A stretch of DNA of 36,655 bases from Planctomycetota bacterium. GTDB taxonomy: Bacteria; Planctomycetota; UBA11346. Within the stretch, counting starts at the first letter, position 1. The number at the start of each line of letters is the position of its first letter. The translations under genes and the position numbers were made by a program. The stretch covers positions 1 through 36,655 of the forward strand of contig REDP01000090.1 in assembly GCA_007693455.1 (NCBI GenBank), in the 5' to 3' direction. Positions 1-36,655 of this stretch are shown here, in pieces. Below the pieces are notes generated by a model that did not search any database, was not told the origin of the DNA, and saw nothing but the letters and a program-made list of their open reading frames with translations.

Positions 1-1
1 C

Positions 2-907
2 AATAATTTGCCGAGTACATTTGCCAACAGCAGTGATGTAAGGCAGCTTGAAGGCTTATTCTACCCAGAGGGCGCCACTGCTCCACTGCCAACTGGAGTG
101 CAAGTAGATAGTGACGGTAACTTTGAGGTCACGAACGTAGATATTTTTACTGTAGATGGCTTAGAGGCAACACTTGCCGCCTTGGGAATACTTGTACCAC
201 AATCAGCCAGTACCCTTCAGTTTCCTGGTAGTGGCACATTCAACTATATTGAGCAACAGCGTACTGATGGAGAAGAGGAGTGGGATGAGGAATACCTCAC
301 AGTCTCTTGGGAGCGCGGAGAAGTGCTTATTGGTAACACCCCCATTCCCGCACTGATTATGACTGTAACAGAAGGGGAATCGTTGTGGTTTGACGAAAAA
401 GAGATGTTTACTATCGCCAATGGATGGATTTGGTGGATGTCGGAAGTACCATTTATGGGTGATGATGACGGCTTTGGTGATGACGATGACTGGGGGTTCA
501 TCCTCTCTGCAAATGGTTCAGGGGCTACATTGCCAGTAGTACAAGATATTGTCCCATTCCTGCCCCTCAATGTATCTGCAGGTGATGCATTCCACTACGA
601 TTTCTCCGCGGATCTAGGCCTTTTCTCCGTCACAGCGCGCGTGGCTTGGCAGGTGGCTTCTTTGAGTGCGACTACGCCAGATGGAGAGTTCTCGGAAACG
701 CTCCAGATTAAAGGGCGTACTGGCGGGACCGTAAAAAGTATCTTTGGTAATGGCACCATGTCTTCGGAGTTTACCCACTACTATAAGAGTGGACATGGAT
801 TGGTGTACATGCACGAGATTGAAAAAGATAAATTCGATGGCGAGCCAGAAGAGATTACCGAACATATTATTAAGGTTGGAAGTAATCCAATGGCGGTAGA
901 TTTTTAG
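2..907 (+). CDS. Hypothetical acidic protein, 5'-truncated by window edge
   Basis: The reading frame is open from base 2 with no stop upstream, so the true start almost certainly lies outside the window; the TTG at base 8 has no visible ribosome binding site and is probably internal. About 301 residues are visible. I do not recognise the family. The protein is strongly acidic, with few cysteines and no transmembrane segment in the visible part. It alternates hydrophobic and polar residues as in beta-rich extracellular proteins. An Asp-rich stretch around residues 152-164 (pattern GDDDGFGDDDDW) could bind divalent cations. Base composition looks clearly more AT-rich than in the following genes, which may mean recent acquisition. 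A strong hairpin follows the stop. Exported localisation is an inference from composition; the signal peptide region is not visible. Confidence 0.75.
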   Translation, partial: NNLPSTFANSSDVRQLEGLFYPEGATAPLPTGVQVDSDGNFEVTNVDIFTVDGLEATLAALGILVPQSASTLQFPGSGTFNYIEQQRTDGEEEWDEEYLTVSWERGEVLIGNTPIPALIMTVTEGESLWFDEKEMFTIANGWIWWMSEVPFMGDDDGFGDDDDWGFILSANGSGATLPVVQDIVPFLPLNVSAGDAFHYDFSADLGLFSVTARVAWQVASLSATTPDGEFSETLQIKGRTGGTVKSIFGNGTMSSEFTHYYKSGHGLVYMHEIEKDKFDGEPEEITEHIIKVGSNPMAVDF

Positions 908-940
908 TGAGGCAGTAATAGATAAGGCCATCTCTCTGTA

Positions 941-972
941 AGCCCTCTTGCTTCCTTGGGTGCAAGAGGGCT
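941..972. terminator. Perfect 11-bp hairpin between convergent genes
   Basis: AGCCCTCTTGC (941-951) pairs perfectly with GCAAGAGGGCT (962-972) across a 10-base loop. It lies between the stop of the first gene and the stop of the convergent panE gene, so it is well placed as a bidirectional terminator. The T-tract on the plus side is weak (ctgctatt), so intrinsic termination strength is uncertain. Confidence 0.7.
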
Positions 973-1006
973 CTGCTATTGAGCATTCATTTCATAGGTT
1001 ATAGGG

Positions 1007-1930
1007 TTAGCTGCGAGAGTTAATAAACCGCAATTGCCGATACAGGCAGTCAATGCGGGGCAAAATGGTGCCGCCGACCATGGCGCTGCGCAGGGGGTTG
1101 CCAAACATGTGTTCGATTTCCATGGCGCGGCCAGCGCGGCGGTCGAGGAGCATGCTGGGGAGGTAGGGCCCCATGGCATCGGTGTTGTGGACCATCTCCT
1201 GCACAAATTTAGCGGAAATAGTTTTGCCGCAGGCTGCTGCGCCTTGTACCACTTCCTGCATCAATTCATCCACCAGCATGCGGGTATCACTGTGGGTGGT
1301 TAAGACCTGAGTGTCGCAGTCGAGGACGGTACACAGGCCATTGTAGGGAATGTTCCACACTAATTTCTGCCAGCGAGCGGCAGTGAGGTCCTCAGTTAAA
1401 CTCACCGCAATGCCACCATCCATAAAGGCTTGGCCGATACGCCGGAGAGGCTCGTCAATACCCATTGCCTGGCCGTTGATGCCGTGCCGACCTAGGGACA
1501 CTTTGCCATAGGCGAGGTGCTCTACCTGGGCCGGCGCCACTTTATTCGCACACAAAAAGCAGAGGCCTCCATAGACCCGTTCGCCTCCAACAACTGCGGC
1601 CGCTTCCTCTTCGACACCCAGACCATTTTGTAAGACCAGTACCACACCTGTGTCGGCGAGGCATGCTGGCAACAGTTCTTTTAGGCGGTGATTATCGACT
1701 GTTTTCAGGCTGACAATGACCAGATCACAGGGAGGCAGATCGGCGCTATGGCTGTAGACGCGATCGCCAGGGATGGTGACATCGCCCAGGGGCGAACGAC
1801 AGGCAAATCCTGCCATGTGACCAGCAGCGGCATCGGAACGGGCGAGAAGGTGTACGCGGTGGCCAGCGGCATGGAGGCGACTCCCGTAAAAACCGCCTAA
1901 AGCTCCAGCGCCAATGATAGCAATGTCCAT
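1007..1930 (-). CDS. panE: 2-dehydropantoate 2-reductase (ketopantoate reductase)
   Basis: Reduces ketopantoate to pantoate with NADPH in pantothenate/coenzyme A synthesis; cytoplasmic. The 307-residue protein starts with a Rossmann fold carrying the GxGxxG motif at residues 7-12 (GAGALG). LQNGLG (100-105) matches the conserved asparagine-glycine motif. The C-terminal helical domain contains K189 and N193/N197 in WQKLVWNIPYN, the ApbA/PanE catalytic signature. The frame is open further upstream, but the ATG at 1930 directly precedes the Rossmann motif and has an AGGAAGG ribosome binding site about 8 bases upstream. The length is normal for PanE. It lies 11 bases downstream of the DUF790 gene on the same strand and may be co-transcribed with it. 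Other members of the ApbA/PanE superfamily act on related keto acids, so the substrate is not certain. Confidence 0.88.
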   Translation of the reverse strand: MDIAIIGAGALGGFYGSRLHAAGHRVHLLARSDAAAGHMAGFACRSPLGDVTIPGDRVYSHSADLPPCDLVIVSLKTVDNHRLKELLPACLADTGVVLVLQNGLGVEEEAAAVVGGERVYGGLCFLCANKVAPAQVEHLAYGKVSLGRHGINGQAMGIDEPLRRIGQAFMDGGIAVSLTEDLTAARWQKLVWNIPYNGLCTVLDCDTQVLTTHSDTRMLVDELMQEVVQGAAACGKTISAKFVQEMVHNTDAMGPYLPSMLLDRRAGRAMEIEHMFGNPLRSAMVGGTILPRIDCLYRQLRFINSRS

Positions 1931-1941
1931 GGTGACCTTCC

Positions 1942-3168
1942 TTATGATGGGGGTAACGCAAGGTGTTTGAGTATTTTCCCCAGGGCGGTGGGGGTTGGGT
2001 AATCGCGAAAGAGGCATACGCGATGCTGCAATTCTGGATCGTCCAGGGCAGCAGCGTGATCCTGTTTCCGAGCAAGGTGACGATCGACGGCAAGGAGTAG
2101 CCTGGGGGCGAGTCCCTGGCGGATGTGCTGCAGGCGCTGATCCAGGGCATGAGCATGCCAACGATGAAAGCATTCCAGGTACCAGCGCCCAGCGGTGGGG
2201 TGAGAGAGCACCAGATCAGGAATAATCAAGCTGCCGTTGGCCATGGGCAGGATTTCTCCGCTATCATCGCAGTGCCATTGGGGTAATTTTTCGGCGAGCA
2301 CGCTGTGTAGGCGTTGTAGTTCTGGTGGCGTGTGGCCCAGAAAATGACTGTGTCCACGCAAGGGGCAGGTATTATCCAGGCGCAGCCAGGCCATGCTGTC
2401 ACGTTCGCGTGGGATGCGGGTGAAGGCTTGGGCACGCCACTGTGGCAGGGTACACAGGTGGGGGAGAAAGCAGGCGAGTTGCAGTCCGTAGCGGGATTGC
2501 TGATCAAGCACGGCTCCTGGGCCGCTAATCTCAAGTTGAAGACATCCTTGGTCATCGTGGCTGAGGGCGACGAGGAGACGGTGCAGGCGCAGGGCTTTGA
2601 CTACCCGCCGCTGCTGATCGACGGTGGCGGAGCCAATGTGTACCTGCAGGGACTGCGCGCCCATTAGCAGGCCCTGTGCCAGGGCCATATTATAGCGGTC
2701 AATAAGCCCTTCACTGGACCACTCTGGCGCTGTCTCTAGGCGGGCATGCTGCGGTAAATCGCCGTACAAACTGCCAGGGTCCTCCGCCAGTGACGGCAGC
2801 GTGCCACTGGGTAAGGCTGCGGCAACGCTCTGGCGATGGGCTTCGGCGCTTTGCGCAGGTTGTTCGTGGAGGGCCTGGGCCGAAGCAGTGAGGGCCGCAC
2901 TGCGCAGAGCGCGGAGATCTGTAGCATCGCTAAAGGTGGCGGCATCACTAATGATTTTGTTAAGGCCGCGGGCGACCACCTGCGAGCGCGAACGATGAAT
3001 AATGGGGGGGAGTTGTTCCTCGACCTCGGCGCGGGTCGCCCCCAAACAGGAGCGCCAAAGATGCAGGAGCGCATCGCAGAGTTCGCGCAGGGAGGGGCTG
3101 GCGGTCAGCCAGAGGGCTTGAAGCCCGTCGCCGCTGCGACGGGCGCGCAGGAGATCACGGCTGAGCAT
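1942..3168 (-). CDS. DUF790 / Bax1-like nuclease, partner of XPB helicase
   Basis: The 408-residue protein resembles the DUF790 family, whose archaeal member Bax1 binds the helicase XPB and cuts damaged DNA. Seen in the sequence: MLSRDLLR at the N-terminus, a helical segment YNMALAQGLLMGA (159-171) like the family's conserved NxALxQ stretch, and a C-terminal PD...E nuclease-like signature with P317-D318 (IIPDLVL) and E332 (WYLECFHRW). The ATG at 3168 overlaps the last 14 bases of the helicase gene, which sets the start and implies translational coupling. The open frame continues upstream to 3264, but that part is antisense-free overlap with the helicase coding sequence and is unlikely to be translated. 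Sequence is fairly divergent from the family as I know it (LECFHRW where EIVGFW is typical), so nuclease activity is inferred. Confidence 0.78.
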   Translation of the reverse strand: MLSRDLLRARRSGDGLQALWLTASPSLRELCDALLHLWRSCLGATRAEVEEQLPPIIHRSRSQVVARGLNKIISDAATFSDATDLRALRSAALTASAQALHEQPAQSAEAHRQSVAAALPSGTLPSLAEDPGSLYGDLPQHARLETAPEWSSEGLIDRYNMALAQGLLMGAQSLQVHIGSATVDQQRRVVKALRLHRLLVALSHDDQGCLQLEISGPGAVLDQQSRYGLQLACFLPHLCTLPQWRAQAFTRIPRERDSMAWLRLDNTCPLRGHSHFLGHTPPELQRLHSVLAEKLPQWHCDDSGEILPMANGSLIIPDLVLSHPTAGRWYLECFHRWHAHALDQRLQHIRQGLAPRLLLAVDRHLARKQDHAAALDDPELQHRVCLFRDYPTPTALGKILKHLALPPS

Positions 3169-4564
3169 CGGAATCCTCGTGCCAATCCATGGTTTCGCTC
3201 TCCCCGTCAAAGGCTTGATGCTCGCGCCGCCGCGCCGAAGTGGCGGCCTCAGCGGTACCAGCACTAATCAGCTCATACAGCTGGGCAACTTTATCAGGCC
3301 CTGGGCGCAGAATGCGGCCCAGGCGTTGCACGTGTTCGCGCACGCTGCCAGTACCGGAGACGACAATACCCACTGTAGCTTCCGGAACATCTACCCCTTC
3401 GTTCAACACGCGACTGGTCACCAACACTGGCCAGCGCCCATCGCGAAAGCGCCCCAGCATTTCCTTGCGCTCCGAGGCTTTGGTGTGATGGGTGAGGACC
3501 GGCAGCACCATTTGGGCGCCAATGGCGTAGGCGGTGGCGTTGTCATCGGTAAAGAGGATGACCCGTTCACGATGATGATCGCGCAGTAACTCCCACACCA
3601 CCCGCAGTTTCGCGCGACTGGCGCGGGCCAGACGGCGCTGCTCCCGCCATGCTCGCATAACCGAGCGACCCTCTGGATGTCGTGCTGCCTCGGCTAAAAA
3701 CCGTTGCCAGCCATCAGCCGCGTCAAAGCGAATATTGAGGGCGCGAACAAAATCGAGGTACTGCCCACGGAAGTGATGGTAATCCACCGCCTCATCGGGA
3801 TCCATGGGAACCTCAAGCACTTCCACTTGATAATTGGCCAGGTAGCGCCCTTCTAGTTCGGTAATGGATGAACGGTGGATAATAGGGCCCAAAAGCTGAT
3901 CCAGGCGTTCGTGTCCACCATCGCTACGCTCTGGTGTTGCGGTCAGGCCCAAGCGAAAAGGGGCAATATTCCCCTCGGCACAGAAGGCGGTCGCCCCAGC
4001 TGGCAAGTGATGGCATTCATCGCAGACAAGCAGCCCAAAGCGATTGCCATAATGGGGCGTAATTAAAATACCTGAATCATAAGTGGCCACGGTGATCGCC
4101 TGCAAATCCCGATCACCCCCCCCATAGCGCCCAATGGGACAGCCCAAGCGCTGTTCGAGATCCTGTGCCCATTGCTGCACCAGGTCGATGGTGGGAGCCA
4201 AGACCAGGGTGGAGCGTTGGCAGGCAAGAATGGCCTTTACCGCCACATAGGTTTTTCCCGCCCCAGTGGGCAAAACCACCACCCCACGCCGCCGTGCCGC
4301 AAACCAGGCTTCGAGGGCCTGCCGCTGATAGGGGCGCAGGGCCTGCGGTTGCCGCTCCACGAGATCCAATTGACTGTAGGCGCGCGCCTGATCTTGGTAG
4401 GGAATGCGTGTATGTATCTGTCGCAGAATCTCGGCATAATGGTGGGCGCTGGCCCGCCAGGCTTGAATGCGGTCATCGCTATGGATCCAATCCGCCAAGA
4501 GGGTTGTTCCCTGGCTATCCAAGTCGGAGAGCACAACGGTGCCGTGATCAAAGCGCAGGTGCAT
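3155..4564 (-). CDS. XPB/Rad25-type superfamily 2 DNA helicase
   Basis: A 469-residue ATP-dependent DNA helicase. Seen: Q-motif-like LRPYQRQAL (76-84), Walker A LPTGAGKT (98-105), the DEAH-like box DECH (182-185), motif III LTATPERSDG (207-216), motif V-like region VLNEGVDVPEA (387-397) and motif VI QRLGRILRPG (413-422). The LTATPERxDG and QRxGRxLRP forms, together with a short N-terminal domain, are typical of XPB/Rad25 helicases, which unwind DNA around lesions or promoters. The size fits the compact archaeal/bacterial XPB forms. The start ATG at 4564 is the only reasonable one before the N-terminal domain. The stop overlaps the start of the Bax1-like gene, so the two proteins are expected in one complex. 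A role in nucleotide excision repair is inferred from the archaeal pair. Confidence 0.88.
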   Translation of the reverse strand: MHLRFDHGTVVLSDLDSQGTTLLADWIHSDDRIQAWRASAHHYAEILRQIHTRIPYQDQARAYSQLDLVERQPQALRPYQRQALEAWFAARRRGVVVLPTGAGKTYVAVKAILACQRSTLVLAPTIDLVQQWAQDLEQRLGCPIGRYGGGDRDLQAITVATYDSGILITPHYGNRFGLLVCDECHHLPAGATAFCAEGNIAPFRLGLTATPERSDGGHERLDQLLGPIIHRSSITELEGRYLANYQVEVLEVPMDPDEAVDYHHFRGQYLDFVRALNIRFDAADGWQRFLAEAARHPEGRSVMRAWREQRRLARASRAKLRVVWELLRDHHRERVILFTDDNATAYAIGAQMVLPVLTHHTKASERKEMLGRFRDGRWPVLVTSRVLNEGVDVPEATVGIVVSGTGSVREHVQRLGRILRPGPDKVAQLYELISAGTAEAATSARRREHQAFDGESETMDWHEDSDAQP

Positions 4565-4902
4565 GCTTGGACTGTATTTATCGCGCTATGGAGACAAGCG
4601 CTCCGGCATGCTGCTACGATCGCACCAGGATGGAGCTCTCTGGTAGCAATGTGGCGCAGTGGTGCAGCATGCTTGCCCAGCGTAGCGGTTGCAGTTGTGT
4701 GCAGCAAACATGCTCCCAGTGGGACGGTCCGTTTCCCCCAAGGCTTGGCGCGACGGTGCTGGTTGGTGCACTCGGATGCTTTGCGGAGCGGATTAGGTTG
4801 CATCAGCAAGGGCTGCATTAGCATAGTTTGTGAAAGTCCGCGCAGGGCGGTCGTGGACGCCGTAGTTTCCGCAGGTTTCGCCGCCAAGGAGTAGGTATCA
4901 TT
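4565..4902. other. Divergent intergenic region with candidate promoter
   Basis: 338 bases without a convincing gene separate the minus-strand helicase from the plus-strand GYF_2 gene. Short open frames exist in both directions but lack ribosome binding sites and recognisable content. A possible plus-strand promoter is TTGCAT (4798-4803), an 18-base spacer and CATAGT (4822-4827), giving a leader of about 70 bases before the GYF_2 gene. This is a weak consensus match only. No clear promoter for the helicase was found. Confidence 0.4.
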
Positions 4903-5748
4903 ATGGCTCAAGCTAATTGGTATATTTTTGCTGGAAACCGTGAGCAAGGCCCCTTTACCGCAGAGCAGATCAAGGGTTTTGCACAAAGTGGCAAACTCAA
5001 GCCCACTATGGAAATCCGCAAGGACGGCATGGAGGACTTTGTCCCCGCTGGCCAGGTAAAGGGCTTGTTTGCTGATGCCCCGCCACCTCCGCCTCCCGAG
5101 CCTGAATTTGAGGAAGAGGCTGCAGAAGACTACGCTGAAGAAGAGCCGGCGGCCGATTATCCAGATGATGGCGAACCCATGGAGGAATACGAAGCCGAGC
5201 CCGAGCCCGAGCCCGAGCCTCGCCCCAGTCGTCGCGGTCGTAGCCGTGGTGCTACTGCGGCAAGTGGTGGTCGGCGCTCGCGTCGTGGCGCTGCAGCAGC
5301 CGATGATGATGATGAAGAAGAAGAAGGCGCTGGCGGCGGTCGTCCTTCGCGTCGTGGTACACGTGGTAAAACGCGTGCCGCAGGCGGTGGACGGCGTTCG
5401 CGTCGCGGCGGTCGTGCAGGAGACGGCGATGATTCGGGCGGCGGTGGTGGTAAGAAAAAGCTGCTTCTGGTGGTCATCATTCTGGTGGTACTGGCTGGTG
5501 CGGGTGCTGCCGTGTGGTTCTTGGTGCTTGCTGATGAAGATCCCGCAATCGCACCTCAGCCCGCTCCTACTAGCGAAGAAGCCGTTGAGCCCAGTGCCGA
5601 CGCTCCCACTCCTCCTGGTGCGGCTGATGCGTCCAGTCCAGATCCAGCGCCGAGTGCCCCTCCAGCTCCCAGTGCTCCGCCACCGGCACCCGAGCCGCAA
5701 ACCGATCCCGAGAGCTTTGGCGACGACGACCTGCCGCCCCTGGACTAG
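4903..5748 (+). CDS. GYF_2-domain membrane protein with low-complexity linker
   Basis: The 281-residue protein begins with a GYF_2-like domain (about 5-55: W6-Y7, then GPF at 16-18 and a hydrophobic core ending VKGLF), a fold that binds proline-rich peptides or other partners. A proline/acidic segment (59-108) with a PE dipeptide run follows. Next comes an Arg/Gly/Ser-rich region (109-183) with repeated RRSRRG units broken by Asp/Glu runs. A single transmembrane helix (187-210) is preceded by KKK, and an Ala/Pro-rich tail of about 70 residues ends the protein. The lysines before the helix suggest that the GYF domain and basic linker are cytoplasmic and the Pro-rich tail external. AAGGAG about 12 bases upstream supports the ATG at 4903. 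Similar proteins are frequent in planctomycetes; the exact role is unknown. The repeated, codon-biased DNA creates long false antisense frames. Confidence 0.85.
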   Translation: MAQANWYIFAGNREQGPFTAEQIKGFAQSGKLKPTMEIRKDGMEDFVPAGQVKGLFADAPPPPPPEPEFEEEAAEDYAEEEPAADYPDDGEPMEEYEAEPEPEPEPRPSRRGRSRGATAASGGRRSRRGAAAADDDDEEEEGAGGGRPSRRGTRGKTRAAGGGRRSRRGGRAGDGDDSGGGGGKKKLLLVVIILVVLAGAGAAVWFLVLADEDPAIAPQPAPTSEEAVEPSADAPTPPGAADASSPDPAPSAPPAPSAPPPAPEPQTDPESFGDDDLPPLD

Positions 5749-5758
5749 TGTTTTGGGC

Positions 5759-5781
5759 ACCCTTTGCCTGAGGCAAAGGGT
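5759..5781 (+). terminator. 10-bp hairpin after the GYF_2 gene
   Basis: ACCCTTTGCC (5759-5768) pairs perfectly with GGCAAAGGGT (5772-5781) around a 3-base loop, 11 bases past the stop codon. No T-run follows, so it may end transcription only partly or stabilise the 3' end of the mRNA. Confidence 0.5.
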
Positions 5782-5798
5782 TGGCAAATAATGGAATA

Positions 5799-5804
5799 TA
5801 TAAT
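5799..5804 (+). promoter_or_regulatory. Perfect TATAAT -10 element upstream of lysA
   Basis: TATAAT occurs 133 bases before the lysA start in an otherwise GC-richer region. No good -35 box sits at normal spacing (TTGGCA at 5781-5786 is only 12 bases away). If used, transcription would begin near 5811, right at the edge of the large inverted repeat that follows. Confidence 0.35.
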
Positions 5805-5809
5805 GTTTT

Positions 5810-5861
5810 CCTAAATCTCGCAGTAACAGCGGCGTACGCCACTCTTGCTGCGAGATTTAGG
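5810..5861 (+). repeat. Large inverted repeat in the lysA leader
   Basis: CCTAAATCTCGCAG (5810-5823) pairs perfectly with CTGCGAGATTTAGG (5848-5861). Allowing one G-U pair, the stem extends by three more pairs to 17. The loop contains the 10-base palindrome GGCGTACGCC (5831-5840). The element lies between the GYF_2 gene and lysA, and no open reading frame with a ribosome binding site covers it. It could be an mRNA leader structure, a protein-binding site or a transcription stop; an A+T-rich stretch precedes it but no T-run follows. Confidence 0.6.
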
Positions 5862-5936
5862 TTTACCGAGGGAGAAAGGTGCTCACAGTGCAGCGCTTCC
5901 TGCCGCGTTCCCTTTTTTATCGGTGATGATGGTCGT

Positions 5937-7166
5937 ATGAGTCAGCCAAGTCCGCATCTTTCTTCGCAGCGTCTGGCGAACCTTGCCGCCGCATTCGGTA
6001 CGCCCACCTATGTGTATGATCTGGATATGGTGCGGCAGCGGGCTAGCCAGTTACGTGCAGCAATTGCACATGCTCCCTGCCAGCTGCTTTACGCGATCAA
6101 GGCCAACCCCTGTCCAGCTTTGGTTACGTGTCTTCTCGATGAGGGTTTTGGTATTGATGCGGTATCCCCCGGGGAGATGCATCTTGCCCTGCGCCTGGGC
6201 TGCCCACCAGAGCGCCTGTGCTATACCGAAAACAATATGACCGATGATGAACAGCGTGATGCATTGGCCCAAGGGGTGATGATTAACTGCGGCAGCCTGC
6301 AGCGCCTGCAGGCCCTTGCTGCAGTGGGCGCAGGTGAAGTGGCAGTGCGCTTTAACCCCGATGTCGGCGCCAGCGAACATGCCCATACCCTTACCGCAGG
6401 TCCATTGACCAAATTTGGGGTGCACCATTCACAAATCGATCAGGTATTGGCGATAGAAGCGCAGTACGATATCCAGGTGGTGGGATGTCACATGCATATC
6501 GGATCGAATGTACTGGATGCCCAGCACTTTGCCCAGGCCATGCGGGTGATTCTCTCCGTTGCCAAGGCCTTACCCAACCTTCGCTGGCTGGATGTGGGTG
6601 GAGGCTTAGGGGTTCCCTATCATGGCGATCAGCAGCCCATTGATCTCTCAGCCGTAGGTGCTGCAGCCACGGCGATGATGCAGGAGCTTGAGGCGCATCA
6701 CGGACGATCTATACAACTACGCTTAGAGCCAGGCCGCTTTTTAGTTGCGGAGGCAGGTACTTTACTCACCACCGTGACCACCATTAAGACCAACCCCGAT
6801 GGTCGCTGTTTTGTGGGATGCGATTCAGGATTTAATCATCTCTTGCGTCCAACCATGTATGGAAGCTATCATCCCATCAGCAATATTTCTGCCCCCGACG
6901 CGCCCGAGCAAACGGTGGATGTGGTGGGCAATATTTGCGAATCCGGAGATATTTTTGCCCGGGATCGAGTGTTGCCGCGTCCGCAGATCAACCATGTCTT
7001 GGCCATCGGTTGCGCTGGCGCCTATGGCATGAGCATGGCCAGCGTCTATAATCTGCGGCCTTTGCCAGCAGAAGTAGTGCTCGATGGGAGTGCAACGGCA
7101 GTGGTCCGCCAGCGACTCAGTGTTGATGATCTTCTTGCACACTCCTTTCCTTCCCTAACCGAGTAA
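5937..7166 (+). CDS. lysA: Diaminopimelate decarboxylase
   Basis: PLP enzyme of fold type III that converts meso-diaminopimelate to lysine, the last step of lysine synthesis. In the 409-residue protein the PLP lysine is K55 in YAIKANP. The barrel contains HMHIGS (185-190), GGGLGVPY (221-228) for phosphate binding, EPGRFLV (264-270), the active-site CESGD (334-338) donated to the partner subunit, and GAYG (361-364) with Y371. These match LysA; ornithine and carboxynorspermidine decarboxylases share the fold, but the CESGD and EPGR context favours LysA. The ATG at 5937 directly precedes the conserved region, though its ribosome binding site is weak. The frame is open upstream to 5781, but that part covers the hairpins and is not convincing protein. 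The stop lies 9 bases before the mechanosensitive-channel gene, suggesting one operon. Confidence 0.88.
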   Translation: MSQPSPHLSSQRLANLAAAFGTPTYVYDLDMVRQRASQLRAAIAHAPCQLLYAIKANPCPALVTCLLDEGFGIDAVSPGEMHLALRLGCPPERLCYTENNMTDDEQRDALAQGVMINCGSLQRLQALAAVGAGEVAVRFNPDVGASEHAHTLTAGPLTKFGVHHSQIDQVLAIEAQYDIQVVGCHMHIGSNVLDAQHFAQAMRVILSVAKALPNLRWLDVGGGLGVPYHGDQQPIDLSAVGAAATAMMQELEAHHGRSIQLRLEPGRFLVAEAGTLLTTVTTIKTNPDGRCFVGCDSGFNHLLRPTMYGSYHPISNISAPDAPEQTVDVVGNICESGDIFARDRVLPRPQINHVLAIGCAGAYGMSMASVYNLRPLPAEVVLDGSATAVVRQRLSVDDLLAHSFPSLTE

Positions 7167-7175
7167 GCAGTCCTT

Positions 7176-8540
7176 ATGAGTGAACCAGCAGCCGCAAGTC
7201 ATGGCAATCAGACGGTACTCGTGCCTGATGTTTCGGCCTCATCATCAACAACGCCAGATCCTGCCGCCTCCATTACCTTGTGGCCTGAATATCTTGTCTC
7301 AGGGTCTCCCGCATTGGCTGGGTTATTTGATGTCGCTCTTTTGATAGTGATTGCCTTGGTCGTATTGGCTATCACCCGAGGTCTCTTACGGCCATTGCTA
7401 CTGTGGTATGTCAACCGCACCCCTGGCAAATGGAATGATATCCTTTTAACCCCATCATTTATCAATTGGATGTCATGGATTCCGGTTACTGCGGTGGGGA
7501 ATTACGGGCCACTATTTCTCGGCAATGTGGATGAGTGGATAGTAGATGTTATTCGCAATGTATCGCGCTCGCTCACCTTGATTATGGTATTGCTGGCCAT
7601 TGGCGCGCTAATGAGCGGATTTAACGCCCTCTACACCCGTCTCCCCATTGCCAAATCACGGCCGATTAAGGGCTATATTCAGATTGCCAAAATTCTCCTC
7701 TATGGCATGGGCGGACTGGTTGCTTTCTCGCTGTTGATAGACGAGTCGCCATGGAAATTTATGGCTGGATTAGGTGCTATGACGGCGGTGCTTTTGCTGA
7801 TCTTCCGCGACACAATTCTCTCTTTGGTGGCATCAATAACCTTAAGTACCAACGACATGGTACGGGTGGGCGATTGGATTGAAATGCCGCAAGCGGGGGC
7901 AGACGGTGATGTGATCGATATCAGCCTGCATACCATCAAGGTGCAAAACTGGGATCGCACCATTTCTACCATCCCCACCTATCGCTTGATGAGCGACAGT
8001 TACAAAAATTGGCGCGGGATGCAGGAGTCTGGCGGCCGACGGATTATGCGCAATCTGCGAATCGATACCAGTACCGTGCGTTTTCTTGAAGACGATGAAA
8101 TCGAGCAGTTTGCCAAGCTCCGGCTTTTACGAGACTATATTGCAGAGAAAAAGAAAGATCTTGCGGCCTGGAATGAAACCTATTGTAAGGGTGAAGATCC
8201 TGCCACTAATTCACGTCGCCTTACCAACTTGGGAACCCTGCGCGCCTACATTATCAATTACCTCAAAAGTCGCGATGACATTCACTTACCAGGTAGTGGT
8301 TTGATGTTTTTAGTGCGGCAGATGGAAGCAGACGAACACGGCGCACCAATTCAAATCTATATCTTCACCAAAACTACGGTGTGGGTGGAATACGAAGGCA
8401 TTCAAGGCGATATATTTGACCATATCTTTGCCATGTTGCCGGTCTTTGGCTTGCGCCTTTTCCAGGATCCCAGCGGCCATGATGTGCGCTCGCTCCTGCG
8501 TGCCCAGTCCACGGATGCTCCGCCAACGGCTGAATCTTAG
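7176..8540 (+). CDS. MscS-family mechanosensitive channel (YbdG/MscM-like)
   Basis: The 454-residue membrane protein has about five hydrophobic segments (roughly 48-70, 96-116, 131-152, 170-188, 194-222). The last two run into the MscS pore/beta-domain region: RDTILSLVASITLS (211-224) followed by VRVGDWIEMP (229-238), then GDVIDISLHTIKVQNWD (244-260) and TIPTY (265-269). VGDWI and the NWD...TIPT pattern are characteristic of MscS channels. The NWRGMQESGGRRI stretch after it matches the YbdG/MscM subgroup, which has a C-terminal cytoplasmic domain with inserts. It would release solutes under hypo-osmotic membrane tension. The ATG lies 9 bases after lysA, so the two are probably co-transcribed. 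The stop overlaps the stop of the convergent lipoprotein gene by four bases, with no terminator in between. Confidence 0.87.
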   Translation: MSEPAAASHGNQTVLVPDVSASSSTTPDPAASITLWPEYLVSGSPALAGLFDVALLIVIALVVLAITRGLLRPLLLWYVNRTPGKWNDILLTPSFINWMSWIPVTAVGNYGPLFLGNVDEWIVDVIRNVSRSLTLIMVLLAIGALMSGFNALYTRLPIAKSRPIKGYIQIAKILLYGMGGLVAFSLLIDESPWKFMAGLGAMTAVLLLIFRDTILSLVASITLSTNDMVRVGDWIEMPQAGADGDVIDISLHTIKVQNWDRTISTIPTYRLMSDSYKNWRGMQESGGRRIMRNLRIDTSTVRFLEDDEIEQFAKLRLLRDYIAEKKKDLAAWNETYCKGEDPATNSRRLTNLGTLRAYIINYLKSRDDIHLPGSGLMFLVRQMEADEHGAPIQIYIFTKTTVWVEYEGIQGDIFDHIFAMLPVFGLRLFQDPSGHDVRSLLRAQSTDAPPTAES

Positions 8541-9373
8541 GGCGAGGCAGGGGCCTTCTTGCTTACGGCTTCTAAGCGTTCGCGGTAGAGCGCACGCGGC
8601 TGCCGATTCCAGGCCCGAGCATACCAACTGCGCGCCTCATCGTGCTGGCCTTGGGCTTCAAACAGAGCACCGATATTGTAGAGTAGACTGGCCTCCTGGT
8701 CGCCTTCCTGATGGCGTTTCTTGAGACTTCTCAGCGCATATTGATGATGGCCTGTATCGGCCAATTGCAGAATCGAGCGGAGCTCGCGACGACGCCCATC
8801 CAAGGGGATGGTGGGACTGTGCCGGAACACCATGGAGTGCAAACGAGACAGGAGTCCCTCAAAGGCAGCTCGTTCGACCGTATCCTGATCCCCCTCAGTA
8901 ACGATGCGGCGTTCGCGACCCTGGTGCCACACCACCATATCGCGGTGGCGGGCATCGCTTAAGGGGTTGCGATAGGCCCAGAGTCGCAGATCCTCGTGAT
9001 CCGTGTCGCGGACCAGGGTGGCGGTGAGTTTTAGAGTGTCCACCAAGTGGATTTCCCGCTCCACAGTGCCAGAAGGCCCTGGTCGTCCAGATGAGGCCAT
9101 GAGTCGCGTTGGTTCTGGCAGCCATTGCAGGCTTACATCCTGTAGCCGCCATACACTGGTGGTGTTTTCCGCGCTCTCGTCATGCTCGCCGAGCCAGCCG
9201 CCAATGGCATGGGTTTCTGCCACGGCCTGCAGGCGAGTTGTTACACTATCACTGCCGATGATTGAGAGACGCGGCACATCGGGTTCGCCCTGTTGGATGG
9301 CAATGCTGTAGCTGCGTGCCGAGCAGCCGCTAGCGACGACGGCTAAAAACATACAGAGGCCAAGTGTTTTCAC
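8537..9373 (-). CDS. Lipoprotein with C-terminal TPR-like repeats, secretin operon
   Basis: The GTG at 9373 overlaps the upstream stop as GTGA and has an AGGTGG ribosome binding site, so I prefer it over the GTG at 9397 that would lie inside the previous gene. It gives a 278-residue protein with a short lipoprotein signal peptide ending in the lipobox VASGC (cysteine at residue 17). The middle contains beta-strand-like segments resembling no family I can name. The C-terminal 80 residues form two TPR-like helical hairpins (LQLADTGHHQYALRSLKKR and LYNIGALFEAQGQHDEARSWY). Being last in the secretin operon, it could serve as a pilotin-like or outer-membrane assembly factor, since TPR lipoproteins (PilF/PilW) assist secretins. 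That role is inferred from position and architecture, not from sequence identity. Confidence 0.78.
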   Translation of the reverse strand: MKTLGLCMFLAVVASGCSARSYSIAIQQGEPDVPRLSIIGSDSVTTRLQAVAETHAIGGWLGEHDESAENTTSVWRLQDVSLQWLPEPTRLMASSGRPGPSGTVEREIHLVDTLKLTATLVRDTDHEDLRLWAYRNPLSDARHRDMVVWHQGRERRIVTEGDQDTVERAAFEGLLSRLHSMVFRHSPTIPLDGRRRELRSILQLADTGHHQYALRSLKKRHQEGDQEASLLYNIGALFEAQGQHDEARSWYARAWNRQPRALYRERLEAVSKKAPASP

Positions 9374-10221
9374 TGCCCACCTTGCATATTTTGCCACATG
9401 CGCCAGGCCTGCTCGGGATTTTGTTCTACCATACGGCGGATATTGGGCGGCAGGCCTTGCAGAGCCTCTTGTACTTGTGGGTCATTGATATCAAAACCGT
9501 CAGGCAAACCCCGTTGTCCACCTTGGCGATCTTGCGGTCGTTGTGGCGTGCTGGGAGGAGAACGGCGCTGGGTGCCGTCAGTGTTCGGTATATTTTGACC
9601 AGTCGCTGTTGCCCCCGCGGCGCTATCGGCCAGCCGGTCCAAAATCATTCCAGTTTCACTGCGAATGGGAAATCGCTGCACGTGCTGGCTATGTGTGTGC
9701 AGCATCCACGCCTCATTGGCGTTGATGCGCTGGAGTCGCCATGGGCCTACTTCTTCATCCAAGGAAAGAATGTGAAAGGCGTCATCATAGGCTACGAGGG
9801 CACTGGCGCGGTGGCGATGAAGCAGTGCGCCGACTACCATAGGGCGCTGCTCGGCTTCCATGTCTTGGGCTGGAATGGTGGGTTTGCTTGGTGGAGTAAT
9901 GGTGACGGGTGGCGAAGGAGCATCAAGCCATTCTGGCTGTTCGGGAGTTTGCCCGCGCTGGGCCAGTGCCTGGCGTTCGGATTCGCGATTGTCGGGGGGA
10001 ATAAAGGGGTTGAACCATGCCCAGCTATCTTCTTCACCACCGTAATAATGGTCCATGGGTTGGATGGGAGCCAGGCGCACACGCACCTGGGTGGCAGCGC
10101 CATCATCCTGGGTTCCCGGTTCGGCAAGGGGACGAGGGGTGCGTTCGTGCAGGCTTGCCTGTCCGACTGCGGCGCCCAGTCCAACCACGCAGACCAGAAA
10201 CAGCATTGCTGAAAGATGCAT
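9370..10221 (-). CDS. Periplasmic protein in PilP/GspC-like operon position
   Basis: A 283-residue protein with an N-terminal hydrophobic helix (about 3-22, MHLSAMLFLVCVVGLGAA), either an uncleaved anchor or a signal peptide. A Pro-rich linker follows, then a compact segment around residues 130-190 (VVGALLHRHRASALVAYDD...ILSLDEEVGPWRLQRINANEAWM). This resembles the small beta domain of PilP/GspC, in which a value, a processing-like glycine and a 'W-L' motif recur, but the similarity is weak. The Gln/Pro/Arg-rich C-terminus ends in a hydrophilic helix. The ATG at 10221 has a perfect AGGAGG ribosome binding site 7 bases upstream; the frame is open a little further but that start overlaps the previous gene. 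The operon position between the PilO-like gene and the lipoprotein fits PilP/GspC, which link the inner-membrane platform to the secretin. Confidence 0.72.
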   Translation of the reverse strand: MHLSAMLFLVCVVGLGAAVGQASLHERTPRPLAEPGTQDDGAATQVRVRLAPIQPMDHYYGGEEDSWAWFNPFIPPDNRESERQALAQRGQTPEQPEWLDAPSPPVTITPPSKPTIPAQDMEAEQRPMVVGALLHRHRASALVAYDDAFHILSLDEEVGPWRLQRINANEAWMLHTHSQHVQRFPIRSETGMILDRLADSAAGATATGQNIPNTDGTQRRSPPSTPQRPQDRQGGQRGLPDGFDINDPQVQEALQGLPPNIRRMVEQNPEQAWRMWQNMQGGQ

Positions 10222-10247
10222 AACAATCCTCCTGGGAGTGCTTCTGG

Positions 10248-11204
10248 TTAGGGACGGGCGCGATGCGTCCATGAGCGCTGGTCAGCACTGCCGCGAGGGG
10301 TGCTGGGCCGGGCTTGCTGCCGTTGCTCACCACGTTCCTCATCGGAGAGGAAATGCATGCCAGCAAGATCGAAGGTGACGGTCAAGCGGCTGATGGGGTG
10401 GTCCTCAAGACGTGATCCAATGATATTAAAGCCGCGTACAATTAAAGGGCCGATAGAGCTGCGTTCCTCGGGTTCGTTGACTGGGTATCCCGCTTCTCGT
10501 ACACCACGACGGATATGTACGAGCCAGTCACGCAAGTCGCCATCTTTATTGCCCTGGGTGCGCTCGTCAGAGCTCAGCTGCACCAAGAGCCAGCTAATGC
10601 TTTCCAAGGTCCCCGTGACCTCCAGGGTAAAGGGGTATTCATGGAGGAGGGCTGGGCGGCCTGCTGGCCCGGTGGCGATGGGCGTGGTGGTAAGGGAGAC
10701 AATGCGTGCTTCGTCAATATGCCCTGGTGCCTCACTGCAGAGATACAATGCCTTGGTGACCATCTGCAGCATGTTTAACCAGCCATCGGCTTCGTGATCT
10801 GGAGGGGGACGGGTTCCCAAAAGGTTAAAGCCAAGGCGCTCATCAATGGTAAACGTTTGCGCCCGCAGTTGCAGCTCCTGGCGGAGATAGCGAATAAGAA
10901 AGGCAATATAGCCGCCACTATCGCGCCGTGGTTTGACAAAGGGGGCGATGCGCGAGACCCCTGTTTGCGCCTTGAGCTCATCGATTTGTTCTTGGGTATC
11001 AGCGATGGCTTGGCTCTGTTGAGCAACTTGCTGGGCCAGGGGGCGCGGCCCAATGCGATTTTCATAGGCACTTGCGGCACGCGTATGGGCGGCAGTGGTG
11101 GCGCCGCCATCGGAGGCAATCCACCATGCCACCAGTGCCACCACCAGCGTCACGCCAGCGGTGATCCAGGCCTTGCGTTCGCTTGTGCGCATATCTGGTT
11201 TCAT
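10248..11204 (-). CDS. PilO/GspM-like inner-membrane platform protein
   Basis: The 318-residue protein has one N-terminal transmembrane helix (about 12-30) after a short basic cytoplasmic end, then a periplasmic helix (residues 50-80) and a mixed alpha/beta C-terminal region (180-290). This bitopic layout, a coiled coil followed by a ferredoxin-like domain, is that of PilO/GspM. Residues such as YPFTLEVTGTLESISWLLVQLSS match the typical PilO pattern in which a strand is followed by a helix starting 'sywallrFL'. ATGA overlap with the PilM-type gene upstream implies coupled translation. It would pair with the PilN-like part of that protein to form the platform around the secretin. Assignment rests on topology, order and a weak motif; no closer family name is claimed. 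Confidence 0.72.
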   Translation of the reverse strand: MKPDMRTSERKAWITAGVTLVVALVAWWIASDGGATTAAHTRAASAYENRIGPRPLAQQVAQQSQAIADTQEQIDELKAQTGVSRIAPFVKPRRDSGGYIAFLIRYLRQELQLRAQTFTIDERLGFNLLGTRPPPDHEADGWLNMLQMVTKALYLCSEAPGHIDEARIVSLTTTPIATGPAGRPALLHEYPFTLEVTGTLESISWLLVQLSSDERTQGNKDGDLRDWLVHIRRGVREAGYPVNEPEERSSIGPLIVRGFNIIGSRLEDHPISRLTVTFDLAGMHFLSDEERGEQRQQARPSTPRGSADQRSWTHRARP

Positions 11205-13213
11205 GGATTGCCCTCGCTGCCATGGCGGGTGAGGGCAGTGGGTTGGAACTGGAAACGCACTTCGTATTCATGGCGATCAGGGAGATTGGGAACCTCCACG
11301 AGATCACGGTCTGAAAAAAGTGGCTCGCCATCGGGGCGACGCCAGGCCATGACTTCGTCAAGCCAATCACGAAAGGTGCGTTCATACCACTGGGCTTCGC
11401 GTCCTGCTTCCCGGCGAATCACCACGCGTACAAATAAGCGGCCACGATCGATGCTGGTGTCCACATGGTCGCTGGCGTTATTGCGGGGGGACGGCGCTGT
11501 GGCGCCGCCGCGCCCGCCGCGCCCACCGCGCCCCGTGTGCACATCCTGGTTGGCGCGGGCGGGGGTGCCGCTGACCCCTTCGGTGCGAAATTCGGCAACC
11601 CACAAGTCCTGATGGTGTTCGGCGGCCTCTTTGAGGCTGCGGATGACGTATAAGAGATCACGACCGGCAAAGATGCGGCTGGCAATGCCGCGAACGTCTT
11701 GCTGTAATGCCTGACGGCGGTTGCTGAGGCTGCGCAGATCATCTTCGTATTGCTGAAATTGCCGCTGATGATCGGTATAGCGCTGCATCTCACTATCCAG
11801 ATGGGCACGCTGCAGAAGCATATGGGTAATAAACACCACCGCCAGGATGATCATAGCAGCGCTCGTAGCATACCACCAGACAATGCGCTCCTGAAAAATC
11901 GCGGAACGTTGTTCGGATTCAGGCCGCAGATCCAGGCTTATGGCTCCGCGGCGTGCGCTTAAGGCCATGCCTAAAGCAGCAGTATAGCAGGAGGGGTGCT
12001 GCCCCAGGGCCGCGACAGCATCTTCGGCAAGAGGATGGTAGCTGCTGACCGAGGTGCGCAGTCGCCGCTGCAGAAATTCTGGCAGGCCTTGCAGTAAGGC
12101 ACCGCCACCGCAGAGCTCTATGCGCTGGAGGCTGAGGTCACGCAGTTTGAGCTGGGCACGAAACCAGTTGAGGGACGAGGATATGTGTCCCGCCAGAGCT
12201 TCGGCAGGTTGACTGAGCTCAGGCCCCAGTTGTTGGACCTCAATCATCCGCGTTTCTTGTCCAGGGGGGGGCAGAGGATCGTGGTCGAGAGCTGCTTCCA
12301 GCCAATCATCGCTGGCATCAGCTGAAGCAGTGGCCGCGGGTGGTGATGGAGATGTCTCCTGCTCATCATCCAGCCACAAGGTATCGGCTTGCGTATCGTT
12401 GTTCGTCGCAGGCTGCGTGGTTGTCGCGGCATTGTTTGCAGCGCGAGAATCCAGCCCCAGATGGCCATAGCGGCGGTCGCGTTTCATGGCTTCGGCCTGG
12501 GCCAGGGAGAGTTTGCGTTGCTCGGCCAAGACGCGGGTAAAGTCCTCACCCCCCATGGGCACTTGGCGGCAGGCAAGGAGATTATCACCCAGGCGCAGAG
12601 CCAAGCGCGTGGTGCGCGCTCCGACATCCACCACCAAGGCCATGGCCTCAGCGTCCAGAGGCTCTGGAGCAAGGGCAAAGGTATTGCCCATGGCTACCGA
12701 CTGGAGGTGGACCTGCTGGGGGCGGCAGCCGAGGGCTTTGAGTTCGCGCAGGAGTTCACGGATTTGCCCTGCCTGGGCAATCCCGCAACAGTGAATTAAT
12801 TCCTCGCCTGCCATGGGCACGACAAAACTGTCGGCGGCCAAATCACCATCATCATCGGCATGCTGCTGCAGCTCTAAGCGCAGGAGGCGCTGCAGTCGAT
12901 CCTCTGACATGGGGATGGTGCTAATATAGCGGATGAGCGCTTGGGCATCGGAGGTGCCCACCACCACCTGCCCTTTGAGTGGGCACAGTGCAGTCAGTTC
13001 GCGCAGGGCTTGGCGCAGAGGCTTGAAGGCCCCCGTATCAACGACTGGCGGGTTGTTACTATCGGGCCAGTTAGGGAAGGGATCTGGTTGTTCCTCCTGC
13101 TGTCGCTGCACGGTAGCGGCACGTACCACCTGTACCCCACCCCCGGCATAGCGCAGGGTTACCGCACGTAGGGAGCTATTGCCAATGTCTAAGCCAGTAA
13201 CAAAGCGGGCCAT
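11201..13213 (-). CDS. PilM-PilN-type fusion (actin-like ATPase plus membrane helix)
   Basis: The 670-residue protein starts with the actin-like PilM/GspL fold: phosphate-loop GLDIGNSSLRAV (7-18), a second nucleotide-binding stretch LVVDVGARTTRLAL (193-206) and GGGALLQGLPEFL (369-381). Between residues 255 and 320 there is a low-complexity insertion rich in Asn, Thr, Asp and Pro. A transmembrane helix (444-467) follows, then a coiled coil (470-505) and a periplasmic alpha/beta domain. An Arg-Gly run (561-570) splits that last domain. PilM and PilN are normally separate proteins; a single chain spanning the membrane resembles the GspL layout. Start ATG 13213 is 7 bases past the secretin stop and has AAGGGGG upstream inside the secretin end. 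The next gene overlaps as ATGA. It should recruit the cytoplasmic motor. Confidence 0.87.
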   Translation of the reverse strand: MARFVTGLDIGNSSLRAVTLRYAGGGVQVVRAATVQRQQEEQPDPFPNWPDSNNPPVVDTGAFKPLRQALRELTALCPLKGQVVVGTSDAQALIRYISTIPMSEDRLQRLLRLELQQHADDDGDLAADSFVVPMAGEELIHCCGIAQAGQIRELLRELKALGCRPQQVHLQSVAMGNTFALAPEPLDAEAMALVVDVGARTTRLALRLGDNLLACRQVPMGGEDFTRVLAEQRKLSLAQAEAMKRDRRYGHLGLDSRAANNAATTTQPATNNDTQADTLWLDDEQETSPSPPAATASADASDDWLEAALDHDPLPPPGQETRMIEVQQLGPELSQPAEALAGHISSSLNWFRAQLKLRDLSLQRIELCGGGALLQGLPEFLQRRLRTSVSSYHPLAEDAVAALGQHPSCYTAALGMALSARRGAISLDLRPESEQRSAIFQERIVWWYATSAAMIILAVVFITHMLLQRAHLDSEMQRYTDHQRQFQQYEDDLRSLSNRRQALQQDVRGIASRIFAGRDLLYVIRSLKEAAEHHQDLWVAEFRTEGVSGTPARANQDVHTGRGGRGGRGGATAPSPRNNASDHVDTSIDRGRLFVRVVIRREAGREAQWYERTFRDWLDEVMAWRRPDGEPLFSDRDLVEVPNLPDRHEYEVRFQFQPTALTRHGSEGNP

Positions 13214-13220
13214 GATGGTT

Positions 13221-15767
13221 CTAGCGGCCCCCTTGCAGGCGACTGCGGAAGTCTCCTGGCCGGCGGCGCGTTTCTCCACGTGCAGCTTCGGCGTCTTCTT
13301 GCTGCTGCAGCATTTCTTCAACGTCCTCTTGTCGCTCCCGCTCTTGTTGCCGCAATTGGCGCTGCACTTCCGGGGGTAACACTACGCGAGCGGTATCGCG
13401 AAGCCAGCGCTCTTCATCGGAAAGCTCCGCACCAGAAGGATCGATAATGCGAGCGGTAACAAAAATGAGGAGTTTACGGCGTTCGCTGCGCTTACTTTCA
13501 CTACGGAACAGGGCACCGGCAAAGGGGATGCGCGAGAGTACAGGGATGCCGCGTTGTTCCTCTTGGCTACGTTCCGAAATGAGGCCGCCCAAGACCACCG
13601 TTTGTCCATTTTTGACGTGCAGGGCAGTGGCCAAGGAGCGCGAGGCAAATTCAGGGCGCTCCACAGCATTGATGCCGGCGGCCCCAGCGGCTTGCCCTGC
13701 TTGCGGATTAAAGACTTGTTGCGAGCGAATACGAACGAGCTCGCGCACCGTAGGGAAAATAGCAAGGGTGATAATATCACTATTGCGTGCCACTGAGGGC
13801 ACTACACGCAGACGAATGCCAGAAGACTCCGTGGCAAAACGCGGAACGGGGAGGTTGATGCGATTTTGTACGATATTTCCCGTACCAGTTCCCGCGCCAT
13901 CGTCTTCAAAGCCCCCTGTGCTGACGCCGCGATTGACAATGTCTTCTACGTAGCTGATGTCTTGGGAGATATCAATAAGGCCAGTGCTGTTGGATAGCGT
14001 GAGAATTTTGGGTTCAGATAAGGTATTGGCCTTTCCGCGGCCCTCCAAAGCACGTAGGCTTGCCTCGAAGTTGGGATTCATTCCCGTACCAGCACCGATA
14101 ACCCCCACGGCCAAACCACTGCTATTGGGTCCGACTGCCGCCCCCGAGAGTCCTTGCTCCAGCATGCCTGCGGCGGCCTGGGAGAGGCCTGGATTGGCCA
14201 AAACGCCTAAGTTCGTAAAGAGGTCGCCCGAGCCAGTTGCGCCAGACTGCATACCGCCGGTGACTGTCCCTCGACTACCGGATTCAACGAAGCCGCCAAA
14301 TTTCCAATCAACTCCCAATTCGCGCAGGGCATCTTCGCTGACTTCAACAAACTTTGCCTCAATTAACACCTGCGTATTGTTGAAGTCGAGAGCATGCAGC
14401 AGACGTTTTACCTCAGCCACGGTGCTGGGAGAAGAACGTACGTACAGGGTGTTGGATTTACGCTCAACAAAGTACGTAGAGCCGCTGGGCCAGTCGACCA
14501 ACTCGGGGAGCTGTTCGAGGAAGCGCTCAAGGTCGGAAGCATCATCGCCACCATCGCCCCCAAAGGGATTGGCGCTCCCACCACCACCGCCGCCATTGGA
14601 ACTGCTGCCGGTCATGGTTTCAAATTGCGGACTCATCTGCACATTGGTAAGTCCTGATGCCAGGCGAATGATTTCGGTAATAAGGATGGGTGTAGCGCTA
14701 TTGGTGACATAGACTGTACCACCGCGATAGTTAAAGCGCACATCGACCATGTTTTGCAGGACCGAGAGTACCTCTGAAACGGGAGCGTCGGTCAAAAACA
14801 TAGTTACGGTTTGTTCGCTAATGGCCTCATCAAGAATAATATAGTTCATTCCTGCGGCGGCAAAGAGGAGACGTAGCACTTCCCCCACAGGAGCATTTTC
14901 ATAGGAGATGGCATCCAAACGGATATCCAGACGGTCGCGCACGGCTTGGCGTTCAATTTCCGCAAGGTCTTCATCAAATACCAGAACGTGTCGAGGAATG
15001 GGCGATGGCTGGCGGGGCATGGTGCCGCTTTCAATGACTTCCTTGAGCACTTCTGAGTGTCGGGTGCGACGGTCGCGCAGGGCACGACGACGTTCAATTT
15101 CCACCATGGTACGAAGGATGGCGTTCTTGAGGCTCATCACCGATTCTTCATAGGGATGGTCTTCTAAAATCGCATTACAGGCGTTTACGGCTTCGGGAAA
15201 ACGCTTTTGTTCCACCAGGACTTCGACTAAGTCCAAGCGTCGTACGATGGGGCGTTCGGCAGCGGCTTTGGCGGTGAGGTAATCGGGATCGGCGAGCACC
15301 GTCATGCGTTCATGTTGCTGGTCAATGACCATGCCACGAATACGGTGCTCATTATGGGCGACTTCGATAGCCAACTCTAAGCGTCGTGCCATTTCGTCTT
15401 CGGGATGGCGTTGGCGATAGGTGCGCAGAAGGCTGAGGGCTTCGTCAAAGCGCTTGGATGCGGCGAGGAGGCGGACTTCGCCAACCAGATCCTCTGTATC
15501 AGGAGTGAGATCAAGGGGCGGTGGCGTGGGACTGGGCTTCACCTGCTGGGCGCGCGGCATGGGAAGCGGTGCGGGCTCGGCAGGAGGCAGGGGCCAAGCA
15601 TCATCAGCAGGAGCGGGTGCTTCTACGGCTGGAGCATCGTCTGCTACTTCGCGAACAATCGGAGCAGGGGCGTCGTCTGCATCATTTGCCATTAACGAGT
15701 GGGAAAAAGTAATCGCGACCAAGGCCGCGCAACAAGGCAGAGTCAACCAAACACGTGACACAGGCAT
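13221..15767 (-). CDS. Secretin (PilQ/GspD family outer-membrane channel)
   Basis: An 848-residue protein forming a multimeric outer-membrane gate. It has a signal peptide (about 1-27), a Pro/Ala/Asp-rich linker and TPR-like helices (about 95-210). An STN/N0 domain (280-354: DAISYENAPVGEVLRLLF, FLTDAPVSEVLSVLQNMV) and an N1 domain (430-465: NTLYVRSSPSTVAEVKRLL) follow. The secretin core starts near 466 (VLIEAKFVEVSEDALRELGVDW) and includes LSEPKILTLSN, RLRVVPSVA, the hallmark VVLGGLI and GIPVLSRIPFAGALF. A charged coiled-coil tail ends the protein. A Gly/Asn-rich spacer separates N0 and N1. The ATG at 15767 opens the signal peptide; the frame is open upstream but has no better start, and the ribosome binding site is poor. 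It heads the five-gene secretion/pilus operon. Confidence 0.93.
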   Translation of the reverse strand: MPVSRVWLTLPCCAALVAITFSHSLMANDADDAPAPIVREVADDAPAVEAPAPADDAWPLPPAEPAPLPMPRAQQVKPSPTPPPLDLTPDTEDLVGEVRLLAASKRFDEALSLLRTYRQRHPEDEMARRLELAIEVAHNEHRIRGMVIDQQHERMTVLADPDYLTAKAAAERPIVRRLDLVEVLVEQKRFPEAVNACNAILEDHPYEESVMSLKNAILRTMVEIERRRALRDRRTRHSEVLKEVIESGTMPRQPSPIPRHVLVFDEDLAEIERQAVRDRLDIRLDAISYENAPVGEVLRLLFAAAGMNYIILDEAISEQTVTMFLTDAPVSEVLSVLQNMVDVRFNYRGGTVYVTNSATPILITEIIRLASGLTNVQMSPQFETMTGSSSNGGGGGGSANPFGGDGGDDASDLERFLEQLPELVDWPSGSTYFVERKSNTLYVRSSPSTVAEVKRLLHALDFNNTQVLIEAKFVEVSEDALRELGVDWKFGGFVESGSRGTVTGGMQSGATGSGDLFTNLGVLANPGLSQAAAGMLEQGLSGAAVGPNSSGLAVGVIGAGTGMNPNFEASLRALEGRGKANTLSEPKILTLSNSTGLIDISQDISYVEDIVNRGVSTGGFEDDGAGTGTGNIVQNRINLPVPRFATESSGIRLRVVPSVARNSDIITLAIFPTVRELVRIRSQQVFNPQAGQAAGAAGINAVERPEFASRSLATALHVKNGQTVVLGGLISERSQEEQRGIPVLSRIPFAGALFRSESKRSERRKLLIFVTARIIDPSGAELSDEERWLRDTARVVLPPEVQRQLRQQERERQEDVEEMLQQQEDAEAARGETRRRPGDFRSRLQGGR

Positions 15768-15970
15768 CTCCACTGGGGAAGGCGGGGCATGACAGTACCA
15801 TGCATTACAAAGGATAGAACAAGGGCAGGACGTAGTCCATGGCGGCTCTTTACAGGGCAGCTGGACGCTTTCCATCCAGTGATCTGTACTGCAGTATGTC
15901 CAGCTGCGCTGCCCACCATTGTAACCGCACTTAAAAAGCAATGATGCTGGCCCTAGCGGAGATTTTGTCC
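15768..15970. other. Divergent promoter region between secretin operon and gcvT
   Basis: About 200 bases separate the divergent secretin and gcvT starts. Both genes must be transcribed from here, but no convincing -35/-10 pair or operator was recognised. Reading frames of both genes extend partly into it without ribosome binding sites. Confidence 0.4.
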
Positions 15971-17059
15971 ATGAGCAACCAGCACACCGCCCTCTATCCC
16001 CAGCAAGCTGCCGAAGGCGCCCGATTCACCGATTTTTCTGGCTGGCAGATGCCCGTGCAATTTCAGGGTATACTGGCCGAACATGCGGCTGTACGCCAGG
16101 ATTGCGGGCTTTTTGACCTGGGACACATGGGACGATTGCGACTGAGTGGCCCTGGGGCAGGGGACTTTCTCGACCACGAGATCTGCCGACCCTTGGCGAG
16201 CATGCAGCCCGGGCAAGTGCGTTATGGCCTGGTGTGCGAGGATGATGGCGGGGTGGTTGATGATGTACTGGTGTCCCGCGAGGGGGCAGATGCCTGGCAT
16301 GTGGTGGTGAATGCGGGCAATCGTGAGGCGGTACTTGCCCGTTGGCAGGCTCATCTGCCAGACGGCGTGGTGCTCAGCGATGAAACCCATAGCCAGGCCA
16401 TGGTGGCGCTGCAGGGGCCGCGTTCGGCGGCAGTATTGCAGCAAGTGGGCATCGCGGTGCCGCCAGATCTGGGCAATTACCGCTTTGTCGACAGCCAATG
16501 GCAGCACGAGCCGCTGCGCCTGAGCCGCACGGGCTACACCGGAGAAGATGGCTTTGAACTCTTCTGCCCCGTATCGACAGTGGAAGCCCTGTGGCATGCC
16601 CTGCGCGAGGCCGGAGCACCGGCCTGCGGCTTGGGGGCCAGGGACTTACTGCGTTTGGAGGCAGGCATGCCTCTGTATGGTCATGAGCTTTCCCGGCAGC
16701 GCAGCCCCATCGAAGCCGGACTGAGCTTTGCAGTGGGCAAGCAGGGGGGCTACCGCGGGGCCGAGGCCCTTGCCGCGCAACGTGAGCAGGGAACGCACCA
16801 GTGCCTAGTGGGGCTGCGCATTCCTGGCAAGCGCCCAGCACGCGAGGGCTACACGGTATTGCTCGACGAGCAGCCTGTGGGGGTGGTTAGCTCGGGCAGT
16901 TGGTCCCCCATCTGTGATGCCGCCATTGCCATGGCCTATGTGGATCGGGCGGTGAGTAGCCTGGGCACGGCGTTGCAGGTTTCCTTACGCGGAAAGGCGC
17001 AGGTTCCCGCTGAAGTGGTGGCTCTTCCCTTTTACCGGCGTTCTGCCGCGGACTCGTGA
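15971..17059 (+). CDS. gcvT: Glycine cleavage system T protein (aminomethyltransferase)
   Basis: Transfers the methylene group from aminomethyl-lipoyl GcvH to tetrahydrofolate, releasing ammonia. The 362-residue protein opens with the typical TALYPQQAAEGARFTDFSGW pattern (7-26, family form 'tpLyd.H...ga.f..F.GW.mPv'). GLFDLGHMG (46-54) and D97-D98 in GGVVDDVL correspond to the catalytic aspartate region. TGYTGEDGFEL (187-197) and RLEAGMPLYGHEL (228-240) are strong family signatures. The C-terminal barrel has GVVSSGSWSP and AMAYV. GGAG about 10 bases upstream supports ATG 15971; the ATG at 15941 lies upstream of the conserved start and adds only unconserved residues. GTGA overlap couples it to the next gene. 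The other gcv genes are not in this window. Confidence 0.93.
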   Translation: MSNQHTALYPQQAAEGARFTDFSGWQMPVQFQGILAEHAAVRQDCGLFDLGHMGRLRLSGPGAGDFLDHEICRPLASMQPGQVRYGLVCEDDGGVVDDVLVSREGADAWHVVVNAGNREAVLARWQAHLPDGVVLSDETHSQAMVALQGPRSAAVLQQVGIAVPPDLGNYRFVDSQWQHEPLRLSRTGYTGEDGFELFCPVSTVEALWHALREAGAPACGLGARDLLRLEAGMPLYGHELSRQRSPIEAGLSFAVGKQGGYRGAEALAAQREQGTHQCLVGLRIPGKRPAREGYTVLLDEQPVGVVSSGSWSPICDAAIAMAYVDRAVSSLGTALQVSLRGKAQVPAEVVALPFYRRSAADS

Positions 17060-18300
17060 GTACGGTCCTGCCCCGCGCAGCAGATCTCCTGATTATCGGT
17101 GCTGGTCCAGCTGGGCTGGCAGCTGCCCAGGCGGCGGCCGAGGCAGGCACCGGGCGAGTGGTGGTGTGGGAGGCTGGCCCACGGCCTGGTCGTAAATTCC
17201 TCCTGGCTGGGCGCAGCGGCTTAAACCTCACCCGTGCGAGTGATGCTGCCGCAATTGCCGCGGCCTGCGGCCCATCGGCCCCCCGCTTGGCTGCCTGTGT
17301 GGCCGCATATCCCCCCGCCGCCATCGCTGCCTGGTCCGCCAGCCTCGGCCATCCCACATTTGTAGGCACCTCAGGCAAGGTTTTCCCGCAAGCGATGCAG
17401 GCCAATGGGCTCTTGGCAGCATGGTTAGCCCATCTGCAGGACTTGGGGGTAGAGCTCCACTGCCAGCAGCGACTTATTCGCCTTCAACCCTCCTCTCTCG
17501 GGAAAGGCTGGATAGCCACCAGTGCCCAGCATCAGCAGGTCTGCGCTTCCCAGGTCATCCTCGCTCTGGGTGGTGGCTCCTGGCCCAGCACTGGATCGGA
17601 TGGAGGCTGGTGCAGCTGGCTGAGCGCCATGGGCGTCCAGATAGAACCCTTGAGTCCGGCCAACTGTGGAGTGGAAATAGCCTGGGATGCCCACCTACGC
17701 CACCACCACCAGGGGGCGGCCGTGAAAAACCTCTGCCTGCACCTCGCCGATGATGATGCCTCCCCTGTTCCGCCCTCCCACATTGGCGAAGCGGTGATAA
17801 CCGCCTACGGCCTTGAGGGTTACGCCATTTACCCGGCCATCCCCCAGCTGCGCCAAATCCTGCAGCGCGGCGACACCCCACAGCTGCTTTTGGACCTAGC
17901 CCGCGGGCGCAGTGTGGAGGATCTCGGGCAACGCTTGCAGCGCCATGCTCGCGCCAGTTTTGCCAACCGTCTTCGCAAGGCGGCCCGCCTCTCGGCCCCT
18001 GCGGTAGCTTTGCTACGCCAGTTTTCCACCCCCGAAGCACGCCAGGACCCCAAGCGCCTAGCCGCCGTAATCAAGGCGCTCCCCGTGCCGATACAGGGCC
18101 TACGCCCCCTTGCCGAAGCCATATCCACTGCTGGTGGGGTGGCCTGGTCGCAATTGAACGAGCATTTCATGCTGCACGCGCACCCCGGGCTCTACTGCAT
18201 CGGAGAAATGGTCGACTGGGAAGCCCCCACCGGCGGCTACCTCCTCAGCGTCAGCCTCGCCATGGGCCACCACGCCGGCCGCGCCACCACCCTCAAATAA
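17056..18300 (+). CDS. BaiN/HI0933-type NAD(P)/FAD-dependent flavoprotein
   Basis: The 414-residue protein is a two-dinucleotide-binding-domain flavoprotein. The FAD-binding motif is LLIIGAGPAGLAAAQAAAEAG (11-31); GRKFLLAGRSGLNLTRA (50-66) is the family signature form K.l.sG.GrcN.T. ALGGGSWPSTGSDG (about 171-184) matches the ALG.GG.S....TGSDG motif. Toward the C-terminus, AISTAGGVAWSQLN and LYCIGEMVDWEAPTGGYLLSVSLAMG match the family's 'a.vt.GGV...' and 'GE.lD..g..GGYN.q.A...G' stretch. The family (HI0933, YhiN, BaiN) includes few characterised enzymes. The start is the GTG at 17056, overlapping the gcvT stop as GTGA, so the pair is translated together. A functional link to glycine cleavage is unproven. 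Some members lacking one of the motifs belong to the TIGR03862 subgroup, which this one resembles by length. Confidence 0.87.
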   Translation: MSTVLPRAADLLIIGAGPAGLAAAQAAAEAGTGRVVVWEAGPRPGRKFLLAGRSGLNLTRASDAAAIAAACGPSAPRLAACVAAYPPAAIAAWSASLGHPTFVGTSGKVFPQAMQANGLLAAWLAHLQDLGVELHCQQRLIRLQPSSLGKGWIATSAQHQQVCASQVILALGGGSWPSTGSDGGWCSWLSAMGVQIEPLSPANCGVEIAWDAHLRHHHQGAAVKNLCLHLADDDASPVPPSHIGEAVITAYGLEGYAIYPAIPQLRQILQRGDTPQLLLDLARGRSVEDLGQRLQRHARASFANRLRKAARLSAPAVALLRQFSTPEARQDPKRLAAVIKALPVPIQGLRPLAEAISTAGGVAWSQLNEHFMLHAHPGLYCIGEMVDWEAPTGGYLLSVSLAMGHHAGRATTLK

Positions 18301-18341
18301 CGCCCCCGCCACCTAGAAGAGGGACAGGCATAAATAATATA

Positions 18342-18376
18342 TATGTAAACCATTGTATGTAAACATATTGCAATGG
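18342..18376. promoter_or_regulatory. TATGTAAAC direct repeat with nested inverted repeat
   Basis: TATGTAAAC occurs twice (18342-18350 and 18356-18364), 14 bases apart. Overlapping it, TATGT-AA-ACATA (18356-18367) is a palindrome enclosed by CCATTG (18350-18355) and CAATGG (18371-18376). The AT-rich sequence in a GC-richer surrounding lies about 210 bases before the glycoside hydrolase gene and could be an operator for it. No regulator gene is adjacent, so this remains a structural observation. Confidence 0.35.
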
Positions 18377-18396
18377 ATTCTTTTGGCCCAATATGA

Positions 18397-18421
18397 AAAG
18401 CGCCTCTCGGTGGGGCATTTT
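18397..18421 (+). terminator. Possible terminator after the flavoprotein gene
   Basis: An A-run, then GCGCC, a short loop and GGGGC followed by ATTTT form a hairpin with one mismatch about 100 bases after the gcvT/flavoprotein unit. The structure is nearly symmetric and could act on either strand. Confidence 0.4.
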
Positions 18422-18463
18422 CCTGAAGCTGCTAAGGGAGGGCGGCCTTAACGGGAAATATCC

Positions 18464-18507
18464 TTGCCTGTCCCCAATCAGAGTGTTTGCCTGTTCCCAA
18501 TTAGGGT
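18464..18507. repeat. Two imperfect 21-base direct repeats (TTGCCTGTYCCCAATYAG)
   Basis: Two copies, 18464-18484 and 18487-18507, differ at three positions (C/T, C/T, A/G). The motif GCCTGTCCC also appears inverted as GGGACAGGC at 18321-18329, so about 150 bases are bracketed by opposite copies. Such GGGACAGGC motifs recur near REP-type elements in other bacteria; here it may be a remnant of such an element or a binding site upstream of the glycoside hydrolase gene. No transposase gene is present. Confidence 0.5.
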
Positions 18508-18575
18508 AGTTTGTCTATCGCGGTGACGAACCTCCGGCTAAATCGTGCTTGCTCCAGGCGGTAGGAGTGGCCAGC

Positions 18576-20774
18576 ATGTTTATTATGCAAAAAACACTTA
18601 CCGTACAGTCGCTCAGCCATGATTTCCGTCACCAGGATTGGGATGCCGTTAACGATTCACCGCGGCAGCGGGATTTTCGCCGCCTTGCCCCCATGCCCTA
18701 TGGTGGGGTTCTGATTGCCCGTGACGATATGGATGAGGAATGCATTCGCTGGCATTTCCGCACCATGCGTGAGCTGGGTTTTAATAGCATTAAGCAGTTT
18801 ATGCCCTGTGATCGCTGGAGTGATGAGCAACTAGAGCGTTTGGCCCTGGAAGAGGGCTTGGTGCCGTGGTGGTATGGTGAGGGCGGTTGGGAACCGATTA
18901 CTGACGAGCTCTGCCAGCGCTTGGACATCGATCCAGCTCTGCCCATTGCCGAGATCCGTCAGCATCCGCGCATGCTGGACCATCAACGGCAGGTGCTGTC
19001 CCGGCGCTTTGGCTGGCCGAAACTCAAGCTTAATCCCGAAATGCAGGCTGGTATGTTTGCCGAGTCGCGCAAAAGCGTGGCTGGCCGCTTGGGGACTAAT
19101 GCGGAATTGGCTGAGGAGTTTTTCGATCTCTTTAAGCAGTGGCTGCGCAAGCATTACCAGGATGATATTCAGGCCCTCAACAAGGCCTGGAATTGCGATG
19201 GTTCTTATGCTGGTGATGCCACCAGTGGTTATGCCAGTTTTGATGATATTCCCTATGCGGCAGCGGCAAATAAACGAGAATATCGGCGAGTGCGGGACAT
19301 TTTGCGTTTCAAAGCGGAATGGAAGAATGCTGATGTACTAGCCACGGGTGTGCAGGGTGCTGAGCGTGACCCCTTTGAGCCCCAGCGCTCTGGTGGTGAG
19401 ATGGGCCTGTTCTTACCCTTTGCCAGTCGTGGTACGGATATGGAGGGTATTGCCCGTGCCATGCGTGATTCTGGGTCCTTTTATCCCAGTATCCATCTAT
19501 GCTGGCACTTTGAAGAAACGTATTTTGAGGTTGCTAAGCCGGTATATATGCAGGCTAGCTTTGTGGTCGACCTGAATAAAGGCGGTTGGACCGCGCCCTG
19601 GGAAAGCACGGGTGGCCCGCAACACACTTCGGGATCTAAGGCAGCCCTTTTTCCCCAGGTGGCTGATCGTCAACCGGGCTATACCGTGCATGCGGGCACC
19701 ATGACCCAATTGCAGTTGAGCTACCTGGCGGCGGGTTGTCGTGGTACTGGTATCTGGAGCTGGAATGCACGTATGGCTGGGGTAGAGGCAGGCGAATATG
19801 CCCTTCTCGATCGTAATGAACAGGTCTGCGAACGAACCCGCCGTGTTGGCGCCATTGCCAAAGCTGCCAACCGCTACCGTGACGAACTCTGGGCAGCCCA
19901 TAAAGAACCCCAAGTAGGCATTCTTATGGATTGGGACAATGAAGCCTGCTGGGCGGCCATGTCCCAGTTTGGCCGTACGGTGTTTAAGCAATTCCCCATG
20001 GAGGGCCGTGTGGGTGCTTCCCGTGCCTGCATTGATGCCAATGTCCCTTTTGAATATGTGACAGCCACTAACCTGCGCGAAGGCCTGGCTAGTCGCTATC
20101 CCATTATTTATATGCCCACGGTGCTGGGCTTGTCGCGGGATCTTCTCCCCATTCTGCAAGATTATGTGGCAGGCGGTGGACGCCTGGTAATGGATATGCC
20201 AGGAGGCTGCTATGATGAAACGGGGCGGGTCCTATGGACTAAGAAAGGCACTCCTTTTGCGCGGCTCTTCGGTGTAGAGTTGGCTGACCTGCATTTTGGT
20301 GGCACCAACGCCACCTGGTCCATAGATGGCGATGCCATCCACGGTTACACTGCCGACCTGGTACCTGTGGGGGCTGCTGTGCGGGCTTGTTACGATAACG
20401 GGCAGCCTGCCATAACGGAGCACATGGTGGGTAAAGGCAGTGCCACAGTTCTCGGCTGGGAGGCCGCGCGAGCCTGCTATCGCCCAGGCAACCAAGCCTG
20501 GCAGGATCGACTTATTCAGGCATTATTGGATGGTCGTCGGCCCTTTTATGCGGTCAGTGGCCAGGCCGTTGCCTACCGCTTGGCGGCTCCTGTTGCGGAT
20601 CATTACTTCCTGATCAATCAAGGCCCAGCTACGGCGGCCCACTTTACCCATGTACCTCATGTTTACGGCGCCTGCCAAGATGCCCTCACCGGTGAGCCAG
20701 TAGATCTTGCTGCAGCAATCATGGTGGAGCAGGATGGTGGGCGCTGGATCCGCTGCCAACATGCTAGCCGATAA
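18576..20774 (+). CDS. GH42-like glycoside hydrolase (beta-galactosidase-like)
   Basis: The 732-residue protein looks like a GH42-type TIM-barrel hydrolase. It begins with a barrel (HFRTMRELGFNSIKQFMPCDRW, 60-81), has the region FFDLFKQWLRKHYQDDIQALNKAWN (182-206) seen after the acid/base site in GH42, and WESTGGPQ (342-349), where E343 fits the nucleophile. From about 410 a Rossmann-like trimerisation domain follows (VGILMDWDNE..., then ILQDYVAGGGRLVMDMPGG near 530). A beta-domain ends the protein. No signal peptide is visible, so it acts in the cytoplasm on imported galactosides or similar. The usual NE(Y/F) acid/base pair is not obvious; NPE (153-155) is the nearest. GGAG 8 bases upstream selects ATG 18576. 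The stop overlaps the SUKH-domain gene. The substrate cannot be inferred. Confidence 0.75.
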   Translation: MFIMQKTLTVQSLSHDFRHQDWDAVNDSPRQRDFRRLAPMPYGGVLIARDDMDEECIRWHFRTMRELGFNSIKQFMPCDRWSDEQLERLALEEGLVPWWYGEGGWEPITDELCQRLDIDPALPIAEIRQHPRMLDHQRQVLSRRFGWPKLKLNPEMQAGMFAESRKSVAGRLGTNAELAEEFFDLFKQWLRKHYQDDIQALNKAWNCDGSYAGDATSGYASFDDIPYAAAANKREYRRVRDILRFKAEWKNADVLATGVQGAERDPFEPQRSGGEMGLFLPFASRGTDMEGIARAMRDSGSFYPSIHLCWHFEETYFEVAKPVYMQASFVVDLNKGGWTAPWESTGGPQHTSGSKAALFPQVADRQPGYTVHAGTMTQLQLSYLAAGCRGTGIWSWNARMAGVEAGEYALLDRNEQVCERTRRVGAIAKAANRYRDELWAAHKEPQVGILMDWDNEACWAAMSQFGRTVFKQFPMEGRVGASRACIDANVPFEYVTATNLREGLASRYPIIYMPTVLGLSRDLLPILQDYVAGGGRLVMDMPGGCYDETGRVLWTKKGTPFARLFGVELADLHFGGTNATWSIDGDAIHGYTADLVPVGAAVRACYDNGQPAITEHMVGKGSATVLGWEAARACYRPGNQAWQDRLIQALLDGRRPFYAVSGQAVAYRLAAPVADHYFLINQGPATAAHFTHVPHVYGACQDALTGEPVDLAAAIMVEQDGGRWIRCQHASR

Positions 20775-21330
20775 CCCACCCGCCATTGGGGAGACTGCGC
20801 TTCATGATCTGGCCCAGCGCTTGCAGCAGCGCTTTCCTGGCAGTCAGTTTACACCAATGCCAGATCTTCCCAATGATGGTGGCCTTGCCGACGGCCACCA
20901 TCTCCCAGAGGACTACAAGGCATGGATGCGAACGATTGGTCATGGCCCTATTGGCGAGACGGGCTTGCGGATTTATCCCGGTCCACGCCTGGGCCGGCAG
21001 GTGATTAGGGATCACCAGCGCCATGGCTTGAGTGATGTGGTGGTGGTGGCGGGGGATGATCAGGATCATTTTGTGATCTATAATACCCGCTTCATTACCT
21101 GGTATATCCACGTGGTGGTGGGGGAACTGGCGCTTATGTCGGCCCTTGAGCGAGATATGCGTTTTATCGATTATCTTGCCTACCTCTGCCGTCAGCATGA
21201 ACCCGCTGATCGTGACCATCGAGCATGGTATCGTGCCGTCCCCTATCTCCTTCCTGCCTTGGTGATCAGTGCGATCCTTGTGTTCACGCTCTTGATATGG
21301 GGGGCATGGTACGTCCAAACTCATGGCTAA
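20761..21330 (+). CDS. SUKH (SMI1/KNR4)-like domain protein with C-terminal membrane anchor
   Basis: A 189-residue protein whose ATG overlaps the last 14 bases of the glycoside hydrolase gene, so it is probably translated by coupling. LPEDYKAWMRTIGHGPIGE (48-66) matches the SUKH-superfamily core ('LP.dy..f....G.G'), followed by a strand/helix pattern with SDVVVVAGDDQDHFVIYN (91-108) like the SUKH 'i....dg..y.ld' strand. A hydrophobic helix (about 160-185) near the C-terminus suggests tail anchoring with the SUKH domain in the cytoplasm. SUKH proteins are best known as immunity proteins of contact-dependent toxins and as regulators. No toxin gene is adjacent, so immunity is not claimed. Membership rests on a short motif and should be treated as likely, not certain. 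Confidence 0.65.
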   Translation: MLADNPPAIGETALHDLAQRLQQRFPGSQFTPMPDLPNDGGLADGHHLPEDYKAWMRTIGHGPIGETGLRIYPGPRLGRQVIRDHQRHGLSDVVVVAGDDQDHFVIYNTRFITWYIHVVVGELALMSALERDMRFIDYLAYLCRQHEPADRDHRAWYRAVPYLLPALVISAILVFTLLIWGAWYVQTHG

Positions 21331-21419
21331 AGCCGTCTCTTGCCTTGCTTGCATCCAGGTAGGTTTACCATCTTGAGAGGTACATGGGCAGTAGTCTAGT
21401 ACAGGAAAAGGAGCGACAG

Positions 21420-22385
21420 GTGGGTAAACCCTTTGATTTTCTTGATCCATTGTTGGAGTTAGAGCATAAAATCCGTGAATTGGAACAGATGTCCAATGAT
21501 ACCGGTTTGGCCATGGAGAGCGAGATCGAATCGCTGCGTGCCAAGCTGCAAGAGCGCACCCGTAATACCTTCGATAATCTCAATGCCTGGCAGCGGGTGC
21601 AGCTGAGCCGCCATCCCGCACGACCGCAAACATCAGACTATATTGATCACATGGTGACAGATTTTGTGCCCCTGGCAGGTGACCGTGCCTTTGCCGATGA
21701 CGAGGCGCTCATTTGCGGATTGGGCACTATTGATGAACAAAAAGTAATGATTATTGGTCAGCAAAAAGGCAAGGATGTGCATGAGCGGCGGCGCTGTAAC
21801 TTCGGCAGCCCTCATCCTGAAGGGTATCGCAAAGCCATGCATAAAATGCGTTTGGCAGAGCGCTTCGGCCTGCCTATTATAACCCTCATCAATACTCCTG
21901 GGGCTTTCCCTGGTATTGGCGCGGAAGAGCGCGGACAAAGCATAGCCATTGCGGAAAATATTCGCGATATGGCACGACTGCGGGTGCCCGTGATTTGTGT
22001 GATTATTGGCGAGGGTGGCTCGGGTGGCGCCTTGGGAATTGGCGTTGGTGATCGGATTATCACCTTGGAAAACAGTTATTATTCGGTGATCAGCCCAGAG
22101 GGCTGCGCGGCAATTTTATGGAAGGATGGCGCCCAGGCTCCTAAGGCAGCCGAGGCCCTGAAACTAACGGCCCAAGCTCTCAAGGAATTGGGTATAGTTG
22201 ATTCCATTGTAGAGGAGCCGCCAGGGGGTGCCCACCGCGCGCCAGAGGCTATGGCGGCAGCCTTGCGCCAGGAACTTTTGCAGCATTTGCGCCAGCTGAG
22301 TGGTTTGTCGGTAGACGATATGCTTGAGCAGCGTTATGCCAAATTCCGCTCCATTGGTTCCTGGCAGGAAGGTGTGCTGACGTGA
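21420..22385 (+). CDS. accA: Acetyl-CoA carboxylase carboxyltransferase subunit alpha
   Basis: One half of the carboxyltransferase that moves CO2 from carboxybiotin on BCCP to acetyl-CoA, making malonyl-CoA for fatty acid synthesis. The start region (FDFLDPLLELEHKIRELE) resembles E. coli FLDFEQPIAELEAKI. Further matches are RHPARPQTSDYI, FGSPHPEGYRKAMHKMRLAERFGLPIITLINTPGAFPG, AEERGQS, GEGGSGGALGI and YSVISPEGCAAILWKD. The GTG at 21420 has AAGGAG 6 bases upstream and gives 321 residues; the ATG at 21384 is in frame with a poorly spaced GAGAGG, so the longer form is possible. The stop overlaps a PII-like gene as GTGA. AccB, AccC and AccD are elsewhere. Confidence 0.93.
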   Translation: MGKPFDFLDPLLELEHKIRELEQMSNDTGLAMESEIESLRAKLQERTRNTFDNLNAWQRVQLSRHPARPQTSDYIDHMVTDFVPLAGDRAFADDEALICGLGTIDEQKVMIIGQQKGKDVHERRRCNFGSPHPEGYRKAMHKMRLAERFGLPIITLINTPGAFPGIGAEERGQSIAIAENIRDMARLRVPVICVIIGEGGSGGALGIGVGDRIITLENSYYSVISPEGCAAILWKDGAQAPKAAEALKLTAQALKELGIVDSIVEEPPGGAHRAPEAMAAALRQELLQHLRQLSGLSVDDMLEQRYAKFRSIGSWQEGVLT

Positions 22386-22672
22386 GCCTGCGTTTTGAGG
22401 CGATTGTCCGTCCACAAAAGGCGGAGCAGTTGTGCATTGCCTTGAGTGATACGGATATGGTGCGGGCCTTGCAGGCCATCGAGTGTCAAGGGTCTGGCAC
22501 CCGTTCCCCTACGGCGGGAAGTGAGGCGGATCTTTTGCCCAAGGTTGCGCTTACGGGCATTATCGAAGATGACGATGCCGAGGCAGTGCTTGAGATCCTT
22601 CGTCATCATGCCTCCACTGGCCGCCGCGGTGATGGCAAGATTTTCCTCTCGCGGGTGGTTAGCGAGAGTTGA
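22382..22672 (+). CDS. PII (GlnB)-like signalling protein with shortened T-loop
   Basis: The 96-residue protein aligns with GlnB over most of its length. FEAIVRPQKAEQLCIAL matches the first strand and helix (KKIDAIIKPFKLDDVREAL), and LLPKVALTGIIEDDDAEAVLEIL matches FLPKVKIEIVVPDD. TGRRGDGKIF (80-89) matches the nucleotide-binding B-loop TGKIGDGKIF. The T-loop (about 37-50) is several residues shorter than in GlnB and has no counterpart of the uridylylated Tyr51. The C-terminus stops before the RIRTGE of the C-loop. The GTG start overlaps the accA stop as GTGA, giving coupled synthesis with carboxyltransferase. Known GlnB proteins bind BCCP and restrain acetyl-CoA carboxylase, so this is a candidate dedicated regulator. 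Other PII-superfamily members bind other ligands, so specificity is unknown. Confidence 0.78.
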   Translation: MSLRFEAIVRPQKAEQLCIALSDTDMVRALQAIECQGSGTRSPTAGSEADLLPKVALTGIIEDDDAEAVLEILRHHASTGRRGDGKIFLSRVVSES

Positions 22673-22697
22673 GGATTCCGGGACGATCGCCGACTGG

Positions 22698-23714
22698 CTA
22701 GGTTTTGAGGTCGTACACTTGGGCGCTGATGGTATTGATCAATGCGGCATTGTCGGCTAAAGCATGGACGTTGTGTGCCACGTGATCGGGAAGCCCTTTA
22801 CGTTCCTCCTGGCCATCGTGCACACGCTTGCCTGCGCCACTAATGGTATGGCCAGTAAGAATGGCGGCATCTGGATGGGTGGTGGCAAGCGGTGATGTTG
22901 GCCAGTTGCGTTCATCGTTAATGACATCAATGCCCGCACGAAGGCGCCCCTCTTGAACCAGTGCAGCAAGGTCTTCTTCAACAATAATTGGCCCGCGGGC
23001 AGTATTGATGACAATGCCGCCTTGGGGGAGTAATTCTAAGAGTTCACGGTTGACGCTGCCCTCAGTGGCGGCATTAAGACCGCAGTGAATACTGATGCAT
23101 TGGCAGCGCGAGAAGAGCTCCCGCAGGCTCCCGCAGACATGAAAATCTTCGGGTACGTCCGTGGCATAGGGATCGTATATGGCAATATGAGGGCCCAGGG
23201 GTTGAAGCATGCGCGCCATATGGCGGCCAATCGGCCCAAAGCCATAAAGCCCCACATCACGCTTGCTTAGGGTGGCGGGGAAGGCTGCGGGTATGCGTTG
23301 ATCATCTTTCCAGTCATTGCGCACAAAAGCGTTGAGGGCGCTGAGTTGTTTGAGACAAGACAGTAATAAGGACAGCGCACTCTCGGCCACGCCTGCTACC
23401 TGGTCGCCCCAGTTACTGACCATGAGGCCAGCCTCAATATGTGGACGAGAAACTAAATGTTTTATCGTGCCATGACAGTGGGCTAAGAGACGCAGGCGTC
23501 CTAGATCGTCCCGCAGGGAGTCGGGAAGGGCGGGAGACTGGCGCGCGGTGACTATCGCATCGTACTGACGAATGGTGCTGGTCAGGGTGTTCGTGTCCCA
23601 GTTGCAACAGCCATCAAGCCAATCGACTTGATGCGGGGCGAGCTGCTGCCGAATGAGCTCGATGTCGTATTTGTTGTCCTGGAAGAGGAGACCGATGCGG
23701 AGCGTTTGAACCAT
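22698..23714 (-). CDS. D-isomer-specific 2-hydroxyacid dehydrogenase family protein
   Basis: The 338-residue NAD-dependent dehydrogenase has the Rossmann motif GFGPIG (158-163), then a typical 'D-P-Y' after strand two at 181-183 (IYDPYA). The ISIH...NAATEGSVN stretch and the signature INTARG (236-241) place R240 as the substrate-binding arginine. E268 in GIDVINDE and H289 in LTGHTISG fill the relay positions. The N-terminal 100 residues form the substrate domain. It would reduce 2-keto acids to D-2-hydroxy acids or the reverse, substrate unknown; phosphoglycerate, hydroxypyruvate and lactate dehydrogenases share the fold. The C-terminus carries about 40 extra residues past the histidine (AGKRVHDGQEERKGLPDHVAHN), unlike short forms. 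The ATG at 23714 has no visible ribosome binding site. Confidence 0.85.
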   Translation of the reverse strand: MVQTLRIGLLFQDNKYDIELIRQQLAPHQVDWLDGCCNWDTNTLTSTIRQYDAIVTARQSPALPDSLRDDLGRLRLLAHCHGTIKHLVSRPHIEAGLMVSNWGDQVAGVAESALSLLLSCLKQLSALNAFVRNDWKDDQRIPAAFPATLSKRDVGLYGFGPIGRHMARMLQPLGPHIAIYDPYATDVPEDFHVCGSLRELFSRCQCISIHCGLNAATEGSVNRELLELLPQGGIVINTARGPIIVEEDLAALVQEGRLRAGIDVINDERNWPTSPLATTHPDAAILTGHTISGAGKRVHDGQEERKGLPDHVAHNVHALADNAALINTISAQVYDLKT

Positions 23715-23818
23715 AATGAGAAGTGTGCCATCGCTACAAAATGAGTCGAAGAAAAAATGACTATGGCAAACAGGCGCTACTGTCGCATAGCCATCATGTG
23801 TCGAAAGAGATCCGCGGC

Positions 23819-25513
23819 TTAGCGACGGTTGCCACGCTCGGCGGCACGCTCTTTGGCTGCCTGGATGGTGCGCTCTTGGGAGCGGAATTCGTCCTTGACC
23901 ATTTCCACTAATGAAAGGACGCGCTCACGTTGGGCTTGGCTGTCGGCCATGGCCTTTTCTATGGTTGGCTGCCACATCTCGTGCTCGCCAAAGCGCCGGA
24001 CGATACGTCGATTGGCTTCAAGCTGCTCATAACTGGAGGGAGACATGGCGAGCAGGTACTGGATATTGGACAGAACCATGCCCTCAACCTGCGCCCCTGG
24101 GCGCCGTACCAGGCTTTCGATTTGGTTAAAAATACGAGCCGCTGCGCGCTGTTTGGAGAGCTCATAATCGTAGACGGCAATACCCGTTTCAATGGTGTAG
24201 TCGCGTGATGAAACCATTTCCATGCGATTGTTGCTGCCAAAGAGCTGGTACACCAGGAGGCGGCGTTCGTCTTTGAGATCGAGTACTAGGCGGGCATTGG
24301 GGTCCACCACAGCTTCAAAGGTGCTAGAGCGGCCACTCCCCTGGCTGCGTCGCGCGCCATCTCCAGCGAGAAGGTTTTGCTGTTCGGCAAGTTGACGGAA
24401 GATGGCGATCTGGATTTCACTGGGACTGGGGTTGACTTCTTGCAGTTCATTTGCGCGGCGAGCTTCTTGTACCCAGTCGGCAACCTCTTGCGTTATGGCG
24501 CGGATTTGTCCATCTTGGTTGCTTCGTCCTAGGCGTTGGAGGTAGGCTTCAACGACTGCGCGGTCGAATTCATTCAGATGCCGGCGCGGCATGGGCCAGC
24601 TGGGAAGACGACGGTCAAGGTCGAAATTCCGCAAGGAGGTTAAGGTGAGGGTGTTGTTTTGGGGTAAGCCATAAAGCATGATTTTGTTGTTGGCGGGATC
24701 TACAACGACAAAATGATTATTGCGTAGGCCTTGTACCCAGGGCTCGGATGCACTGACGGGTATCAATTCCTGTTCCGACTCCATGGACTCCAAAGCTTCT
24801 TCCATGCGCTGGGCGCGTTGTTGCAAAATCAAGTCTCCCCCACCCACTTGTCGTAGGGCACGGATAATATCGTTAAATTGCGGATTGGAGCCAAAAAATG
24901 GCAGACCACGGGGATTTTGATCGGGGATGGTAAGATAGAGTTCTGGCCGATAGTTGCGGTATGCGGCCAATTCGAAGGAGTCTTGGCTAATATTGTAGAC
25001 TAAAATGGTGAAGGTGCTGGGAATGACCAGAAAAAGGTAGTGGCGGCTCAGGGCTGCCTGGACATTGCCATCGTAGGAGAGGCTTTCGTTAAAAAAGGCA
25101 TCCTCGGTGGCAAGCACAGTGCTGCGCTGTTGGGGGAGGAAGTATTGGTACATTTGTCCATACAGTGGCACATTGGATGGTCCACGATCACCCATAAATG
25201 ATCCCGTACGCGCTAAGGGCCAAAAGACATATTCGGGATCATTGCGATCTTGGCGATGGGGGTTGTCGATGACCATGCGAATGTTCATAATGCGATCGAG
25301 ATCGATAAGGAAATTCCACGGTGCGACTTGTCGTAAGGCCTGATCACCGCGGCCTTGGGTCATTTCATAGAGGCGCATGGCTCCAGACGACTCATCAATG
25401 GTTACCAGGCGATTTTGGTTTTCTTCATGCGGTTGGGTTAAGGTAAGGGGGGTGTCCAGGGCACTGGCGCTTGCGCAGAAAACGACAAGGAAGCAGACAA
25501 GGAGAGCGCGCAT
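23819..25513 (-). CDS. Secreted hypothetical protein, 564 residues
   Basis: I do not recognise the family. The start ATG at 25513 has AGGAG about 8 bases upstream and opens a clear signal peptide (MRALLVCFLVVFCASASA, cleavage near ALD), so the protein is exported. Three segments start with similar wording: RLVTIDESSGAMRLYEM, FVVVDPANNKIMLYGL and LVLDLKDERRLLVYQL. Each looks like a beta-strand pair with a 'vvD..n..i.lY.l' pattern, which suggests an internal threefold repeat, possibly of a propeller blade. The C-terminal 90 residues are highly charged and helical (ERVLSLVEMVKDEFRSQERT). Neighbours on this strand are two other genes of different type; no operon can be shown. An envelope role is inferred only from the signal peptide and repeats. 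Confidence 0.75.
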   Translation of the reverse strand: MRALLVCFLVVFCASASALDTPLTLTQPHEENQNRLVTIDESSGAMRLYEMTQGRGDQALRQVAPWNFLIDLDRIMNIRMVIDNPHRQDRNDPEYVFWPLARTGSFMGDRGPSNVPLYGQMYQYFLPQQRSTVLATEDAFFNESLSYDGNVQAALSRHYLFLVIPSTFTILVYNISQDSFELAAYRNYRPELYLTIPDQNPRGLPFFGSNPQFNDIIRALRQVGGGDLILQQRAQRMEEALESMESEQELIPVSASEPWVQGLRNNHFVVVDPANNKIMLYGLPQNNTLTLTSLRNFDLDRRLPSWPMPRRHLNEFDRAVVEAYLQRLGRSNQDGQIRAITQEVADWVQEARRANELQEVNPSPSEIQIAIFRQLAEQQNLLAGDGARRSQGSGRSSTFEAVVDPNARLVLDLKDERRLLVYQLFGSNNRMEMVSSRDYTIETGIAVYDYELSKQRAAARIFNQIESLVRRPGAQVEGMVLSNIQYLLAMSPSSYEQLEANRRIVRRFGEHEMWQPTIEKAMADSQAQRERVLSLVEMVKDEFRSQERTIQAAKERAAERGNRR

Positions 25514-25629
25514 AAAAAACTCCTGGGTTGGGAGCAGTGTGGTCCGCAGACTGCACTGGGATGAGAGAGAGGTGTTACGCATAAAACCGTAGAGGCGTTG
25601 TCGTGGCGAGCATGAGCATCCAGGGCCCC

Positions 25630-26811
25630 TCATGTACTGGGTGGCGGCAAGAGGAAGGTTTCATCGGCCACGCGATTTTGTACCCATTCGACAAAGGCAG
25701 CAAAAGGATAGTGGGCCACGGTAAGGCAGAAGGCACGATCAATGGTGGCGGCGGGGTAGCGGTCCTGCACCAGAATCTCTAGCTGTTGGGCAGGGTGCAG
25801 GTCGACAAAGGTATCGCGATACGAGGGATGCTGGGCCGCGGTATGCAGGCGCAGGGCTAGTTCGCGAAGCTGCAGTAGGATATGCCAGAGTTGCTGCAGG
25901 CGAAAGATCTTCTGCGCTTGGGTTTGGCCCTGCATAAAGGAGAAGAGGTGAGGCGTTTCCCCGATGGCGCCAAGCCAATCAATAATACGGGGGTAGGCGG
26001 CGATTTCATTGGGATCAAGGCTGTCGCGATCGAGATAGTTGATAAAAACCTTTTTGGCAAAGAGTTGGCGAATACGTTCGCGCACCAGTTGTTGGCGTAC
26101 TATCCGACGCTTGGCTTCGGGTAGGTCCTCAAGGGGCTCTTCTTGCTCGCGGCCCAGTGAGGGCTCGCCGGCGGCTTCCTGCCATTGGCGATCGCCACCT
26201 TCGGCACTGGCAATACAGTGAAGTGCGTGGAGGGATAGGCCTTCCTGAGCAGGTGTCCATAATACGTATGGTTTGAGGTCGGGATGATGAAATGGGGGTG
26301 GATCTTTGTGCGTCTGGGCCAGGTGGAGCATCTCGCAGCTACACTCATTGAGCTCATCCAGGGTGATATCGCCCATTCCTGGATACTGGCTAAGCGCATC
26401 GTGGGCCAGATGAAGGCAGGTGGCCAGAAGTAACGGCAAATCTACTGCCGCAATATCCCCATTATCCAGGCCTAAGCAGCAGTGTTCAATGAGCGCTTCG
26501 CGTAGAGGGCTGCGATGCAGGCTGTCGTCATCAATGACGCAGGAAAAGAGCTCTCGCGCCACGGTGTTGTCCGTGTCGGTGGCCAGTGCCTGTTCGGCAT
26601 CAATGCGCGCAAAGGCGGTGTTCACGGTGTCCTGATGCCGCGCCACGATGAGTGGGCGGCGTGCCGCTTCAATCACATGGGCAGTACTGTTATGGGTATC
26701 ACCCGCAGGATTATGGTCAGGAGATGCGTTGGCCATGGGCATACGTACCGAAAAAAGGGTTTGGCTGGGTTTGGCGGTGCCGGAGCGCGATGCACTGATC
26801 TTCCTCTTCAT
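25630..26811 (-). CDS. Hypothetical protein, about 393 residues
   Basis: No family recognised. The frame is open upstream to 26910, with ATG codons at 26811 and 26742; none has a strong ribosome binding site, so the start is uncertain. The protein lacks a signal peptide or transmembrane helix and should be cytoplasmic. It contains three Cys residues near residue 160 (ECSCEML) and a charged helical region (EDLPEAKRRIVRQQLVRERIRQLFAKK, about 230-260). The second half is rich in Gln, Leu and aromatic residues in helical patterns. Codon choice and size match the neighbouring genes, and the frame is long, so it is probably a real gene. It shares the divergent promoter region with argD (26812-26908). 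Confidence 0.6.
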   Translation of the reverse strand: MKRKISASRSGTAKPSQTLFSVRMPMANASPDHNPAGDTHNSTAHVIEAARRPLIVARHQDTVNTAFARIDAEQALATDTDNTVARELFSCVIDDDSLHRSPLREALIEHCCLGLDNGDIAAVDLPLLLATCLHLAHDALSQYPGMGDITLDELNECSCEMLHLAQTHKDPPPFHHPDLKPYVLWTPAQEGLSLHALHCIASAEGGDRQWQEAAGEPSLGREQEEPLEDLPEAKRRIVRQQLVRERIRQLFAKKVFINYLDRDSLDPNEIAAYPRIIDWLGAIGETPHLFSFMQGQTQAQKIFRLQQLWHILLQLRELALRLHTAAQHPSYRDTFVDLHPAQQLEILVQDRYPAATIDRAFCLTVAHYPFAAFVEWVQNRVADETFLLPPPST

Positions 26812-26908
26812 TAAACGCACCCAAGGCCTTTTCTGCAAGTAGTGTATAACCGCAGGCCGCAGGGTGTGTGGTCTTGCGCACTGGCGAATTAGGCCGAGCA
26901 TACTACCC

Positions 26909-28078
26909 ATGGTTCACTCATACCTTACCCCCAACTATCGCCGCAACGACTTGTGTTTTAGCCATGGAGAAGGGGTGTGGCTGCATGCCGAAGATGGTAC
27001 GCGCTATCTCGATGCCCTCTCTGGCATTGCCGTGAACGCCCTGGGCCACGCCCACCCAGCCCTCACTCAAGCCATTCGTGAGCAGGCTGGCCAACTTTTG
27101 CATACGAGTAATATCTTTCGCATAGGGCCGCAGGAGTCACTCGCGCAGACCCTTTGTGAGCATAGCTTTGCCGAGCAAGTATACTTCTGTAACTCGGGGG
27201 CTGAAGGAAATGAAGCGGCCTACAAGGTTGCTCGTTTGTGGAGCAATCAGGTCCATGCTGGGCGCAAGCCGCGTCTCGTGGCGGCGGAGGGGGGCTTTCA
27301 TGGCCGTACCATTGGCGCACTTACGGTGACCGCCAATCCAGCCTATCGCGAGCCCTTTGCCCCCTTGCCTGAGGTGACTTTTGTGCCCTATGGTGATGCC
27401 CAGGCCCTAGCCGATGCCATGGATGATCAGGTGGCAGCTCTGTGGCTTGAGCCGCTTCAGGGAGAGGGCGGCGTGCGTGTTCCCCCCAAAGGCTACCTTG
27501 CCCGCGCCCGCGCTTTGTGTGACCAGCATCAATCACTACTCGTCTTTGATGAGGTGCAAGTGGGCTGTGGCCGCTTGGGCACGCTCTTTGGCTATGAGGG
27601 TGATGGCGTAGTTCCCGATATTATGGTTTTGGCCAAAGGCCTTGGCGGCGGCGTGCCCATTGGTGCGATGCTGGCGCGGCGATCCTTGGGAGAACTCTTG
27701 CAGCCAGGAACCCACGCCAGCACCTTTGGCGGCAACCATCTTGCCTGTGCCGCTGGCTGTGCGGTGCTCAAGGAATTACTGCGCCCTGGATTTTTAACCC
27801 AGGTGCAAGAGCGCGGAGCCCAATTGGCGGCGGGGCTTGAGCGCCTCTTTGCCGGCCGCTGTCGTCAGGTGCGTGGCCGAGGCCTGCTCTGGGGGGTGGC
27901 TTTGGATGAGGCTCCAGGGCCGCTGGTCGCGGCAGCCTTGCAGCAGGGGCTGGTCTGCGGCGCGGCTGGAGATAACGTCCTGCGCCTGGCGCCACCCCTG
28001 ATCATCAGTGAGCGCGAAGTGGAAGAATTACTGCAGCGCCTGGGCGCGGCGTTGGGGAGCTTGACCGCAGGCGCCTGA
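26909..28078 (+). CDS. argD: Acetylornithine aminotransferase
   Basis: PLP aminotransferase of class III that makes N-acetylornithine from N-acetylglutamate semialdehyde in arginine synthesis. The 389-residue protein has GIAVNALGHAHP (39-50), the phosphate-binding NSGAEGNEAA (95-104), GGFHGRT (128-134), LLVFDEVQVGCGR (210-222) with the PLP aspartate D214, and the Schiff-base lysine K243 in LAKGLGGGVPIGA. STFGGNHLAC and RGRGLLWGV follow in typical order. This set and the short length favour ArgD (about 390-400 residues) over longer class III aminotransferases; succinyl-diaminopimelate aminotransferase activity (DapC) is a common second role. The ATG at 26909 begins just before conserved sequence; the upstream start at 26864 is a GC-rich addition without support. 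Weak ribosome binding site. Confidence 0.9.
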   Translation: MVHSYLTPNYRRNDLCFSHGEGVWLHAEDGTRYLDALSGIAVNALGHAHPALTQAIREQAGQLLHTSNIFRIGPQESLAQTLCEHSFAEQVYFCNSGAEGNEAAYKVARLWSNQVHAGRKPRLVAAEGGFHGRTIGALTVTANPAYREPFAPLPEVTFVPYGDAQALADAMDDQVAALWLEPLQGEGGVRVPPKGYLARARALCDQHQSLLVFDEVQVGCGRLGTLFGYEGDGVVPDIMVLAKGLGGGVPIGAMLARRSLGELLQPGTHASTFGGNHLACAAGCAVLKELLRPGFLTQVQERGAQLAAGLERLFAGRCRQVRGRGLLWGVALDEAPGPLVAAALQQGLVCGAAGDNVLRLAPPLIISEREVEELLQRLGAALGSLTAGA

Positions 28079-28160
28079 AGACTACCCTTTCGCCCCTTTT
28101 GAGGTCATCCAACTTCTTCCTTCACCTTCAGTCCGTATACCCCTTACGGGAGCAATTCTC

Positions 28161-29426
28161 ATGGCCACCGCAACCCTGCCCGAATATCTCGCCCCTCTTG
28201 GCGACCTCGGTTCCTTGACCCTGCAACAAGTGCGCTTGCTGCGTCGGGTGTGCGAACACAGCGCCGTTGAGCGGCGCAGCATCCTCGAAGCCTATAAAGC
28301 TGGGCAGCTCAGCGGCGTTCCACAGGGCATTTGTGCCTACGCTTTGGATTTTATTGCCGACGCCGACGAGGCCCTTGCCGCAAGTAAAGATCCCCTGGCC
28401 CAGGCAGTCTTAGGGCTGGCGTATATCAGTGTCGGTGAGCTTGAAGACGCAGAAAGGCTCCTCCGTAGTGCCGCAGGGAAGCGCGAAGATGCGCAGCTAG
28501 AGTTGGCGCGACTGCTTATTGATGCACAAAGCCTTGATGCCGCTGAAGCCGTTATCAAGGATATTGGTGATGGCCCCGATGCCGAATTTATCCGCGGCCG
28601 CCTCGAAGAAGCTCAGGGCAATACCGAGCGTGCCATTGGGCATTTTGAGGCAGCTCTCGAACAGGAACCCGAACACGTTGATGCCGCCTTCAAATTGGGC
28701 GTGTTGCTGGATCGCATAGGCGATGATGACATGGCTATAGAATACTACTTGGTATGCTCGGATGCGGCCCCGCCGTACCTTCCAGGGGTGATCAATCTCG
28801 GTATTTTGTATGATGAACGTGGTGAAAGCAATGCTGCCATCGACTGTTTCCGTCAGGTTTTGGCTCACAATGCGGCAAACCGCCGCGCCCGCATGCTCCT
28901 GCGCGATGCCAAAGCCTCCCGCACCATGTACTATGACGAGCATGAAGAGCGTCAACGAGAGCAGCAAGCCAGCATTTTCAAGACTCCCGTCAATGATTTT
29001 GAATTATCGGTTCGCTCGCGGAATTGCCTGGCAAAGATGAATATTTTTACCTTGGGTGATTTGGTCTCCATTACCGAAACCGAGATGCTCAACTATAAGA
29101 ATTTCGGCGAAACCTCGCTCAAAGAGGTGCAAGAAATGCTTGATGCACGTGGCCTGCGCCTGGGCTACTTGCGTGACGATGATGAGCGTGGATTTAATAA
29201 AGCCGACCAAAAAACCTTGGCGGAAACTATCGAGCGCATGGAATTGTCCTCGAAAACAGTGCAGGTATTAGAGCGTCTCGGGGTTGGCAAAATCGGCGAT
29301 CTGCTGGGGTATACCGATGTTGATTTGTACCGTGTGGCAGGTTCTGGGCAAAGTGTGGTGCAGGAGCTCTCCACTGCACTCGGTGCCTACGGCCTCAGCC
29401 TGCCCCAGCCAGAAATCAAAGACTAG
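28161..29426 (+). CDS. TPR protein with two RNA polymerase alpha-CTD-like domains
   Basis: The 421-residue protein has a helical N-terminus and TPR-like hairpins (about 75-250, e.g. AQLELARLLIDAQSLDAAEAVI and VINLGILYDERGESNAAIDCFRQVL). Two helix-hairpin-helix domains follow. The first (279-335: LSVRSRNCLAKMNIFTLGDLVSITETEML...NFGETSL) is unmistakably like RNA polymerase alpha-CTD. The second (358-415) is a diverged copy (ELSSKTVQVLERLGVGKIGDLLGYT). The alpha-CTD binds UP-element DNA and activators, so this protein could bind DNA or other transcription proteins while the TPR holds partners. It is not the polymerase alpha subunit, whose N-terminal dimerisation domain is absent. Such fusions are characteristic of planctomycetes. 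GGGAG upstream of the ATG at 28161 supports this start. It is followed after 5 bases by the ligase-like gene. Confidence 0.87.
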   Translation: MATATLPEYLAPLGDLGSLTLQQVRLLRRVCEHSAVERRSILEAYKAGQLSGVPQGICAYALDFIADADEALAASKDPLAQAVLGLAYISVGELEDAERLLRSAAGKREDAQLELARLLIDAQSLDAAEAVIKDIGDGPDAEFIRGRLEEAQGNTERAIGHFEAALEQEPEHVDAAFKLGVLLDRIGDDDMAIEYYLVCSDAAPPYLPGVINLGILYDERGESNAAIDCFRQVLAHNAANRRARMLLRDAKASRTMYYDEHEERQREQQASIFKTPVNDFELSVRSRNCLAKMNIFTLGDLVSITETEMLNYKNFGETSLKEVQEMLDARGLRLGYLRDDDERGFNKADQKTLAETIERMELSSKTVQVLERLGVGKIGDLLGYTDVDLYRVAGSGQSVVQELSTALGAYGLSLPQPEIKD

Positions 29427-29431
29427 CGATT

Positions 29432-30121
29432 ATGGCCGGATTCCGCGAGCCGGATCCGGCAGTGGTCCAGGCTCACCCAGGCGGTAGTGATGACCCTTTG
29501 GGTGAATCCGTTCTGGATCCACAGCAGTCCTGGTGCCGCATCTTTGAACCCAAAGATGTGCGGGTTGTTATTGGTCGCCACCAGAACGTGCATCGGGAAG
29601 TTTTGGTGGCGTCCTGTCAACAGGATGGTGTGCCCATTCATCGTCGGGTAAGCGGAGGAGGGGCAGTCGTGTTAGCCCCAGGCATGCTGGTGCTTGCCTT
29701 GCGCCTCCACACGACTGCCATGGCTGTCGATCGAAGTTTGTGTCACATCGCCCATGCCGTGTGCCAGGCCATTCAATCAGCCGGCGGTCCTCGTTGTCAG
29801 GTGTGTGGGCATGGGGACGTGGCAGTTGGCGAAGAGGACGGTATGCGCAAGGTTCTCGGCGCCAGTATCCGCCAGCGCCGTCATACCTTGTATTATCTTG
29901 GGGTGCTTTTGGTGGCGGATGCGGTGCCATTGATGGAGCGCTATCTGCTGCCCCCCAGTCGCCGGCCCGACTACCGTGGCAATCGTGATCACGCCGCCTT
30001 TTGCACTAACCTTGCTTGCCATGGCCTCACAACCTCCTCCTTGGCAGCGCAGTTACGAGGTTATATTGAAGATAATCAGCCCCACCTATTGGCGGCTGAC
30101 AACAATGCATGTTCAACGTAA
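29432..30121 (+). CDS. Lipoate-protein ligase A / LipM-like transferase
   Basis: The 229-residue protein belongs to the biotin/lipoate ligase fold. HRRVSGGGAVVLAPGML (70-86) is the RR.SGGG.V family motif. GHGDVAVG (126-133) with KVLGAS (139-144) gives the expected order, K139 being the catalytic lysine in the family's 'gkKisG.a'. It would attach lipoate or move octanoyl to proteins such as GcvH and 2-oxoacid dehydrogenase E2 subunits; gcvT elsewhere in the window fits a lipoyl requirement. It begins 5 bases after the TPR-alpha-CTD gene without a clear ribosome binding site and may depend on coupling. Length (about 230) is shorter than classic LplA (about 340) and closer to LipM/LipB-type or truncated ligases. 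Substrate choice is undecided. Confidence 0.8.
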   Translation: MAGFREPDPAVVQAHPGGSDDPLGESVLDPQQSWCRIFEPKDVRVVIGRHQNVHREVLVASCQQDGVPIHRRVSGGGAVVLAPGMLVLALRLHTTAMAVDRSLCHIAHAVCQAIQSAGGPRCQVCGHGDVAVGEEDGMRKVLGASIRQRRHTLYYLGVLLVADAVPLMERYLLPPSRRPDYRGNRDHAAFCTNLACHGLTTSSLAAQLRGYIEDNQPHLLAADNNACST

Positions 30122-30186
30122 CCTTCTCCATCGGCTGCGCGTGAGCCTGGCAGGGACAATTTTATCCGTTCAAGGAGTGTTTCATT

Positions 30187-31149
30187 ATGCGTCAAGTAGC
30201 GATTATCGGATCTGGGCCTGCTGGTTATACGGCAGCTATCTACAATGCCCGAGCCAATCTGGAACCAGTTTTGTTCACGGGTGAGCAGGCTGGAGGCCAG
30301 CTCACTACCACCACCGATGTGGAAAACTTCCCGGGCTTCCCCGAAGGAATTATGGGTCCAGAGCTGATGACTCGCATGGAGCAGCAAGCAACCCGATTTG
30401 GCACGACGGTAAAAATGGGCTGCACGGTGACTTCCATCGAAAAGGGCGACGATGGCGCCTTTACCGTTACTTGGGATGATTTGTACCAGGGAAGTCAAGA
30501 GAGTGAGCGCTTTCAGGCGGTGATCATTGCCACTGGCGCTAGCGCTCGTTACTTGGGCCTGCCAGGAGAGAAAGATTTTCTCGATGGCAGCGGCGGCAAG
30601 ACCGGCCTGACGGCCTGCGCTACCTGTGATGGCGCCTTTTACCGTGATGTACCAGTATGCGTGGTAGGTGGCGGCGATACCGCTGCCGAAGAAGCAACCT
30701 TCCTCACCAAGTTTGCCAGCACCGTCTACCTGATCCATCGTCGCGATGAGCTGCGTGCGAGTAAAGTCATGGCAGATCGCGTCCTTGCCCAGGAGAAGGT
30801 GCAGCCGATCTGGAATAGCGAGATTACCGAATACATCACTGATGATAATGGCAAAATGCGTGCCGTAGGCTTGCGTAATCGTGAAACAGGCGAGACCTCC
30901 GAACTCGAAATCAAAGGGGTATTTATGGCCATAGGCCATACCCCCAACACCGGCTTCCTCAAAGGCACTGGGGTTGTTACCGATGACAGTGGCTATATTG
31001 AGGTGGAAGGTGGGTGTCGCACCAGTGTGCCAGGCCTATTTGCCGCTGGCGATGTCCGTGATCATACCTATCGTCAAGCGGTAACCGCTGCTGGTATGGG
31101 CTGCATGGCAGCGATCGAAGCAGAACGTTATATCGAAGGCGGCGAATAG
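30187..31149 (+). CDS. trxB: Thioredoxin-disulfide reductase
   Basis: FAD enzyme that passes electrons from NADPH to thioredoxin. The 320-residue protein has [10 protein letters not shown] (8-17) for FAD, the redox pair C144-x-x-C147 in [14 protein letters not shown]-binding [10 protein letters not shown] (about 160-169) and HRRDELRAS, and the C-terminal FAD motif [23 protein letters not shown]. The length is normal for the low-molecular-weight TrxB. An AAGGAG ribosome binding site lies 8-9 bases upstream of the ATG, the best in this stretch. A perfect hairpin (31138-31163) covers its stop codon. The gene after it encodes a protein kinase, with a 57-base gap and possible RNA structure. Thioredoxin itself is not in the window. 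Confidence 0.95.
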
Positions 31150-31163
31150 CAGCGTTCGCCGCC
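31138..31163 (+). other. Perfect 9-bp hairpin over the trxB stop, alternative pairing to kinase SD
   Basis: GGCGGCGAA (31138-31146) pairs perfectly with TTCGCCGCC (31155-31163) around an 8-base loop that includes the trxB stop codon. The same TTCGCCG also pairs with CGGCGAA (31191-31197), directly adjoining the AAAGGA ribosome binding site of the kinase gene. A separate GCCCC/GGGGC stem (31166-31170/31178-31182) sits between. The two long pairings are mutually exclusive. Confidence 0.6.
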
Positions 31164-31206
31164 AGGCCCCCTTGGCTGGGGCATAGTGAACGGCGAAAGG
31201 ACCATT

Positions 31207-32649
31207 GTGCCCTCGGTAGTCATTATCTGTCCGCGCTGTCACCGACATGTCCACCTGCGCCAAGCGCGGGTGGGGCAGGTGCAATGTCCCCATTGTGGGC
31301 ACCGTTGGGTTCCTCGGCGCAGTCATCTCGCGCCGCTGCAGCCAGGCGGAGATAAACGCCGTTTGAACACCGTGTCCTTAAGCGCACCGCCCCAGCCTTC
31401 GCCAGTAGGGCCTCCTGCCGCCGATCCAGACTCCCCCATTGACGCTGCCACCAACGCCGAAAGTAGCCAGCGTTCGGCTCGTACTCGTGCACGAATGCGC
31501 GTGCGAGACGTCCTTGAGCAAAGTGTCTCCGATGCCCCTGCAGATGTTCCTGCGCCTGCCGCGCCATCATCGGAACTGGGATTGCTGGACGCTTTGGTGC
31601 AGGCCGACCAAGATGCTGCGGCACAGTCTCGCCCCCCATCATCACAGTCGCCCACACGTCAGCCATCGCCGCGGCCACGCGTCCGCATGGCCCCGCCCCA
31701 AAGCAGCAAGCCCGAATCGCAACGCTTTTGGCGGGCCCAGCAAGACCCACTGGTGGGCAAAGAGATGCGGGGTTTACGCATCGAACGTAAAATCGGCGAA
31801 GGCGGTATGGGTGCAGTCTACGAAGCAATCCAACTCAGTCTCGAGCGCAAGGTGGCCTTGAAGGTGCTCAATCCGCGCTTGCGTGGCGATGCATCCTTTA
31901 TCGCCAAACTGGAAGCCGAAGCCAAAATACTCGCCCGTATCAACCACAATAATATCCTCCATGTCTATGATTTCGGTGAGGACACTACGGTTTCCATATA
32001 TTTTATGGTTATGGAATATGTTGACGGCTCCGATCTTACTGAGCTGCTGCAACGCCGTGGCCGACTCGGACAAGTAGAGGCCTTGGAGATTATTCGCCAA
32101 GCAGCCTTGGGCCTGGATGCCGCGGCCCAAAATGGCATTATTCATCGCGACCTCAAACCCGATAATATTATGATCAGCAAGGAAGGTGTTTGTAAGGTCT
32201 CCGATTTCGGACTTGCTACCGATATCAGTATTGGCACGGGCGATGCCGCTGCGCGCGTTGGTACTCCAGCTTTTATGAGCCCAGAACAGTGCCAGGGCTT
32301 GCCCTTGGATGTACGTTCCGACGTTTACTCATTAGGTTGCACCGCTTATGTGGCCCTCACGGGACATCTTCCCTTTGAAGGTGAAAGTCCCATGGACATT
32401 ATGATTCAGCAGCGCACGACGCCGCCGCCACTGGTTGGCCAGGATCGCCCAGGTATCGATAGTGAGGCAGAGGCGGTGGTGCAACGGATGATGGCAAAAA
32501 ATCCCCAAGACCGTTATCCGAGCATGGCCGCTGTAGCCGAATCTCTCAAGGCTTTGGTGGAACGCCTGCTCAATGATCCGAGTGGGGGTACGGCGCCCCC
32601 AACGGCGGAAATGACCCCAGATCTTCCGAGTTGGCTCAACGAAGAATAA
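31207..32649 (+). CDS. Ser/Thr protein kinase with N-terminal zinc ribbon
   Basis: The 480-residue protein begins with a zinc-ribbon (MJ0042-like) module, CPRC near residue 8 and CPHCG near 27, followed by a long Pro/Ala/Ser-rich linker (about 45-175). The kinase domain follows: glycine loop GEGGMGAV (about 197-204), catalytic lysine in VALKVL, HRDLKPDN (313-320), DFGLAT (about 333-338) and MSPEQC. This is a Hanks-type kinase close to PknB/Stk families. There is no transmembrane helix, so unlike PknB it is cytoplasmic. The GTG at 31207 has AAAGGA 5 bases upstream; an in-frame GTG at 31186 is possible. The C-terminal tail ends PSWLNEE. The zinc ribbon could sense metal or redox state, or bind protein or nucleic acid. 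The trxB neighbour is suggestive of redox control, not proof. Confidence 0.9.
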   Translation: MPSVVIICPRCHRHVHLRQARVGQVQCPHCGHRWVPRRSHLAPLQPGGDKRRLNTVSLSAPPQPSPVGPPAADPDSPIDAATNAESSQRSARTRARMRVRDVLEQSVSDAPADVPAPAAPSSELGLLDALVQADQDAAAQSRPPSSQSPTRQPSPRPRVRMAPPQSSKPESQRFWRAQQDPLVGKEMRGLRIERKIGEGGMGAVYEAIQLSLERKVALKVLNPRLRGDASFIAKLEAEAKILARINHNNILHVYDFGEDTTVSIYFMVMEYVDGSDLTELLQRRGRLGQVEALEIIRQAALGLDAAAQNGIIHRDLKPDNIMISKEGVCKVSDFGLATDISIGTGDAAARVGTPAFMSPEQCQGLPLDVRSDVYSLGCTAYVALTGHLPFEGESPMDIMIQQRTTPPPLVGQDRPGIDSEAEAVVQRMMAKNPQDRYPSMAAVAESLKALVERLLNDPSGGTAPPTAEMTPDLPSWLNEE

Positions 32650-32676
32650 AAAATGCCGCCTATGCATAAGCGGCAT
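32648..32676 (-). terminator. Rho-independent-like terminator for the H1-like gene
   Basis: Read on the minus strand, ATGCCGC (32676-32670) and GCGGCAT (32659-32653) form a stem around TTATGCATAG (the inner TATGCATA can extend it), followed by a T-run (32653-32648, six Ts). This is 50 bases past the H1-like gene stop, as expected for an intrinsic terminator. It abuts the kinase stop on the other strand and can serve both genes. Confidence 0.75.
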
Positions 32677-32691
32677 AAGCGGCATAAGCGG
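32665..32691. repeat. Three tandem copies of CATAAGCGG
   Basis: The 9-base unit CATAAGCGG is repeated three times without change next to the terminator hairpin. The first copy contains one arm of the hairpin, so the repeats look like local duplication of that arm and give several alternative stems. Confidence 0.85.
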
Positions 32692-32725
32692 CACTGGTGT
32701 TGCTGCGGATAGCAAGTGAAGCGGA

Positions 32726-33016
32726 CTATTTTTTCTTCGTGGTTTTCTTGGCTGGCGCTTTTTTGGCGGCAGGCTTTTTAGTCACGGTTTTCTTGGCTGG
32801 CGCCTTTTTCGCCGCAGGTTTCTTAGCGGCAGGCTTTTTCGCGGCGGCTTTCTTCTTTGCCGCAGCCGCTTTTTCTTTTTCTGCAGCCTTGGCGGCAGCC
32901 AGGGCTTTTTTCTTCGCATCAAGGTCTGCGCGCGCTGCCTTTAGGGCATCTTGCAGTTTGGCGACTTTATTTTTTGCAGCATCCACGCTGCGCTGCGTCT
33001 GTGCGACGGTAGGCAT
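32726..33016 (-). CDS. Histone H1-like DNA-binding protein
   Basis: The 96-residue protein has an N-terminal helical part (about 8-50: VAQTQRSVDAAKNKVAKLQDALKAARADLDAKKKALAAA) and a C-terminal tail of lysine, alanine and proline. The tail repeats AAKKPAAKK and APAKKT units. Such tails bind DNA non-specifically as in eukaryotic H1, chlamydial Hc1/Hc2 and AlgP-type proteins, so it probably helps compact the nucleoid. The ATG at 33016 has GAGGAG about 8 bases upstream; the ATG at 33070 upstream adds an unconserved stretch without a site. The coiled-coil-like N-terminus may dimerise. A hairpin with a T-run lies downstream. It is preceded on the same strand by metG, about 160 bases away, and probably has its own promoter. 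Confidence 0.85.
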   Translation of the reverse strand: MPTVAQTQRSVDAAKNKVAKLQDALKAARADLDAKKKALAAAKAAEKEKAAAAKKKAAAKKPAAKKPAAKKAPAKKTVTKKPAAKKAPAKKTTKKK

Positions 33017-33177
33017 AAAGAAACTCCTCATGGTACGGGGTTGGATCTGTTGTAGTCCCCCATACACCATAAAGCAATAGTTTCTTGGCTCAACATGGGA
33101 GCATACACATCACCCGCATCATACAGACTACCGGAGTGGTAGATATTCTACTCAGGGTTGGTCGTTCTATGAGGGGG

Positions 33178-35241
33178 CTAGGATATGCGCATGCCAGGCT
33201 GCGCGCCGCTATCGGGGCTAAGGAGGAAGATATCTTTTCCTCCAGGTCCAGCGGCGCAAATCATGCCCTCGCTGACGCCAAAACGCATGGTTCTTGGGGC
33301 TAAATTCGCCACCACCATAACTAAACGCCCCAGTAAATCTTCGGTTTTATAGGCTTTGGCGATGCCCGCAAAAATGCAGCGCGTCTCATCGCCGCCCAGG
33401 TGAACGGTGATTTTGAGGAGCTTATTACTTTTAGGTACCGTCTCGGCGTGGGTGATGCGTGCGACACGTAAATCGACATCTTGGAAGGCCGGAAATGCGA
33501 TGGTGGGCGCAAGGGGTTCACCGCCCAAGGCTGGTAGACTGCTGTCTGCCGCAGCATTATTGGCTGCTGCTGCGGGATCGGCTGTGTTTGGTTCGTTGCT
33601 TGCGGTTTCATTGATCATTGCCGCCACGGCTTTGCCATCAACGCGCTGCATGAGATGTTTAAAGGTACCCACCGTATGGCCGAGAATAGCGCTGTCCCAG
33701 GTAGCCTTGTCTACGCCAAAGAGATTGCAGGCCTTTTCAAGTAAACGTGGGAGTACCGGCCCCAGCATAATGACCAACTGCCAAAAAATTAGCAAGCCTT
33801 GCGTACAGGTGGCTACCAGGGCGGCACGTTGCTCAGGGTCTTTGGCTAAGACCCACGGTTTTTCCGCCTCAATAAACTCGTTGGCTTGGTCGGCTACGGC
33901 CATGATTTCACGCATGGCGGCGGCAAAATTGCCTTGTTCGTAGTGCTGCGCAACCCGCTGTTTGCATTCGCCGAGGACCGTCAATGCCGAGCAGGGCTGT
34001 TGGGGCTGGGCGAGGCGTTCGCCTTCAACAAAACGGGCACAGCGACTGGCGAGATTGACCACTTTGCCTACCAGGTCGGCATTAATCTTGTGGACGAATT
34101 CCTCAAGATTGAGGTCAATGTCATCAACGCGATGGTTGAGCTTGCTGGCGTAGTAGTAGCGCAGATAGGCAGGATCGAGATGCTTGAGGTAGGTTCTGGC
34201 GGCGACAAAGGTGCCCTTGCTTTTTGACATCTTTTCCCCATCCACAGTAAGAAAACCATGGATGCGTACGCTAGTGGGTAATTTGTATCCAGCCACTTTC
34301 AGCATTGCTGGCCAAAAGAGCGTGTGAAAATATTGAATGTCTTTACCGATAAAATGATGGATCTCAGTGGCATCATTGGCATCCGTGTGGGTGCCCCACC
34401 ACTGCCCAAAATCTTCGCCATGGGCATCGCACCATTCTTTGCAGCTGGCGATGTAGCCAATGGGCGCGTCAAACCAGACGTACCAATAGTTGCCAGGGCT
34501 ATCGGGGATTTCAAAGCCGAAGTAGGGGGCCGGCCGTGAGACATCCCAGTCGCGGAGAGGCTCATTGAGGAAATGGCCTTTGAGGTAGTTGGCGACTTCG
34601 GGCTGCAGATGGTCGCCGCTTTGGGTCCACTCTTCAAGGAAAGGATGGAGTTTTTCAATGCGGACAAACAGTTGATTACTGTCTTTGGCTTGGGGAGTGG
34701 ATCCCGACAATACCGATACGGGATTAAGCAGGTCGGTGGCAGCGTAGGTGGCCCCGCAGTGATCACAGGAATCGCCATATTGGTTTTCAGCCCCACATTT
34801 GGGGCAGGTGCCTTTGACAAAGCGGTCGGCAAGAAAGCTGCCGGCTTCGGCATCAAACAGTCGCGACACGGTGCGCTCTACCACCATATCTTGTTCGCGT
34901 AGGTGCTGCCAGATATCCTCACACAAGGCGCGATTACTGGGGTTATTGGTGCTGGCATAGTGGTCGAAGACAATATCGAAGTCGGCAAAGTCCTGTTGGT
35001 GGGCATCCGACATTTCGGCGATGACATCTTCTTCACTGCGCCCTTCTTGGCGGGCGCGGATGGTAATAGCCGTGCCATGGGTGTCATCGGCGCAAAAATA
35101 GCGGCAATCATGCCCGCGCATTTTTTGGAAACGCACCCAAATATCGGTTTGTAGGTATTCCACCAAGTGGCCAATATGAATATGGCCATTGGCATAGGGG
35201 AGGGCACTGGTGACAAGAATGCGTCGGCGCTGAGAAGTCAT
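33178..35241 (-). CDS. metG: Methionyl-tRNA synthetase
   Basis: Charges tRNA-Met for translation initiation and elongation. The 687-residue protein has the class I HIGH motif as HIGH (about 21-24) in [16 protein letters not shown], a zinc knuckle CPKC...CDHC near 145-165, and the KMSKS loop GEKMSKSKG (about 333-341). [25 protein letters not shown] belongs to the anticodon-binding helical domain. After an Ala/Asn-rich linker (about 560-580), a C-terminal tRNA-binding (Arc1p/EMAP-II-like) domain starts at [27 protein letters not shown]. Both zinc-site and C-terminal dimerisation domain are as in E. coli-type MetG. The ATG at 35241 is preferred (AAAGG a few bases upstream); a GTG just before it at 35244 is the only other start. 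The gene stands divergent to flhB. Confidence 0.96.
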
Positions 35242-35450
35242 CACAACCTTTCTACAAACGGCAAGGGCAAGGCGTACTCATGGCGACAGGATACCCCATG
35301 TGGCATTGCTGGAGTATCGTGGCGATTGTGCGGTCCAGCATGTCTGATCTTGCGCCTGGGCAACTGCCCCCTTTGGCACGATCTATGCATTTGTTTGCTG
35401 AGATCCCGATAATGCCCATCAGGGTGTTGTGAACGGCAACGGAGGTTGTG

Positions 35451-36545
35451 GTGCCCGAAGACAGCAGTGGTGGTGAGAAGACGGAAGAGCCAACGCCAAA
35501 AAAGATTCGCGATGCCCGTATGGAAGGGCAAGTGGCCTTCTCGCAGGAGGTGCAGACTGCGGCTCTTTTGATCGTTGGGGTCTCGGCCATGTTTGTGATT
35601 GGCCCCCATCTCTATCAGGCCCTTTTAGCATCGCTCCAGTGGGTCTTGCGCGATGCGGTGCTTCTCGAGCTCGATCAGCAGTCATTCCTGATGCAGGCAT
35701 GGTCCTTAATGACCAGAATTGGACTGTGGGTGCTCATTCTCATGGTGGTGGTGTTTATCACTGCCTTGAGTATGGGTATTTTCCAAGTCGGCCTGGTGTT
35801 TACCGGTAAACCGTTAATGCCGAAGATGAGTCGAATTAGTCCAATCAGTGGTTTTAAACGCATTTTTGGCATGCGTGGATTGATGAAGTTTATTTTTAGC
35901 GTGCTCAAGTTAGGGATTATCGTCTCCATTGCCTGGTATGTGATTGTTACCCATATCTTCGGTCGCATTCTCATGAAAATGGACATCGAAGAGGTTTTTG
36001 CTGATAAGGTGTGGACGCTCTTTCTTTTGGCCTTGGTTCTGGCCTGCGTGCTGGTTATCATCGCCTTTTTTGACTATCTCTACCAACGCTGGCAGCACAG
36101 CAAAGACATCCGCATGACGAAAAAAGAGGTCAAGGATGAGATGAAGCAAACCGACGGTAACCCCGAGGTAAAGGGACGTATTCGACGCTTGCAGCAGGAA
36201 ATGGCGCAAAAACGCATGATGCAGGAAGTGCCCAAGGCCGATGTGGTTATTACCAACCCCACCCACGTGGCGGTGGCCCTGCGCTATGACGCTGAAACCA
36301 TGGCGGCCCCAGTAGTGGTGGCCAAGGGCTATGACGATGTGGCCCAGCGCATCAAGGCCATAGCCCGAGAGCACGACATTACCATGGTAGAAGATGTTCC
36401 ATTGGCCCGCGCCTTGGCTCGAGCCGTTGAAGTCGGTCACCCCATCCCTGGAGAGTTCTATCAGGGTGTGGCTCAGGTTCTCAGTCATGTCTACCGTCTC
36501 GAGGGCAAGCAGCAGCCGCAGCAGCAGCCACAGCCAGTAGGCTAA
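35451..36545 (+). CDS. flhB: Flagellar export apparatus protein FlhB
   Basis: Inner-membrane switch protein of the flagellar type III export gate, controlling the change from rod/hook to filament export. The 364-residue protein opens with GGEKTEEPTPKKIRDAR (the FlhB/SctU signature), has four hydrophobic segments (around 37-60, 85-110, 142-165, 187-212) and a cytoplasmic domain. The autocleavage motif NPTH is at about 264-267 in ITNPTHVAVALRYD. FlhB rather than SctU is preferred because the N-terminus resembles FlhB; the distinction is not absolute. The tail is a Gln/Pro run (QQPQQQPQP) not typical of FlhB. The GTG at 35451 is 5 bases after GGAGG; the adjoining GTG at 35448 is too close. No other flagellar gene is in the window, so neighbouring genes probably lie downstream or elsewhere. 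Confidence 0.88.
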   Translation: MPEDSSGGEKTEEPTPKKIRDARMEGQVAFSQEVQTAALLIVGVSAMFVIGPHLYQALLASLQWVLRDAVLLELDQQSFLMQAWSLMTRIGLWVLILMVVVFITALSMGIFQVGLVFTGKPLMPKMSRISPISGFKRIFGMRGLMKFIFSVLKLGIIVSIAWYVIVTHIFGRILMKMDIEEVFADKVWTLFLLALVLACVLVIIAFFDYLYQRWQHSKDIRMTKKEVKDEMKQTDGNPEVKGRIRRLQQEMAQKRMMQEVPKADVVITNPTHVAVALRYDAETMAAPVVVAKGYDDVAQRIKAIAREHDITMVEDVPLARALARAVEVGHPIPGEFYQGVAQVLSHVYRLEGKQQPQQQPQPVG

Positions 36546-36613
36546 TGCTGCGCGGGAGGGTACGGCGAGGACTGTTCTGGGCAGGCCGACTCAAAGCTCG
36601 CCATGGAAAAGGA

Positions 36614-36640
36614 ATGCCCACTTCGCGGGGCATACTTTTA
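36614..36640 (+). terminator. Hairpin with short T-run after flhB
   Basis: ATGCCC (36614-36619) pairs with GGGCAT (36628-36633) around an 8-base loop, followed by CTTTTA. It lies 70 bases past flhB and close to the window end, with no gene start seen before it. Only 6 base pairs, so strength is uncertain. Confidence 0.5.
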
Positions 36641-36655
36641 GTGCAGAAAGCGTCC

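What the first reader, a model, noticed from the sequence alone, without database searches (positions are those of the whole stretch)
8537..15767. Minimal secretin platform operon without motor, core or pilin genes
Five genes in one direction encode secretin, a PilM-PilN-like fusion, PilO-like, a PilP/GspC-position protein and a TPR lipoprotein, with ATGA and GTGA overlaps. Canonical PilM, PilN, PilO, PilP and PilQ operons have PilM and PilN as separate genes and the secretin last; here the secretin is first and PilM and PilN are joined by a membrane helix. No PilB/PilT, PilC or pilin gene is within the window on either side. The set may be a type IV pilus-like or type II secretion system with unusual architecture.
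Basis: partly seen in the sequence, partly recalled or inferred. Interest (0 to 1): 0.55.

Follow-up and report, generated by a model that had tools for sequence, protein, structure and literature searches.

The report
Planctomycete pilus platform operon, secretin first
Five bacterial genes encode the envelope-spanning half of a type IV pilus-like machine (outer pore plus inner-membrane frame), while its engine, core and pilin parts lie elsewhere in the same genome; the gene set is a lineage-specific variant of a known kind of machine.

Summary
The five-gene operon is real (minus strand, 15767 to 8537). It encodes a TPR-secretin, a PilM-PilN (GspL-like) fusion, a PilO/Amuc_1100-fold protein, a protein with a PilP/GspC homology-region domain, and a TPR lipoprotein. 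The first four are a PilMNOPQ equivalent, conserved in this order in the window's Planctomycetota family; every gap among 23 genomes falls at a contig end. The fifth gene was found only in the window's genus (2 of 23). 'No motor, core or pilin' holds for the contig and for the family's other operon loci, but not for the genome, which has PilB, PilT, PilC, 16 prepilin-like places and a prepilin peptidase. The fusion is not unusual: GspL/PulL is one, and most Campylobacterota pilus clusters fuse pilM and pilN. Unusual are the secretin-first order, a well-supported clade of its own, and coexistence with a second motor-less operon carrying three tandem secretins. Canonical PilM occurs in 16 of 23 family genomes but not in this genome or its sister. 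Best reading: the alignment/secretin subcomplex of a type IV filament machine powered in trans. Which motor it uses, and whether it makes a pilus or a secretion endopilus, is not shown.

The parts
13221..15767 (-). Secretin with signal-peptide-like start, N-terminal TPR region, N0/STN-like and Secretin_N domains, C-terminal secretin domain (848 aa from the start used)
   Evidence: Pfam Secretin 123 bits, TPR_14, Secretin_N 24.0 bits (below its 28.2 cut-off); NCBIfam GspD 189.6, Amuc_1098 153.2, PilQ 152.8 bits, all under their cut-offs; best PDB sequence match a PilQ-family protein 6w6m E 5.8e-23
11201..13213 (-). PilM-PilN fusion (GspL/Amuc_1101-like): actin-like domain, LDLRPE motif at the place of the PilN N-terminal motif, membrane helix, periplasmic part
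   Evidence: PilM_2 43.6 bits over cut-off 27; Amuc_1101 93.9 and pilM 68.5 bits, under cut-offs; M. xanthus PilM E 1.2e-12; motif and helix
10248..11204 (-). PilO/GspM-position protein, Amuc_1100/PilO fold
   Evidence: AlphaFold2 model pLDDT 78.7; Amuc_1100 6kny Z 14.6 over 163 residues, PilO 2rjz Z 8.1; Foldseek E 4e-6 to Amuc_1100
9370..10272 (-). PilP/GspC-position protein: membrane helix, conserved NPFxP motif, HR domain (model residues about 140-209), helical C-terminus; start may be 10221
   Evidence: model; GspC HR 3oss_C Z 9.1, PilP 2lc4 Z 8.3 and 3jc8_Pa Z 8.2; its positional counterpart in G095 matches Pfam PilP E 5.7e-4, under cut-off
8537..9397 (-). Lipoprotein-like protein with one C-terminal TPR; candidate pilotin; start 9397 (GTG) or 9373 (GTG, the GTGA overlap); genus-restricted
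   Evidence: TPR_12 E 1.4e-4, under the curated cut-off; junction; homologue only in G001 among 23 genomes

Best explanation
The operon encodes the alignment-plus-secretin subcomplex (PilMNOPQ equivalent) of a type IV filament machine. Likely mechanism: the secretin forms the outer-membrane pore; the HR-domain protein reaches across the periplasm and docks on its N-domains; the PilO-like protein pairs with the periplasmic half of the PilM-PilN fusion; the fused cytoplasmic PilM domain contacts a PilB-type ATPase and PilC-type core supplied in trans; prepilins processed by the genome's peptidase are built into a pilus or endopilus that uses the pore. The TPR lipoprotein may act as the secretin's pilotin in this genus. 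Shown here: domain and fold identities, conservation of the set and its order, presence of motor, core, prepilin and peptidase genes elsewhere in the genome, and no canonical PilM found in this genome. Inferred: every protein contact, the use of a motor in trans (PilT-PilB-PilC on contig C257, or the lone PilB on C310 with the lone short PilC on C285), and the product (surface pilus more likely than secretion).
For: Secretin and PilM domains; PilO/Amuc_1100 and PilP/GspC folds; PilN-like motif before the membrane helix; order conserved across the 23 family genomes as far as contigs allow; secretin clade of 19 rows 99/98 and fusion clade of 11 rows 100/100. Own genome: 5 T2SSE places over the cut-off, 3 T2SSF proteins, 16 N_methyl places at E<=0.01, 14 over the cut-off, one prepilin peptidase. 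The PilT-PilB-PilC trio is 85-95% identical in the genus mate, so it is native. All 23 family genomes have T2SSE and T2SSF matches. This genome and its sister G001 have no canonical PilM match, so PilT-PilB-PilC there needs another platform.
Against: No motor or core gene adjoins the operon in any of the 25 loci examined. A second motor-less platform (C67, three secretins) could serve PilT-PilB-PilC instead. In 16 of 23 family genomes a canonical PilM exists beside this operon, so it is not simply the family's only T4P platform. No NCBIfam cut-off is reached by any of the five proteins. The HR match has weak Foldseek E-values (best 0.018) from a model of low overall confidence (pLDDT 64, pTM 0.30). 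In the genome-wide PilM_2 search the fusion's two pieces scored only 22.8 and 20.9 bits, under the cut-off. The assembly is a MAG (91% complete, 6% contaminated).
Confidence: 0.6

Rival explanations
1. It is the platform of a T2SS-like secretion system: GspD, GspL (fused), GspM and GspC, with pseudopilins and motor elsewhere, exporting proteins rather than making a surface pilus.
For: [quoted passage not shown] best NCBIfam score of the secretin is GspD; best HR match is E. coli GspC; in other Planctomycetota the fusion and PilO-like genes are followed by prepilin genes and a weakly T2SSK-like large protein.
Against: In the tree the secretin is apart from E. coli GspD and from the family's own T2SS operons with E, F and prepilin genes in G016 and G022; no pseudopilins in the locus except two prepilin-like ORFs near it in G008; best PilO-like matches are Amuc_1100 and PilO.
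Confidence: 0.2
2. It is a motor-independent envelope complex: PilMNOPQ parts exapted as a scaffold or static channel, as PilMNO homologues were for the Campylobacterota flagellar cage.
For: Never next to motor genes in 25 loci although kept family-wide; coexists with a canonical PilM in 16 of 23 genomes; precedent FcpMNO (PMC11870540, passages).
Against: No sign of lost motor-contact function; PilM domain and PilN motif are kept; motors, core and prepilins are present in the genome. A flagellar role is unlikely: 5 of 23 genomes (G010, G011, G012, G017, G019) have no FlhB match yet keep operon genes.
Confidence: 0.15

Closest known systems
Type IVa pilus platform PilM-PilN-PilO-PilP-PilQ
   Same: All five component types are present by domain, motif or fold; motor, core, prepilin and peptidase genes are elsewhere in the genome
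   Different: PilM and PilN fused; secretin first rather than last; TPR in the secretin; far under the PilQ and PilM NCBIfam cut-offs; separate secretin clade
Akkermansia Amuc_1098-Amuc_1102 pilus-like cluster (Verrucomicrobiota)
   Same: TPR-bearing secretin, PilM-like protein, Amuc_1100 fold of the PilO-like protein (Z 14.6)
   Different: Order differs: by locus number the PilO-like gene (1100) lies between secretin (1098) and PilM-like (1101); scores 153 vs 750 and 94 vs 650 bits against the two equivalog models; the C67 operon of this genome has the Amuc-like order
Type II secretion platform GspC-GspD-GspL-GspM
   Same: GspL-like fusion, GspC HR-like domain, secretin with best family score to GspD
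   Different: No GspE, GspF or pseudopilins in the locus; secretin not with the GspD clade
Flagellar cage FcpMNO of Campylobacterota
   Same: PilM/PilN/PilO homologues without adjacent pilus motor genes
   Different: Here the secretin and the PilP-like protein are kept and the set does not follow FlhB

Membership tests
T4aP platform (PilMNOPQ) | Secretin with N-domains | tested here: met
   Secretin 123 bits
T4aP platform (PilMNOPQ) | PilM actin-like domain | tested here: met
   PilM_2 43.6 bits, cut-off 27; split stretches under cut-off in the genome search
T4aP platform (PilMNOPQ) | PilN: N-terminal motif, one membrane helix, ferredoxin-like periplasmic domain | tested here: inconclusive
   Motif and helix seen; periplasmic fold not modelled
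T4aP platform (PilMNOPQ) | PilO fold | tested here: met
   Amuc_1100 Z 14.6, PilO Z 8.1
T4aP platform (PilMNOPQ) | PilP HR domain | tested here: met
   GspC Z 9.1, PilP Z 8.3 and 8.2 over 61-71 residues; Foldseek E only 0.018 or worse
T4aP platform (PilMNOPQ) | PilB, PilC, prepilin and prepilin peptidase in the genome | tested here: met
T4aP platform (PilMNOPQ) | Separate pilM and pilN, secretin last | tested here: not met
T4aP platform (PilMNOPQ) | Works with PilB/PilC to make a pilus | not testable with these tools
   needs genetics
T2SS | GspL-type fusion and GspC HR domain | tested here: met
T2SS | GspE, GspF and pseudopilins G-K with the platform genes | tested here: not met
   0 of 25 loci with ATPase or GspF-type hits
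T2SS | GspD model cut-off (TIGR02517, 351.35 bits) | tested here: not met
   189.6 bits
Amuc_1098-1102 cluster | Equivalog cut-offs of NF042912 and NF045709 | tested here: not met
   153.2 of 750 and 93.9 of 650 bits
Amuc_1098-1102 cluster | Amuc_1100 fold | tested here: met
Flagellar cage FcpMNO | Co-occurrence with flagellar genes | tested here: not met
   5 of 23 genomes keep operon genes without an FlhB match; they are MAGs 61-89% complete

The most novel reading that the evidence does not exclude
A Planctomycetota family carries two dedicated motor-less secretin platforms (this operon and a three-secretin operon), besides a canonical T4P set in most members; they either share one PilT-PilB-PilC motor in trans or work as motor-independent trans-envelope complexes exapted from pili.
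Probability: 0.2. Interest if true: 0.65.

Novelty: new variant of a known kind. Interest (0 to 1): 0.35.

Why it matters
Pilus and T2SS platforms are usually described one per motor. A lineage in which several complete platforms are kept without adjacent motors makes motor sharing, or motor-independent secretin complexes, testable, and adds a Planctomycetota branch related in parts to the Amuc_1100 pilus-like cluster of Akkermansia.

Tried and rejected
A conserved-stretch search with 15 fusion proteins failed; with 8 it gave 10 named records: eight titled Planctomycetota or Planctomycetales, two titled Candidatus Kuenenia stuttgartiensis.

Considered and rejected: a truncated pilus locus at a contig end (the operon lies mid-contig and is conserved); flagellar cage (FlhB does not track it); the last two genes being unrelated families (the fourth has a PilP/GspC HR fold; the fifth is only a generic TPR lipoprotein-like protein); contamination as the source of the platform (the genus mate has it). 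Contigs C54 (GspE-F-C-D) and C310 could still be contaminants: no C54-type secretin was found in G001.

Weak points kept: the secretin of G095 (same gene order, another family) is a long branch and was not placed with the window clade in the tree, though its score against the window-type secretin model, 242 bits, is well above the next row that is not a family operon, 127 bits. The PilO-like model matched 27 genomes outside the family among the 392 searched (E 2e-13 to 4e-6); the context of 14 of these 27 was read, and in the two contexts checked by Pfam a TPR protein, not a secretin, followed. The prepilin pattern scan is a simple motif and can miss pilins. The viral fold library, Rfam, PADLOC and PHROGs were not used.
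Full report
What is there. Five ORFs run on the minus strand from 15767 to 8537. The fusion gene starts at 13213, not at the ORF's first TTG: all 15 aligned sequences share the methionine there. The window is the whole 36,655-base contig C4 of a 3.63-Mb, 334-contig genome, 91% complete and 6% contaminated. Named relatives are mostly titled Planctomycetota MAGs.

What the proteins are. The secretin has Pfam Secretin (123 bits), TPR and Secretin_N matches; its best NCBIfam scores are GspD 189.6, Amuc_1098 153.2 and PilQ 152.8 bits, all well under their cut-offs. The second protein has a PilM domain (PilM_2 43.6 bits, cut-off 27) and matches solved PilM sequences (E 1.2e-12). Before its strongest membrane helix it carries LDLRPE, in the place where E. 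coli HofN has INFLPWR and the C67 paralogue VNLLPSS; D464 of that motif is invariant and L465 and P467 nearly so among 15 sequences. This fits PilM fused to PilN. The third protein has no Pfam match; its AlphaFold2 model (9 sequences, pLDDT 78.7) matches Amuc_1100 (Foldseek E 4e-6; Z 14.6 over 163 residues) and PilO (Z 8.1). The fourth has no Pfam match; its model is poor overall (pLDDT 64, pTM 0.30), but residues about 140-209 are confident and match GspC HR (Z 9.1) and PilP (Z 8.3, 8.2), with unrelated folds mostly at Z about 5 or less (7muc_AF, a Dot/Icm chain, has 6.0). Foldseek E-values for it are weak (0.018 at best). The protein at the same place in G095, another family with the same gene order, matches Pfam PilP at E 5.7e-4, under the cut-off. 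The fifth is a lipoprotein-like protein with weak TPR matches in one place. TPR lipoproteins serve as pilotins of T4aP secretins (PMC10653833, passages); that this one does so is inference.

Conservation. Models of the four proteins were run on 25 loci of the 23 genomes of the family. Secretin and fusion adjoin in 21 of 23, fusion and PilO-like in 20 of 23, PilO-like and PilP-like in 20 of 23; each miss is at a contig end. A gcvT gene lies divergently beside the secretin in 16 of 23. G015 and G021 have two PilP-like copies. The TPR lipoprotein is in 2 of 23. The window-type secretins form a clade of 19 rows (99/98) apart from the C67 secretins and from the clade with E. coli GspD and the family's T2SS secretins; the fusion proteins given to the tree form a clade of 11 rows (100/100).

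Where the rest of the machine is. In no locus did PilB, PilT, PilC, GspE or GspF queries hit at 1e-8; only G008 had prepilin-like ORFs nearby. In the own genome, T2SSE gives six places, five over the cut-off: C257 twice (PilB and PilT), C310, C54 and C21. T2SSF gives six stretches in three proteins: C257, C54 and C285. N_methyl gives 16 places, 14 over the cut-off. Peptidase_A24 gives one. The trio PilT-PilB-PilC stands without a secretin in the own genome and in the stretches read from G001 and G009; PilT and PilC were also read in the G005 stretch, with a PilB match between them. Own PilT, PilB and PilC are 95.5, 86.9 and 84.7% identical to those of G001, where PilT is cut by the contig end. 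All 23 family genomes have T2SSE and T2SSF matches.

Other platforms. Canonical PilM (168-196 bits) is present in 16 of 23 family genomes and was not found in G000, G001, G010, G011, G017, G018 and G020, all incomplete assemblies. G005 has a PilM (185 bits) and, on another contig, PilN, PilO, PilP-like and PilQ genes in a row (the PilN and PilP names rest on the INLLP motif, position and reading of the sequence, as Pfam gave no clear match). The own genome instead has contig C67: PilM-PilN (Amuc_1101 model 194 bits), a PilO-position protein, a 563-aa protein and three secretins in tandem. Three secretins close together on one contig occur in 15 of 23 genomes (counted by eye), and the three form three ortholog groups in the tree, so the triplication is old.

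What is known. [quoted passage not shown] In Campylobacterota most T4P clusters have pilM and pilN fused, and PilMNO homologues were exapted for the flagellar motor (PMC11870540, passages). The Akkermansia cluster Amuc_1098 to 1102 has a TPR-containing secretin found in the outer membrane (PMC4960237, PMC5332112, passages). In the type IV filament survey, systems may be encoded in several loci, and PilMNOP homologues are noted for T4aP, MSH and T2SS (PMC6668835, passages). Searches for Planctomycetota pilus or T2SS platforms listed no title or abstract start describing this operon; apart from the papers named above, only listings were seen.

Reading. The operon is a PilMNOPQ-equivalent platform of the type IV filament superfamily. 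Since this genome and its sister show no canonical PilM but keep PilT-PilB-PilC, a role with that motor is the simplest account, in competition with the C67 operon. A secretion role and a motor-independent role are not excluded. The flagellar role is disfavoured: FlhB is not found in 5 of 23 genomes that keep operon genes.

Noticed in passing
L050:5099-17530 (G000 contig C67): Operon of PilM-PilN fusion, PilO-position protein, 563-aa protein and three tandem secretins (842, 815, 908 aa); all three on one contig in 15 of 23 family genomes (by eye). Could form mixed or three separate pores.
   Followed up: partly
L144:5154-18001, L146, L148, L149 and others: In other Planctomycetota, FHA protein, PilM-PilN fusion, PilO-like, large TPR protein, prepilin genes and a large protein weakly T2SSK-like (checked by Pfam in L144 only) lie in a row; no secretin among the L144 proteins checked.
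   Followed up: partly
window:28161-29426: Protein joining TPR repeats to two RNA polymerase alpha C-terminal domain stretches (Pfam 103.5 bits).
   Followed up: no
window:23819-26910: Two adjoining minus-strand ORFs (604 and 426 aa) with no significant Pfam family.
   Followed up: no
L052:2723-3703 (G000 contig C285): Lone short PilC-like protein (326 aa); similar short T2SSF proteins (about 320-356 aa open frames) occur in many family genomes. Candidate core for a platform without one.
   Followed up: partly
window:10248-10260: The PilO-like protein ends in Ala-Arg-Pro in 7 of 9 aligned sequences although the tail before it is variable.
   Followed up: no
window:1942-4564: DUF790 protein next to an XPB-like helicase.
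   Followed up: no
window:35448-36545: FlhB (415.6 bits) at the contig end, next to a gene that reads like methionyl-tRNA synthetase (name from reading the sequence, not searched).
   Followed up: partly
L048:1195-4051 (G000 contig C257): A third PilM-PilN-type protein (538 aa) followed by a DnaA-like ORF (name from reading the sequence), facing the PilC-PilB-PilT genes; the related protein of G005 is on another contig than its PilB.
   Followed up: partly

Follow-up and report, generated by a model that had tools for sequence, protein, structure and literature searches.

A PII-family paralogue paired with accA in a class of Planctomycetota, and a hypothesis on the control of acetyl-CoA carboxylase

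In a 36,655-nucleotide contig of a Planctomycetota bacterium (GCA_007693455.1, contig REDP01000090.1; this whole stretch is referred to here as the window) the gene accA is directly followed by a gene for a small PII-like protein, which raises the question of whether a PII protein in this lineage has become the dedicated regulator of acetyl-CoA carboxylase (ACC). This had been proposed in a sequence-only reading of the locus, in which the second gene was described as fused by translation to accA and its product as altered in the T-loop and tail. PII is known to inhibit ACC through BCCP in E. coli, Azospirillum, Synechocystis and plants (PMC5080355). An ordinary GlnB that controls ACC serves many targets at once; if the proposal is true, the paralogue that lies beside accA in most genomes of the class would have fat synthesis as its special task, and its natural versions with full and short T-loops would show which parts of PII are needed for control of the carboxylase.

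The gene pair and its product

The features of the locus are collected in Table 1. The accA product lies well above the TIGR00513 cut-off of 319 bits. Its longest ORF opens at ATG 21384, but the GTG at 21420, the start chosen in the sequence-only reading, is the likelier one because it is preceded by AAGGAG (21408-21413) and most relatives align from about residue 13. The four bases GTGA are indeed common to the accA stop and the start of the PII-like gene, this GTG being the sole upstream in-frame start of the ORF, with the Shine-Dalgarno-like sequence 9 nt ahead of it. Stop/start overlaps of four bases are ordinary in bacterial operons, and among the class genomes that have the pair this exact overlap is found in the window genome only. 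Across the class the two genes overlap by as much as 13 bases or stand up to 345 bases apart, and in several genomes a separation of 91-345 bases weakens the case for tight coupling; the overlap is thus a local feature, and the unconserved spacing rules out translational fusion as the key to this locus. A scan for promoters and terminators around the pair gave nothing useful. An assembly artefact is ruled out by the presence of the pair in independent genomes.

Table 1. Features of the accA-PII locus, in window coordinates
Feature	Position	Strand	Evidence
accA, acetyl-CoA carboxylase carboxyltransferase alpha subunit	21420..22385	+	PF03255 467.5 bits, TIGR00513 446 bits
AGGAAGG, Shine-Dalgarno-like sequence of PII-like gene, within accA	22366..22372	+	sequence
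GTGA, PII-like gene start codon overlapping accA stop	22382..22385	+	sequence
PII-family paralogue paired with accA, 96 aa	22382..22672	+	PF00543 43.1 bits; model pLDDT 90.2; PII proteins as best PDB matches
T-loop segment SGTRSPTAGSEADLLPKV, with 18 residues where full-length PII has 24; Lys58 retained, but neither Gln39 nor Tyr51	22493..22546	+	alignment
Conserved B-loop TGRRGDGKIF, with Arg in place of Ile at position 86	22616..22645	+	alignment

The assignment of the 96-residue protein to the PII family holds on both family search and structure prediction. Its score against the Pfam P-II family clears the cut-off of 25 bits, and a PDB search gave 38 distinct sequences of PII type. An AlphaFold2 monomer prediction, made from a 46-row alignment of the window and locus sequences, gave a confident model with the strand and helix order of PII and its ferredoxin-like double beta-alpha-beta fold; all 50 of the Foldseek matches listed for this model are PII proteins (best E 1.3e-9). 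As the model is of a monomer, the PII trimer is assumed here. The protein does not score as canonical GlnB or GlnK, reaching 35.3 and 30.4 bits against equivalog cut-offs of 181 and 202. The accA-PII pair recurs in an independent genome of this genus, with 52% identity between the PII proteins and a dN/dS of about 0.22 (dN 0.46, dS 2.07, the latter near saturation), which suggests that the gene is under purifying selection. Family score, fold and conservation together rule out a chance ORF.

The gene is not the PII copy of the amtB-glnB-glnA cluster: the same genome encodes a second, ordinary PII with Tyr51 and RIRTGE, whose gene is flanked by amtB and glnA on a separate contig (C72). The identity between the two proteins is low, and neither amtB nor glnA is found beside the accA-linked gene in the window. 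Using GlnB numbering, taken from full-length PII, the T-loop segment (GlnB 36-59) of the window protein is six residues short, Arg38 is replaced by Thr and Gln39 by Arg, and Tyr51 is gone; Lys58 and Lys90 are retained. Nothing matches R101 or R103. What had been read from this one protein, a conserved B-loop, a short T-loop without its tyrosine and no RIRTGE tail, is therefore borne out.

Distribution and history in the class

The sample of the window's class comprises 23 genomes, all of one family, and a profile search found the paralogue in 22 of them with at least 105 bits each, whilst their ordinary GlnB copies reach about 52-71 bits and the scores outside the class, among 392 genomes of the phylum, end at 104 bits. 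The placement of these relatives in Planctomycetota accords with PSD1 proteins, which occur in 36 of 59 relatives and in none of 14 controls. The genome that lacks it (G017) is 61% complete and has no accA either, and in G002 the paralogue is at a contig edge in an assembly without accA. In 18 of the 21 class genomes that have both genes, accA is immediately followed on its strand by the paralogue, and the pairing seen in the window thus holds in its relatives. The three exceptions all belong to one genus (g3), where the paralogue is located elsewhere, in two of the three behind astB, encoding succinylarginine dihydrolase (L061 8273-9890, L062 571-2215). Among about 40 phylum genomes outside the class with both positions listed, no PII gene adjoins accA, the nearest being about 14 kb away, and a scan of named genomes yielded PIIs that are all distant and have no accA on the surrounding stretch that was examined. 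In the open-access literature searched, a PII gene linked to accA is nowhere described. One genome of the class (G008) may have a third PII-like gene, at G008:C141:2992-3282, with 40 bits against the class profile.

In a tree the class paralogues form one clade (support 100/98) apart from GlnB, which also excludes tail-less PIIs from elsewhere in the phylum. The accA tree agrees broadly with that of the paralogue, though several of its forks are weak, and there is no sign of horizontal transfer within the class. The linkage to accA looks ancestral in the class because the unlinked genus is nested in the paralogue tree.

The altered residues do not share one history. The RIRTGE tail, including R101 and R103, is absent in all 22 class paralogues. 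The short T-loop is real in the window protein but is not a feature of the group, 15 of the 22 having a loop of full length, and most members have a full T-loop with GRQKG, Tyr51 and Lys58; likewise the missing uridylylation tyrosine is particular to the window protein and its kin, with Tyr51 kept in 15 of the 16 members outside the short clade. The degenerate T-loops belong to a long-branched clade of six (G000, G001, G008, G012, G009 and G007; support 95/92), and the T-loop of G004 has been shortened separately. Read from the alignment and tree, the loss of the tail is common to the whole class and the short T-loop and the loss of Gln39 are later events in the window's subclade.

Control of the carboxylase and competing readings

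The reading that we favour, to which we would give about an even chance, is that this PII paralogue, confined to the class and separate from the cell's own GlnB, took its place downstream of accA early in the evolution of the class and acts on ACC or on malonyl-CoA supply. That it is a dedicated regulator of ACC is a good hypothesis drawn from gene order, for which the glnB-nadE gene pair, which led to a proven interaction in which the enzyme is regulated, provides a precedent (PMC7196632); there too a PII gene adjoins the gene of a metabolic enzyme, although it is another enzyme, and an accA-linked tail-less paralogue is not described in that work. We infer the carboxylase as target, as we do the direction of the effect and the ligand. 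Against ACC as the target, the known partner of PII is BCCP and not AccA, and the position of the paralogue away from accA in g3, in two of three genomes behind astB, means that ACC might not be its only target.

The mechanism would differ from that of the known system, which is alike in the PII fold and in the enzyme suggested as target. Known control of ACC is exerted by ordinary GlnB with a full T-loop and R103, needs ATP and is relieved by 2-oxoglutarate, and either R103H or I86N alone abolishes ACC inhibition by cyanobacterial PII (PMC5080355). Here a separate paralogue lies beside accA and lacks R101 and R103, and the window protein also lacks part of the T-loop. The sequence-only reading set this locus against the background of the known inhibition through BCCP, but the published ATP/2-oxoglutarate switch cannot be assumed because the whole class is without R103 and the window protein, in a subclade that has lost Gln39, has Arg at position 86. 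The loss of Tyr51 is rejected as a sign of ACC specialisation, as a Y51A PII still inhibits ACC (PMC5080355) and most class members keep the tyrosine.

Under the favoured reading, a PII trimer would be made together with AccA and would bind the carboxylase, at the carboxyltransferase or BCCP, via its altered surface. With R101/R103, the tail that grips the phosphate, gone from every member, its nucleotide sensing would have to be weaker than or unlike that of GlnB. In the window's subclade, where Gln39, Tyr51 and six T-loop residues are gone, the protein can probably neither sense 2-oxoglutarate in the known geometry nor be uridylylated at Tyr51, which would make it a more constitutive or otherwise-gated subunit. 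The window protein, to judge from its residues, could not be uridylylated at the Tyr51 site; for the members that retain this tyrosine the modification is possible, as most class genomes have GlnD. A bolder version, in which the regulator is dedicated and PII-built throughout the class and the subclade form has no ATP, 2-oxoglutarate or uridylylation switch and is constitutive or senses another ligand (acyl-CoA, AMP) at the old nucleotide cleft, we regard as unlikely.

A possible, if somewhat doubtful, alternative is that the paralogue is a second general PII, in a division of labour of the GlnK kind, with nitrogen or arginine targets, and that its place in the accA operon sets expression only. 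The arginine catabolism gene astB ahead of the unlinked copies would fit this, as would the full T-loop of most members in a class where GlnD is widespread, which makes nitrogen signalling possible; yet the link to accA persists in 18 of 21 genomes although the flanks differ, no amtB or glnA adjoins the gene in the window, and the tail has been lost in every member.

It is improbable that the protein of the window's subclade is simply decaying, as a one-time PII on which constraint has relaxed and which is kept by its operon position. The long branches and the loss of T-loop residues point that way, as does the PII identity, which is only 39% between subclade members and 65% between the others at similar accA identities, but the ORFs are intact in 6/6 genomes, R9, P57 and GDGK are kept in all six, and both the dN/dS of the genus pair and the confident predicted fold count against it. 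Very improbable is a modifier role, in which the paralogue would enter mixed trimers with canonical GlnB, of the kind known for GlnB and GlnK in E. coli, and spoil the ligand sites, thus acting on GlnB and not directly on ACC: R101 and R103 complete the ligand cleft between PII subunits, so that a subunit without the tail, absent in 22/22, would alter the shared sites, but the paralogue has low identity to its own GlnB, forms a separate clade, and its accA linkage would be left unexplained.

Related PII proteins and neighbouring genes

Another diverged PII clade bound to one operon partner is PII-NG, tied to the czcABC metal-efflux operon in the account of Sant'Anna 2009 cited in PMC7726332. 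The partner there is metal efflux and the gene here is surrounded by accA and other, unrelated genes, with no czcABC-type efflux genes among the window genes by Pfam, and identity with PII-NG is ruled out by these neighbours. Tail-less PIIs from other families of the same phylum (L026, L027, L031, L097, L098 and L100) likewise have no RIRTGE, but mostly keep GYGRQKGH...SEY and TGRIGDGKIF, fall outside the class clade and do not adjoin accA in any case. Their gene contexts are varied, that of L031 being followed by a putative XdhC-type ORF.

Beyond the accA-PII pair itself the neighbouring genes vary between class genomes. The exception is a gene with a CYTH domain, which in several of them stands upstream of accA in divergent orientation (L064 8424-9035 and equivalents), an arrangement that the window does not have. 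The window carries a pyridine nucleotide-disulphide oxidoreductase gene followed by one for a protein kinase (30187-32649), and homologues of both are found upstream of accA in G008 and G012, so that this block has moved relative to accA. Finally, the window encodes a 421-residue protein (28161-29426) with the odd combination of TPR repeats and an RNA polymerase alpha C-terminal domain, the latter in two stretches, and this gene is adjoined by one for an argD-like aminotransferase.
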